Assembly (NCBI GenBank): GCA_016207065.1
Contig: JACQQK010000127.1
Location: 1 to 37,042, forward strand
Reading direction: 5' to 3'
DNA from: Nitrospinota bacterium
GTDB taxonomy: Bacteria > Nitrospinota > Nitrospinia > Nitrospinales > JACRGP01
DNA length: 37,042 nt
In this document: positions 1 through 37,042 of the stretch, in pieces
Position numbering within the stretch: the stretch's first letter is position 1
How the letters are laid out: every line of letters begins with the position of its first letter
The notes under the pieces: model-generated
Told to the model about the DNA's origin: nothing
The model's database searches: none
What the model saw: only the letters and a program-made list of their open reading frames with translations
Position numbers and translations under genes: made by a program

Positions 1-174
1 CCCCTCCCCAGCGTGACGCTGGACTCCATAGGCTCGGCTCCGATGGCGAAGGGGAGTCATCGGGGGCAATCCGGGTTTGGCCATCCCGCTCCGGGGCGTT
101 CCCCGGTCAAGGGAGGGGGAGTAATTTGAGGGTCGAGCCAAAGGGTTTATTTTGTTAGACGCTCTAAGGATGGG
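1..174 (+). repeat. Dispersed palindromic repeat, copy A (left end cut by window)
   Basis: This block is closely similar to 18795-18956. Both carry the near-palindrome CCAGCGTGACGCTGG, then shared text including GGCTCCGATGGCGAA and GGGGGCAATCC. A second hairpin follows (CCGGGGCG, then CCCCGG), and a closing G-rich GGGAGGGG stretch mirrors the C-rich start. The likeness continues weakly past that point to ATTTTGTTAG. No reading frame in it looks real. It is probably a REP- or MITE-like non-coding element; its true left end lies outside the window. Confidence 0.75.
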
Positions 175-295
175 GCCCCGCCGCCGGGCCGATTTGCAAT
201 TTGCGCGAGGCCGAAAGGTGGTATAGACTGAATGCAATCCAGGCCGTCGCGCGACGGCCGCGAGTAACGTTTCGCCAACAAGAGAGAGGCCCGAT
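175..295. other. Short spacer with an 18-bp perfect palindrome
   Basis: This stretch leads into the first gene. Bases 242-259 (GGCCGTCGCGCGACGGCC) are a perfect palindrome. A TATAGA box at 222-227 with TTGCGC 15 bases before it could be a weak promoter, but the spacing is short. A purine-rich ribosome site, GAGAGAGG at 282-289, lies six bases before the TTG start at 296. Confidence 0.4.
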
Positions 296-1033
296 TTGAA
301 GAGCGCGGCCATTTTTTCGGACCCATCGACGAACGCCGCCAACCGGCAGACCATGAACTCGGAACGACCGGCAAGCATTTACGAACTGATGAGGGAGTAC
401 GCCATCCTCAACAAACTCCCGCCCGCGTTGGAATCCCTCACGCCGGAGTTGGGAAACAGCCTGTCCCTTCTCCACTCGTGTCTTGTCGAATCCGGGATCG
501 AGCGCGAGGAGGCCGACGGGAAACCCCGCGTCGCCGCTCCGCCGGCGGAAATCAACTCCAATCACCTGAGCCATTTTCTCGTCGGGTTCCTGCCCTTCAA
601 TTCCATCACCGCGAAAAACGACATCAACAACGCGCTGTTCGAAATTTATTCGTTTTTCCACTGGCTGGACAAGCGGGGCATACCGCACGGCCTGGCGAAC
701 CTGGATTTCACCAAGGCGGTCAGGGAACTGTCCTCCGACCAGGAACGTTGCCTGCGCTTGAGCCACCTGCTGGACGACGAGACGGGGCGCGTCCTGGAGG
801 ACCAGATGGAGATCATGGACACCGTCACCGACATCTTTTCGGTGGTGAAAATCGAGGGCGAGTTCGCGTATCTGAGGGGACGCAAATACGCCGAGCCGTT
901 CCGATTGCGACTGCCCAGCCACATCCTTTGCCTTCTCGAGCCCAAGGACAACCTGGACCTCGTCCTGGGCGACACGGCGGAGAAATGGGTCCTGCTGGAA
1001 GCGGGGCAGGTCTTTCCGGATTACGAGATCTAG
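296..1033 (+). CDS. Hypothetical protein, 245 residues
   Basis: I do not recognise this protein. It starts with TTG, chosen because GAGAGAGG sits six bases upstream; an ATG at 353 would give a product 19 residues shorter but has a weaker ribosome site. No signal peptide or membrane segment is visible. The middle (about residues 95-165) is rich in predicted helix, and the stretch NALFEIYSFFHWLDKRGI faintly recalls the N-terminal helical domain of tyrosine recombinases, though there is no catalytic domain. The last 75 residues look beta-rich. The gene converges on the giant CHAT gene, and the two stop codons share the tetranucleotide CTAG at 1030-1033. It has no operon partner in the window, so context gives no function. 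Confidence 0.75.
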   Translation: MKSAAIFSDPSTNAANRQTMNSERPASIYELMREYAILNKLPPALESLTPELGNSLSLLHSCLVESGIEREEADGKPRVAAPPAEINSNHLSHFLVGFLPFNSITAKNDINNALFEIYSFFHWLDKRGIPHGLANLDFTKAVRELSSDQERCLRLSHLLDDETGRVLEDQMEIMDTVTDIFSVVKIEGEFAYLRGRKYAEPFRLRLPSHILCLLEPKDNLDLVLGDTAEKWVLLEAGQVFPDYEI

Positions 1034-4000
1034 CGGTAATCGCCGGTCAAATTGAACCCCGCCCAATAGGCCGGGTGGGGATATAGCCTCTTCACCAGCA
1101 ACTGGGCCTTCCGCAAGCTCTCCGCCTTGTCCTCCTGGATGTAGTTCCGGTAAAAGTGTTTGATCAGGACCGCGGTGGAAATATCGCTGACCCGCCACAA
1201 CGAGGAGATAATGGCGTGCGTCCCCGCGTAGATGAACGCCCGGTTGAGCCCCACCAACTCGTCCCCGCCGACGATCTCCCCCAACCCCGTCTGACAGGCG
1301 CTCAGCGTGACCAGGTCGGCGTTGATGTTCAGCGAAAACACCTCGCTCGCCTGGAAACTCCCGTCCTGCTCCAGATCGGGGGTCAGCTTGAGGGAGGAGA
1401 ACAGCGGGTTCACGGGATCGAACTCCCCGTGCGAGGCGATATGGATGATCTGGTATTCGCCAATATGTTTATGCACCCAGCTTTCCGCGGCCTTGTCGCG
1501 GGTCAGGACGTCGATTTCCGGAAAGTCCCACCGGATTGAATTGGCCTCCAACTCGGCCAGCGGCAAATCGTAATTGAAGTTCTTGAGGTCCGGATTGCCC
1601 AGGGCGAGCGCCTTGATCTTGCCCGTCTTCTCGAATTTGCGCTTGAAGGTAAACTTGAGCACGGAGGCGCTGGGCGCGTAAAAAATCGGCTTCTTCTCGA
1701 TCAAGTACCCTTCGGCGTCCCTCAGGGACGCGAACGACACATAGTGCAACTGGCCGTGGGGAACGATGCCCAGGACCCGCTTGCCCTTGAAGTATTTCTC
1801 CGCCGGTTTGACGACCCATTCATATAACCTGGCGGATTGGTCCTCCGCGGGGGCCAGGCGCTGTATGCGCATGCGGTAATCCTTGACCAGGGCGTTGAGG
1901 TCCGCTTCCTTGACCGGCGCGCGGACGACGTCGATTTTCCCGTTGACGACGATCCACGCCACCAATTCGTTTTCCGTCGTCAGGTACTCCACCAAAGCCA
2001 GGTCGTCGCCCAGCAATCCATAAAGCTCCCGCAAGGTCAACGCATCGACGGTAACGAAGGCCGAGACCTCGGGATTCTCGGACTTGACCTCGATCAGCAA
2101 ATCCTGGTAGCGGTTGCGTTCGGCGACCAGTTGTTCCTTCATCTTCTTGACGCTCTCGTCGTCCCCGAACGCCTTGCCCAGGGACTCCTCCAAGGCGCGT
2201 ATCGCCTGTTTCTGCTGGAGGAGTTTTTCGTAAGTCTTCTGGCTCGCGTCGTTTTTCAAACCGATCTTCTGGTTTCCCAGAAGGTCGATGAAACTCCGCG
2301 ACTTGGCGCGCTCGGCGAAATTAAAGGATTCCTCCACCTTCCCCTGGTCGAGCAGGAGCAGGACCAACTCCTTGTACACGTCCTGCTTGTCCGCGAGGAA
2401 CCCGTTCTGGAACTCCTCCACCTTGATGGCGGCGCGCATCCGGTCCACCACCTCCGCGGCCTTCTTATAGGCGTCGAGGGCCTCCTCGGGGCGTTTCAAT
2501 CGCGCCAGGCAGAACCCCTCGCCGCGATACGCCCGCCAGACGACCTCCTGAATACGCAGTCCCTCGGCCATCTTTCCGGTCTCCCGGAAAGCGGCGGCCG
2601 CCTTCTCGCAGTCCTTCCTCTCGATCGCCAGGTTGCCCATCTCCAGCATCGACTTGACGAGGTTGGTCTTGTTGCCGATCTCCGAGCTGAGGGCGACGGC
2701 CTGTTTGATGTGTCCTTCCGCCTCGTCCAGGCGCCCCATCCGCATAAAGCTCATGCCCAGGTTCCGATGGGTGTAGCCCTGGCCCCATTTGGACTTGAGC
2801 TGGACGTCCATCTCCAGGGCCTTTTGGAAATACTCGACCGATTCGGGATACTGCTTGTCCTTGCGGTAAACCAGCCCGATGTTGTTGTAGGCCGTCGCCA
2901 TGTCCAGCGGCGAATGGATTTCCCCGGCCAGACTCAGGCCATGGTTCAAGTGGGTCAGCGCCCGCTTCGAATCGTTGAGCGTCCAATAGATCAACCCCAG
3001 CGTGTTGTAGATAAACGTCTGCTGGCGCTTGTCGCCGATGTCCTCGGCAATCTCCAGGGCCTGTTTTTGAAATTTGAACGCGTTCTGATAGTCCCCCTGG
3101 TACCAATGGGAGTTCGCTTGATACAGGAGCGCCTTGCTCAATTCCAGTTTTAAGTTTTTCGACTCCGCGAGGGACTGCCCCTCCCGGTAGAATTTCAGGG
3201 CCTCGGCGAAATTGCCTTCTTTCTCGGCAACCAGCCCAAGCTCCAGGCCGGTCTCGACCGCTTGATCGGCCCGGTCGAGCTTTTTGAACAGTTCGTTCGC
3301 CTGGGTAAAATATTTCCGCGCCTCGCCGTAGGCGCTCAACCGCAAATAATAAATCCGCCCGATCCGGCGAAGCTCTCTCCCCCGGTCCAGGTCCTCCCCG
3401 GTCTCCTCGCTGATCCTCAGGGACGCGCGGAACGCGTCCAAGGCCTTGTCGTAATCCAGCGCGTTCTCCTCGACGATGCCGAGGGCGCTGTAACTCTCCG
3501 CCAGTTTGTCCAGGGCCTCGTTCTTCTCGTATATGGCCAGAGCGGTTTTCAAATTCTCGGCGGCCTTCGGGTAATTCTCGGCGCGGGAATACAGGATGCC
3601 GAGGAAATAGATCGCCTCGGCATGTTCCTTCGGCTTGGCCTTCTTCTCCGTCAGCTTGACCAACTCCTGTTGATACTGTATGGCCTTCGGGTAATCCTCC
3701 TGGTTGTAAGCGGCCTGGGCCAGGACCTTGTATATTTTCGGGGCGGTTTTTTTGTCCTGCATCAGGTCCAGGAGGGCCAGCGCCTTTTCGAAATACCCGA
3801 TGGCCAGGGGCCAGTCCCTGGCGATGAACGCCTTTCCGCCCTTTTCCACGTTGGCCTCGAAATGGGCCTTGGCGAACGCGTTTTTCTCGAACTCGTCCAT
3901 CCCCGGAAACCCGTAAAACCGGTAGCCCGCCCACGCCAGCGAACCGGGGCGCTTCTTGCGGAGTTCCAACTGCGCCTGGCGGAGCGAGTCCGCGGGGTTG

Positions 4001-7000
4001 CCCTTCCTGAACCCGGCATAAAACAGGTCGAGAAACTCCGCATGCTCGTTGGGATTCTTCGGCCCGAAATGGAGCAATATCCCGGGGAACCCCATGAAAT
4101 CCAGGCCGTGGAGAAGCGGCGCGGCCGGCGAGACGTCCAGGCCGGGGTCGATCTCGTAATCCACGTCGTTCAACGCGATGAAATTCGCCTCCAACGACCT
4201 GCCGTAAAGGTCCTCCAGCCTGGCGCGCTCGAACTGGTTGCCGCGGTGGGTCACGCCGATATAGGAATTGAACGGGTCCAGACGCTCCAGAAACGTTTTG
4301 CTCTCCACGTCCGCCACGCCGTATTGCGCCAGGCCCGAGAGGAAACGCTCGGCGGTCCCCTCCTCCCCGGTCAGGTTGACCGCCGAGGCGAAACGTCCGG
4401 CGATCCGGGCGAACGGTTTGTCCGGGAATTCCGTAGCCAGGAAACGCGAGTTGTAAAGGTTCCTCCTTTTCTGCGCATTGTAAAACTGCGTCAGCGAGGA
4501 GGCGAATACGACCTTCAACTTTTCGGCGAGGACTTTCCCGTCCATGGTCATGGCGGGCCAGGGGAGAAACTCCAAGGGCCCTCCCGCGACGATGAAAATC
4601 GTCTTGGCGTTGGCCAGCGCCTCCTGGTGAGGCGACAAGAGATACTCGGACAAAATTCCCAGGTCGCGCGGTTGAGGCCGGGCTCCGGAACGGCCCAGCC
4701 GCTGTAAAACGTCGTACAAGACCGGGTTGACCGGGATGCTCCCGCCGAGGACTTTCTTCCAGGTCACGGCCCACGTCAGGACATGGTCGTGCTCCCTCTG
4801 GAACTTGACGATCGCTTCCCCCGGCTTCAAGAATTTACGCACCGCGTCCAACGGCGGCGGTTCGGGGGAAAACAGGTTCGCCATGTCCTCGTCTTCCTGC
4901 CGGAGCGCCGCGATGAACTCCCCGTAATCGTCCAGAAGCTTGTCGAAATTCCCCCGCCGTTCCTCCGCCGTCCCCGGTCCGGGTTTTCCCCCATCGGCCA
5001 GGTCGCGCGCCAACCGGGCGTAATTGACGATCTCCTCGTAATAAGCGGCCCGCTCCTTGTCCTGGAATTTCAACCGCAGGTCCTGCCGGAAGGAGGCCAG
5101 CGCCCGCTGGAGCCCTTTCTCCGAGTAATACAAGGCCTCGCCGAATTGTTTCCGCTCGAACAACGAGCGCGTCAGGGACAGGTAGAGTTCCTCCGCCATG
5201 GCCCGGTCCGCCGGGCTGGAAGGCAACAATCCGTAGGGGAGCCGCGACAGAAATTTTTCCGCGTTCAAGAGTATGGACGTCCGGTCCATCTCCTCGGTCT
5301 GCAGGGAATCGAGGTATTCGAACTGCCATTCGAACCGGAGCAGTTCGTCCTCCGTGGGGAGCAGGCCAGCTTCCCCCTTGTCCCTTGCCTTCGCGCCCAT
5401 CAACCGGCCGGTCAGTGCGAGGTTCTGCTTGAGGGCGGTCTCCATCTCGCGGAGCGGCGCGCCCTTGAAATCGGCGCGGGCGGAGGCCAGGGCCCCCTCG
5501 AAATAACGTCGCGATTCCTTCAGGTACCCGTATTCCTTGGCCATCTCCTCGGAAGCGGCCCGGTATATGGACTTCAACCGCTCGGGATCGGCGCCCGCCT
5601 CGGCCTTGCTCCGGCCGGGGGCCGTGAAACGCAACGCCAGATAATGGTAGACGATGCCGAGATAATTTTTCAGATACACTTCGTATTCCGGGTGGCCCAG
5701 GACTTTTGCCCGCTGGACCGTCCCAACAGCCTCCTCGAGCAAGAGGCGGACGCTTTCCGTCTCGTCGCGCAGTTTGTTCAGCGGGACGAACTCGCATTTG
5801 ACCAGAAAAACGCGCGCCACGTTCGCCGCGTTGACCGCGGTCCCCTGCCGGTTCTCCAACTGGACGCTCAGCTTGTACGATTGCCGGAAGGACTCCTCTG
5901 CCCGGTCGTAATCCCCCGACCGATAATGGTAATGGCCGATCTGGTTGAGGATGATCGCCTTTTCGAGAACGTCGCCGACGTTCTTTTTCGGGTCTGGCCT
6001 GGCCGGCAGGAGGGCCAGCTTTTTCTGGTAATACTCGATGGCCTTGTGGTATTCGCCCACGTCCCCATAAATCCTGCCGATATAATTGAAGATCAGCCTC
6101 CGTTCGCCCGTCTGGTCGAACCCCTCGGCGGCCTGGGTGGAGTCCGGGCCCGCGCCCACCTCGACATTGACGTCGATCAACGCCGTTTTCTCCTTCTCCT
6201 TTTCCTTTCGGGCGACGCCGAATTTTTCCAGGTTCTCGATGGCCTGGAAATAATTGCCCAGCGCCAGCCCCAGGGATTTCGCGTCCTGACTCTCTTTTTT
6301 CCGGTTCAGGTCATACAGGTTGTTGGCGATGTTGCGCAGGGCCCGCGCCAGGGAAACGGTATTGCCGGTCCGCCGGTGCAGGTCGAGCGTCTTGGAAAAA
6401 TACTCGACCGCCTTGGCGAAGCGCCCGCCGTCCTGGTACGCCAGGGCGATGCGGTCGTTAAGCTCCGCCATGCGTTTGAGGTCGTCCGTCCCGGAAACCA
6501 GCTTGAGGGCCTTCTTGTAAAGTTCCGCGGCCTCGTCGGCGAATCCCGACTTGAACGCGCTCTCGCCGTACCGCTGGTAATAGATGGCGTCGCGGACGGG
6601 ATCGCTAAACGCCGGCTTTCCCCCGTCCCTCTCCCTGTAGAAATGATAGGCGGGGAAATAATTTTTCAACAGGTAATGCCCGTTCCCGAGGTTCAGGAGC
6701 AGGTCCAGCCGGTTGTCCGGGTTGTTCACGTTGTCGTTGAGCGACAGGGCGATCTGATATTCATGCAGGGAGCGCTCCAGGTAGCCGGCGTTTTTTTTCA
6801 GCCGTTCCTTTTGCTCGTAAAGCCATCCGAGCGTCTGATGGAAATACGCTTCCCGCGGGTCCAGCGTCAGGGCCCGCGCGATCTCGACTTCCGCCGCGTC
6901 CAGGGCCGGAGGGTCCAGGTAGGTATACGCCAGGCCCAGGGCATAATGGTCCGCCGCCGATTTGCCGTTGGCCGCCAGCCGCGTTTTGTAGAACGGGAGG

Positions 7001-9246
7001 ACCTGATCGATTTTTTTAAGGGCGGCGTGCCCCTGGACGTATCCCCGATGGGCCTCGACGGTTTCGGGGTACGATTCGATCAGCTTGAGATAGGTTTTGA
7101 CGGCCAGCTTGACCTCGCCGACCTTGAGTTCCCATTTCCCTTTCGCCAAGGTTTTGCGGACATACCCTTCCCTGGCGAGCAGAAGGTCTTCCTCATGTTC
7201 CTTGGAGGTTTCCGCGATCCGCCTATAGTAGTTGAGGCTCATCTCCCAGTTTTCCTCTTCCGCGAAAATCCTGGCGAGGGCGAACTGCGCCGCGAATTTT
7301 TCCCGTAGCTCTCCGGGAAACCGCTCTATGGTTTTCCGGTATGCCTCCTTGGCCAGCAGGTTCTCGTTGGCCTCATAAAAAAGATCGCCAATCCGGTTTT
7401 GAACGGCGGCGGACAACAGCGGGAGGGACTCGTATTGCTCGACGATGGCCTGCAGGCTTGAAACCCTCTTCTCCAAGCTCGGTTGCTTTTCGAACAAATC
7501 CAGGACTTCCTGGATGGCCTTTCGCGTCCACGACTCGACGTCGTAATAATCGCGGACCACCTGCACGAAGGCTTCCACCAACCGGTCGTGGTCGCCCACG
7601 GCCGAATAAATCCTGCTCCGCGAAAAAGCCGCTTCGGCGGCGATCGCCCTCTGGCCGGGGAACCCGGCGATGACCTTCTTGTAAAATTGCAGGGCCTTGT
7701 CCGGCTCCTCCAACGCAAAATACCGATGGCCCTTTTCCAACTCCGCGCGGGAAACGACTTGTGGCTGGGCCGAATCGCGGGCGGCAATGCGTTCCAACGG
7801 CTCCAAGGCTTTCCGGCTCGTTTCCTTGTAGGCGGCCGGCCCCTCTTTCCGGGCGTCGGCGACGTCGAGCAGGAGGACCTCGATCTCCGCCAACCCCTTG
7901 TACACCGGGTCGTCCGGAAACTCCTTGAGGAGCCTGGAAAAAATTTCCCGCGCTTGTTCCGCGTGTCCCATGTCCTTGTAGCCGACGCCCGACCGGTAAA
8001 GGATGCGGGGCAGGCCCTTCTCGCCGGCAAACTCCAACGTCACATTGCCGAGAGCCATCAGGCATCGATAGGAAGCCCCGTCTTCCGGGCAAAGGTCTTC
8101 GACCGTTTGCAGGGCTTTCCCGTATTCCTTGTCCTGGGGAACAAGCCCCTCGGCGGGGAGTTCCCATACGTCCACGCTCCCCTTGCGGTTGGAAACGAAA
8201 TACAGGCTTTGGCCATGCAGGGCGGGCTGGAGGTCGTACGTGGAACTGTCGGTCAATTGCCGGAACTTGCCAGGCCAGACCGGTTCGGCGTTTCGTTCCT
8301 CTCTATCCGCGGAGGCGGGGGGACTTTGCGGAGCGGGCGTCCCGGCGGCGGTTTTTTTTTCCGGAGGGAATTCCTGCCATTCGACCCTCCAGATATTGGG
8401 GCGGTCGTCGATCGCGACCTGCCCGTCGAAATTCGTGTCGTCATGGTACCGCGCGAAATAGATCCATTTGCCGTCGGGCGACCAGCGGGGCGAAACGTCG
8501 ATCGCCTTTCCGCTCGCGATCCGCCTCCGCGCGGAGCCTTTCAAATCGAGGACCCATAGCGCGTTCTCGCCGCCATTGGCGCCGGCAATATAAGCCAGAT
8601 ATCTCCCGTCCGGCGACACCGAGGGATTGACCCCTTCGGCAACGGCGTCCGGGTTTTTCGCCCGGGTTTTGACGTTGATCGAAAAAATTCTTTTCGGGCC
8701 GTCTCCGGCATCGTGGGAGGAAAAATAGATCGATTTCCGGTCGGGAGACCAAACGGGATCGGCGTCGGCGGTCGAGGCGTCGGTGAGGCGGACCAGGTTT
8801 TCCTCGGGACCGTTTCCGCGTTCGGGGCCTTCGGCCCGGGAGCGTCCCAAAAGGTCCGCGACTTTCGAGAGACCGAGGGGGAGCAGATAAATATCGCCGC
8901 GCGGGTCGGACCGGTTGGAGACAAAGGCGACCCATTCGCCGTCGGGACTGATGGCGGGGGAGTTGTCCTCGGCGCCGTGAAACGTCAGTTGGCGGTCCGG
9001 GGGATGGGCCCCCGGCCCCAGTTCTTTCAACCACAAGTCGAGGTTGCCCGACCGGTCCGAAACGTAGACCAGGAATTTGCCGTCGGGCGAAACCGCGGGG
9101 GCGAAATCCTCGCCCGGATTGGCGGTGACTTGGACGGGCTCGGCGAATCGGACGGGTCCGGCCCACGCGTCCAGACGCGGCAAGAGCAGGAAACCGGAGA
9201 AAAGAAACGCCCCGATGGATTTCAGCTTTGTTCCCAGGATTCGCAT
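1030..9246 (-). CDS. Giant exported TolB-propeller / TPR / double-CHAT protein (about 2738 residues)
   Basis: The start at 9246 is chosen because the protein then opens with a signal peptide (MRILGTKLKS, a hydrophobic core, then DAWA as cleavage site). A longer TTG start at 9390 would place the promoter -10 box inside the coding region. Residues about 35-400 hold six PD40/WD40-like repeats of the SPDGKFLVYVSDRSG type, as in a TolB-like propeller. Long tetratricopeptide arrays follow (about 430-1400). About 1450-1780 is a CHAT-like domain with a histidine (H1667, THRGNQF) but no cysteine: the SACQTG position reads LNDVDY. More TPRs span about 1790-2300. The C-terminal CHAT (about 2420-2738) has HIASHGEF (H2606) and LSACQTGLGE (C2651), the catalytic pair of this clan CD peptidase family. 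CHAT proteins relate to separases and the Csx29 protease. Function is inferred: a secreted or periplasmic scaffold-protease. Substrate is unknown. Confidence 0.9.
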   Translation of the reverse strand: MRILGTKLKSIGAFLFSGFLLLPRLDAWAGPVRFAEPVQVTANPGEDFAPAVSPDGKFLVYVSDRSGNLDLWLKELGPGAHPPDRQLTFHGAEDNSPAISPDGEWVAFVSNRSDPRGDIYLLPLGLSKVADLLGRSRAEGPERGNGPEENLVRLTDASTADADPVWSPDRKSIYFSSHDAGDGPKRIFSINVKTRAKNPDAVAEGVNPSVSPDGRYLAYIAGANGGENALWVLDLKGSARRRIASGKAIDVSPRWSPDGKWIYFARYHDDTNFDGQVAIDDRPNIWRVEWQEFPPEKKTAAGTPAPQSPPASADREERNAEPVWPGKFRQLTDSSTYDLQPALHGQSLYFVSNRKGSVDVWELPAEGLVPQDKEYGKALQTVEDLCPEDGASYRCLMALGNVTLEFAGEKGLPRILYRSGVGYKDMGHAEQAREIFSRLLKEFPDDPVYKGLAEIEVLLLDVADARKEGPAAYKETSRKALEPLERIAARDSAQPQVVSRAELEKGHRYFALEEPDKALQFYKKVIAGFPGQRAIAAEAAFSRSRIYSAVGDHDRLVEAFVQVVRDYYDVESWTRKAIQEVLDLFEKQPSLEKRVSSLQAIVEQYESLPLLSAAVQNRIGDLFYEANENLLAKEAYRKTIERFPGELREKFAAQFALARIFAEEENWEMSLNYYRRIAETSKEHEEDLLLAREGYVRKTLAKGKWELKVGEVKLAVKTYLKLIESYPETVEAHRGYVQGHAALKKIDQVLPFYKTRLAANGKSAADHYALGLAYTYLDPPALDAAEVEIARALTLDPREAYFHQTLGWLYEQKERLKKNAGYLERSLHEYQIALSLNDNVNNPDNRLDLLLNLGNGHYLLKNYFPAYHFYRERDGGKPAFSDPVRDAIYYQRYGESAFKSGFADEAAELYKKALKLVSGTDDLKRMAELNDRIALAYQDGGRFAKAVEYFSKTLDLHRRTGNTVSLARALRNIANNLYDLNRKKESQDAKSLGLALGNYFQAIENLEKFGVARKEKEKEKTALIDVNVEVGAGPDSTQAAEGFDQTGERRLIFNYIGRIYGDVGEYHKAIEYYQKKLALLPARPDPKKNVGDVLEKAIILNQIGHYHYRSGDYDRAEESFRQSYKLSVQLENRQGTAVNAANVARVFLVKCEFVPLNKLRDETESVRLLLEEAVGTVQRAKVLGHPEYEVYLKNYLGIVYHYLALRFTAPGRSKAEAGADPERLKSIYRAASEEMAKEYGYLKESRRYFEGALASARADFKGAPLREMETALKQNLALTGRLMGAKARDKGEAGLLPTEDELLRFEWQFEYLDSLQTEEMDRTSILLNAEKFLSRLPYGLLPSSPADRAMAEELYLSLTRSLFERKQFGEALYYSEKGLQRALASFRQDLRLKFQDKERAAYYEEIVNYARLARDLADGGKPGPGTAEERRGNFDKLLDDYGEFIAALRQEDEDMANLFSPEPPPLDAVRKFLKPGEAIVKFQREHDHVLTWAVTWKKVLGGSIPVNPVLYDVLQRLGRSGARPQPRDLGILSEYLLSPHQEALANAKTIFIVAGGPLEFLPWPAMTMDGKVLAEKLKVVFASSLTQFYNAQKRRNLYNSRFLATEFPDKPFARIAGRFASAVNLTGEEGTAERFLSGLAQYGVADVESKTFLERLDPFNSYIGVTHRGNQFERARLEDLYGRSLEANFIALNDVDYEIDPGLDVSPAAPLLHGLDFMGFPGILLHFGPKNPNEHAEFLDLFYAGFRKGNPADSLRQAQLELRKKRPGSLAWAGYRFYGFPGMDEFEKNAFAKAHFEANVEKGGKAFIARDWPLAIGYFEKALALLDLMQDKKTAPKIYKVLAQAAYNQEDYPKAIQYQQELVKLTEKKAKPKEHAEAIYFLGILYSRAENYPKAAENLKTALAIYEKNEALDKLAESYSALGIVEENALDYDKALDAFRASLRISEETGEDLDRGRELRRIGRIYYLRLSAYGEARKYFTQANELFKKLDRADQAVETGLELGLVAEKEGNFAEALKFYREGQSLAESKNLKLELSKALLYQANSHWYQGDYQNAFKFQKQALEIAEDIGDKRQQTFIYNTLGLIYWTLNDSKRALTHLNHGLSLAGEIHSPLDMATAYNNIGLVYRKDKQYPESVEYFQKALEMDVQLKSKWGQGYTHRNLGMSFMRMGRLDEAEGHIKQAVALSSEIGNKTNLVKSMLEMGNLAIERKDCEKAAAAFRETGKMAEGLRIQEVVWRAYRGEGFCLARLKRPEEALDAYKKAAEVVDRMRAAIKVEEFQNGFLADKQDVYKELVLLLLDQGKVEESFNFAERAKSRSFIDLLGNQKIGLKNDASQKTYEKLLQQKQAIRALEESLGKAFGDDESVKKMKEQLVAERNRYQDLLIEVKSENPEVSAFVTVDALTLRELYGLLGDDLALVEYLTTENELVAWIVVNGKIDVVRAPVKEADLNALVKDYRMRIQRLAPAEDQSARLYEWVVKPAEKYFKGKRVLGIVPHGQLHYVSFASLRDAEGYLIEKKPIFYAPSASVLKFTFKRKFEKTGKIKALALGNPDLKNFNYDLPLAELEANSIRWDFPEIDVLTRDKAAESWVHKHIGEYQIIHIASHGEFDPVNPLFSSLKLTPDLEQDGSFQASEVFSLNINADLVTLSACQTGLGEIVGGDELVGLNRAFIYAGTHAIISSLWRVSDISTAVLIKHFYRNYIQEDKAESLRKAQLLVKRLYPHPAYWAGFNLTGDYR

Positions 9247-9378
9247 GTCGCCAAGAGTCTCCGCCCGGACGGCGTCGCGGTTTTCCATTTCGGCCAGGAA
9301 AGGCGCCGGGCGGACGAGCGGCGAGCCGAGGGTCTCCCCGCTCGCGGATAATGCCGTTCGGTTCCCGCGCCGCTCCCG

Positions 9379-9408
9379 ATTATAACCCAACCGCGCAAGA
9401 AATGGGAA
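9379..9408 (-). promoter_or_regulatory. Candidate sigma-70 promoter for the CHAT gene
   Basis: On the minus strand a perfect TATAAT lies at 9379-9384, with TTCCCA (4 of 6 matches to TTGACA) at 9403-9408 and an 18-base spacer. Transcription would begin near 9371, leaving a leader of about 125 bases before the ATG at 9246. It lies between the upstream methyltransferase gene and the CHAT gene, so the giant gene probably has its own transcript. Confidence 0.5.
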
Positions 9409-9481
9409 ACCGATCCGAAACGGTTTTGAGAATTAGCGTAATAGAGAAAAGGCGGAGGGAAAGCGCCCGGCCAGCGACCTT

Positions 9482-10576
9482 TTAGAGGAGGAGGGCCGTC
9501 CAGACAAAATCCGCCAGGGGCTCGAACGCGCTCATCGCGTTCCGCGTCTCGGATGCGGATTGCGAAAGCGTCGCGTAATTTATGACCGCGGCGTTGAACT
9601 GGTCGCGGAGGGCGAATATGGAACCGAGAAGGTCCTGGATGTTTTGATATTTTCTCCCCGCGGGTTTTCCCCGCAGGCTCCCCTCCAAATGCATGGCGTT
9701 ATAGAGAACGTCCACCGCCGAAAACAGTTTATGCCGTTTTTCCCCCAGGGACTTGTCCTCCTCGAAGCCCCTTTGCCTTGCGGAAAAATCGGGTCTCTTC
9801 ATGGAGAAAATCAAATAGTACGGCTGGGTCAAGCCCGCGGACTGCAAGGTCCGCGGATGCGTTTCGGGGGCCATCTCAAAGCCGACGAACATCCAGCCTT
9901 CCATCTCCAGAATGGCGGCCGTCGTCCTGGCGAGGATGATGTTATCCAATGTCAGCAAAAGGCAACCACGGTCGCCGAGGAAGTCCTTGGACCGGAAGAC
10001 AAAAAGGGAGGACATCCGGGGGTTGGGCAAAAAGGCCGTCACGCAATCGCACGGAAAAAAATCCGCCTGGCCGGCGCCATCCGAGTCGAGCTTATCGAGT
10101 CCAGCGTCGCGCTGGCCGGGCAAGCGCCCGGAGGCAATTTGCCCCGCCCGGACTGCCCCCGATGACGATTGTTCGCCATCCGAGTCGAGCCTATTAGATA
10201 CAGCGGCGCGCGGGCGGGGGGAAAGATCGCGGATGTCGGTGTCGAACGAAATCTTGTCCCTGACGGATTCCAGGGACCGTTTCATTTCCTCCCGTTCGGC
10301 GGCGGACAGGTTCCGCGCGTTGGCGATGCGTTCGACCTCCTCCAGGACCTTCTCGTATTTCAGGACCTCCACGCCGCGGACCTCGTAGCCGGCGCCGGAC
10401 AACGCCCGCGAACTCTGCCCGTCAAACACGCCCACGTCCAAAACCTTTTTGGCGGAGGAGCCGCCTGGCAACGAATCGACCTCCCGCCAGAGGGATTTCT
10501 TGAGGCCTTCGTCGCCTCCGGATTCAAACCGGACCTTGTTTTTTAGGATCGCTCCGCTAAATAACCTTAACGGCAT
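9482..10576 (-). CDS. SAM-dependent methyltransferase-like protein with a repeat-derived insert
   Basis: Residues 44-55 (KVLDVGVFDGQS) fit motif I of class I methyltransferases, the AdoMet-binding glycine loop, and GVEVLKYE (68-75) fits the acidic end of the second strand. CDCVTAFLPNPR (176-187) could be the motif IV region. The acceptor substrate is unknown. The C-terminal 130 residues are not recognised. Residues about 122-168 are encoded by a copy of the dispersed palindromic repeat, which keeps frame and lies between the expected core strands; they contain LDSDG twice and are low in hydrophobic residues. Without this insert the protein would be about 317 residues. The start ATG at 10576 has a purine-rich AAAAGGGCGGA just upstream. 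The next gene downstream on the same strand is the CHAT gene, but it seems to have its own promoter. Whether the enzyme is active with the insert cannot be told from sequence. Confidence 0.7.
   Translation of the reverse strand: MPLRLFSGAILKNKVRFESGGDEGLKKSLWREVDSLPGGSSAKKVLDVGVFDGQSSRALSGAGYEVRGVEVLKYEKVLEEVERIANARNLSAAEREEMKRSLESVRDKISFDTDIRDLSPRPRAAVSNRLDSDGEQSSSGAVRAGQIASGRLPGQRDAGLDKLDSDGAGQADFFPCDCVTAFLPNPRMSSLFVFRSKDFLGDRGCLLLTLDNIILARTTAAILEMEGWMFVGFEMAPETHPRTLQSAGLTQPYYLIFSMKRPDFSARQRGFEEDKSLGEKRHKLFSAVDVLYNAMHLEGSLRGKPAGRKYQNIQDLLGSIFALRDQFNAAVINYATLSQSASETRNAMSAFEPLADFVWTALLL
10073..10213 (-). repeat. Palindromic repeat inserted in frame inside a coding region
   Basis: Read on the minus strand this stretch matches the copies at 1-174 and 18795-18956: TAGGCTCGACTCGGATGGCGA, then GTCATCGGGGGCAGTCCGGG, a CCGGGCG/GCCCGG hairpin, and CCAGCGCGACGCTGG. 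The element wraps round: a 32-base segment at 10074-10105 recurs with a few changes at 10174-10205, 100 bases apart. The host reading frame stays open through it. It resembles the Rickettsia palindromic elements in being tolerated inside a protein gene, but the sequence is unrelated as far as I can see. Confidence 0.75.
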
Positions 10577-10843
10577 TCCGCCCTTTTCTTCCCGAAAACA
10601 TTTTCTAGAACTAAAGACCCCTTGACCGATCAGGGAAGAAAAAACGACGGAACAAATCCGGTATTAAAGCGCTCCGGGCCGTTACCTTAAACAGGCGGCG
10701 GGGGCTTTTTGCCCGGGGCCTGTATTTCCTCCTTGCAAAACAAGGGAAAATGATTTTACAATCCCTGAACCCAAAATGGGTCGAGCATTTTAAGACGCGG
10801 AATTTACGTTTGTCAATTAGTTAGTTCCCCCTGCCGGACGGCC
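10577..10843. other. Divergent spacer between methyltransferase gene and nuoN
   Basis: The spacer separates genes running in opposite directions. It holds an imperfect hairpin at 10691-10723 (outer arms ACAGGC and GCCTGT, inner arms GGGC and GCCC round a T5 loop) without a following T-run, so it is not a clear terminator. The right half is AT-rich and carries a candidate nuoN promoter. No open frame looks coding. Confidence 0.45.
10733..10762 (+). promoter_or_regulatory. Candidate sigma-70 promoter for nuoN
   Basis: TTGCAA at 10733-10738 and TACAAT at 10757-10762 are separated by 18 bases (4 of 6 and 5 of 6 consensus matches). It lies about 80 bases before the nuoN start, in an AT-rich patch of an otherwise GC-rich region. 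Confidence 0.45.
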
Positions 10844-12370
10844 ATGGACTTTTTGATCGACACAAAAGATATGAACTGGATGGCGCTGAGCCCCGAACTG
10901 ATCGTGCTGTTCACGGCATTTTCCATCCTCCTGCTGGGCCTGTCGAAAACCTTCAATACCAACGAATATCTTTCGAGAGCTTCCTTGATCGGCGTGGTTG
11001 CCGCGCTGGCGCTGTCCTTTTATCTGTGGGGAAAAGCTCCCGGCGCGGGCGGCTCCGTCAGTCCCGAGATGTTCAGCAAATCGTTGTTCAACGACCGGTT
11101 TTCGCAAATATTCAATGTCCTGTTTTTGACCATGTCGTTTTTCGCCATTTTCGCGTCGGTCCGTTACCCGGGGCCGGACAACCAGAACAAGGCGGAATAC
11201 TTCACGCTGGTCCTGATGGCCGTCGTGGGCATGATGTTTCTGGCCAAGTCGGCGAACCTGATCGCGGCGTTCGTGTCCCTCGAAATATTTTCCATCTCGC
11301 TCTACATCCTCTGCGGCTTTTCCGCGAAGCACGGCGCCGGGACGGAAACCCCGGCGGACGGCGTGGAACTGACCTGGGAATGTCAAATCTCCCAGGAGTC
11401 CGCGGTCAAGTATCTCCTGACCGGCGCGTTCGCGTCGGCCATACTCGTGTACGGCATGGCGCTCATTTACGCGGGGACGGGGACGACCGAGATAAGGCTC
11501 ATCGGCCACCAGCTCCGGGTCAACCCATACAGCCACAACACCCTCGTCTACATCGGGATGGGGTTGTTGTTCGCCGGCCTGGCGTTCAAGATTTCCGCCG
11601 TCCCCTTCCATTCCTGGACTCCGGACGTTTACCAAGGCGCGCCGACGCCGATAACCGGTTTCATGTCGGTGGCCACCAAGGCGGCGGCATTCGCCCTCAT
11701 CGCCAGGATTTTTTACGTCTCGTTTTCCGAGATCCGCGAAATCTGGATGCCCATCCTGTTCACCGCGTCGGTCCTGACCATGCTGGTGGGCAATATCGCG
11801 GCGATATTCCAGGACGACGTCAAACGGATGCTGGCCTACTCGGGCGTCGCGCACGCCGGATACCTGCTGATCGGCATCGTCGCCAACAGCCAGGAAGGCG
11901 TCGCCAGCATCCTGTTTTACCTCGCGGTTTACCTGTTCATGAACGTGGGGGCGTTCGCCGTGGTCTTCATCATGGAGGGTTCCGGCAAGGAGGGGAACTC
12001 CATATACCGGTTCAAGGGTCTGGCCAGGCGGAAACCGCTTCTGGCGGCGGCCATGGCTTTATTCATGGTTTCCCTCGCCGGTTTTCCGCCCACCGCCGGG
12101 TTCTTCGGGAAACTATACGTTTTTGTCGCCGCCATCCGGCAGGGTTACGTCCTCATCACCGTCCTGGCGGTCGTCGCCAGCATGATCTCCGTTTATTTCT
12201 ACCTGCGCGTCATCGTGATGATGTATTTTCATGAAGGCGAGAGCCGGGAAGCCATTGCCGTGAACCCGGGGATGGGCGCGTTGGTCACCGTAAGCTCCCT
12301 TCTCATCCTGGCCATCGGGTTCTCCCCCTCCGTCCTGATAAAACTGGCGCTCGACTCCGTCCCGTTTTAA
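10844..12370 (+). CDS. nuoN: NADH-quinone oxidoreductase subunit N
   Basis: NuoN is one of the three antiporter-like, proton-pumping membrane subunits of respiratory complex I. The 508-residue length is usual for the family, and the protein is almost wholly hydrophobic with about 14 membrane helices. Family marks are visible in order: SLEIFSISLYILCGFS with the conserved membrane glutamate, ESAVKYLLTGAFAS with the key lysine, FKISAVPFHSWTPDVYQGAP, DDVKRMLAYSGVAHAGY, and SLAGFPPTAGFFGKLYVF. The start at 10844 has only a weak ribosome site; an ATG at 10871 is possible. In most genomes nuoN closes a nuoA-N operon directly after nuoM. Here the upstream neighbour runs the other way and no other complex I gene is present, so this copy is separated from its partners or is an extra one. 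The closest homologues MrpD/MrpA and NuoL/M are excluded by the subunit N motifs. Confidence 0.93.
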   Translation: MDFLIDTKDMNWMALSPELIVLFTAFSILLLGLSKTFNTNEYLSRASLIGVVAALALSFYLWGKAPGAGGSVSPEMFSKSLFNDRFSQIFNVLFLTMSFFAIFASVRYPGPDNQNKAEYFTLVLMAVVGMMFLAKSANLIAAFVSLEIFSISLYILCGFSAKHGAGTETPADGVELTWECQISQESAVKYLLTGAFASAILVYGMALIYAGTGTTEIRLIGHQLRVNPYSHNTLVYIGMGLLFAGLAFKISAVPFHSWTPDVYQGAPTPITGFMSVATKAAAFALIARIFYVSFSEIREIWMPILFTASVLTMLVGNIAAIFQDDVKRMLAYSGVAHAGYLLIGIVANSQEGVASILFYLAVYLFMNVGAFAVVFIMEGSGKEGNSIYRFKGLARRKPLLAAAMALFMVSLAGFPPTAGFFGKLYVFVAAIRQGYVLITVLAVVASMISVYFYLRVIVMMYFHEGESREAIAVNPGMGALVTVSSLLILAIGFSPSVLIKLALDSVPF

Positions 12371-12467
12371 AGCTTGCGCGGTCTCCTAAAACCGTCATAT
12401 TCTGAAACCGCCATCGGCTCCCAAGCTTTTTTCATCCAAACCTTCGTCTGGCGCCGGCGTTCCGAAC

Positions 12468-13652
12468 ATGAGAAAATTTCCGCTCTGGTTTCTCATCCTT
12501 TCCGTCTTGTTCCTGCCGTTCTCCGCGGGTTGTAACAAACCCAAGACCCCGGAGGAGAAAATCGCGAAACACAAGCAAGCCCTCAAAAAGAACCCCGGTA
12601 ACGCGGAGGACCATTACCAGATCGGCGCGCTTTACCTGGCCCTCCGGAATTATCCGGAAGCCATGGACCACCTCAAGGACGCCATCCGTTTAAAAAGCAA
12701 CCACGCCTTGGCGCATCGGGACCTGGGCGTCGCCCACTATTATCTGAAACAGTATAAGGAAGCCGGCAAATGGCTGAAAAAAGCGTTCGCGATGAAACCG
12801 GAGGACGCGAGCGTCCTGAACAGCCTGGGCGGGGCGACGATCGCCCTCGGCCGCAACGAGGACGCCGTCGTCTATTTAAAGGCGGCCCTCAAGAGAGGGA
12901 ACGAACATATCGAGACTTACAACAACCTGGGAGTGGCCTACGCCAACCTGGGGCAATACGACAACGCCATGGAACAGTGGAAAAAAGCTTTGGAGACCGA
13001 TCCCAACCGCGCCGAAACCCACAACAACATCGCCGTCGTCCAGGAGAAACTGGGGCGGACGAAAGAGGCGATCGGGGAATACAAGAAAACCCTGGAATTG
13101 GACCCGAAGCATCTCATGGCGCATTACAACCTGGGGGCCCTCTACATCAAGGACGGCCAGTTGGAACAGGCCGCGGGGGAATTGAAAGCGGCGCTCAAGA
13201 TCGACCCCAACGATGCCCAGACGCGCGCCGCCCTTGGCCTCGTCTATATGAGAATGACCAAACCGGACGACGCGCTGAGGGAATTCGGCAAGGCCCTGCA
13301 GATCAACCCATCGGACCCGCCCACCCTTAAAGCCATGGGGACTCTCCAAAAGGAACTGGGGGAGACGCGGGCCTCGATCGACGCCCTCGAAAGGGCCATC
13401 AATCTGAAACCGGATTACGCTGATGCCTACTACCAGTTGGGGATGGTGTACGACAGTATCTCCAACGGGAACAAGGCGATCGTCAACACCGCCATCGCGC
13501 GGAAATTGTTCCTGGACAAAAAGGACGAGGCCTCGTCCGAAAACGCCAGGAAAAACCTCGATATGTTCTATACCAAGTACAGCCTGGGCCCGAACGACTT
13601 CAAGAACATCGTCATGCCAACCGTCACGCAGGGCACGGCCGGAACCCCCTGA
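12468..13652 (+). CDS. TPR-repeat lipoprotein
   Basis: The 394-residue protein begins with a lipoprotein signal peptide: MRKFP, a hydrophobic run, then FSAGC with the lipidated cysteine at residue 22. The box has serine at -3, slightly off the usual leucine. The rest is about nine to ten tetratricopeptide repeats (for example AEDHYQIGALYLALRNYPEA and AETHNNIAVVQEKLGRTKEA), followed by a short tail. Such proteins are membrane-anchored scaffolds for protein-protein contacts; no catalytic domain is present. It lies 97 bases after nuoN on the same strand and could share its transcript. No link to complex I is known to me; the partner is unknown. The residue after the cysteine is asparagine, not aspartate, which under the E. 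coli rule would favour outer-membrane sorting. Confidence 0.88.
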   Translation: MRKFPLWFLILSVLFLPFSAGCNKPKTPEEKIAKHKQALKKNPGNAEDHYQIGALYLALRNYPEAMDHLKDAIRLKSNHALAHRDLGVAHYYLKQYKEAGKWLKKAFAMKPEDASVLNSLGGATIALGRNEDAVVYLKAALKRGNEHIETYNNLGVAYANLGQYDNAMEQWKKALETDPNRAETHNNIAVVQEKLGRTKEAIGEYKKTLELDPKHLMAHYNLGALYIKDGQLEQAAGELKAALKIDPNDAQTRAALGLVYMRMTKPDDALREFGKALQINPSDPPTLKAMGTLQKELGETRASIDALERAINLKPDYADAYYQLGMVYDSISNGNKAIVNTAIARKLFLDKKDEASSENARKNLDMFYTKYSLGPNDFKNIVMPTVTQGTAGTP

Positions 13653-13701
13653 GTACGCCCGGAAGCAAGACGACAACGCGGGACGATCGCCAAAACGCGA
13701 T

Positions 13702-13754
13702 TCCCGCCTCGGCGCAAGCGCGAGGCGGGAGCTATCCGGCGGCGATACGCCGCC
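13702..13754. repeat. Paired hairpins between convergent genes
   Basis: Two inverted repeats lie between the lipoprotein gene and dtd. The first is TCCCGCCTCG (13702-13711) against CGAGGCGGGA (13721-13730). The second is GGCGGCG-ATA-CGCCGCC (13738-13754), which touches the dtd stop codon. Neither has a T-run, but both may help end transcription from either side. The first is closely similar to 18731-18758, so it is also a member of a dispersed repeat family. Confidence 0.6.
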
Positions 13755-14191
13755 TATCCTTCCAGGATGAAGGTGACCGGCCCGTCGTTTTGTATGTCCA
13801 CGAGCATGTGGGCCCCAAACAGGCCGCAGACCGCGGTCAAACCCGCCTGTCTTATTTCCTCGACGAATTTGAGATACAACCGTTCCGCCGCGCCGGGCGG
13901 GGCGGCGTTTTCAAAACCCGGCCGCCTTCCCCGGGAACAATCCCCCGCCAGCGTGAACTGCGAAACGACCAGGACCTCGCCGCCGACGTCCTTGCAGGAA
14001 AGGTTCATTTTGCCGCGGTCGTCGGGGAAAATCCGCAGGTTGACCGTTTTTTCGGCGAGGTATTTCGCGGATTCCTCGCCGTCGTCCTTTTCCGCGCCGA
14101 ACAAGACCATGAGGCCCTTGGAAATACGGGCGACTTCACGGCCGTCAACCCGCACCGACGAACTGGAAACCCGCTGGACGACCAACTTCAT
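13754..14191 (-). CDS. dtd: D-aminoacyl-tRNA deacylase
   Basis: Dtd removes D-amino acids (and mischarged glycine) wrongly loaded on tRNA, protecting cytoplasmic protein synthesis. The 145-residue length is normal. The opening MKLVVQRVSSSSVRVDG is typical. The two family motifs that build the active site at the dimer interface are present: SQFTLAGD (the SQxT motif) and NDGPVTF near the C-terminus (the NxGPxT motif with the cross-subunit Gly-Pro pair). The gene stands alone on the minus strand, following a terminator that closes the small unknown gene upstream, and converges on the TPR lipoprotein gene. The start has no strong ribosome site, only an A/T-rich stretch before the ATG. Confidence 0.96.
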   Translation of the reverse strand: MKLVVQRVSSSSVRVDGREVARISKGLMVLFGAEKDDGEESAKYLAEKTVNLRIFPDDRGKMNLSCKDVGGEVLVVSQFTLAGDCSRGRRPGFENAAPPGAAERLYLKFVEEIRQAGLTAVCGLFGAHMLVDIQNDGPVTFILEG

Positions 14192-14220
14192 AAAAAATTA
14201 TCCGGCTGTTATGAGAGGCA

Positions 14221-14272
14221 AAAAAAACGACCCCGCTTGCCCATTGGGGGAGTCAACAAGGCAAGCGGGGTC
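14221..14272 (-). terminator. Rho-independent terminator of the small unknown gene
   Basis: On the minus strand a perfect 13-bp stem (14260-14272 with 14229-14241, core ACCCCGCTTGCC) is followed almost at once by seven T residues (14227-14221). It lies after the stop of the gene ending at 14407 and before the dtd start, so dtd is probably transcribed separately or by read-through. Confidence 0.85.
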
Positions 14273-14406
14273 TCAAAGGAGGAGAAAATAGGCTGTTCTA
14301 CCTACTAGAATTCAGATTAATTCCCTTGAAAAAGGATTCAAAAAACCTTTGGGAAGCGCACAGTCCGCGGAAACAACCCATTCCATCTTCATTATTCCGA
14401 TAGAAA

Positions 14407-14787
14407 TCAGATCCGGATTCTATTCCTTTTCAACCACTCCAACTCATCAAACCGGCCCTGACAATACTCATGGAAAAGCGCTTCGTTGAGCGTCAATTTT
14501 CTCCCGTCGATATACTGATTTTGTCCTTCGGGACTATCTTCCCTGGCGCTTGCGGGCAGGGACGGGACGACAGGGTGTTGTTTCCCGGGAGATTCTTGCG
14601 TCAGGCTTCCCACCAGGCTTCGCGTTTCGATAACGTCAATATACTCAAATAACTCCTCCAACATGTGATGGTCTTTTATGATTTTCACCAGATTTTTGAC
14701 GTTATTGGAATCCTTAACCGCCTCGAATATTGCGCTTTTCAGCGCCTCATAAACCTTCATCTGAAAATTGTCAAAGCGATCTCCCAT
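14407..14787 (-). CDS. Small hypothetical protein, 126 residues
   Basis: The start at 14787 is chosen because GGAGG lies eight bases upstream on the minus strand; an ATG six bases earlier is too close to it, and the longer open frame to 14916 has no support. The product begins MGDRFDNFQMKVYEALKSAI and is mostly charged helix, with a low-complexity Pro/Ser-rich middle (about residues 65-87) and a helical end containing NEALFHEYCQGRFDELEWLK. There is no signal peptide, membrane segment or recognised domain. It is followed by a strong terminator and diverges from the gene at 15055. Codon use resembles its neighbours less than most: the local sequence is AT-richer, which may hint at a different origin. 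Confidence 0.65.
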   Translation of the reverse strand: MGDRFDNFQMKVYEALKSAIFEAVKDSNNVKNLVKIIKDHHMLEELFEYIDVIETRSLVGSLTQESPGKQHPVVPSLPASAREDSPEGQNQYIDGRKLTLNEALFHEYCQGRFDELEWLKRNRIRI

Positions 14788-14987
14788 GACCATAACCTCC
14801 TGTTTCCTTATGAGTTCAGCCTGTTCATACCCCCGATGAACCAGAATATTTTGTCGTGGGAAAGGGTCCCCTGGAAAGCAATGCCGCATATTTTGAGCGG
14901 ATATCCACAACAGCATTATCGGAACATTTCCCCGTTAAGATTAGTTTTGCAAAAGGCGCGCCATTTCCCGCGGTTTTAATGATTACG

Positions 14988-15016
14988 TTTTCAGACCAAT
15001 GGAAATAGGATAAAAT
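14988..15016 (+). promoter_or_regulatory. Candidate sigma-70 promoter
   Basis: TTTTCA at 14988-14993 and TAAAAT at 15011-15016 are 17 bases apart, in an AT-rich patch about 40 bases before the ATG at 15055. The following GGAGAGGAAA is a good ribosome site. Confidence 0.4.
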
Positions 15017-15054
15017 AAAAAATCGAGCGTTATCCTATACGCACGGAGAGGAAA

Positions 15055-16128
15055 ATGAACCCGCTGGGTTGGGACAATTATCTTAATCCGAATCAAGAGG
15101 TTCAAAGGCGCCGGGAAGCTTGCGGGAACTCCTTCAAGGGGCAGAGGGAGCGCATTCGAGATCTGGCGCGGGCGCTTTCTCCCAAAACCGCGGTCTGCAT
15201 GGGGGCCGGTCACCTCAACGACATTCCCATCGGCGACCTGATCGCCGGCGGTTCGTCGGTTTTTCTAGCGGATTGGATGCGCGGCGTCCAGCAGGAAGCT
15301 TTTCTGCGGGAAGTCGTTCAAAACGTCGACGGCCGGTTCAAATGCGCGATATGCAAAAACCCGGAAAACCCCAGGGAATATTGCCCCAACTTCTCCCTGC
15401 CGGACAATATGCCGGCCCGCAGGGAAGAAGATCATTGCGGCAACTTCATGCATTCCGGAGGTTTTTTCCCCCTGTGCGCGAATTTCCAATGGGGCCTTTT
15501 CCCCCGGTTTCTCGAGTCCGACGTCACCCAGGGAAGGGCGGGCCATTTCGCCCAACGCGTTGCCAAAGCGATAATGAACGCGAGGACTCCCAGGGAAGTT
15601 TTTAAAAGGGCCTGCCGGGAGGCCCGCGATTGCGGACGGGCCAGGGACTTTTTGCCGGTCCACGACCACAGCGCCGACCTGATCACCTCCTCCATGCTCG
15701 TCTCCCAGTTCGACCATGAACCCTACCGGTATATGTCGCTCCTCCTGGCCGAAAAGTTCGGCGAACAGACCATCATGGAAAAGGCCCCCGTCCTGACGCC
15801 CTTGATGCAAAAACTGCGCGACGATTTGTTCGGAACCCAGGTGGAGGGGCATTGCCGGGAAATGGCCCGTTTGCTCAAACCCGGCGGCAGGGTCTATTTT
15901 TCCGTAGAGACGTTCCACAAGTCCGGGGAATCGGGGACCTGGTTTCCCATAATTCTCGCCCGCCAGGCCCTGGCCATCATCGAAGCGCATTTCGATTACG
16001 ATTTCGACGCTCTGCCGGCGGACAAACTGAAGGAAAAAATAAAAATACTCGACGGGGAATCCATGGTGGAATGCTACGTCCTGGCCCCGAAACGGCCGGA
16101 CGCGGATTCGAAATATTCCGAGGAATAA
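15055..16128 (+). CDS. Methyltransferase-like protein with a cysteine-rich insert
   Basis: The 357-residue protein has a broken-up class I methyltransferase pattern: AVCMGAGHLNDIPI (46-59) as the AdoMet glycine loop, VFLADWM (69-75) with the acidic residue after strand two, SADLITSSMLVSQF as the motif IV region, and ARLLKPGGRVYFSVE as the late strand. Between strands two and four lies a long insert with cysteines at 97, 100, 110, 128 and 141 and several histidines. The CxxC pair followed by further Cys/His could bind zinc or another metal. The substrate is unknown. It has a strong ribosome site (GGAGAGG) and its own candidate promoter; the neighbours are an unrelated small gene facing away and a histidine kinase downstream. 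I cannot name a family; annotation as a methyltransferase rests on the motif order only. Confidence 0.7.
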   Translation: MNPLGWDNYLNPNQEVQRRREACGNSFKGQRERIRDLARALSPKTAVCMGAGHLNDIPIGDLIAGGSSVFLADWMRGVQQEAFLREVVQNVDGRFKCAICKNPENPREYCPNFSLPDNMPARREEDHCGNFMHSGGFFPLCANFQWGLFPRFLESDVTQGRAGHFAQRVAKAIMNARTPREVFKRACREARDCGRARDFLPVHDHSADLITSSMLVSQFDHEPYRYMSLLLAEKFGEQTIMEKAPVLTPLMQKLRDDLFGTQVEGHCREMARLLKPGGRVYFSVETFHKSGESGTWFPIILARQALAIIEAHFDYDFDALPADKLKEKIKILDGESMVECYVLAPKRPDADSKYSEE

Positions 16129-16224
16129 AACCCCGGAGCAAAGGCTCTTTATTTATATATTACACGGACTTTAGAGGTAAATCAATAGACGAGACGGGGG
16201 CGTTAAAATCCAAACGGAAATCTC

Positions 16225-18573
16225 ATGCCCGATATTCAAAAAACCTCTGAAAACCGCGATTTCATGTTCCCGGTCATGGGAACCCTGCTGACGGCGGCCC
16301 TGCTTGCCCTGGATTCCGTCACCGAACTGGGCGTGGCGAGCGGGGTCACCTACGTGGCGGTGGTCCTGCTGGGGTTGTGGGCCCCGCAGAAATGGTTCCT
16401 CCCGGCCGCCGGGGCCGCCGGGACGGTCTGCACGGTCCTCGGTTATTTTCTTTCGCCGCCCGGCGGGGAGTTGTGGAAAGTCGTCACCAACCGCGCGCTG
16501 GACATCACCATCATCTGGATAACCGCCATCCTCTGCATCCTCCAAAGAAGACAGGCCCTCGCGAATATCGACAAGGAACGGCGCTTGAGCGCCATCGTGG
16601 ACCACATGTACGACGCCTTGATCGTCATCGACGAAAACGCCGCCGTCGTTTCCTTCAACCCGGCGGCGGAACGTTGCTTTGGATACGCCGCCGGCGAGGT
16701 CGTCGGGAAAAACGTCAGGATGTTGATGCCGGAGCCTTACCGGAGCGACCACGATAGCTATATAAAAAATTATTTGGAAACCGGCAAAACCAAAATCATC
16801 GGCGTCGGCAGGGAACTGACCGGCAAGCGGAAGGACGGGTCCCTCGTCCCGATGGACCTGTTTTTGAGCGAGATGTTCCAGAAAGGCCAGCGTTATTTCA
16901 TCGGCATCATGCGGGACATTTCCAAGAGGAGGGAGACCGAGGACGCCTTGCGCGAAAGCGAGAAACGCTACCACACGGTCTTCGACCAGCTCGCCATGAT
17001 CCTGGGCGGCACGTCCTCGGCGATCGGCGAGAAATTCCTCCGCTCTCTCGTGTACCACCTGGCTTCCGTTTTCAACGTCAAACACGCCGTCATCGGGGAA
17101 CTGACGGGCAGGGGCAGGGACCGGGTCAAGACGCTGGCCATGTGGTCGAACGGAAACTTCGCCGAGCCTTTCGAGTATTCCCTGAAAGACACGCCCTGCG
17201 AACGGGTGATCGCCGCGGGCGAATGTTATTTCCCCCGGGACCTCCCAAAGTTGTTCCCCAGGGACCATCCGCTGGTCGACATGGGGCTGGAAAGCTATTA
17301 CGGGGTCCCGTTGCAAGACCCGGAGGGAACGGTCGTGGGCCATCTGGCGATCATGGACGGCAAACCGATGGAAGACCTGCCGAACCGGCAGTTGATCCTG
17401 CCCATTTTCGCGGCCCGGGCCGAGACCGAACTGGAACGCGGAAGGACCGAGAGACAGCTCCACATCCTGTCAACGGCGGTGGAGCAGAGCCCGAGCTCCG
17501 TGGTCATCGTCGACCGCGGGGGACGGGTCATGTACGTGAACCCCAATTTCCTCAAAACCACGGGCTACACGATCGAGGAAGTCGTCGGCCAAAACCCCCG
17601 GCTGTGGAAATCCGGCATCCACCCGCCCGAGTTCTACCAGAACCTGTGGCAAACCATTTTGTCCGGCAAGGAATGGCGCGGCCATATCTGCAACAAAAAG
17701 AAGAACGGCGAACTGTATTGGGAACTGCTGTCCATCCTGCCCCTGCGGGACGATAGAGGCGACATCGCCTACTTCGTCGCCGTCAAGATCGACGACACCG
17801 AGCGCCGCAAGGCCGAGGAAAGGACGCGCCACTACGCCGCCGAACTGGAACGGAGCAACCAGGCCCTGCAGGATTTCGCCTCCATCGCCTCCCACGACCT
17901 GCAAGAGCCCCTGCGCAAGGTGATGGCGTTCGGCGACCGCGTGCGCGACCGCGCCCCCGCCCACGACCCTAAAATCGCGGACTACCTCGACCGGATGCAA
18001 AACGCCACCCTGCGCATGCAGAAGTTCATCGACGACCTCCTGCAATTTTCCCGGGTGACCACGAAAGCCCAGCCGTTCATGCCGACCGACCTGGGCGAGA
18101 TCGTTTCCGGGGTCCTGTCGGACCTGGAGACCCGTATCGCCCAGTCCCAGGCGAAAGTGAGCGTCTCCAGCCTGCCCACGGTCCAGGCGGACGGCATGCA
18201 GATGCGCCAGTTGTTCCAAAACCTGATCGCCAACGCGCTGAAGTTCCACCGCAAGGACGAGCCGCCCGTCGTGACCGTCGCCAGCCGCCCCGGGCCAGAC
18301 AGCTTCTGGGAGATCTCGGTGGAAGACAACGGCATCGGCTTCGACGAGAAGGAGACCGAGCGCATCTTCAAACCCTTCGAACGCCTGCACAGCCGGAGCG
18401 AATACGAAGGGAGCGGGATCGGTCTCGCGATTTGCCGGAAAATCGTACAGAGACACGGCGGGACTATCACCGTCCATAGCGCCCCGCAAAAAGGCGCGAA
18501 ATTCGTCATCGCGCTTCCCCGCAAACCAAACCTGGAGGAAAATCTCCAGCCGTCCAACGCTCGAACTATTTAG
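16225..18573 (+). CDS. Membrane PAS-GAF-PAS sensor histidine kinase
   Basis: The 782-residue protein autophosphorylates on histidine and would pass phosphate to a response regulator. About four membrane helices fill residues 15-107. A first PAS domain (about 121-236) is close to the oxygen sensor FixL, including MPEPYRSDHDSYI with a histidine at 176 where FixL has its haem ligand, and an arginine at 196 where FixL has the oxygen-contacting arginine. A GAF domain (about 250-410) and a second PAS (about 415-540, NPNFLKTTGYTIEEVVGQNP) follow. The HisKA helix holds the phosphoacceptor in SHDLQEPLRK (H557). The ATPase domain has NALKFH (N box), EDNGIGFD (G1) and GSGIGLAICRKIVQRHGG (G2). There is no receiver domain and no response regulator beside it, so it is an orphan kinase here. 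The start has no clear ribosome site. Confidence 0.92.
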   Translation: MPDIQKTSENRDFMFPVMGTLLTAALLALDSVTELGVASGVTYVAVVLLGLWAPQKWFLPAAGAAGTVCTVLGYFLSPPGGELWKVVTNRALDITIIWITAILCILQRRQALANIDKERRLSAIVDHMYDALIVIDENAAVVSFNPAAERCFGYAAGEVVGKNVRMLMPEPYRSDHDSYIKNYLETGKTKIIGVGRELTGKRKDGSLVPMDLFLSEMFQKGQRYFIGIMRDISKRRETEDALRESEKRYHTVFDQLAMILGGTSSAIGEKFLRSLVYHLASVFNVKHAVIGELTGRGRDRVKTLAMWSNGNFAEPFEYSLKDTPCERVIAAGECYFPRDLPKLFPRDHPLVDMGLESYYGVPLQDPEGTVVGHLAIMDGKPMEDLPNRQLILPIFAARAETELERGRTERQLHILSTAVEQSPSSVVIVDRGGRVMYVNPNFLKTTGYTIEEVVGQNPRLWKSGIHPPEFYQNLWQTILSGKEWRGHICNKKKNGELYWELLSILPLRDDRGDIAYFVAVKIDDTERRKAEERTRHYAAELERSNQALQDFASIASHDLQEPLRKVMAFGDRVRDRAPAHDPKIADYLDRMQNATLRMQKFIDDLLQFSRVTTKAQPFMPTDLGEIVSGVLSDLETRIAQSQAKVSVSSLPTVQADGMQMRQLFQNLIANALKFHRKDEPPVVTVASRPGPDSFWEISVEDNGIGFDEKETERIFKPFERLHSRSEYEGSGIGLAICRKIVQRHGGTITVHSAPQKGAKFVIALPRKPNLEENLQPSNARTI

Positions 18574-18730
18574 AGCTCCTAATAAAATAAATTCCTTTAT
18601 AACTCCCTCCCCCTTGAGGGGGAGGACGGGTGGGGACGCCGGGCAACCGCCCGGAGGCGACGCGGCGATGACGCTGACGCGGTCGCCGGAATGCGAATCC
18701 CCCCGGCCCCCTTTGCAAGGGGGAGTTGCA

Positions 18731-18758
18731 TCCCGCCTCGGCGTCAGCCTGAGGCGGC
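18731..18758. repeat. REP-like hairpin, second copy
   Basis: TCCCGCCTCGGCG, AGC and GAGGCGG occur here in the same order and spacing as at 13702-13730. The arms CGCCTC and GAGGCG pair. The two copies differ mainly in the loop. Confidence 0.55.
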
Positions 18759-18794
18759 GTCGGGTCCAGCGTTCACGCGGGTCACCCTCCCCCA

Positions 18795-18956
18795 GCCCCC
18801 TCCCCAGCGTGACGCTGGACTCAACGGGCTTGGCTCCGATGGCGAAAGGGCGTCATTGGGGGCAATCCAGGCTTGGCCATCCCGTTCCGGGGCGTACCCC
18901 GGAGGGAGGGGATGGTTTTTGCGTCGAGATCGCCGGTTCATTTTGTTAGGCGCTTT
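18795..18956 (+). repeat. Dispersed palindromic repeat, copy B
   Basis: This matches copy A (1-174) in the same orientation over its whole length, with scattered base changes. Shared parts include CCAGCGTGACGCTGGACTC, TGGCTCCGATGGCGAA, GGGGGCAATCC, TTGGCCATCCCG and ATTTTGTTAG. Pyrimidine-rich CCCCCTCCCC at the left mirrors GGGAGGGG at the right of the core, like short terminal inverted repeats. No transposase gene is nearby, so if mobile it depends on an enzyme elsewhere. Confidence 0.75.
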
Positions 18957-19094
18957 TAACAAAATTCGAAAATCTTTCTTGCCATGCGGCGCCTGCCTGC
19001 GGATAATTCCATTTTTCCCCAACGTGAACGCGAGCGTTGGATCCAATGCCGCCTCCCCGACCGCGCGGGAGCAAACTTTACAAGAGGGAGAAAA

Positions 19095-19145
19095 GCAAAT
19101 CCCCCTCGGTCCCCCTTTGGCAAAGGGGGGCTGGGGGGATTTTGC
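19095..19145. repeat. Long hairpin upstream of metH
   Basis: Left arm GCAAATCCCCC...CCCCCTTT pairs with right arm AAAGGGGGG...GGGGGGATTTTGC round a GGC centre, giving about 24 bp with few mismatches. The type, with CCCCTTTGGCAAAGGGG at its core, resembles short intergenic palindromes seen in many bacterial genomes. It could fold in the metH leader RNA. Confidence 0.7.
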
Positions 19146-19198
19146 CGGAGGGATCCGGCGGCGCTCCGGCAGACCAAACACTGGAAATAAAATAACCG

Positions 19199-22100
19199 AT
19201 GAACTTCGAAAACGCTTTAAAGAAACACGTTTTGATCATGGACGGGGCCATGGGGACCATGGTGCAGTCTCTGCGCCTGCCCGACTCGGCCTTTGGCGGT
19301 CCGGAATTCAAGATGCTGACCGACCTGCTGACCTTCTCCCGTCCCGCGGACCTGGAAAACATCCACCTCGAGTACCTGCGGGCCGGGGCCAACATCGTCG
19401 AGACCGACACGTTCGGCGCGTCCCCGCTCCGCTTGAAGGAATTCGACTTCTCCCGCATCGACCCGGCCGGCATACGCTCCATCCCTCCGGGTTTGGACCT
19501 GGCGCGGGCGGACTTCGGCGAGATCGCCTGGCATCTGAACGTGGAGGCCTGCCGGGCCGCGCGAAGAGCGATAGAACGCTACCGGGCGTCTCCCGAACAC
19601 GATGGGCGGCCGCTGTTCGTCGCGGGCTCCATCGGCCCGTCCAACCATGTCGTGTCCAGCACCCAGGCCAACCTCAAACGCGCGACCTTCGCGGAAATCG
19701 AGGACAACTTCCGCATCCAAGTCGCGGGCCTGATCGACGGCGGGGCGGACGTCCTGCTGTTCGAGACCCAGCAAGACATCCTCGAGACCAAGGCCGCCAT
19801 CCTCGGGGCGAAAAAAGCCTGCCGGGAAAAAGGCAAAACCCTGCCCATCATGGCGCAGGTCACCGTCGACGCCTTCGGCAAGATGCAGATATTCAACACC
19901 GACATCCTCGCCGCCTACGTCGCCGTCGCGCACATGGGGATCGCGGCGTTCGGGATCAACTGCAACGTCGGGCCGGAGTTGATGAAAGAAACCGTAAAAA
20001 GAATGTCCCGGTTCTGCAACCTCCCCTTCTCCGTCGTCCCCAACGCCGGCCAGCCGGTCTCCGAGGACGGCAAGACCTGCTACAAGCTGACGCCGGAAGC
20101 CATGGCGGAGACCATGGAGCCCTTCGTCCGGGAATCCGGCGCGGCCATCGTGGGCGGCTGTTGCGGGACCGCGCCGGAACACATCCGCGCCCTCCGCCGG
20201 CGGCTCGGCGATTCCGTCCCGCTGGAGCGGCCCCGCGACACGCGGGTGTTCGTCTCCGGCCCGCAGGAGGCGGCGCACCTGGACAGCTCCAAGGGCCTGG
20301 TGCGCATCGGCGAGCGCCTCAACGTGCGCGGTAGCAAGAAAGTGCGCGACGCGGTGGAGCGCGACGGCGAGATCCGCATGGACGTCCTGGAGGAAGTCGT
20401 CTCCGAACAGGTGAAGGACCTGGGGATCGAAATCATCGACGTGTGCATGGACAGCAACATCGTCGAGACCGAAAAGGTCCTGCCTGCGGTCGTCCGCGGC
20501 TTGACCGCGGACTTCAAAGGCGCGATGTGCATCGACTCCTTTTCCGTCGAGGCCCTGGAGCAGGGCATCCAGGCCTATCCGGGGAGGCCCATCGTCAACT
20601 CCATCAGCCTGGAGACTTACGCGGAAGGCGTGTCGAAACTGGACGCCGTCCTGTCAACCACGAAGGACCACGGCGCCCTCTACATCGCGCTCGTCAACGG
20701 CCCGGAGGGGCCGGGACAGACCGCCGAGGAGAAATACGCCCTGGCGGCGGAGATCGTCCGCCAGGCCCGGGACAAGCACGGCGTAGGCCCGGACCGCATC
20801 CTGATCGACGTCAACGCCTATCCCATCGGGAGCGAATCGGTGGAGGGGCTCAATTTCTGCGCAGAGACCCTGAAGTGTCTGCCCATGATCAAGGGCATCC
20901 ACCCCGATTTGTTGACGACCATCGGCGTGGGCAACCTTACCAACGGGCTCGCGCAAAAACCCTATATGCGCCAGGTCTTGACCAGCGTGTTCCTCCACGA
21001 AGCCCGGGAAAAGGGACTGGACTGCGCCATCCTGAACCCCCAGCATTACGTCCCCGCGGAAAGCCTCCCGCCGGAGGACGTGGAACTGGCGCGCAAGGCG
21101 ATCCTGGACCACGACATGAACGCCTTCGCGGAACTGGAGCGGATCGCCCTGACCAAAAAGACCGGCGAAACGGCGAAAAAGGCCGACTACGCGGGCCTGT
21201 CCCCGGAGCAAAGCGTCTGCCGGAAAATCATGGACGGGTTCAAGCAGAAGGAGGACGGGGTCCTCGAACACGACGGCGGGGAATTCCCCTACCACGACCG
21301 CATCGTGCTGGAGGCGGCGCAAGTCATCGAGCGGCGCGAGCCCCTGGAGTTCATCGGCCAATACCTGGTCAAGACCATGCGCGAGCTGGGCGACCGGTTC
21401 GGGCGCGGGGAAGTGAGCCTGCCGCACCTGCTCAAGAGCGCCGACGTGATGCGCAACGTCATGGGCTTCCTCGAGACGTACATGCGGTTCAAAAGCGGGG
21501 CCGAGCCCGGCGCGATCGCGTACAAGGGCGTGGTGGTCATCGGCACGGTGTATCAGGACGTGCACAGCATCGGCAAGGACCTGGCGAAAACCCTCCTCGA
21601 GAACTACGGCTACCGCGTCGTGGACCTCGGCGTCCAGACCCCGCTGGAAAAGTTCATCCAGGCCGCCCGCCAGGAAAACGCCGACGCCATCGGCATGAGC
21701 GCCCTCCTGGTGCAAACGTCCAACCACATGATCGCGGTGGCCCGCATGGCCCGGGAACAAAATTACCCCATCCCCCTGCTCGTCGGCGGCGCCCCCGTGA
21801 ACGACCGGCACGCCGGATACGTGGCCATGCACGGCCAGAACGACCTCGGGCAAATCCTCGACAACGTGTTTTACTGCGAAAGCGGCATGGAGGGCGTCAA
21901 CGTCATGGGCGCCCTGATGGACAAGGAGAGCCGCGCGTCCTTCCTCGAACAAAACAAGGCCAAACTCGTCCGCGAATACCAACGCGCCAAGGGCATCCAG
22001 GACGAGAAAGAGAAGCTCCTGTCCACGCTCGCGCGGCGCAAGGTCGATTTCAAGCGGCACGAGCCGGTCCGCGAGGGGTTCGGAATCCACCGCGTGGAGT

Positions 22101-22813
22101 TCAAGTTGAGCAAACTGGGACCGTCGCTGGACTCCAAGAGCCTGTATTCCCTGAACTGGAAATTCGGAAAACAGTCCGGGTGGAAACAGCACGGCATGAC
22201 GCTGGAACGGCTCAAGGAACTGGAACGGGAATGGATGGAAAAAGCGGAAGCCAACCGCTGGATCGTCCCCAAGGCCCGGTTCGCCCTCCTGCCCGCGCAG
22301 TCGGAAGGCGACGAGGCGATCGTCTACGACCCGGAGCTTTCGGGAAAGGAGTTGGGCAGAATCCGCTTCAACCCGGTCGTCGGCAAGGGACGGAAGGACG
22401 TTTTTTCCGTCGCGCAATATTTTTACTCCAAATCCTCCGGACGCATGGACGCCATCGGACTGCTGATCGCCACGGCGGGAGACGAGGCCCTCCCGGCCAT
22501 CGAGGAATTCAAGGCCCGGCACGACTCCGAATCGGCCTTGTATCTGCAGGGACTGTGCGACCGGATCGCCGAGGACCTCGCCGAATACATCCACCAGCTC
22601 CTGTTCCAACGCGCGGGCCTGGCGAAGGAAAAACCCGGACAACGCTACAGCCCCGGTTACGCCGCCCTGGAGGACCTGACCAACAACAAAACCATCCATG
22701 AAATCCTGCAGGCCCGGGACCTCGGCATCGCCCTCACCAGCGCCAACCAGTTCCACCCCCCCAGCGTCACCGCGGCGGCAGTCTGTTTCCATAAGGACGC
22801 CGGCTACAGTTGA
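19199..22813 (+). CDS. metH: Cobalamin-dependent methionine synthase
   Basis: MetH moves a methyl group from 5-methyltetrahydrofolate to homocysteine through methylcobalamin. At 1204 residues it is full length with all modules. The homocysteine module (about 1-330) has zinc cysteines C255 (GINCNVGPE) and C321-C322 (GGCCGTAPEHI). The folate module (about 350-640) opens with GLVRIGERLNVRGSKK. The B12 cap and B12-binding modules (about 670-925) carry DVHSIGKD with the cobalt-ligating histidine at 789 and a downstream MSALLVQTS. The C-terminal reactivation module, which binds AdoMet, has QRYSPGYAAL, the usual RxxPGY element. The B12 loop reads VYQDVHSIGKD where most enzymes have VKGDVHDIGKN, a mild departure that keeps the Asp-x-His pair. 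The start ATG has a poor ribosome site. No metF or flavodoxin gene is adjacent. Confidence 0.97.
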   Translation: MNFENALKKHVLIMDGAMGTMVQSLRLPDSAFGGPEFKMLTDLLTFSRPADLENIHLEYLRAGANIVETDTFGASPLRLKEFDFSRIDPAGIRSIPPGLDLARADFGEIAWHLNVEACRAARRAIERYRASPEHDGRPLFVAGSIGPSNHVVSSTQANLKRATFAEIEDNFRIQVAGLIDGGADVLLFETQQDILETKAAILGAKKACREKGKTLPIMAQVTVDAFGKMQIFNTDILAAYVAVAHMGIAAFGINCNVGPELMKETVKRMSRFCNLPFSVVPNAGQPVSEDGKTCYKLTPEAMAETMEPFVRESGAAIVGGCCGTAPEHIRALRRRLGDSVPLERPRDTRVFVSGPQEAAHLDSSKGLVRIGERLNVRGSKKVRDAVERDGEIRMDVLEEVVSEQVKDLGIEIIDVCMDSNIVETEKVLPAVVRGLTADFKGAMCIDSFSVEALEQGIQAYPGRPIVNSISLETYAEGVSKLDAVLSTTKDHGALYIALVNGPEGPGQTAEEKYALAAEIVRQARDKHGVGPDRILIDVNAYPIGSESVEGLNFCAETLKCLPMIKGIHPDLLTTIGVGNLTNGLAQKPYMRQVLTSVFLHEAREKGLDCAILNPQHYVPAESLPPEDVELARKAILDHDMNAFAELERIALTKKTGETAKKADYAGLSPEQSVCRKIMDGFKQKEDGVLEHDGGEFPYHDRIVLEAAQVIERREPLEFIGQYLVKTMRELGDRFGRGEVSLPHLLKSADVMRNVMGFLETYMRFKSGAEPGAIAYKGVVVIGTVYQDVHSIGKDLAKTLLENYGYRVVDLGVQTPLEKFIQAARQENADAIGMSALLVQTSNHMIAVARMAREQNYPIPLLVGGAPVNDRHAGYVAMHGQNDLGQILDNVFYCESGMEGVNVMGALMDKESRASFLEQNKAKLVREYQRAKGIQDEKEKLLSTLARRKVDFKRHEPVREGFGIHRVEFKLSKLGPSLDSKSLYSLNWKFGKQSGWKQHGMTLERLKELEREWMEKAEANRWIVPKARFALLPAQSEGDEAIVYDPELSGKELGRIRFNPVVGKGRKDVFSVAQYFYSKSSGRMDAIGLLIATAGDEALPAIEEFKARHDSESALYLQGLCDRIAEDLAEYIHQLLFQRAGLAKEKPGQRYSPGYAALEDLTNNKTIHEILQARDLGIALTSANQFHPPSVTAAAVCFHKDAGYS

Positions 22814-23099
22814 CCCCGAAACCCGGACGCCCAAATTGGCCTACCCCCTCCGGAAGCGCCCATAAAGGCGGGCACGCTCCCCATCCCTTGTCCCCCTGCG
22901 GGAGAAAACGCGAGACCGCCGCTCCGCCGGGAGCCTGAAAAAGTGGATTAGGGCATATAAAATAAATACTTGTAAATTTGACTTCGTTTGTTAGAATAAA
23001 TAAAAGAGGTTCCCAGTTTCTGGCTCACGGGGATTCCATCGGTTTGTTTTTTTCCGGAACAACCAAGACCCGCACCTTTTTTCCATAAGGAAACAAATC
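22814..23099. other. Spacer between metH and clpC
   Basis: The left part is GC-rich with short inverted repeats (for example GGCGGAGCGGCGG-type arms near 22916-22932) but no T-run terminator. The right part turns AT-rich near 22950 and contains the candidate clpC promoter and a leader of about 95 bases. No coding frame is seen. Confidence 0.4.
22970..22997 (+). promoter_or_regulatory. Candidate clpC promoter
   Basis: TTGTAA at 22970-22975 and TAGAAT at 22992-22997 are 16 bases apart. It lies in the most AT-rich part of the spacer. No CtsR-type direct heptad repeat was noticed beside it. Confidence 0.4.
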
Positions 23100-25535
23100 A
23101 TGTTTAAGCGATTTACGGAGAGAGCCCGGAGAGTGATCATCCTTGCGCGCGAGGAAGCGGAATTGTACCGTCATGAATACCTTGGAACGGAACATATTTT
23201 GCAGGGCGTGCTTAAAGACGGCGGCGGCATAGCCGTAGCCATCGTTCAAAAGGCCGGGGTCGATATCAACCAGATCAAGCAAGAGCTCGAGAAGAACCTC
23301 CCGCGAAGCTCCAACTCATTGATTATTGGCGACATACCATTTACCTCCAGGGCCAAGAAAGTACTGGAGTTCGCGGTCGAGGAAGCTCGCTCGCTGAATC
23401 ATAATTACATTGGCACCGAACACCTCCTTTTGGGTTTGCTCAAGGAAAAGGAAGGCGTGGCGTGCCGGGTGTTGAACAGTTTTGGCCTGTATTTTGACGA
23501 CGTTAAGGAAAAAATCGTCGAGATGTTCAAGGAGCCCCAGGAACAGGCCAAGGAAGGCGGCAAGACCCCCACCTTGGACGAGTTCAGCCGCGACCTCACG
23601 CAGATGGCCATCCAAGGCAAGCTGGACCCCATCATCGGCCGCACCAAGGAAATCGAGCGCGTCATCCAGATCCTGAGCCGCCGGACGAAAAACAACCCGG
23701 TCCTGATCGGCGAGCCCGGGGTCGGCAAAACGGCGATCGTGGAAGGGCTGGCGCAGTTGATCGTGGAACGCGAGGTCCCCGACACCCTGTACGACAAACG
23801 GGTCGTCTCCCTCGACCTCGGTTCGTTGATCGCCGGCACCAAGTACCGCGGCCAGTTCGAGGCCCGCCTCAAGGGCATCATGAAGGAAATCACCCAGAAC
23901 GAGAACATCATCCTGTTCATCGACGAGTTGCACACGCTGGTCGGCGCCGGGGCGGCGGAGGGTTCGGTGGACGCTTCCAACATGCTCAAACCGGCCTTGT
24001 CCCGCGGGGAAATCCAGTGCATCGGGGCGACCACCCTGGAAGAGTACCGGAAATACATCGAAAAGAACGGCGCCTTGGAGCGCCGGTTCCAACCGATCAT
24101 CGTCAACCCGCCCACCGTCGAGGAGACGATCGAGATCATCAAGGGCTTGAAAGTCCCCTACGAGGTGCACCACAAGGCCAGGATCACCGACGAGGCCATC
24201 GTCATGGCGGTGCGCTATTCCGACCGCTACATCAGCGACCGGTTCCTGCCGGACAAGGCCATCGACGTGATCGACGAGGCGGGGTCGCGGGTCCGTCTGC
24301 GCAAACTCACCCAGTCGCCCGAAATGCGCTCCATCCAGCGGGAAGTGGACAGCATCGTGCGCGAGAAGAAGATCTGCATCGAAAACCAGGAGTTCGAGAA
24401 AGCCGTCGAACTGCGCGACCGGGAAGAAGCCCTGCGCGCCGCCATGCAGAAGGAAAAGGAAAAATGGCACGCCGAGCACGAGAAGACCGAGCCCTGCATC
24501 GCCGAGGAAGACATCGCCGCGGTCGTGTCCGGCATGACGGGCATTCCCTTGTCCCGCATCGAGGAAAAGGAAAGCACCCGCCTGTTGAACATGGACAAGG
24601 AACTCGCCGGCAAGATCGTCGGCCAGGACGAGGCGATCCACGTGATCTCCAAGGCCATCCGCCGGTCGCGGTCCGGCTTGAAGGACACCCGCCGTCCCAT
24701 CGGCGTGTTCCTGTTCCTAGGCCCCACGGGCGTCGGCAAGACGGAGCTGGCCGGGTCGCTGGCCGAATTCATGTTTGGCGACCGCAACGCCCTCATCCGG
24801 CTCGACATGTCCGAGTACATGGAGAAGTTCAACGTGTCGCGGCTCACCGGCGCGCCTCCGGGGTACGTCGGCTACGAGGAAGGCGGTCAGTTGACCGAAA
24901 AAGTCCGGCGCAAGCCCTATTCCGTCGTCCTGTTCGACGAAATCGAAAAAGCCAACCCCGACGTGTTCCATCTCCTGTTGCAGATCATGGACGACGGCCG
25001 GTTGACCGACAGTTACGGCCGGCACGTGGACTTTAAAAACACCGTCATCATCATGACCTCCAACATCAGTTCCAAGAGCCTGGAGAAAGGGTCCGGCCTG
25101 GGTTTCCGTTCGGACAACCCCGACCTCAATTACGACAAGATGAAAAAGGACCTGAAACAGGACCTGAAAAAGACATTCAACCCGGAATTCTTGAACCGGA
25201 TCAACGAGGTCGTCGTGTTCCATTCGTTGACGATGGAACACGTGGGACGCATCCTCGACATCAACCTGCAACAGTTGAACGAACAGTTGATCCAGCAGGG
25301 CATCACGCTGGACATGACCGAGGACGCCAAGAAGTGGCTCGCGGAAAAAGGCTACGACTCCCATTTCGGGGCCCGGCCGCTCCGCAGGGCCATCCAAAAG
25401 TACCTCGAGGACGTGCTGTCCGACGAGATGCTGAAGGGACGGTTCAAGAACGGCGGCGTGGTCGAGGTAAGCCTCCACGAGGACGAACTGGTCTTCAGCG
25501 AAAAGTCCGGGGCGCTCAACTCCGCCCTGGGTTAA
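23100..25535 (+). CDS. clpC: ClpC-type AAA+ protease ATPase subunit
   Basis: ClpC unfolds proteins and feeds them into the ClpP peptidase; it also has chaperone roles. The 811-residue length is right. Residues 1-145 are the double Clp N-domain ([20 protein letters not shown], then [19 protein letters not shown]). The first AAA+ module has Walker [10 protein letters not shown] (about 205-213) and Walker B LFIDEL. A UVR-like coiled linker (about 418-455, [20 protein letters not shown]) marks it as ClpC rather than ClpA or ClpB. The second AAA+ module has [10 protein letters not shown] (about 541-550), [10 protein letters not shown], and the C-terminal DFGARPLRR-type element as [17 protein letters not shown]. 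The usual Firmicutes partners ctsR, mcsA and mcsB are absent. AAGGAAAC serves as ribosome site. A strong terminator follows. Confidence 0.95.
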
Positions 25536-25577
25536 ACGGAATATTTAAACAAATTCAAGCCGTTTTGTGGTAAAAGT

Positions 25578-25623
25578 ATTAGGCTTTCCGGCCTTCGGGC
25601 TGGAAAGCTTAATGCTTTTTTTT
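25578..25623 (+). terminator. Rho-independent terminator after clpC
   Basis: GCTTTCCGGCC, loop TTCG, GGCTGGAAAGC (25583-25608) forms a stable stem with one G-T pair, extended by ATTAG and TTAAT arms, then eight T residues (25616-25623). The UUCG loop is known to be very stable. It separates clpC from the envelope operon. Confidence 0.9.
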
Positions 25624-25691
25624 GCCCAAGAAACGTTATCAAGAGAAATCGCCATTAACCCGATTAATAACAGATAGTTCCGCGAGAAATA

Positions 25692-27968
25692 GTGAACACC
25701 CGCCAAAAACTTTTTATCGCCTTCTGGGCGTTGTTTTTTACAACGTGGCTTGTTTGCCCGTTGTACGCCCAGGAAGGGATGATCATCCGCTCCATAAAAA
25801 TCCAGGGCAATAAGCGGATCGACAACTCGACCATCGGCTATTACATCAAGTCCGAGGTCGGCCAGCCCCTCGCCGGCGCACAGGTCCGGAAAGACATCGA
25901 ACAAATCTACAGCCTGGGACAGTTCAAGGACATCCGGGTGGAGACCAACGAAGCCGGCGGCGGAGTGGAAATCACCTTCATCGTGGAAGAGATCCCCTCC
26001 GTCGGCACGGTCAAGGTGGTGGGCAACGAAAAAGTCGAGACCAAGGACATCCTCGAGAAAATAGCCATCAAGCGCGGCGCCACGTTCAACGAACATCTGG
26101 TCCAGAGCTCGATCGACGAGGTCTCCAGGGTCTATCACGACAAGGGATTCTTTTTCGTGGACGTGAAAGTCGAAAGCGACATCAGCCCGGAAAACCTGGT
26201 CAACGTGGTCATCCGCGTCGTCGAGGGAGGCAAGGTCAGCATCGAGACCATCCGGTTCTCCGGAAACAAGAGCTTCGCCGACAAGGAACTTCGCAAACAG
26301 ATGGAGACCCAGGAAAAAACCTGGTTCGCCTTCCTCGACGAATCCGGGATCTATAAAAAAGACGTGTTGAAGCTCGACCTCCTGCGGGTGGAGGGCTATT
26401 ACCACGACAACGGTTTTTTGCGCGTCCGGGTCCTGGAACCCCAGATCGAGATCAACAAAAAGAAAAAGGAAATCCACATCACCATCCCCGTGGAGGAGGG
26501 CGAGCGGTATAAAATCGCCAAAATTCATATGGCAGGCGACGACACCCTTTCCGCGGAAGAGCTTCGCAAAGCCGTCGCGACCAAGGAAGGCGACACCTAC
26601 AACGAGTCGCAGGTCCGCAACGACGTTCTGGCCGTGACCGAATTGTTTTCCAAAAAAGGCTACGCCTACGCCGACGTCAACCCCACCACGAACGTCAACG
26701 ACAAGCAAAAGACCGTCGACATCAAGATGGAGATCGAAAAGGGCAAGAAGGTCTACGTCGGCGACATCAGCATCGTGGGGAATACCCGGACCCGCGACAA
26801 CGTCGTCCGCCGCGAATTCCGCTTGAAAGAGGGAGACCAGTTCGACAGCGAGAAACTCAAGAGGAGCAAGCAGAGGATCAACAACCTCAACTTCTTCGAG
26901 GACGTGAAGATCGACACCAAGCGGGGGAAGAACCCCGAATTGATCGATATCGCCACGACGGTCACCGAAAAACCGACGGGCTCCGTGACCGTCGGCGCCG
27001 GGTTCAGCTCGGTGGAGAACTTCATTTTCACCGGCTCGATAGCGCAGGACAACCTGTTCGGCAGGGGGCAGAAACTGGCCTTCATGGCCAGCTTGTCGTC
27101 CGTGCGGACCAACTTCAACCTGTCGTTCACCGACCCCCGCCTGTTCGACAGCGAGGTGCTGGGCGGCGTCGACGTGTTCAAGCGCGATTTCAATTTCTTC
27201 AGCTTCCGCTCCGAGAGCGCCGGGAGCGGTTTGCGGTTCGGCAGGAACCTGGGCGAATACGACTGGCTGGGCCTCAACTACCGCTTCGAGGAAGTCGAGG
27301 TTTCCGACGTCGCGCCCGAGGACGTCACCGAATTCCTGAGAAACGAGACCCGCGTCACCAGCCGGATCGGCCCTACCTATGTCCACGACACGCGGGACGA
27401 TTTCCTCAACCCGTCCAGCGGATGGCGCCATGTGGTCCGGTTCGAGATCGCCGGCGGAGCCTTGGGCGGGACCAACTTCCACCGGTCGGGTTACGAGATG
27501 ACCTATTACCGTCCCCTGATCGCGAAACTGGTGGGCATGGTCCACGCCGAGATCAACTACGCCGACGGCTACGGCAACGAGGAACTGCCCATTTTCGAGC
27601 GCTATTTCATGGGCGGCCCCAATACGCTTCGCGGCTACACCATCCGTAACGTCGGCCCCAAGAACAACAAGGACGAACCCATAGGCGGAAACCAATCCGT
27701 CTTGATCAACGTGGAGGCGCAATACCCGTTCACCAAGGCCTTCCGCGGGTTCCTTTTCTACGACCGCGGCAACGTCTACGGGACTGGGCCCATCCTGTCG
27801 GCCACCGCCGATAACTTCGACCCGGGCGTGATGCGCTCCAGCGTCGGCGCGGGAATCCGTTTCGTCAGCCCCTTCGGCCCGATCGGCGTATCTTACGGAA
27901 TCAAGCTTGACCAGCGCGACGGCGAAAAACCCGGCGAGTTCCACTTCTCCGCCGGAAGCGCGTTCTAG
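25692..27968 (+). CDS. bamA: Outer membrane protein assembly factor BamA
   Basis: BamA is the core of the machine that folds beta-barrel proteins into the outer membrane. The frame opens with GTG at 25692, and the product has a signal peptide ending in PLYA before QEGM (about residue 26). Five POTRA domains follow (about 29-420), starting with IIRSIKIQGNKRIDNSTIGYY and ending with VYVGDISIVGNTRTRDNVVR. The Omp85 barrel fills 430-758, with the conserved loop-6 motif in GGPNTLRGYT and a terminal phenylalanine (SAGSAF), as expected for a barrel's last strand. The 758-residue length is normal. It heads a tight operon with skp, fabZ, lpxA and further lipid A genes, linking protein and lipid supply to the outer membrane. 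The ribosome site is weak. Confidence 0.96.
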   Translation: MNTRQKLFIAFWALFFTTWLVCPLYAQEGMIIRSIKIQGNKRIDNSTIGYYIKSEVGQPLAGAQVRKDIEQIYSLGQFKDIRVETNEAGGGVEITFIVEEIPSVGTVKVVGNEKVETKDILEKIAIKRGATFNEHLVQSSIDEVSRVYHDKGFFFVDVKVESDISPENLVNVVIRVVEGGKVSIETIRFSGNKSFADKELRKQMETQEKTWFAFLDESGIYKKDVLKLDLLRVEGYYHDNGFLRVRVLEPQIEINKKKKEIHITIPVEEGERYKIAKIHMAGDDTLSAEELRKAVATKEGDTYNESQVRNDVLAVTELFSKKGYAYADVNPTTNVNDKQKTVDIKMEIEKGKKVYVGDISIVGNTRTRDNVVRREFRLKEGDQFDSEKLKRSKQRINNLNFFEDVKIDTKRGKNPELIDIATTVTEKPTGSVTVGAGFSSVENFIFTGSIAQDNLFGRGQKLAFMASLSSVRTNFNLSFTDPRLFDSEVLGGVDVFKRDFNFFSFRSESAGSGLRFGRNLGEYDWLGLNYRFEEVEVSDVAPEDVTEFLRNETRVTSRIGPTYVHDTRDDFLNPSSGWRHVVRFEIAGGALGGTNFHRSGYEMTYYRPLIAKLVGMVHAEINYADGYGNEELPIFERYFMGGPNTLRGYTIRNVGPKNNKDEPIGGNQSVLINVEAQYPFTKAFRGFLFYDRGNVYGTGPILSATADNFDPGVMRSSVGAGIRFVSPFGPIGVSYGIKLDQRDGEKPGEFHFSAGSAF

Positions 27969-28005
27969 CCGCCATAAAACCCAACTTCTTGAAAGGAACC
28001 GGCCC

Positions 28006-28554
28006 ATGGTTGTGAAGAAAATCGATCCCATCCGAACATCCCTCTTGCGATCGCTTTTCGCGGGTTTGGTTTTGGCCTTGAGTCTTCCCGCGTCCCTCGC
28101 CTTCGGCCAGGACGCCAAGATCGGATTTGTCGACCTGCAAAAAGCCGTCTCCGGGACCAAGGAGTGGAAAAAGGAGTTCGCCACCTTCAAAACCGACTTC
28201 CAAAAAGAAAAGTCGGTGATCGCCGAAAAAGAGAAATCCATCCGCCAGGAACTGGAAGACCTCAACAAACAGGGTTTCGTGCTTAGCCCCGACTTGAAAA
28301 AGAAAAAAGAAGAAGGCTTCATGAAAGACAAGCGCGAGTTCGAACGCTACGTTCAGGACCGCAACGAGGAATACAACCGGAAGGAAAAACAGATCACCGA
28401 CAATCTCCTGCAAAAAATGATCAAGGTCGTCCAGGCCATGGGCAAGGAGAAAAAATACACCATGATCCTCGAGAGAAGCGCCGTGTTCTATTTTTCTCCC
28501 GACGACGATTTGACGGACCTGGCCATCAAGGCCTATGACAAGGCCAACCCCTGA
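28006..28554 (+). CDS. skp: OmpH/Skp-family periplasmic chaperone
   Basis: Skp holds unfolded outer-membrane proteins in the periplasm and delivers them to BamA. The start at 28006 is set by AAGGA eight bases upstream and a signal peptide ending SLAFG before QDAK. The longer frame from 27907 overlaps bamA and has no support. The mature part starts KIGFVDLQKAVSGTKEWKKE, the family opening in which a first strand leads into a long helix. It continues as a highly charged Lys/Glu-rich coiled coil (about 60-145) and closes with YTMILERSAVFYFSPDDDLTD, the returning strands. The 182-residue length fits. It lies 37 bases after bamA. Confidence 0.93.
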   Translation: MVVKKIDPIRTSLLRSLFAGLVLALSLPASLAFGQDAKIGFVDLQKAVSGTKEWKKEFATFKTDFQKEKSVIAEKEKSIRQELEDLNKQGFVLSPDLKKKKEEGFMKDKREFERYVQDRNEEYNRKEKQITDNLLQKMIKVVQAMGKEKKYTMILERSAVFYFSPDDDLTDLAIKAYDKANP

Positions 28555-28617
28555 CGCGCCGTCGCCCCGTCTCTTCGCCCTCCTTTTCGTTTTCGGACAG
28601 GAAAGGAATGCAACGCC

Positions 28618-29076
28618 ATGATGGACATCAAGGAAATCAAAAGAATTCTCCCGCACCGCTACCCGTTCCTGATGGTGGACCGCATCATCGAATGCGACAA
28701 CGAGTCCCGGATCGTGGGCGTCAAATGCATCACCGTGAACGAGCCTTTTTTTCAAGGGCATTTTCCCGAATATCCCGTTCTGCCGGGCGTTTTGATCATC
28801 GAGGCCATGGGCCAGGTGGGTTGTATCCTGGGAATGAAAATCCTGAAAAAAGAGGGCCATCCGCTGATCTATTTCACCGGCATCGAAGAGGCCAGATTTC
28901 GGAGGCCCGTGGTCCCCGGAGACCTGCTCCGCCTGGAACTCACGAAGATCAAACAGCGCGGCGACTTGTTCAAGTTCCAAGGCAACGCTTTCGTGGGAGA
29001 TCAACTGGCCGCCGAGGCGGTTTTGCAGGCGATCATGGGCAGGACGGAAAAAGCGGAGACGGCAAGTCCCGAATGA
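28618..29076 (+). CDS. fabZ: 3-hydroxyacyl-ACP dehydratase FabZ
   Basis: FabZ dehydrates beta-hydroxyacyl-ACP in fatty-acid elongation and so competes with LpxA for hydroxyacyl-ACP. The 152 residues form one hot-dog fold. The sequence ILPHRYPFLMVDRI and the active-site run GHFPEYPVLPGVLIIEAMGQ are present, with catalytic H48 and E62 at the same spacing as in E. coli. It follows skp directly. In the E. coli order lpxD stands between skp and fabZ; it is missing here. The start has AAAGGA upstream, and a second in-frame ATG follows at once. Confidence 0.96.
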   Translation: MMDIKEIKRILPHRYPFLMVDRIIECDNESRIVGVKCITVNEPFFQGHFPEYPVLPGVLIIEAMGQVGCILGMKILKKEGHPLIYFTGIEEARFRRPVVPGDLLRLELTKIKQRGDLFKFQGNAFVGDQLAAEAVLQAIMGRTEKAETASPE

Positions 29077-29234
29077 CTTTACCCCGGACGGCCGTCAAAA
29101 CGTCCGGACGAAAACGAGCGCATAAAAAGTTTCGCGACAACGACTTGAAATAGCCCAGGGTCTTTAAACCCTGGCAATTCGAACCTGATCCGCCCCACAC
29201 GCCTTCCACGCATGAGGATTTTCCAGAATACACG

Positions 29235-30071
29235 ATGGGGCTCATGGCATTGCGGCCTTTGGCATCGAACATCCACAGCACGGCGATAGTCCACCCAAGC
29301 GCGGTCCTCGGAGACGGCGTTTCCATAGGCCCCAACTCCATCGTTGGCGCCAACGTCCGCATCGGAGACTCCACCGAGATCGGCGCCAACGCGCTGATCG
29401 AGGCGGGCGTTACCATAGGCGGTAATTGCCGGATCTTTCACGGCGCGGCCATCGGCGGTCCGCCGCAGATATCCAATTTCAAGGACGTCCCCTCGTCGGT
29501 CGAGATCGGCGACGGTTGCGTGATCCGCGAGTACGTCACCATCCACCGGGGAGGAAAGGAAAACAGCGTCACGCGCCTCGGCAGAAACTGCATGTTGATG
29601 GCCTATTCCCACGCGGGACACGACTGCGAAGTCGGCGACAACGCGACCGTCGTGAACTGCACGGGGTTGGCCGGACACGTGACCGTCGGCGAACACGCGT
29701 TCATTTCCGGGTTCGTCGGCGTACACCAGTTCGTGCGGGTCGGCAAGCACGCCATGGTGGGCGGAGGGATGATCGTCAGGCAGGACGTCCTGCCTTACAG
29801 CATGGTCGGCGGACCGCCCCCCAGGTTGGTCGGTCTCAATTCCGTCGGACTGCGCCGGCGCGGTTTTTCGCCCGAGGTCCGCGCCGCCCTGAAACGCGCC
29901 TTCAAACTGCTCCGCAGGGCCGAATTGAACACCGCCCAAGCCGTCGAGAAAATCGAAAGCGAAATTGAAATGGCGGAGGAAATCGGATATCTTGTTCAGT
30001 TCATCAACGATTCCTCCCGCGGCATAACCAAGGGCATAATCAAAGGAAATTCCAATCATGAGTCCGATTAA
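29235..30071 (+). CDS. lpxA: UDP-N-acetylglucosamine O-acyltransferase LpxA
   Basis: LpxA puts the first 3-hydroxyacyl chain on the UDP-sugar and begins lipid A synthesis. The 278-residue protein has the left-handed beta helix built from hexapeptide repeats (IHSTAIVHPSAVLGDGVSIG and onward, to about residue 195), then a helical C-terminal domain (FSPEVRAALKRAFKLLRRAE). The catalytic histidine lies in YSHAGHDC (H129, like E. coli H125). HQFVRVGKHAMVGGG and the QDVLPY element are typical. Start 29235 or the in-frame ATG at 29244 are both possible. The gene overlaps the next by 14 bases, which implies coupled translation. The neighbouring dehydrogenase raises the question of whether this LpxA uses a 3-amino sugar donor. 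Confidence 0.95.
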   Translation: MGLMALRPLASNIHSTAIVHPSAVLGDGVSIGPNSIVGANVRIGDSTEIGANALIEAGVTIGGNCRIFHGAAIGGPPQISNFKDVPSSVEIGDGCVIREYVTIHRGGKENSVTRLGRNCMLMAYSHAGHDCEVGDNATVVNCTGLAGHVTVGEHAFISGFVGVHQFVRVGKHAMVGGGMIVRQDVLPYSMVGGPPPRLVGLNSVGLRRRGFSPEVRAALKRAFKLLRRAELNTAQAVEKIESEIEMAEEIGYLVQFINDSSRGITKGIIKGNSNHESD

Positions 30072-31038
30072 AACGGGCGTCGTCGGCGTCGGGAAAATGG
30101 GCGAATACCATGTCGGGGTCTTGTCCGAATTGCCGGAAGCGGAACTCGTCGGCATAGCCGATATCGACGAGACTCGCGCCGAGTCGATCGGGAAAAAATA
30201 CGGCATCCCTCATTACGCCCGATGCGCGGACATGATCGGCCGCGTGGACGCCATCGTCATCGCCGTCCCCACTTCCTCGCACTATTCCGTGGCGAAAGAG
30301 TTCCTGGCCGCGGGAGTCCACGTCCTGCTGGAGAAACCCTGCGCCAACACGTTACAGGACGCGCGCGAGCTTTTCGACCTGGCCGGCAAAAAACGGCTCA
30401 CGCTCCACGTCGGCCACATCGAACGCTTTAACGGCGCCGTCCAGGAACTGCACAAACTGGTGACGGACCCTCTCTTCGTCGAGTGCAAGAGGACGAGCCC
30501 CTACTCGGACCGGATCAAGGACGACGGCGTCGTGATGGACGTGATGATCCACGATATCGATATCGTCCTGAACCTCATCCAATCGAAAGTGTCCGCCGTC
30601 AACGTCATGGGAATTTCCGTGTTTTCCGGCAAGGACGACATCGTGAACGCCCAGATCGAGTTCGAGAACCGTTGCGTCGCCAACCTGGTCGCCAGCCGGG
30701 CTTCGCAGAACAAGGAGCGGACGCTCTCGGTCACGCAAAAAGACTCTTTCGTCCTCTTGGACTATACGGAGCAGGAAATCTTCGTCCACCGCCAGTCCTC
30801 GTCGGAAAACGTCATGCGCAAGGGGTTTCTCCGCTACAAGCAGGAATCCCTGGTGGAGCGGATATTCGTCCACAAGGACAACCCCTTGAAGCTGGAACTC
30901 AAGCATTTTCTGGATTGCGCCGGAAACGGGAGCCCGCGCAAAGTGGCCGCGGAGAAGGAACTCTATTCCCTGGAAATCGCCCTGGATATTCTGAAGCAAT
31001 TCGACGACCGGAAGACCCGCGGTGCGCGGGACGCCTAG
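30058..31038 (+). CDS. Gfo/Idh/MocA-family dehydrogenase (GnnA-like candidate)
   Basis: The 326-residue protein has an NAD(P)-binding Rossmann fold at the start (GVVGVGKMGEYH, then ELVGIADID) and the family's EKP motif at 92-94 (LLEKPCA), whose lysine takes part in catalysis. HIERFN and DVMIHDIDIVLNL, with the second active-site histidine, follow. The gene overlaps lpxA by 14 bases and precedes lpxI. In Acidithiobacillus and Leptospira a member of this family, GnnA, oxidises C3 of UDP-GlcNAc, and the aminotransferase GnnB then makes the 3-amino sugar used for amide-linked lipid A. The position suggests that role, but no gnnB is in the window, so it is an inference. It may act on another sugar nucleotide. 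Confidence 0.85.
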   Translation: MSPIKTGVVGVGKMGEYHVGVLSELPEAELVGIADIDETRAESIGKKYGIPHYARCADMIGRVDAIVIAVPTSSHYSVAKEFLAAGVHVLLEKPCANTLQDARELFDLAGKKRLTLHVGHIERFNGAVQELHKLVTDPLFVECKRTSPYSDRIKDDGVVMDVMIHDIDIVLNLIQSKVSAVNVMGISVFSGKDDIVNAQIEFENRCVANLVASRASQNKERTLSVTQKDSFVLLDYTEQEIFVHRQSSSENVMRKGFLRYKQESLVERIFVHKDNPLKLELKHFLDCAGNGSPRKVAAEKELYSLEIALDILKQFDDRKTRGARDA

Positions 31039-31089
31039 GCAGTACCCCGGAAATCGCGCCAAGGCCCGGTCCGCGACCGGAACGCGACC

Positions 31090-31905
31090 ATGAACGAAAC
31101 TTCGCCCAAGCGCATCGGCCTCCTCGCGGGCTCGGGAGACATTCCCGTCTACTTCGCCCGCCAGGCCCGCGACAAGGGGATCAAGCTGGTCTCCATCGCT
31201 TTTTCCGACGACATCGACGCGCGCCTGGCCCCCTACGCGGAAAAAAATTATTCCATCCCGATCGGCCGCGCCGGGAAAATCTACCAGACCTTGAAGGACG
31301 AAAACGTCGCCGACCTCATCATCCTGGGAAAGGTGGAAAAGGACCTGATCTTCAAGCTCCAGCTATTCGACTTCCAGGCGCTGAAGTTCCTTGCCCGCTT
31401 GAAGAACAAGGAAGACAAAACCGTGATGACCGGCATCATTCAAACCCTGGAAAACGACGGTTTCAAGGTCCTGGACCAAAGAGAGTGCATGAGGGAAATA
31501 TTTCCCGGCGAGGGGCTGTTGACCCGCAACCGTCCGTCCCCCGCGGAGATGGAGGACATCGGGTTCGGGATTCCCCTGGCCCGGAAAATGGCCGACCTGG
31601 AAATCGGGCAGACCCTCGTCGTAAAAAACAAGACCGTGATCGCGGTGGAAGCCATCGAGGGAACGGACCGCGCGCTGGAACGGGGATGCACGCTGGCCAG
31701 GGACCGGGCAGTCGCCATCAAAGTCAGCAGAACGGAACAGGACTTCCGCTACGACTGCCCTGGCGTCGGTCCGGAAACGGTCCGTACGCTCGTCCGGGGC
31801 CGCGCGTCGGTCCTGGCCCTGGAGGCCGGGCGCATCATGCTGATCGACCAGGCCGAAACGGTCCGGCTTGCCGACGCGGCGGGGTTGTCCATCATATGTG
31901 TCTAA
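31090..31905 (+). CDS. lpxI: UDP-2,3-diacylglucosamine pyrophosphatase LpxI
   Basis: LpxI hydrolyses UDP-2,3-diacylglucosamine to lipid X, the step done by LpxH in E. coli. The 271-residue length fits. The first domain opens with IGLLAGSGDIPVYFARQARDKG. The second (DUF1009) domain has DIGFGIPLARKMADLEIGQT, VEAIEGTDRALERG and QDFRYDCPGVGPETV, which match the family's active-site region. It lies between the dehydrogenase and lpxB, exactly where the LpxI product is needed. LpxH and LpxI are unrelated, and LpxI is typical of alphaproteobacteria and several other diderm phyla. Confidence 0.94.
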   Translation: MNETSPKRIGLLAGSGDIPVYFARQARDKGIKLVSIAFSDDIDARLAPYAEKNYSIPIGRAGKIYQTLKDENVADLIILGKVEKDLIFKLQLFDFQALKFLARLKNKEDKTVMTGIIQTLENDGFKVLDQRECMREIFPGEGLLTRNRPSPAEMEDIGFGIPLARKMADLEIGQTLVVKNKTVIAVEAIEGTDRALERGCTLARDRAVAIKVSRTEQDFRYDCPGVGPETVRTLVRGRASVLALEAGRIMLIDQAETVRLADAAGLSIICV

Positions 31906-31921
31906 AGGCGCCGCCGAGACC

Positions 31922-33097
31922 ATGAGTTCCGGACCTTACAGGATTTTCATCAGCGCGGGCGAGGAGTCCGGCGACTTGCAGGGGGCCAGCCTGGTCGCGT
32001 CCCTCATGGAAATGCGGCCGGACTTTCAAATTTCCGGCCTGGGCGGCAAAAAAATGCGCCAGGCGGGCGCGCGTACGCTGTTCGATATCGACCACCGCAT
32101 GGGAGGGATCGGTTTCTTCGAATCCCTGGGAAACTTTCGCCATCACTGGCAAATCTACAGGGCCCTGAGCAAGGAAATCCTGAGCGGCAAATACCAGGCC
32201 GCCATCCTGGTCCACTACCCTTTGTTCAATCTGCTCCTGGCGAAAATCTGCAGAAAAGCCAACCTGCCGACGTTCTTCTTCATCAGCCCGCAGGTTTGGG
32301 CCTGGCGGAAGGGACGCGTCAAGAAGATCCGCCGGCTGATAAATAAAATGTTCGTGATCCTGCCCTTCGAGGAGCAAATCTACCGGGATGCGGGGGTGGA
32401 CGTCGAGTTCGTCGGGCACCCGTTCGTCGAGTTGGTGCGTCCCGCGCTTACGACCGAGGAGGCTTTCCGCGAATTCGGGCTCGCGCCGGGGACCAAAACG
32501 GTGGGCCTCCTGCCGGGGAGCCGGATCAGCGAAATCGACCGCCTCCTCGACACCATGGTCCGCGCCGCCGCCCTGATCCGGAAAGGACTGCGCGACTGCC
32601 AGTTCCTACTCCCCATCGCCGACTCGATCGACCCCGGATACATCCGGGAGAAACTGAAAAACAGCCCGGTGGCGGTCCAGTGCGTCGCGGGAAAAACCTA
32701 CGACGCGATGAATTGTTGCGATTACCTCGTCGTCGCATCGGGTTCGGCGACGCTCGAAGCCGGTCTGCTGGGCCGCCCCATGGTGATCGTGTACAAACTC
32801 CGTCCGCTCACCTTCTGGATGGGCCGCTGGTTTGTCCGCGTGAAAAATTTCGGCCTGATCAACATCGTCGCGGGAGAAGAAGTCGTGCCGGAACTGCTCC
32901 AGGGAGAAGCGACCGCGGAGCGCATAGCCCAGGAAGCCCTAAGCGTCCTCGGAGACCCGGCGCGTAGCCAGGCGATCCGCTCCCGCCTGCTCCGGGTCCG
33001 CGAATCCCTTGGGGAACCGGGCGTGGCCCGCAGAATAGCCAAAAGCATTCTAGCCTATCTGAAAATCAGCCCCACCCATGAAAAAATTTCTATTTAA
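31922..33097 (+). CDS. lpxB: Lipid-A-disaccharide synthase
   Basis: LpxB joins lipid X to UDP-diacylglucosamine, forming the lipid A disaccharide at the inner face of the membrane. The start at 31922 gives 391 residues and the standard opening YRIFISAGEESGDLQGASL (GEASGDLHGA in most homologues, so here Ala and His are changed). Further marks are SPQVWAWRKGRVKKIRR and VVASGSATLEAGLLGRPMVI, the donor-binding end of this glycosyltransferase family 19 fold. A longer frame from 31868 overlaps lpxI and is not needed. The gap after lpxI is 16 bases. It overlaps the next gene by 20 bases, so translation is likely coupled. Confidence 0.95.
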   Translation: MSSGPYRIFISAGEESGDLQGASLVASLMEMRPDFQISGLGGKKMRQAGARTLFDIDHRMGGIGFFESLGNFRHHWQIYRALSKEILSGKYQAAILVHYPLFNLLLAKICRKANLPTFFFISPQVWAWRKGRVKKIRRLINKMFVILPFEEQIYRDAGVDVEFVGHPFVELVRPALTTEEAFREFGLAPGTKTVGLLPGSRISEIDRLLDTMVRAAALIRKGLRDCQFLLPIADSIDPGYIREKLKNSPVAVQCVAGKTYDAMNCCDYLVVASGSATLEAGLLGRPMVIVYKLRPLTFWMGRWFVRVKNFGLINIVAGEEVVPELLQGEATAERIAQEALSVLGDPARSQAIRSRLLRVRESLGEPGVARRIAKSILAYLKISPTHEKISI

Positions 33098-33725
33098 TTA
33101 CGTCCTGCCCTACCTTCTTTACGGCGTCGTCCAACTCCTGTGCCGGACCCTGCGCGAAAAGAATTTGAACCCGGAAGGGGAAAATTATTTTCAAGACCTT
33201 CCCGGGAAATACATCCTCACCTTGTGGCACGGCAGGATCTTTTACCTGTTCTACCACTACCGGTCGCGGCCCGATTATTACCTTCTCGTCAGCCCCAGCG
33301 CGGACGGCGACCTGCTGGCGCGCCTGGCCCGTCTCATGGGTTATTCCGTGATCCGCGGCTCGACCTTCAAGCAGGCCAAGGCCGGGGCCCGCTCCCTGAT
33401 CAAGGTACTGCGCAACGAGGGAAGAATCATCGTCGTCGCCGACGGTTCCCGCGGCCCGCGTTGCCAGGCCCAACCCGGTTGCATCCAACTGGCCCGCGCC
33501 ACCGGCGCCCCGGTGATCCCCATGACCTACGACGCCGAACGGAAAATCGAGTTTAACAGTTGGGACCGGTTTGCCCTGCCCCTGCCCTTCTCCCGTTGCC
33601 AACTCAACTTTGGAAAACCCATCCATGTTCCCCGCGAAGCCGGCGACGACGCCGTCCAGACCAAACGCCGGGAAATGGAGGATTCGCTCAACCGCCTCAC
33701 CGCCGAGGCGGGAAAGTTTTCCTAG
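33078..33725 (+). CDS. DUF374-type lysophospholipid acyltransferase family protein
   Basis: The 215-residue protein fits the DUF374 branch of the LPLAT superfamily. It has an N-terminal hydrophobic stretch (about 4-24), then ILTLWHGRIFYLFYHYRSRP with the histidine of the catalytic block, LVSPSADGDLLARLARLMGY, VIRGS, and VADGSRGPRCQAQPGCIQLA, which matches the family's DGPRGP element with Ser in place of Pro. These enzymes sit at the inner membrane and move acyl chains to lipid acceptors. Its place at the end of the lipid A operon, overlapping lpxB, suggests a secondary acyltransferase acting on a lipid A precursor, but the acceptor has not been shown. LpxL/LpxM-type enzymes belong to a different branch. 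Confidence 0.85.
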   Translation: MKKFLFNYVLPYLLYGVVQLLCRTLREKNLNPEGENYFQDLPGKYILTLWHGRIFYLFYHYRSRPDYYLLVSPSADGDLLARLARLMGYSVIRGSTFKQAKAGARSLIKVLRNEGRIIVVADGSRGPRCQAQPGCIQLARATGAPVIPMTYDAERKIEFNSWDRFALPLPFSRCQLNFGKPIHVPREAGDDAVQTKRREMEDSLNRLTAEAGKFS

Positions 33726-34508
<783 letters not shown>

Positions 34509-34544
34509 GCGGAAACGCGTCCCGTCGTTTTACGCTCCCCACAT

Positions 34545-34573
34545 CCGATTCCGCGGACGCGGCGCGGAATCGG
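34545..34573. repeat. Perfect 11-bp hairpin between glnB and glnA
   Basis: CCGATTCCGCG (34545-34555) and CGCGGAATCGG (34563-34573) pair fully round a seven-base loop. No T-run follows, so it is not a typical terminator. It may protect the end of a glnB message or act with the next hairpin. Confidence 0.65.
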
Positions 34574-34615
34574 AACTACCCCGGGAACTCATTACCCGAT
34601 CGATGTATTTAAAAT

Positions 34616-34662
34616 CCCCGACTTCCTGAAAGATGGAAGGCCGGGGAAACTTTATTTTTTTT
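34616..34662 (+). terminator. Terminator or attenuator in the glnA leader
   Basis: CCCCG-A-CTTCC (34616-34626) pairs with GGAAG-GC-CGGGG (34635-34646) across a small bulge, followed by AAACTTTATTTTTTTT. It has the form of a rho-independent terminator and lies about 30 bases before the glnA start. Either glnB ends here and glnA has its own promoter, or read-through is controlled. No glutamine riboswitch consensus was recognised. Confidence 0.7.
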
Positions 34663-34694
34663 CAACCCAACATTTTTTTGGAGGAAGTCATTCG

Positions 34695-36107
34695 ATGACG
34701 CCGAGAGAGGTAGTCGATTTTGCAAAGAAAAACAACGCCGCGATAGTCGATTTCAAGTTCATGGACCTGTTGGGCACCTGGCAACACACCTCGGTGCCCA
34801 TCAGCGAATTGGTGGAGCACCTGTTCGACGAAGGCAAGGGGTTCGACGGGTCCAGCATCCGCGGCTGGCAGACCATCAACGCCAGCGACATGCTGATCGT
34901 GCCCGATCCCGCCACCGCCGTGATGGACCCCTTCACGAATATTCCGACCATCAGCATGATCTGCAACATCATCGACCCCATCACCAAGGAGAAATACACC
35001 CGCGACCCCAGGAATATCGCGCAAAAAGCCGAAGCCTACCTGCAATCGACGGGGATCGGCGACACCGCCTATTTCGGTCCGGAGGCGGAGTTCTTCGTGT
35101 TCGAGGACGTCCGCTATCAACTGAACCAGCACAGCGCGATGTACACCGTCGATTCCACGGAAGGCAACTGGAACACCGGCCGGATGGAGAGCCCCAACCT
35201 GGGCTACAAACCCCGCTACAAGGAAGGCTACTTCCCCGTCCCGCCGACGGACAGCCTGCAAGACATCCGGAGCGAAATGACTCTGCTGATGGAAAAGGTC
35301 GGCATCTCCATGGAATGCCACCACCATGAAGTCGCCACCGGCGGCCAATGCGAAATCGACATGCGCTTTTCCAGCCTGACCAAGTGCGCCGACAACCTGA
35401 TGTGGTTCAAATACATCGTCAAGAACGTGGCCCGGAAGCACAACAAGACCGCCACCTTCATGCCCAAACCGCTCTATGGCGACAACGGTTCCGGCATGCA
35501 CGTGCACCAGAGCATCTGGAAAGGCGGGAAACCCCTGTTCGCGGGCAACGCCTACGCCGGCATGAGCGAGATGGCCATGCATTATATCGGCGGCATCTTG
35601 AAACACTCCAGAGCTCTCGCCGCCATCGTGGCGCCCACCACCAACTCCTACAAACGCCTGGTGCCCGGATTCGAAGCCCCGGTCAACCTGGCCTATTCCA
35701 GCAGAAACCGCAGCGCCTCCATCCGCATCCCCATGTATTCGCCCAGCCCCAAGGCCAAACGGATCGAAGTCCGCTTCCCGGACCCTTCCTGCAACGGCTA
35801 CCTGGCGTTCGCGGCGATGCTCATGGCGGGCCTGGACGGCATCCAGAACAAAATCAACCCCGGCGAACCCCTGGACAAGGACATCTACGCCCTGGGGCCG
35901 GAGGAACTGGCCAACATCCCCAGCCTTCCCGGTTCCCTCGACGAAGCCCTCGACGCCCTCGAAAAAGACCACGACTTCCTGCTCAAGGGCGACGTCTTCA
36001 CCCAGGACATCGTCGATCGCTGGATCAGCTACAAGAGAGAAGCCGAAATCACCCCGGTCCGTATGCGGCCGCATCCCATGGAATTCCATCTTTACTACGA
36101 CGCGTGA
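34695..36107 (+). CDS. glnA: Glutamine synthetase type I
   Basis: GlnA makes glutamine from glutamate, ammonia and ATP, the main entry of ammonium into metabolism. The 470-residue length is that of the GSI dodecamer subunit. Visible family marks are [22 protein letters not shown], the ATP/metal region [54 protein letters not shown] and NRSASIRIP. Tyr398 in [12 protein letters not shown] is the adenylylation site of the GSI-beta group, so control by GlnE is likely. GGAGGAAG eight bases before the ATG is a strong ribosome site. It lies 186 bases after glnB, behind two hairpins. Confidence 0.97.
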
Positions 36108-36147
36108 GCGTCCGGATTTCCCCGGGACTCAAGACAACCCGCAACGC

Positions 36148-36182
36148 AAAAACCCCCTGGAATTTCCCAGGGGGTTTTTTTT
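36148..36182 (+). terminator. Rho-independent terminator after glnA
   Basis: AAAAACCCCCTGG and CCAGGGGGTTTTTTTT pair round a six-base loop and end in a long T-run. The A and T flanks let it work in both directions. It closes the nitrogen module. Confidence 0.93.
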
Positions 36183-36282
36183 ATGGTAAATTACATCCAA
36201 ACGAGCCAGTACTCCAAGTTTCACGCGGAAGCACAACCGGCGACCGGACGATAACCCGCCGCGCCGATCGACGCCCGAAAAA

Positions 36283-37042
36283 GTGGGAATCCCAATATTT
36301 CAAGTAGACGCGTTCACCGACAAACCGTTCCAAGGCAATCCGGCGGCGGTATGCCTGTTGCCGTCGCCGCGAGAGGAAGGATGGATGCAGGCCGTCGCCG
36401 GGGAAATGAATTTGTCCGAAACCGCGTTTCTCCTCGAAGAAGGCGGCGGCCACCGCCTGCGCTGGTTCACCCCCGTCACGGAAGTGGACTTGTGCGGCCA
36501 TGCCACCCTCGCCAGCGCCCACGCGCTATGGGAGAGCGGACGGTTGCCGTCCGGCAAACAGGCGCGGTTTCATACACGGAGCGGTCTCCTGACCGCCGAA
36601 CTCAAGGGCGGCTGGATCGAGATGGATTTCCCCTCGGCGCCCCCCCAACCGATCGAGCCGCCGGAAGAACTGGCCCGCGCCCTCGGCGTCGAGCCGAGGA
36701 GTTCCGGATACAACCAGACGGACTACCTGGTCGAAGTGGAAAGCCCCGAAACCCTCCGCGCGATGAAACCGGACTTTAAGCTCTTGGGCGCTCTGCCCGT
36801 CCGCGGGGTCATCGTCACCTGCGTTTCCGATTCCAGCAAATACGAGTTCATCTCCCGGTTTTTTGCCCCGCGCGCGGGCATCGACGAAGACCCGGTCACC
36901 GGTTCCGCCCATTGTTGCCTCGCGCCCTACTGGGCCGGGGGCTTGCGGAAAAAGGCGTTCACGGCTTATCAGGCGTCGCCGCGCGGCGGCGTCTTGCGCG
37001 TCCGCCTGAACGGCGGTAGAGTGACCCTCGCGGGGCAGGCCG
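36283..37042 (+). CDS. PhzF-family isomerase/epimerase (3' end outside window)
   Basis: The frame opens with GTG at 36283, the only fitting start after an in-frame stop at 36187, and is still open at the window edge after 253 codons; family members have about 260-300 residues, so only a short tail is missing. It shows IFQVDAFTDKPFQGNPAAVC, NLSETAFLL with the catalytic glutamate (E46, like PhzF E45), FTPVTEVDLCGHATLASAH, and DEDPVTGSAHCCL, the repeated half of the diaminopimelate-epimerase-like fold. PhzF itself isomerises a phenazine precursor, but most family members have unknown substrates and no phenazine genes are seen. The ribosome site is weak. It follows the glnA terminator and is a separate unit. 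Confidence 0.9.
   Translation, partial: MGIPIFQVDAFTDKPFQGNPAAVCLLPSPREEGWMQAVAGEMNLSETAFLLEEGGGHRLRWFTPVTEVDLCGHATLASAHALWESGRLPSGKQARFHTRSGLLTAELKGGWIEMDFPSAPPQPIEPPEELARALGVEPRSSGYNQTDYLVEVESPETLRAMKPDFKLLGALPVRGVIVTCVSDSSKYEFISRFFAPRAGIDEDPVTGSAHCCLAPYWAGGLRKKAFTAYQASPRGGVLRVRLNGGRVTLAGQA

Follow-up and report, generated by a model that had tools for sequence, protein, structure and literature searches.

A stretch inside an open reading frame of a groundwater Nitrospinota bacterium matches, on the opposite strand, repeat copies that lie between genes, and it raises the question of whether a palindromic element has been inserted into a gene and is translated there as part of the protein. 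To our knowledge, few lineages, chiefly Rickettsia and Wolbachia, are known to have translated palindromic elements, which may be tolerated there because selection is relaxed in intracellular parasites. In this study, the window (the whole stretch of DNA that was analysed, 37,042 nucleotides) is contig C77 of a groundwater MAG, G000 (2.96 Mb, 190 contigs, 80% complete), and it was compared with the MAG of a genus-mate, G001 (71% complete). The locus is very probably explained by the multiplication, within a single Nitrospinota genus, of a short non-autonomous repeat that forms hairpins and whose genic copies were inserted, are translated in frame and are tolerated. The host gene and the copies in the window are the following.

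9482-10576, minus strand: host open reading frame P0001, 364 amino acids, genus-restricted (open frame, G001 ortholog)
10114-10213, minus strand: full unit (unit positions 2-101), in frame in the host reading frame (nhmmer profile of 45 copies)
10075-10115, minus strand: partial second unit (positions 1-41), directly abutting the first with a 99-bp period (nhmmer; direct repeat)
10099-10120, minus strand: unit-to-unit junction and the 5' hairpin of the second unit, CCAGCGCGACGCTGG with CCCGG before it (sequence; 58-unit alignment)
10075-10120 and 10174-10219: inner direct repeat, 46 nt, 80% identical, 99 nt spacing
8-108, plus strand: intergenic unit enclosed by the arms CCCCTCCCC and GGGAGGGGG, at the contig start (profile, alignment)
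18804-18902, plus strand: intergenic unit enclosed by a CCCCTCCCC/GGGAGGGG hairpin and followed downstream by a shared tail to about 18956 (BLASTN, profile, alignment)

The preliminary description had reported that about 141 bases at 10073-10213 match the intergenic copies on the opposite strand, and BLASTN within the window agrees: 10147-10221 aligns with 1-75 (76%, E 1e-10) and 10075-10115 with 8-48 (88%, E 1e-9), with weaker opposite-strand matches of the genic stretch at 18797-18872 and 18804-18844. The two intergenic copies are 82% identical to each other over 163 bp, and the covariance model R1 places the full genic unit at 10115-10214 with 88 bits. The reading frame is likewise kept, as had been described; the minus-strand frame is open through the stretch and LDSDG occurs twice in its translation. 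The direct repeat that had been given as 32 bases at a distance of 100 is present, and its 17 starting bases are identical, but its extent and spacing are those listed above. Since the profile runs through positions 2-101 (10213 to 10114) and then through positions 1-41 (10115 to 10075), the insertion is a tandem of 1.4 units and not one wrapped copy; of the earlier proposal of a tandem or wrapped insertion, the first half stands and the second is not needed.

An alignment of 58 near-full-length units from both genomes gives a consensus of 99-101 bp that begins with CCAGCGTGACGCTGG and finishes with CCGGGGCGTTCCCCGG. The unit consists of three hairpins in a row, namely CCAGCG-TGA-CGCTGG, a longer imperfect one in the middle and CCGGGGCGTTCCCCGG; there is no pairing between its ends, CCAGCG and CCCCGG, and no terminal inverted repeats were seen in it. 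The unit is also poor in stop codons, with 3.7 of six frames open compared with 2.86 of six in shuffled sequences. One unit inside a gene corresponds to 33 extra residues (99 = 3 x 33), and LDSDGEQSSSGAVR is an example of a predicted element-encoded peptide. A 41-base short form of the unit, from hairpin 1 through GATGGCG and often followed by CCGG, recurs at the loci below and may mark a second recombination boundary or a sub-module.

G001:C72:1335-1375: 41-base short form
G001:C119:4123-4163: 41-base short form
Window 10075-10115: 41-base short form

A second hairpin, formed by CCCCTCCCC and GGGAGGGG, surrounds the intergenic copies of the window and many others, and the loop of yet another hairpin is replaced by one copy of the unit. 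Because copies are nested in other hairpins in this manner, the family behaves like a nested mosaic of small palindromes. Beside the second intergenic copy, other short palindromes (CTCCCTCCCCCTTGAGGGGGAGG, CCGGGCAACCGCCCGGAGG and CCCCCTTTGCAAGGGGG) were observed at 18600-18730 of the window; these recur in the genus, some of them inside open reading frames, and several small palindromic families are present in the genome as mosaics.

Such an architecture can also be read as that of a REP/BIME-type element moved by a RAYT (a tyrosine HUH transposase), in which case the intragenic copies would be rare accidents. REP/BIME and REPIN sequences with their RAYTs are likewise short GC-rich palindromes that are high in copy number, clustered, mosaic and occasionally genic (PMC3733652, PMC2817692, PMC3116915), REPs having been reported inside coding regions elsewhere (PMC3733652), and Y1_Tnp genes occur in G001 and in its order-mates. 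However, the unit measures 99 bp and contains three hairpins, compared with the 20-40 bp of REPs, and it has no GTAG or CGTC tag at the consensus ends. Furthermore, no associated RAYT was found; the search for a mobiliser returned no Y1 or RAYT gene from G000, whereas G001 yielded one fragment, amid unrelated repeats, both genomes being incomplete. Movement by a RAYT is thus considered an unlikely explanation.

The hairpins themselves are conserved. They were taken from single-sequence folds and then counted in 55 units, in which standard pairs occupy 92.8% of the cells of the three hairpins compared with 21-45% when the partners are slid, double-sided changes occur at four pairs (six sequences, for example, have A-U in place of G-C at columns 4/13) and the covariation score is 0.092 compared with 0.072 in shuffled alignments, above all 500 shuffles, although the covariation is confined mostly to a few pairs and the relatedness of the copies inflates these figures. 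RNAalifold gave a weak result on the raw alignment because the 3' hairpin of two subfamilies is one column off. Conserved hairpins with some compensatory changes, in copies that are mostly intergenic, could point to a structured RNA or regulatory element, such as terminator-like or mRNA-stability hairpins, that is kept between genes and spills over into them. However, no Rfam family matches the window, the presence or absence of copies varies between the sister species, and mobility alone can keep hairpins; a structured-RNA origin therefore appears improbable, and more so than a REP-type element.

The element is dispersed genome-wide, also inside further genes, as the preliminary description had supposed. 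The covariance model finds at least 117 unit matches in G000 and at least 148 in G001; the copies lie for the most part between genes and as single units, in either orientation and on numerous contigs. In both MAGs, contig ends frequently fall in the element, which fragments the assemblies, makes these copy numbers minimum values and leaves the lengths of arrays uncertain. Examples of contigs that end inside the element are the window itself (1-10), G000:C111, G001:C111 and G001:C45. An exact-pattern scan of 84,980 species, in which records of the window's own genome may be absent from the scanned set, returned 39 stretches, all of them from JACRGP01 (NC_groundwater_1754_Pr3_B-0.1um_58_23), the records to which the element coordinates of G001 correspond, and no match to the element was found among IMG/VR viral contigs. 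Diverged relatives with the same ends and a different middle are present in the sister genus (19 and 15 matches), with single ones further out. The sister-genus relatives examined had no coding sequence on both sides and look intergenic; no translated insertion was seen among the sampled loci using a codon model trained on G000, and one sampled locus has an open reading frame across the unit. These relatives have 1.94 frames open compared with 1.84 in shuffles.

To examine copies inside genes, about 470 kb around copies of the unit were fetched; the copies were picked by similarity, so the resulting fractions are not a census. A copy was called genic without regard to the element itself, from 180 stop-free bases on each side with the codon usage of G000. 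Copies in genes are retained in frame: 13 of the 14 blocks with same-strand coding flanks on both sides are in frame and stop-free through the element, whereas about a third or fewer would be expected if insertion were blind to frame, and the remaining block is the C-terminus of a ParA adjoining the next gene. The count is conservative, since the gene of the window and DusB lie just under the flank threshold. Array periods of 95, 96 and 100 occur outside genes, as expected if the frame is selected only within them. By Pfam or structure, the host proteins include YyaL/DUF255, Ppx-GppA, an M20 peptidase, NifU_N-NifU (in which the insert sits in the linker between the two domains), CHASE2 and AsmA-like proteins, and further hosts are O-antigen-ligase-like and OppA-like proteins, a ParB_N protein (weak match) and DusB. 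The copies use different reading frames and both orientations. Their translation is predicted from open frames, codon usage and conservation; within the translated units, 9 of 178 codons have changed, which is too few to read selection.

In one species DusB contains a single translated element; in the other it contains two, which are oppositely oriented, within a composite of further repeats. The match of DusB to the PDB stops at residue 202-204, before the insert, so the insert is not tested by it.

G001:C173:573-889: DusB locus
G000:C19:10083-10182: DusB locus

In addition, a large membrane-protein reading frame of G001 (C160) contains several repeat-derived in-frame segments, one of which (G001:C160:6235-6325) is also present in G000 (C144) with identical length.

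Sites are gained or lost between the two sister species in steps of one unit. The NifU-like gene is filled in G001 and empty in G000 (296 and 197 bp, a difference of 99), and the M20 peptidase gene also differs by one unit between the two species (299 and 200 bp, again 99), both with clean flanks. An O-antigen-ligase-like gene has the element in only one of the two species; in the other, the empty site carries CCCCGGCCCGCG, which is close to the element's own junction CCCCGG-CCAGCG, and the filled site has CCCCGGCCCGCG on both sides. Either target homology or a duplication of CCGG or CCCCGG would be consistent with these empty sites. CCGG is frequent beside genic copies, in sequence of high GC content and with few true empty sites (four informative) for comparison. 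Insert-free homologues, which the preliminary description had predicted for P0001, were found for these other host genes and for further ones. No insert is present in the YyaL homologues of seven genomes, which belong to five other genera, and the YyaL insert starts at the ASV of the ancestral TASVA; the Ppx host has 41 residues where a solved homologue has 4, and the M20 host has 52 where a solved homologue has 8.

Head-to-tail arrays also change in unit number. YyaL has two units in G000 and one in G001, with intact reading frames of 773 and 740 amino acids, and a PhnD-like gene has two units in one species and one in the other. Such differences, together with genic tandem units of 99-bp period, are what an ordinary coding minisatellite would give, in which slippage acts within genes and there is no mobility. 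However, most copies are single units, found in both orientations, on numerous contigs and in a wide range of unrelated genes, and the single-unit empty and filled orthologous sites in the NifU-like and M20 genes contradict a minisatellite as the full explanation. Slippage accounts for the arrays and not for the dispersal, so this reading is rejected as a full explanation and is very unlikely.

The only homologue of the host gene in the window among 77 genomes of the phylum is in the genus-mate, and it also carries the insert. That ortholog is a fragment, 97% identical, and its contig ends inside the array, in which a full unit is accompanied by the 41-base partial seen in G000 and by part or more of another unit; the array is 1.4 units long in G000 and at least 1.9 in G001. 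The 198 codons after the array contain 12 synonymous and five nonsynonymous changed codons (dS 0.087, dN 0.011), which indicates a real gene under purifying selection. The gene had been called a methyltransferase, an assignment that is unproven: it rests on a possible class I SAM-methyltransferase motif (VLDVGVFDG, of the VLDVG type) and on sub-threshold matches to TehB (E 0.04-0.07), and no assignment above the cut-off was obtained in Pfam, NCBIfam or the PDB. The position between core strands that the preliminary description gave for the insert is likewise unsupported, the AlphaFold2 model from the single sequence without homologues having a pLDDT of 39.5 and being unusable. The notion that the 47 residues are native to the protein and that chance, or gene conversion from a protein repeat, produced the DNA resemblance, which the shared segment and the missing insert-free homologue would allow, has a negligible probability, since the same DNA family occurs between genes and in unrelated genes, in several frames and both orientations, and other genes have empty sites. 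Coincidental resemblance in particular was rejected, as the intergenic copies and the use of different frames contradict it.

With the reading of an inserted and tolerated repeat thus preferred, the element can be set beside known systems. Its likeness to the Rickettsia elements, drawn in the preliminary description, holds at the level of what the element does. By the reviews PMC2229807 and PMC10969869 of the Rickettsia palindromic elements (RPE; Ogata et al., 2000, 2002), both are palindromic repeats of about 100-150 bp, intergenic and also in frame in many unrelated conserved genes of one lineage, with no known transposase in those accounts. However, RPE is described there as one long stem with paired ends, whereas the Nitrospinota unit has three hairpins in a row; furthermore, its 99-bp units are arranged head to tail in in-frame arrays that differ between species, and its host is a groundwater Nitrospinota and not an intracellular alphaproteobacterium. 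The Nitrospinota element works like RPE but is not one, being set apart by lineage and architecture. The Wolbachia palindromic elements (WPE; Ogata et al., 2005) are, as PMC4224334 cites them, similarly palindromic inserts in frame in conserved genes without premature stops; they differ in lineage and architecture, and the Nitrospinota case has exact empty sites and unit-number changes between two sister species.

Bacterial MITEs with open frames, such as ERIC/RU-1, YPAL/RU-2, RU-3 and the Correia 107-bp element, are also non-autonomous, about 100-170 bp long and able to form in-frame fusions, and YPAL inserts at or near dyad symmetry (PMC2229807, PMC2759123). However, the ends of the Nitrospinota unit are not mutual inverted repeats, and its arrays are tandem and in frame. 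PARCELs (tandem palindromic amphipathic repeat coding elements) share the property of palindromic DNA that codes for tandem protein units, but they are 25-residue domains of dedicated proteins and are horizontally spread (PMC2996958), whereas the Nitrospinota units are 33-residue passengers in unrelated conserved proteins and also lie in intergenic DNA. Judged from sequence comparison, the unit is a new lineage-specific family of putatively protein-coding palindromic elements, with frame-neutral tandem units and documented empty sites. The groundwater host, the exact empty sites, the in-frame arrays and the housekeeping hosts (DusB, ParA/ParB-like, Ppx and NifU-like proteins) together suggest that an intracellular lifestyle is not needed for such elements. 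The pairs of filled and empty proteins are material on which the cost or benefit of the inserts is directly measurable.

As to mechanism, the unit would insert at short GC-rich palindromes or at sites that resemble the unit junction (CCGG^CCAGCG), moved by a host enzyme or recombination pathway, and unequal crossing-over or replication slippage may then change the unit number. Insertions in surface loops or linkers would survive and be translated as tolerated passengers, because each insertion or array step adds 99 bases and the unit is stop-poor, and frame-breaking insertions would be purged. A more specific proposal, which we hold only tentatively and on balance doubt, is that the unit moves site-specifically or by junction homology at CCGG^CCAGCG-like sites, possibly via an intermediate that is circular or single-stranded, that both insertion and the growth of arrays advance by exactly 99 bp at a time and so leave the frame unchanged, and that selection for translatability has shaped the length and the stop-poverty of the unit. 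If this were true, the junction-guided 99-bp unit would represent a mobile element adapted to life inside genes. The sole Y1 transposase of G001 (C60:21000-25754; contig 23890-24162) is flanked on both sides by another palindromic repeat (TGGAGCGCTACGCG... / ...GCATGCAACGCGAGGACGCGTTGCACTCC), which is probably the transposase's own REP family.

Follow-up and report, generated by a model that had tools for sequence, protein, structure and literature searches.

Excerpts of a 2024 review (PMC10969869) describe palindromes within genes, the Rickettsia palindromic elements (RPEs), whose behavior is comparable to that of the element reported here, and judge it "conceivable" that MITEs drive a similar process in other prokaryotes. 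The excerpted text of PMC2996958 places long palindromes that code for protein in Rickettsia and Wolbachia, cites a Methanocaldococcus example as well, and also describes PARCELs, amphipathic repeat sequences that add coding DNA to genes. Enterobacterial RU elements, at 103 to 168 bp, are likewise repeat DNA adding coding sequence to genes (PMC2759123, in excerpt). REPs are given a length of 20 to 40 bp and occur inside genes in several species, where dimers and clusters encode 20 to 82 residues (PMC3733652, in excerpt).

We analyzed a window of 37,042 nt, the whole stretch of contig JACQQK010000127.1 considered here, in which a first-pass annotation had noted a dispersed repeat with hairpins. 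What that annotation missed is the main point, the in-frame insertion of the repeat unit into many conserved enzymes. The unit is very probably a selfish, nonautonomous palindromic element special to this genus and working like RPEs. Our search of the open-access literature found no earlier report of this 99-nt element. The host phylum is Nitrospinota, not Rickettsiales: the MetH encoded in the window is 97% identical to that of a groundwater MAG, JACRGP01 (isolate NC_groundwater_1754_Pr3_B-0.1um_58_23). The window's genome is referred to below as G000 and that of its sister species as G001, which was taken to be JACRGP01 because core matches lie at identical coordinates in both; the two are incomplete MAGs (79.6% and 71%, respectively).

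The repeat unit and its copies in the window

Two copies ~18.8 kb apart had been described as alike over some 160 bases, and this was borne out: the stretch 18795-18956 matches 1-163 with 82% identity over query positions 3 to 160, on the same strand (E = 1e-38), and a 106-nt ungapped direct repeat between the two copies is 90% identical. A BLAST search of G000 with the repeat returned 42 places at E ≤ 1e-3, which rules out chance as the source of the likeness. A core of 99 nt makes up the conserved block and is bounded by two hairpins, CCAGCGTGACGCTGG (hairpin 1) and CCGGGGCGT(T/A)CCCCGG (hairpin 2), so that the two internal hairpins noted previously are found at 8-22/18804-18818 and 91-106/18887-18902. 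The repeat at 18795-18956 is real, but its earlier extent covers only the right part of a MITE that spans 18573-18955. The features of the window are as follows.

8-106, plus strand: 99-nt core of the MITE at the contig start, hairpins at 8-22 and 91-106 (114.2 bits, E = 2.2e-14)
1-164, plus strand: MITE of the same kind as that at 18573-18955, truncated where the contig begins; its right end is ...GTTAGACGCTC, with TAA directly after it at 165-167 (base positions checked)
9482-10576, minus strand: host gene of the window's in-gene copy, 364 aa (ORF with a sister-species match)
10075-10221, minus strand: in-gene copy, ~1.5 tandem units in frame, pieces 10075-10115 and 10122-10213, hairpins at 10101-10115 and 10116-10131
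18570-18572, no strand: TTA target duplication, left copy (base positions checked)
18573-18955, plus strand: whole intergenic MITE, 383 nt, ends GAGCTCCTAATAAAAT... and ...ATTTTGTTAGGCGCTT (inverted-end pair found by script, L159:1270-1652)
18607-18755, plus strand: further hairpin modules of this MITE, at 18607-18624, 18639-18654, 18707-18723, and 18735-18755 (base positions checked)
18804-18902, plus strand: 99-nt palindromic core, the unit also found within genes (covariance model R1, 110.9 bits, E = 7.1e-14)
18804-18818, plus strand: terminal hairpin 1, CCAGCG TGA CGCTGG (base positions checked)
18887-18902, plus strand: terminal hairpin 2, CCGGGG CGTA CCCCGG (base positions checked)
18956-18958, no strand: TTA target duplication, right copy (base positions checked)

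The in-gene copy of the first-pass annotation is also real and consists of two tandem minus-strand pieces in an ORF conserved in G001, where residues 129 to 364 are 97% identical to the match. This ORF had no Pfam match at E ≤ 0.001; its N-terminal motif presumably resembles those of SAM-dependent methyltransferases. The neighboring stretch 1030-9390 (minus strand) encodes a giant protein of 2,786 aa that combines PD40 propeller repeats with numerous TPRs and carries a CHAT domain at its C terminus.

The carrier MITE

The MITE end GAGCGTCTAACAAAATG, allowing ≤3 mismatches, was found at 167 places in G000 and 241 in G001, compared with 3 and 1 for the reversed control. Twenty inverted-end pairs in the examined loci of both genomes span 137 to 412 nt. 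Their left flank is TNA in 19 of 20 cases, and target duplications, which the first-pass annotation had suggested looking for, were recovered as identical TAA or TTA on both flanks in 13 of the 20 pairs; when right flanks were shuffled, TNA preference alone gave a mean of 6.5 identical pairs, with a maximum of 13 in 2,000 shuffles. Core copies in MITEs have arms of the ccctcc and gggagggg types on their two sides, and these arms account for the C-rich and G-rich ends of the earlier description. We take the TNA duplication and GAG ends of the MITE to recall, probably, the IS5/IS1031 group.

Copy number and distribution

A covariance model built from 28 core copies found at least 92 matches in G000 and at least 136 in G001, both counts being lower bounds since the best 150 candidates per genome were scored. 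The family is thus dispersed well beyond the three copies first noted. None of the candidates scored in three other genomes of the same family was a match. Among 61 genomes of the order, searched with stricter filters and the best 67 candidates per genome scored, core matches were limited to G000, G001, and one weak match in G025 (47 bits). In the sets searched, the element is therefore restricted to the two sister species, with this weak match aside, and an order-wide distribution was not supported for the 99-nt core. A plasmid or phage origin was also dropped, there being no match in a plasmid collection or in a phage collection.

The hairpin CCAGCGTGACGCTGG, usually followed by ACTC, heads otherwise different sequences across the order (L043 to L060, other Nitrospinales), possibly as an older palindrome family. 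The contig itself starts within a MITE copy (window positions 1-164), and core matches also lie close to, or right at, the ends of several G001 contigs; the repeat may therefore be a cause of fragmentation in these assemblies.

Core units inside genes

On translation of the loci, the same core was seen within long reading frames. Copies were classed as in-gene when codon scores, trained on identified genes, marked the flanks on both sides as coding within one open frame. By this definition, 13 of 71 copies examined in G000 (in 11 genes) and 8 of 36 examined in G001 lie within genes; the copies examined in detail are a nonrandom sample. The 21 in-gene copies use several reading frames and both directions, and each unit, single or in tandem, adds ~33 residues with the frame kept. 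Host genes include those for prephenate dehydrogenase (TyrA), exopolyphosphatase (Ppx), tRNA-dihydrouridine synthase (Dus), FabZ, DnaX, an M20-type peptidase, and a NifU-like protein, and two further hosts are, we assume, genes for a thioredoxin/YyaL-like protein and a substrate-binding protein.

A phase-blind check left five odd cases, with flanks either in different frames (L030, L031, and L040) or in the same phase with intervening stops (L022 and L185). In four of the five, the stop of the upstream gene lies 3 to 71 nt before the element, and in L040 an ORF that we take to be ParA-like has the element as its C-terminal tail. With these cases resolved, no gene disrupted by the core unit was found among the copies examined.

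Among 76 full-length copies, 16 lie in genes, 15 of them of exactly 99 nt and one a 144-nt mosaic in FabZ. Length was a multiple of three in all 16 in-gene units and in 41 of the 60 others (P = 0.008; P = 0.055 for 99 nt alone). The in-gene test itself requires an open frame, which biases this comparison, and the 16 units are partly nonindependent (TyrA is counted in both species, and L025 holds two), so the length result is one of tolerance, not of targeting. Open frames averaged 4.5 in 15 in-gene copies and 3.7 in the remaining copies. The idea that the core has more open frames than chance was dropped, as three of the six frames of the consensus are free of stops, compared with a mean of 3.1 for shuffled sequence.

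Two further observations concern in-frame inserts. FabZ (L194:718-859 and L228) carries an in-frame mosaic insert of ~48 codons with several hairpin modules, common to both sister species, and in L199 (DnaX) and L028 (AAA ATPase-like) the peptide FDKGGREDPPFNKGGLGGFPV resembles translated CCCCCTTT...AAAGGGGG repeats. Other repeat families of the genome seem to lie in frame within genes as well.

In our preferred reading, the mobile unit is the 99-nt core with its two terminal hairpins, and it occurs in either of two settings. As a passenger, it lies in intergenic MITEs with GAGCG...CGCTC inverted ends and duplicated TNA targets, as for the copies listed above at 8-106 and 18804-18902. Outside MITEs, it is present in units of 99 nt, alone or in tandem, and in many cases within a gene, where each unit would be translated in frame as ~33 residues, judging from the reading frames. 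The core would be tolerated in genes because 99 nt is divisible by three, because some of its frames are free of stops, and because the peptide, in TyrA, falls in a disordered loop. In-frame placement would then reflect selection after insertion rather than targeting of a frame, and the proteins that carry an insert presumably still work.

Filled and empty sites in the sister species

To compare sites, 33 flank pieces were used as ortholog probes; a match in the other genome was obtained for 12 of the 21 pieces from in-gene sites and for 5 of the 12 from intergenic sites, and the rest were not comparable. At three in-gene sites (L187, L195, and L023), the other genome has no insert. The genes for the NifU-like protein and the M20 peptidase each have exactly 99 extra bases in G001 and an empty site in G000, while L023 has 102 extra bases in G000 and an empty site in G001. 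At one further site, the thioredoxin/YyaL-like gene (L025), copy number differs: G000 has two tandem units and G001 a single one, so that the alleles differ in length by exactly 99. The empty allele of the NifU-like gene already carries TCCCCGG, the element's own end.

The insert is common to both genomes at four in-gene sites (L170, L039, L172, and L194), with extra modules alongside that of L039 in G001, and the inserts in TyrA, Ppx, Dus, and FabZ are older ones of this common kind, TyrA being a site additional to the four. Modules are different or rearranged at the remaining four (L169, L028, L035, and L197). Among the five intergenic sites, one is common (L012), the MITE of L003 is missing in G001, L015 and L006 have other content, and L004 is uninformative. 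Over a wider set of relatives, 23 genomes have an ortholog of TyrA that could be aligned; 2 of these, which both belong to this genus, carry the insert, and the other 21 lack it (G019 and G023 had no TyrA match). The NifU-like insert is present in 1 of 24, a count that leaves out G023, with a weak paralog below the cutoff, and the second G011 copy. The spread of a nonautonomous mobile element, which the first-pass annotation offered as one explanation, is well supported by these empty sites together with the at least 92 and at least 136 copies and the MITE ends with 3-bp duplications.

The same comparison bears on whether the core is MITE cargo only, with in-gene units being remnants of MITEs trimmed by deletion or by recombination between hairpins. 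In favor, the window copies and many others sit in MITEs with TNA flanks, and 4 of the 12 compared in-gene sites have different or rearranged modules. However, the gain at the NifU-like and M20 sites is 99 nt exactly and leaves neither a MITE end nor a C-rich or G-rich arm, and solo copies are often flanked by CCGG, whereas MITE copies have the ccctcc/gggagggg-type arms. We therefore consider a pure cargo origin unlikely.

Site preference and possible routes of movement

In 35 solo copies (the first of each array, outside MITE arms), CCGG directly precedes the core in 16 (background, 1.2%) and CC directly follows it in 22 (background, 7.5%), with 6 of the latter being the start of a further unit; sites common to both species are included, so that not all 35 are independent and binomial P values overstate the bias. 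No fixed-length target duplication was evident at solo copies. Single-strand (Y1/HUH) transposition would be expected to leave such a trace, with hairpins at the ends, a short preferred target, and no duplicated bases. In line with the lack of a fixed target duplication at solo units, movement would make use of the folded single strand; annealing or template switching at CCGG may be the route just as well.

The first-pass annotation had pointed to a REP-associated transposase, and the core could be moved in REP fashion by a RAYT that recognizes the single-stranded hairpin. The terminal hairpins with their kept pairing, the lack of an evident fixed duplication at solo units, and the bias to follow CCGG would all suit such an enzyme. 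The hairpin head CCAGCGTGACGCTGGACTC is also seen, in different contexts, elsewhere in the order, and PF01797 (RAYT) matched in 17 of the 61 order genomes, including one match in G001 (L289:995-1531) that is above the curated cutoff of NCBIfam NF047646. However, a profile search for PF01797 gave no match in G000, which is 79.6% complete (the control matched in 5 of 14 genomes), and the single G001 RAYT is flanked by different palindromes (tttatggag...ctccaaa, read by eye), with none of the at least 136 core matches of G001 in the stretch around it. Neither end of the consensus carries GTAG or CGTC. The RAYT link thus did not hold up, and we rate this route as improbable, on a par with the cargo origin. 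A stretch like the palindromes of the G001 RAYT adjoins L021 in G000.

A more specific form of our preferred reading, a selfish palindromic element of this genus, is put forward tentatively and with somewhat less than even confidence. It is possible that the core is one more protein-coding mobile palindrome, independently evolved and lying outside the intracellular bacteria from which long ones have been described. It would be a cassette of fixed length, 33 codons, that can stack in tandem, that is inserted behind CCGG through hairpin-dependent single-strand transposition with no duplication of the target, and that was recently active between the sister species.

Pairing in the hairpins

Pairing was scored in 52 distinct 99-nt copies at 12 terminal stem pairs (624 cells). 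Standard pairs occupy 588 of the 624 cells (94%), compared with 30 to 52% when partners were slid by 1 to 3 positions. In 18 cells both partners have changed, whereas shuffles gave 4.8 ± 1.6 such cells; the 18 stem from 3 of the 12 stem pairs, mainly through a G-C to C-G exchange at the pair of positions 88 and 95 in 13 of 52 copies (CCGGGG/CCCCGG versus CCGGCG/CGCCGG). The number of pairs with a both-side change was matched by 146 of 2,000 shuffles, not clearly above chance, and pair types in the terminal stems were not above shuffles. As read from these alignments, pairing is kept at the terminal stems, partly via compensating changes.

Two earlier claims have to be narrowed in this light. 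The paired arm changes reported for the in-gene copy, from CCGGGG/CCCCGG to CCGGGC/GCCCGG, look more like a swapped hairpin module than like point changes, because the sequence leading into the stem also differs and the CCGGGCAACCGCCCGG hairpin, with the same stem, is a separate module of the MITE (18639-18654); compensating changes do occur among other copies, in the 13 of 52 just described. Selection on the folded form, also suggested at first, is supported for the two terminal stems only and not for the middle of the core, where covariation was little and neither covariation nor folding against shuffles revealed a conserved fold.

Strong hairpins might also mark a functional RNA, such as a terminator, attenuator, or small RNA, with the in-gene copies incidental. 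One consensus strand folds better than shuffles (z = -2.4), but the reverse strand (-0.4) and two in-gene variants (-1.2 and -0.1) do no better than shuffled sequence, the window has no Rfam match at gathering cutoffs, and 21 examined copies lie within coding frames, in several frames and both directions. We consider this explanation very improbable.

Fate of the inserted peptide

The best PDB match of TyrA, 4wji, aligns in two parts split around the insert. The AlphaFold model of TyrA has a mean pLDDT of 89, falling below 50 at insert residues 155 to 179, which are without helix or strand and sit between a strand and a helix. The TyrA insert is thus predicted to be a disordered loop. In five inserts compared between G000 and G001, there were 12 nonsynonymous and 6 synonymous codon changes, versus 69 nonsynonymous and 101 synonymous ones in the remaining parts of these genes (P = 0.045), a borderline sign that the inserted peptide may be under little constraint. 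In Ppx, a 4-base loss and a 4-base gain cancel within the insert, keeping the frame and changing the residues.

A protein repeat domain retained for its peptide, which the tandem in-frame units of 33 residues could evoke, is scarcely credible, since peptides differ between in-gene copies owing to the different frames and both strands used, the Ppx indels alter residues while keeping the frame, and the share of codon changes that alter an amino acid is higher in the inserts than in the genes around them. The inserts of ~33 residues in G000 and G001 proteins are likely mobile DNA and not domains.

Comparison with known systems

The genome pair offers filled and empty sites in conserved genes of two sister species, and the junctions are exact, a site bias is seen, and copy number varies, so that entry into genes and tolerance become directly testable. 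The closest likeness is to RPEs, in behavior: in both, a palindromic repeat is found in intergenic DNA and in frame inside unrelated genes, the insert is absent from orthologs in relatives (here, TyrA 2/23 and NifU-like 1/24), and it falls in an unstructured segment (here, in the AlphaFold model of TyrA only). Unlike RPEs, the present element is hosted by a groundwater Nitrospinota MAG outside Rickettsiales, and its 99-nt core has two unlike terminal hairpins, stacks in tandem, and rides in TNA-duplicating MITEs.

REPs of the GTAG/CGTC type are also palindromic, present in many copies, and sometimes within genes. In contrast to them, our consensus begins with CCAG... and ends in ...CCGG, with no GTAG or CTAC and with GACG only inside hairpin 1; no RAYT flanked by the core was found in G000 (incomplete) or G001; and the core is 99 nt long, versus the 20 to 40 bp given for REPs in excerpts of PMC3733652. 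The carrier resembles MITEs in its GAGCG... inverted ends in many copies, 3-bp TNA duplications, and length of 137 to 412 nt, a likeness that applies to the carrier and not to the solo in-gene core. With PARCELs and RU elements, the present element has in common that repeat DNA adds coding sequence to genes; they differ from it in that PARCELs are amphipathic repeats and RU elements, at 103 to 168 bp, were described in enterobacteria (PMC2996958 and PMC2759123, both in excerpt). The kind of element is thus known, and what sets the present one apart is its 99-nt cassette, tandem stacking in genes, carriage by MITEs, CCGG bias, and host group.
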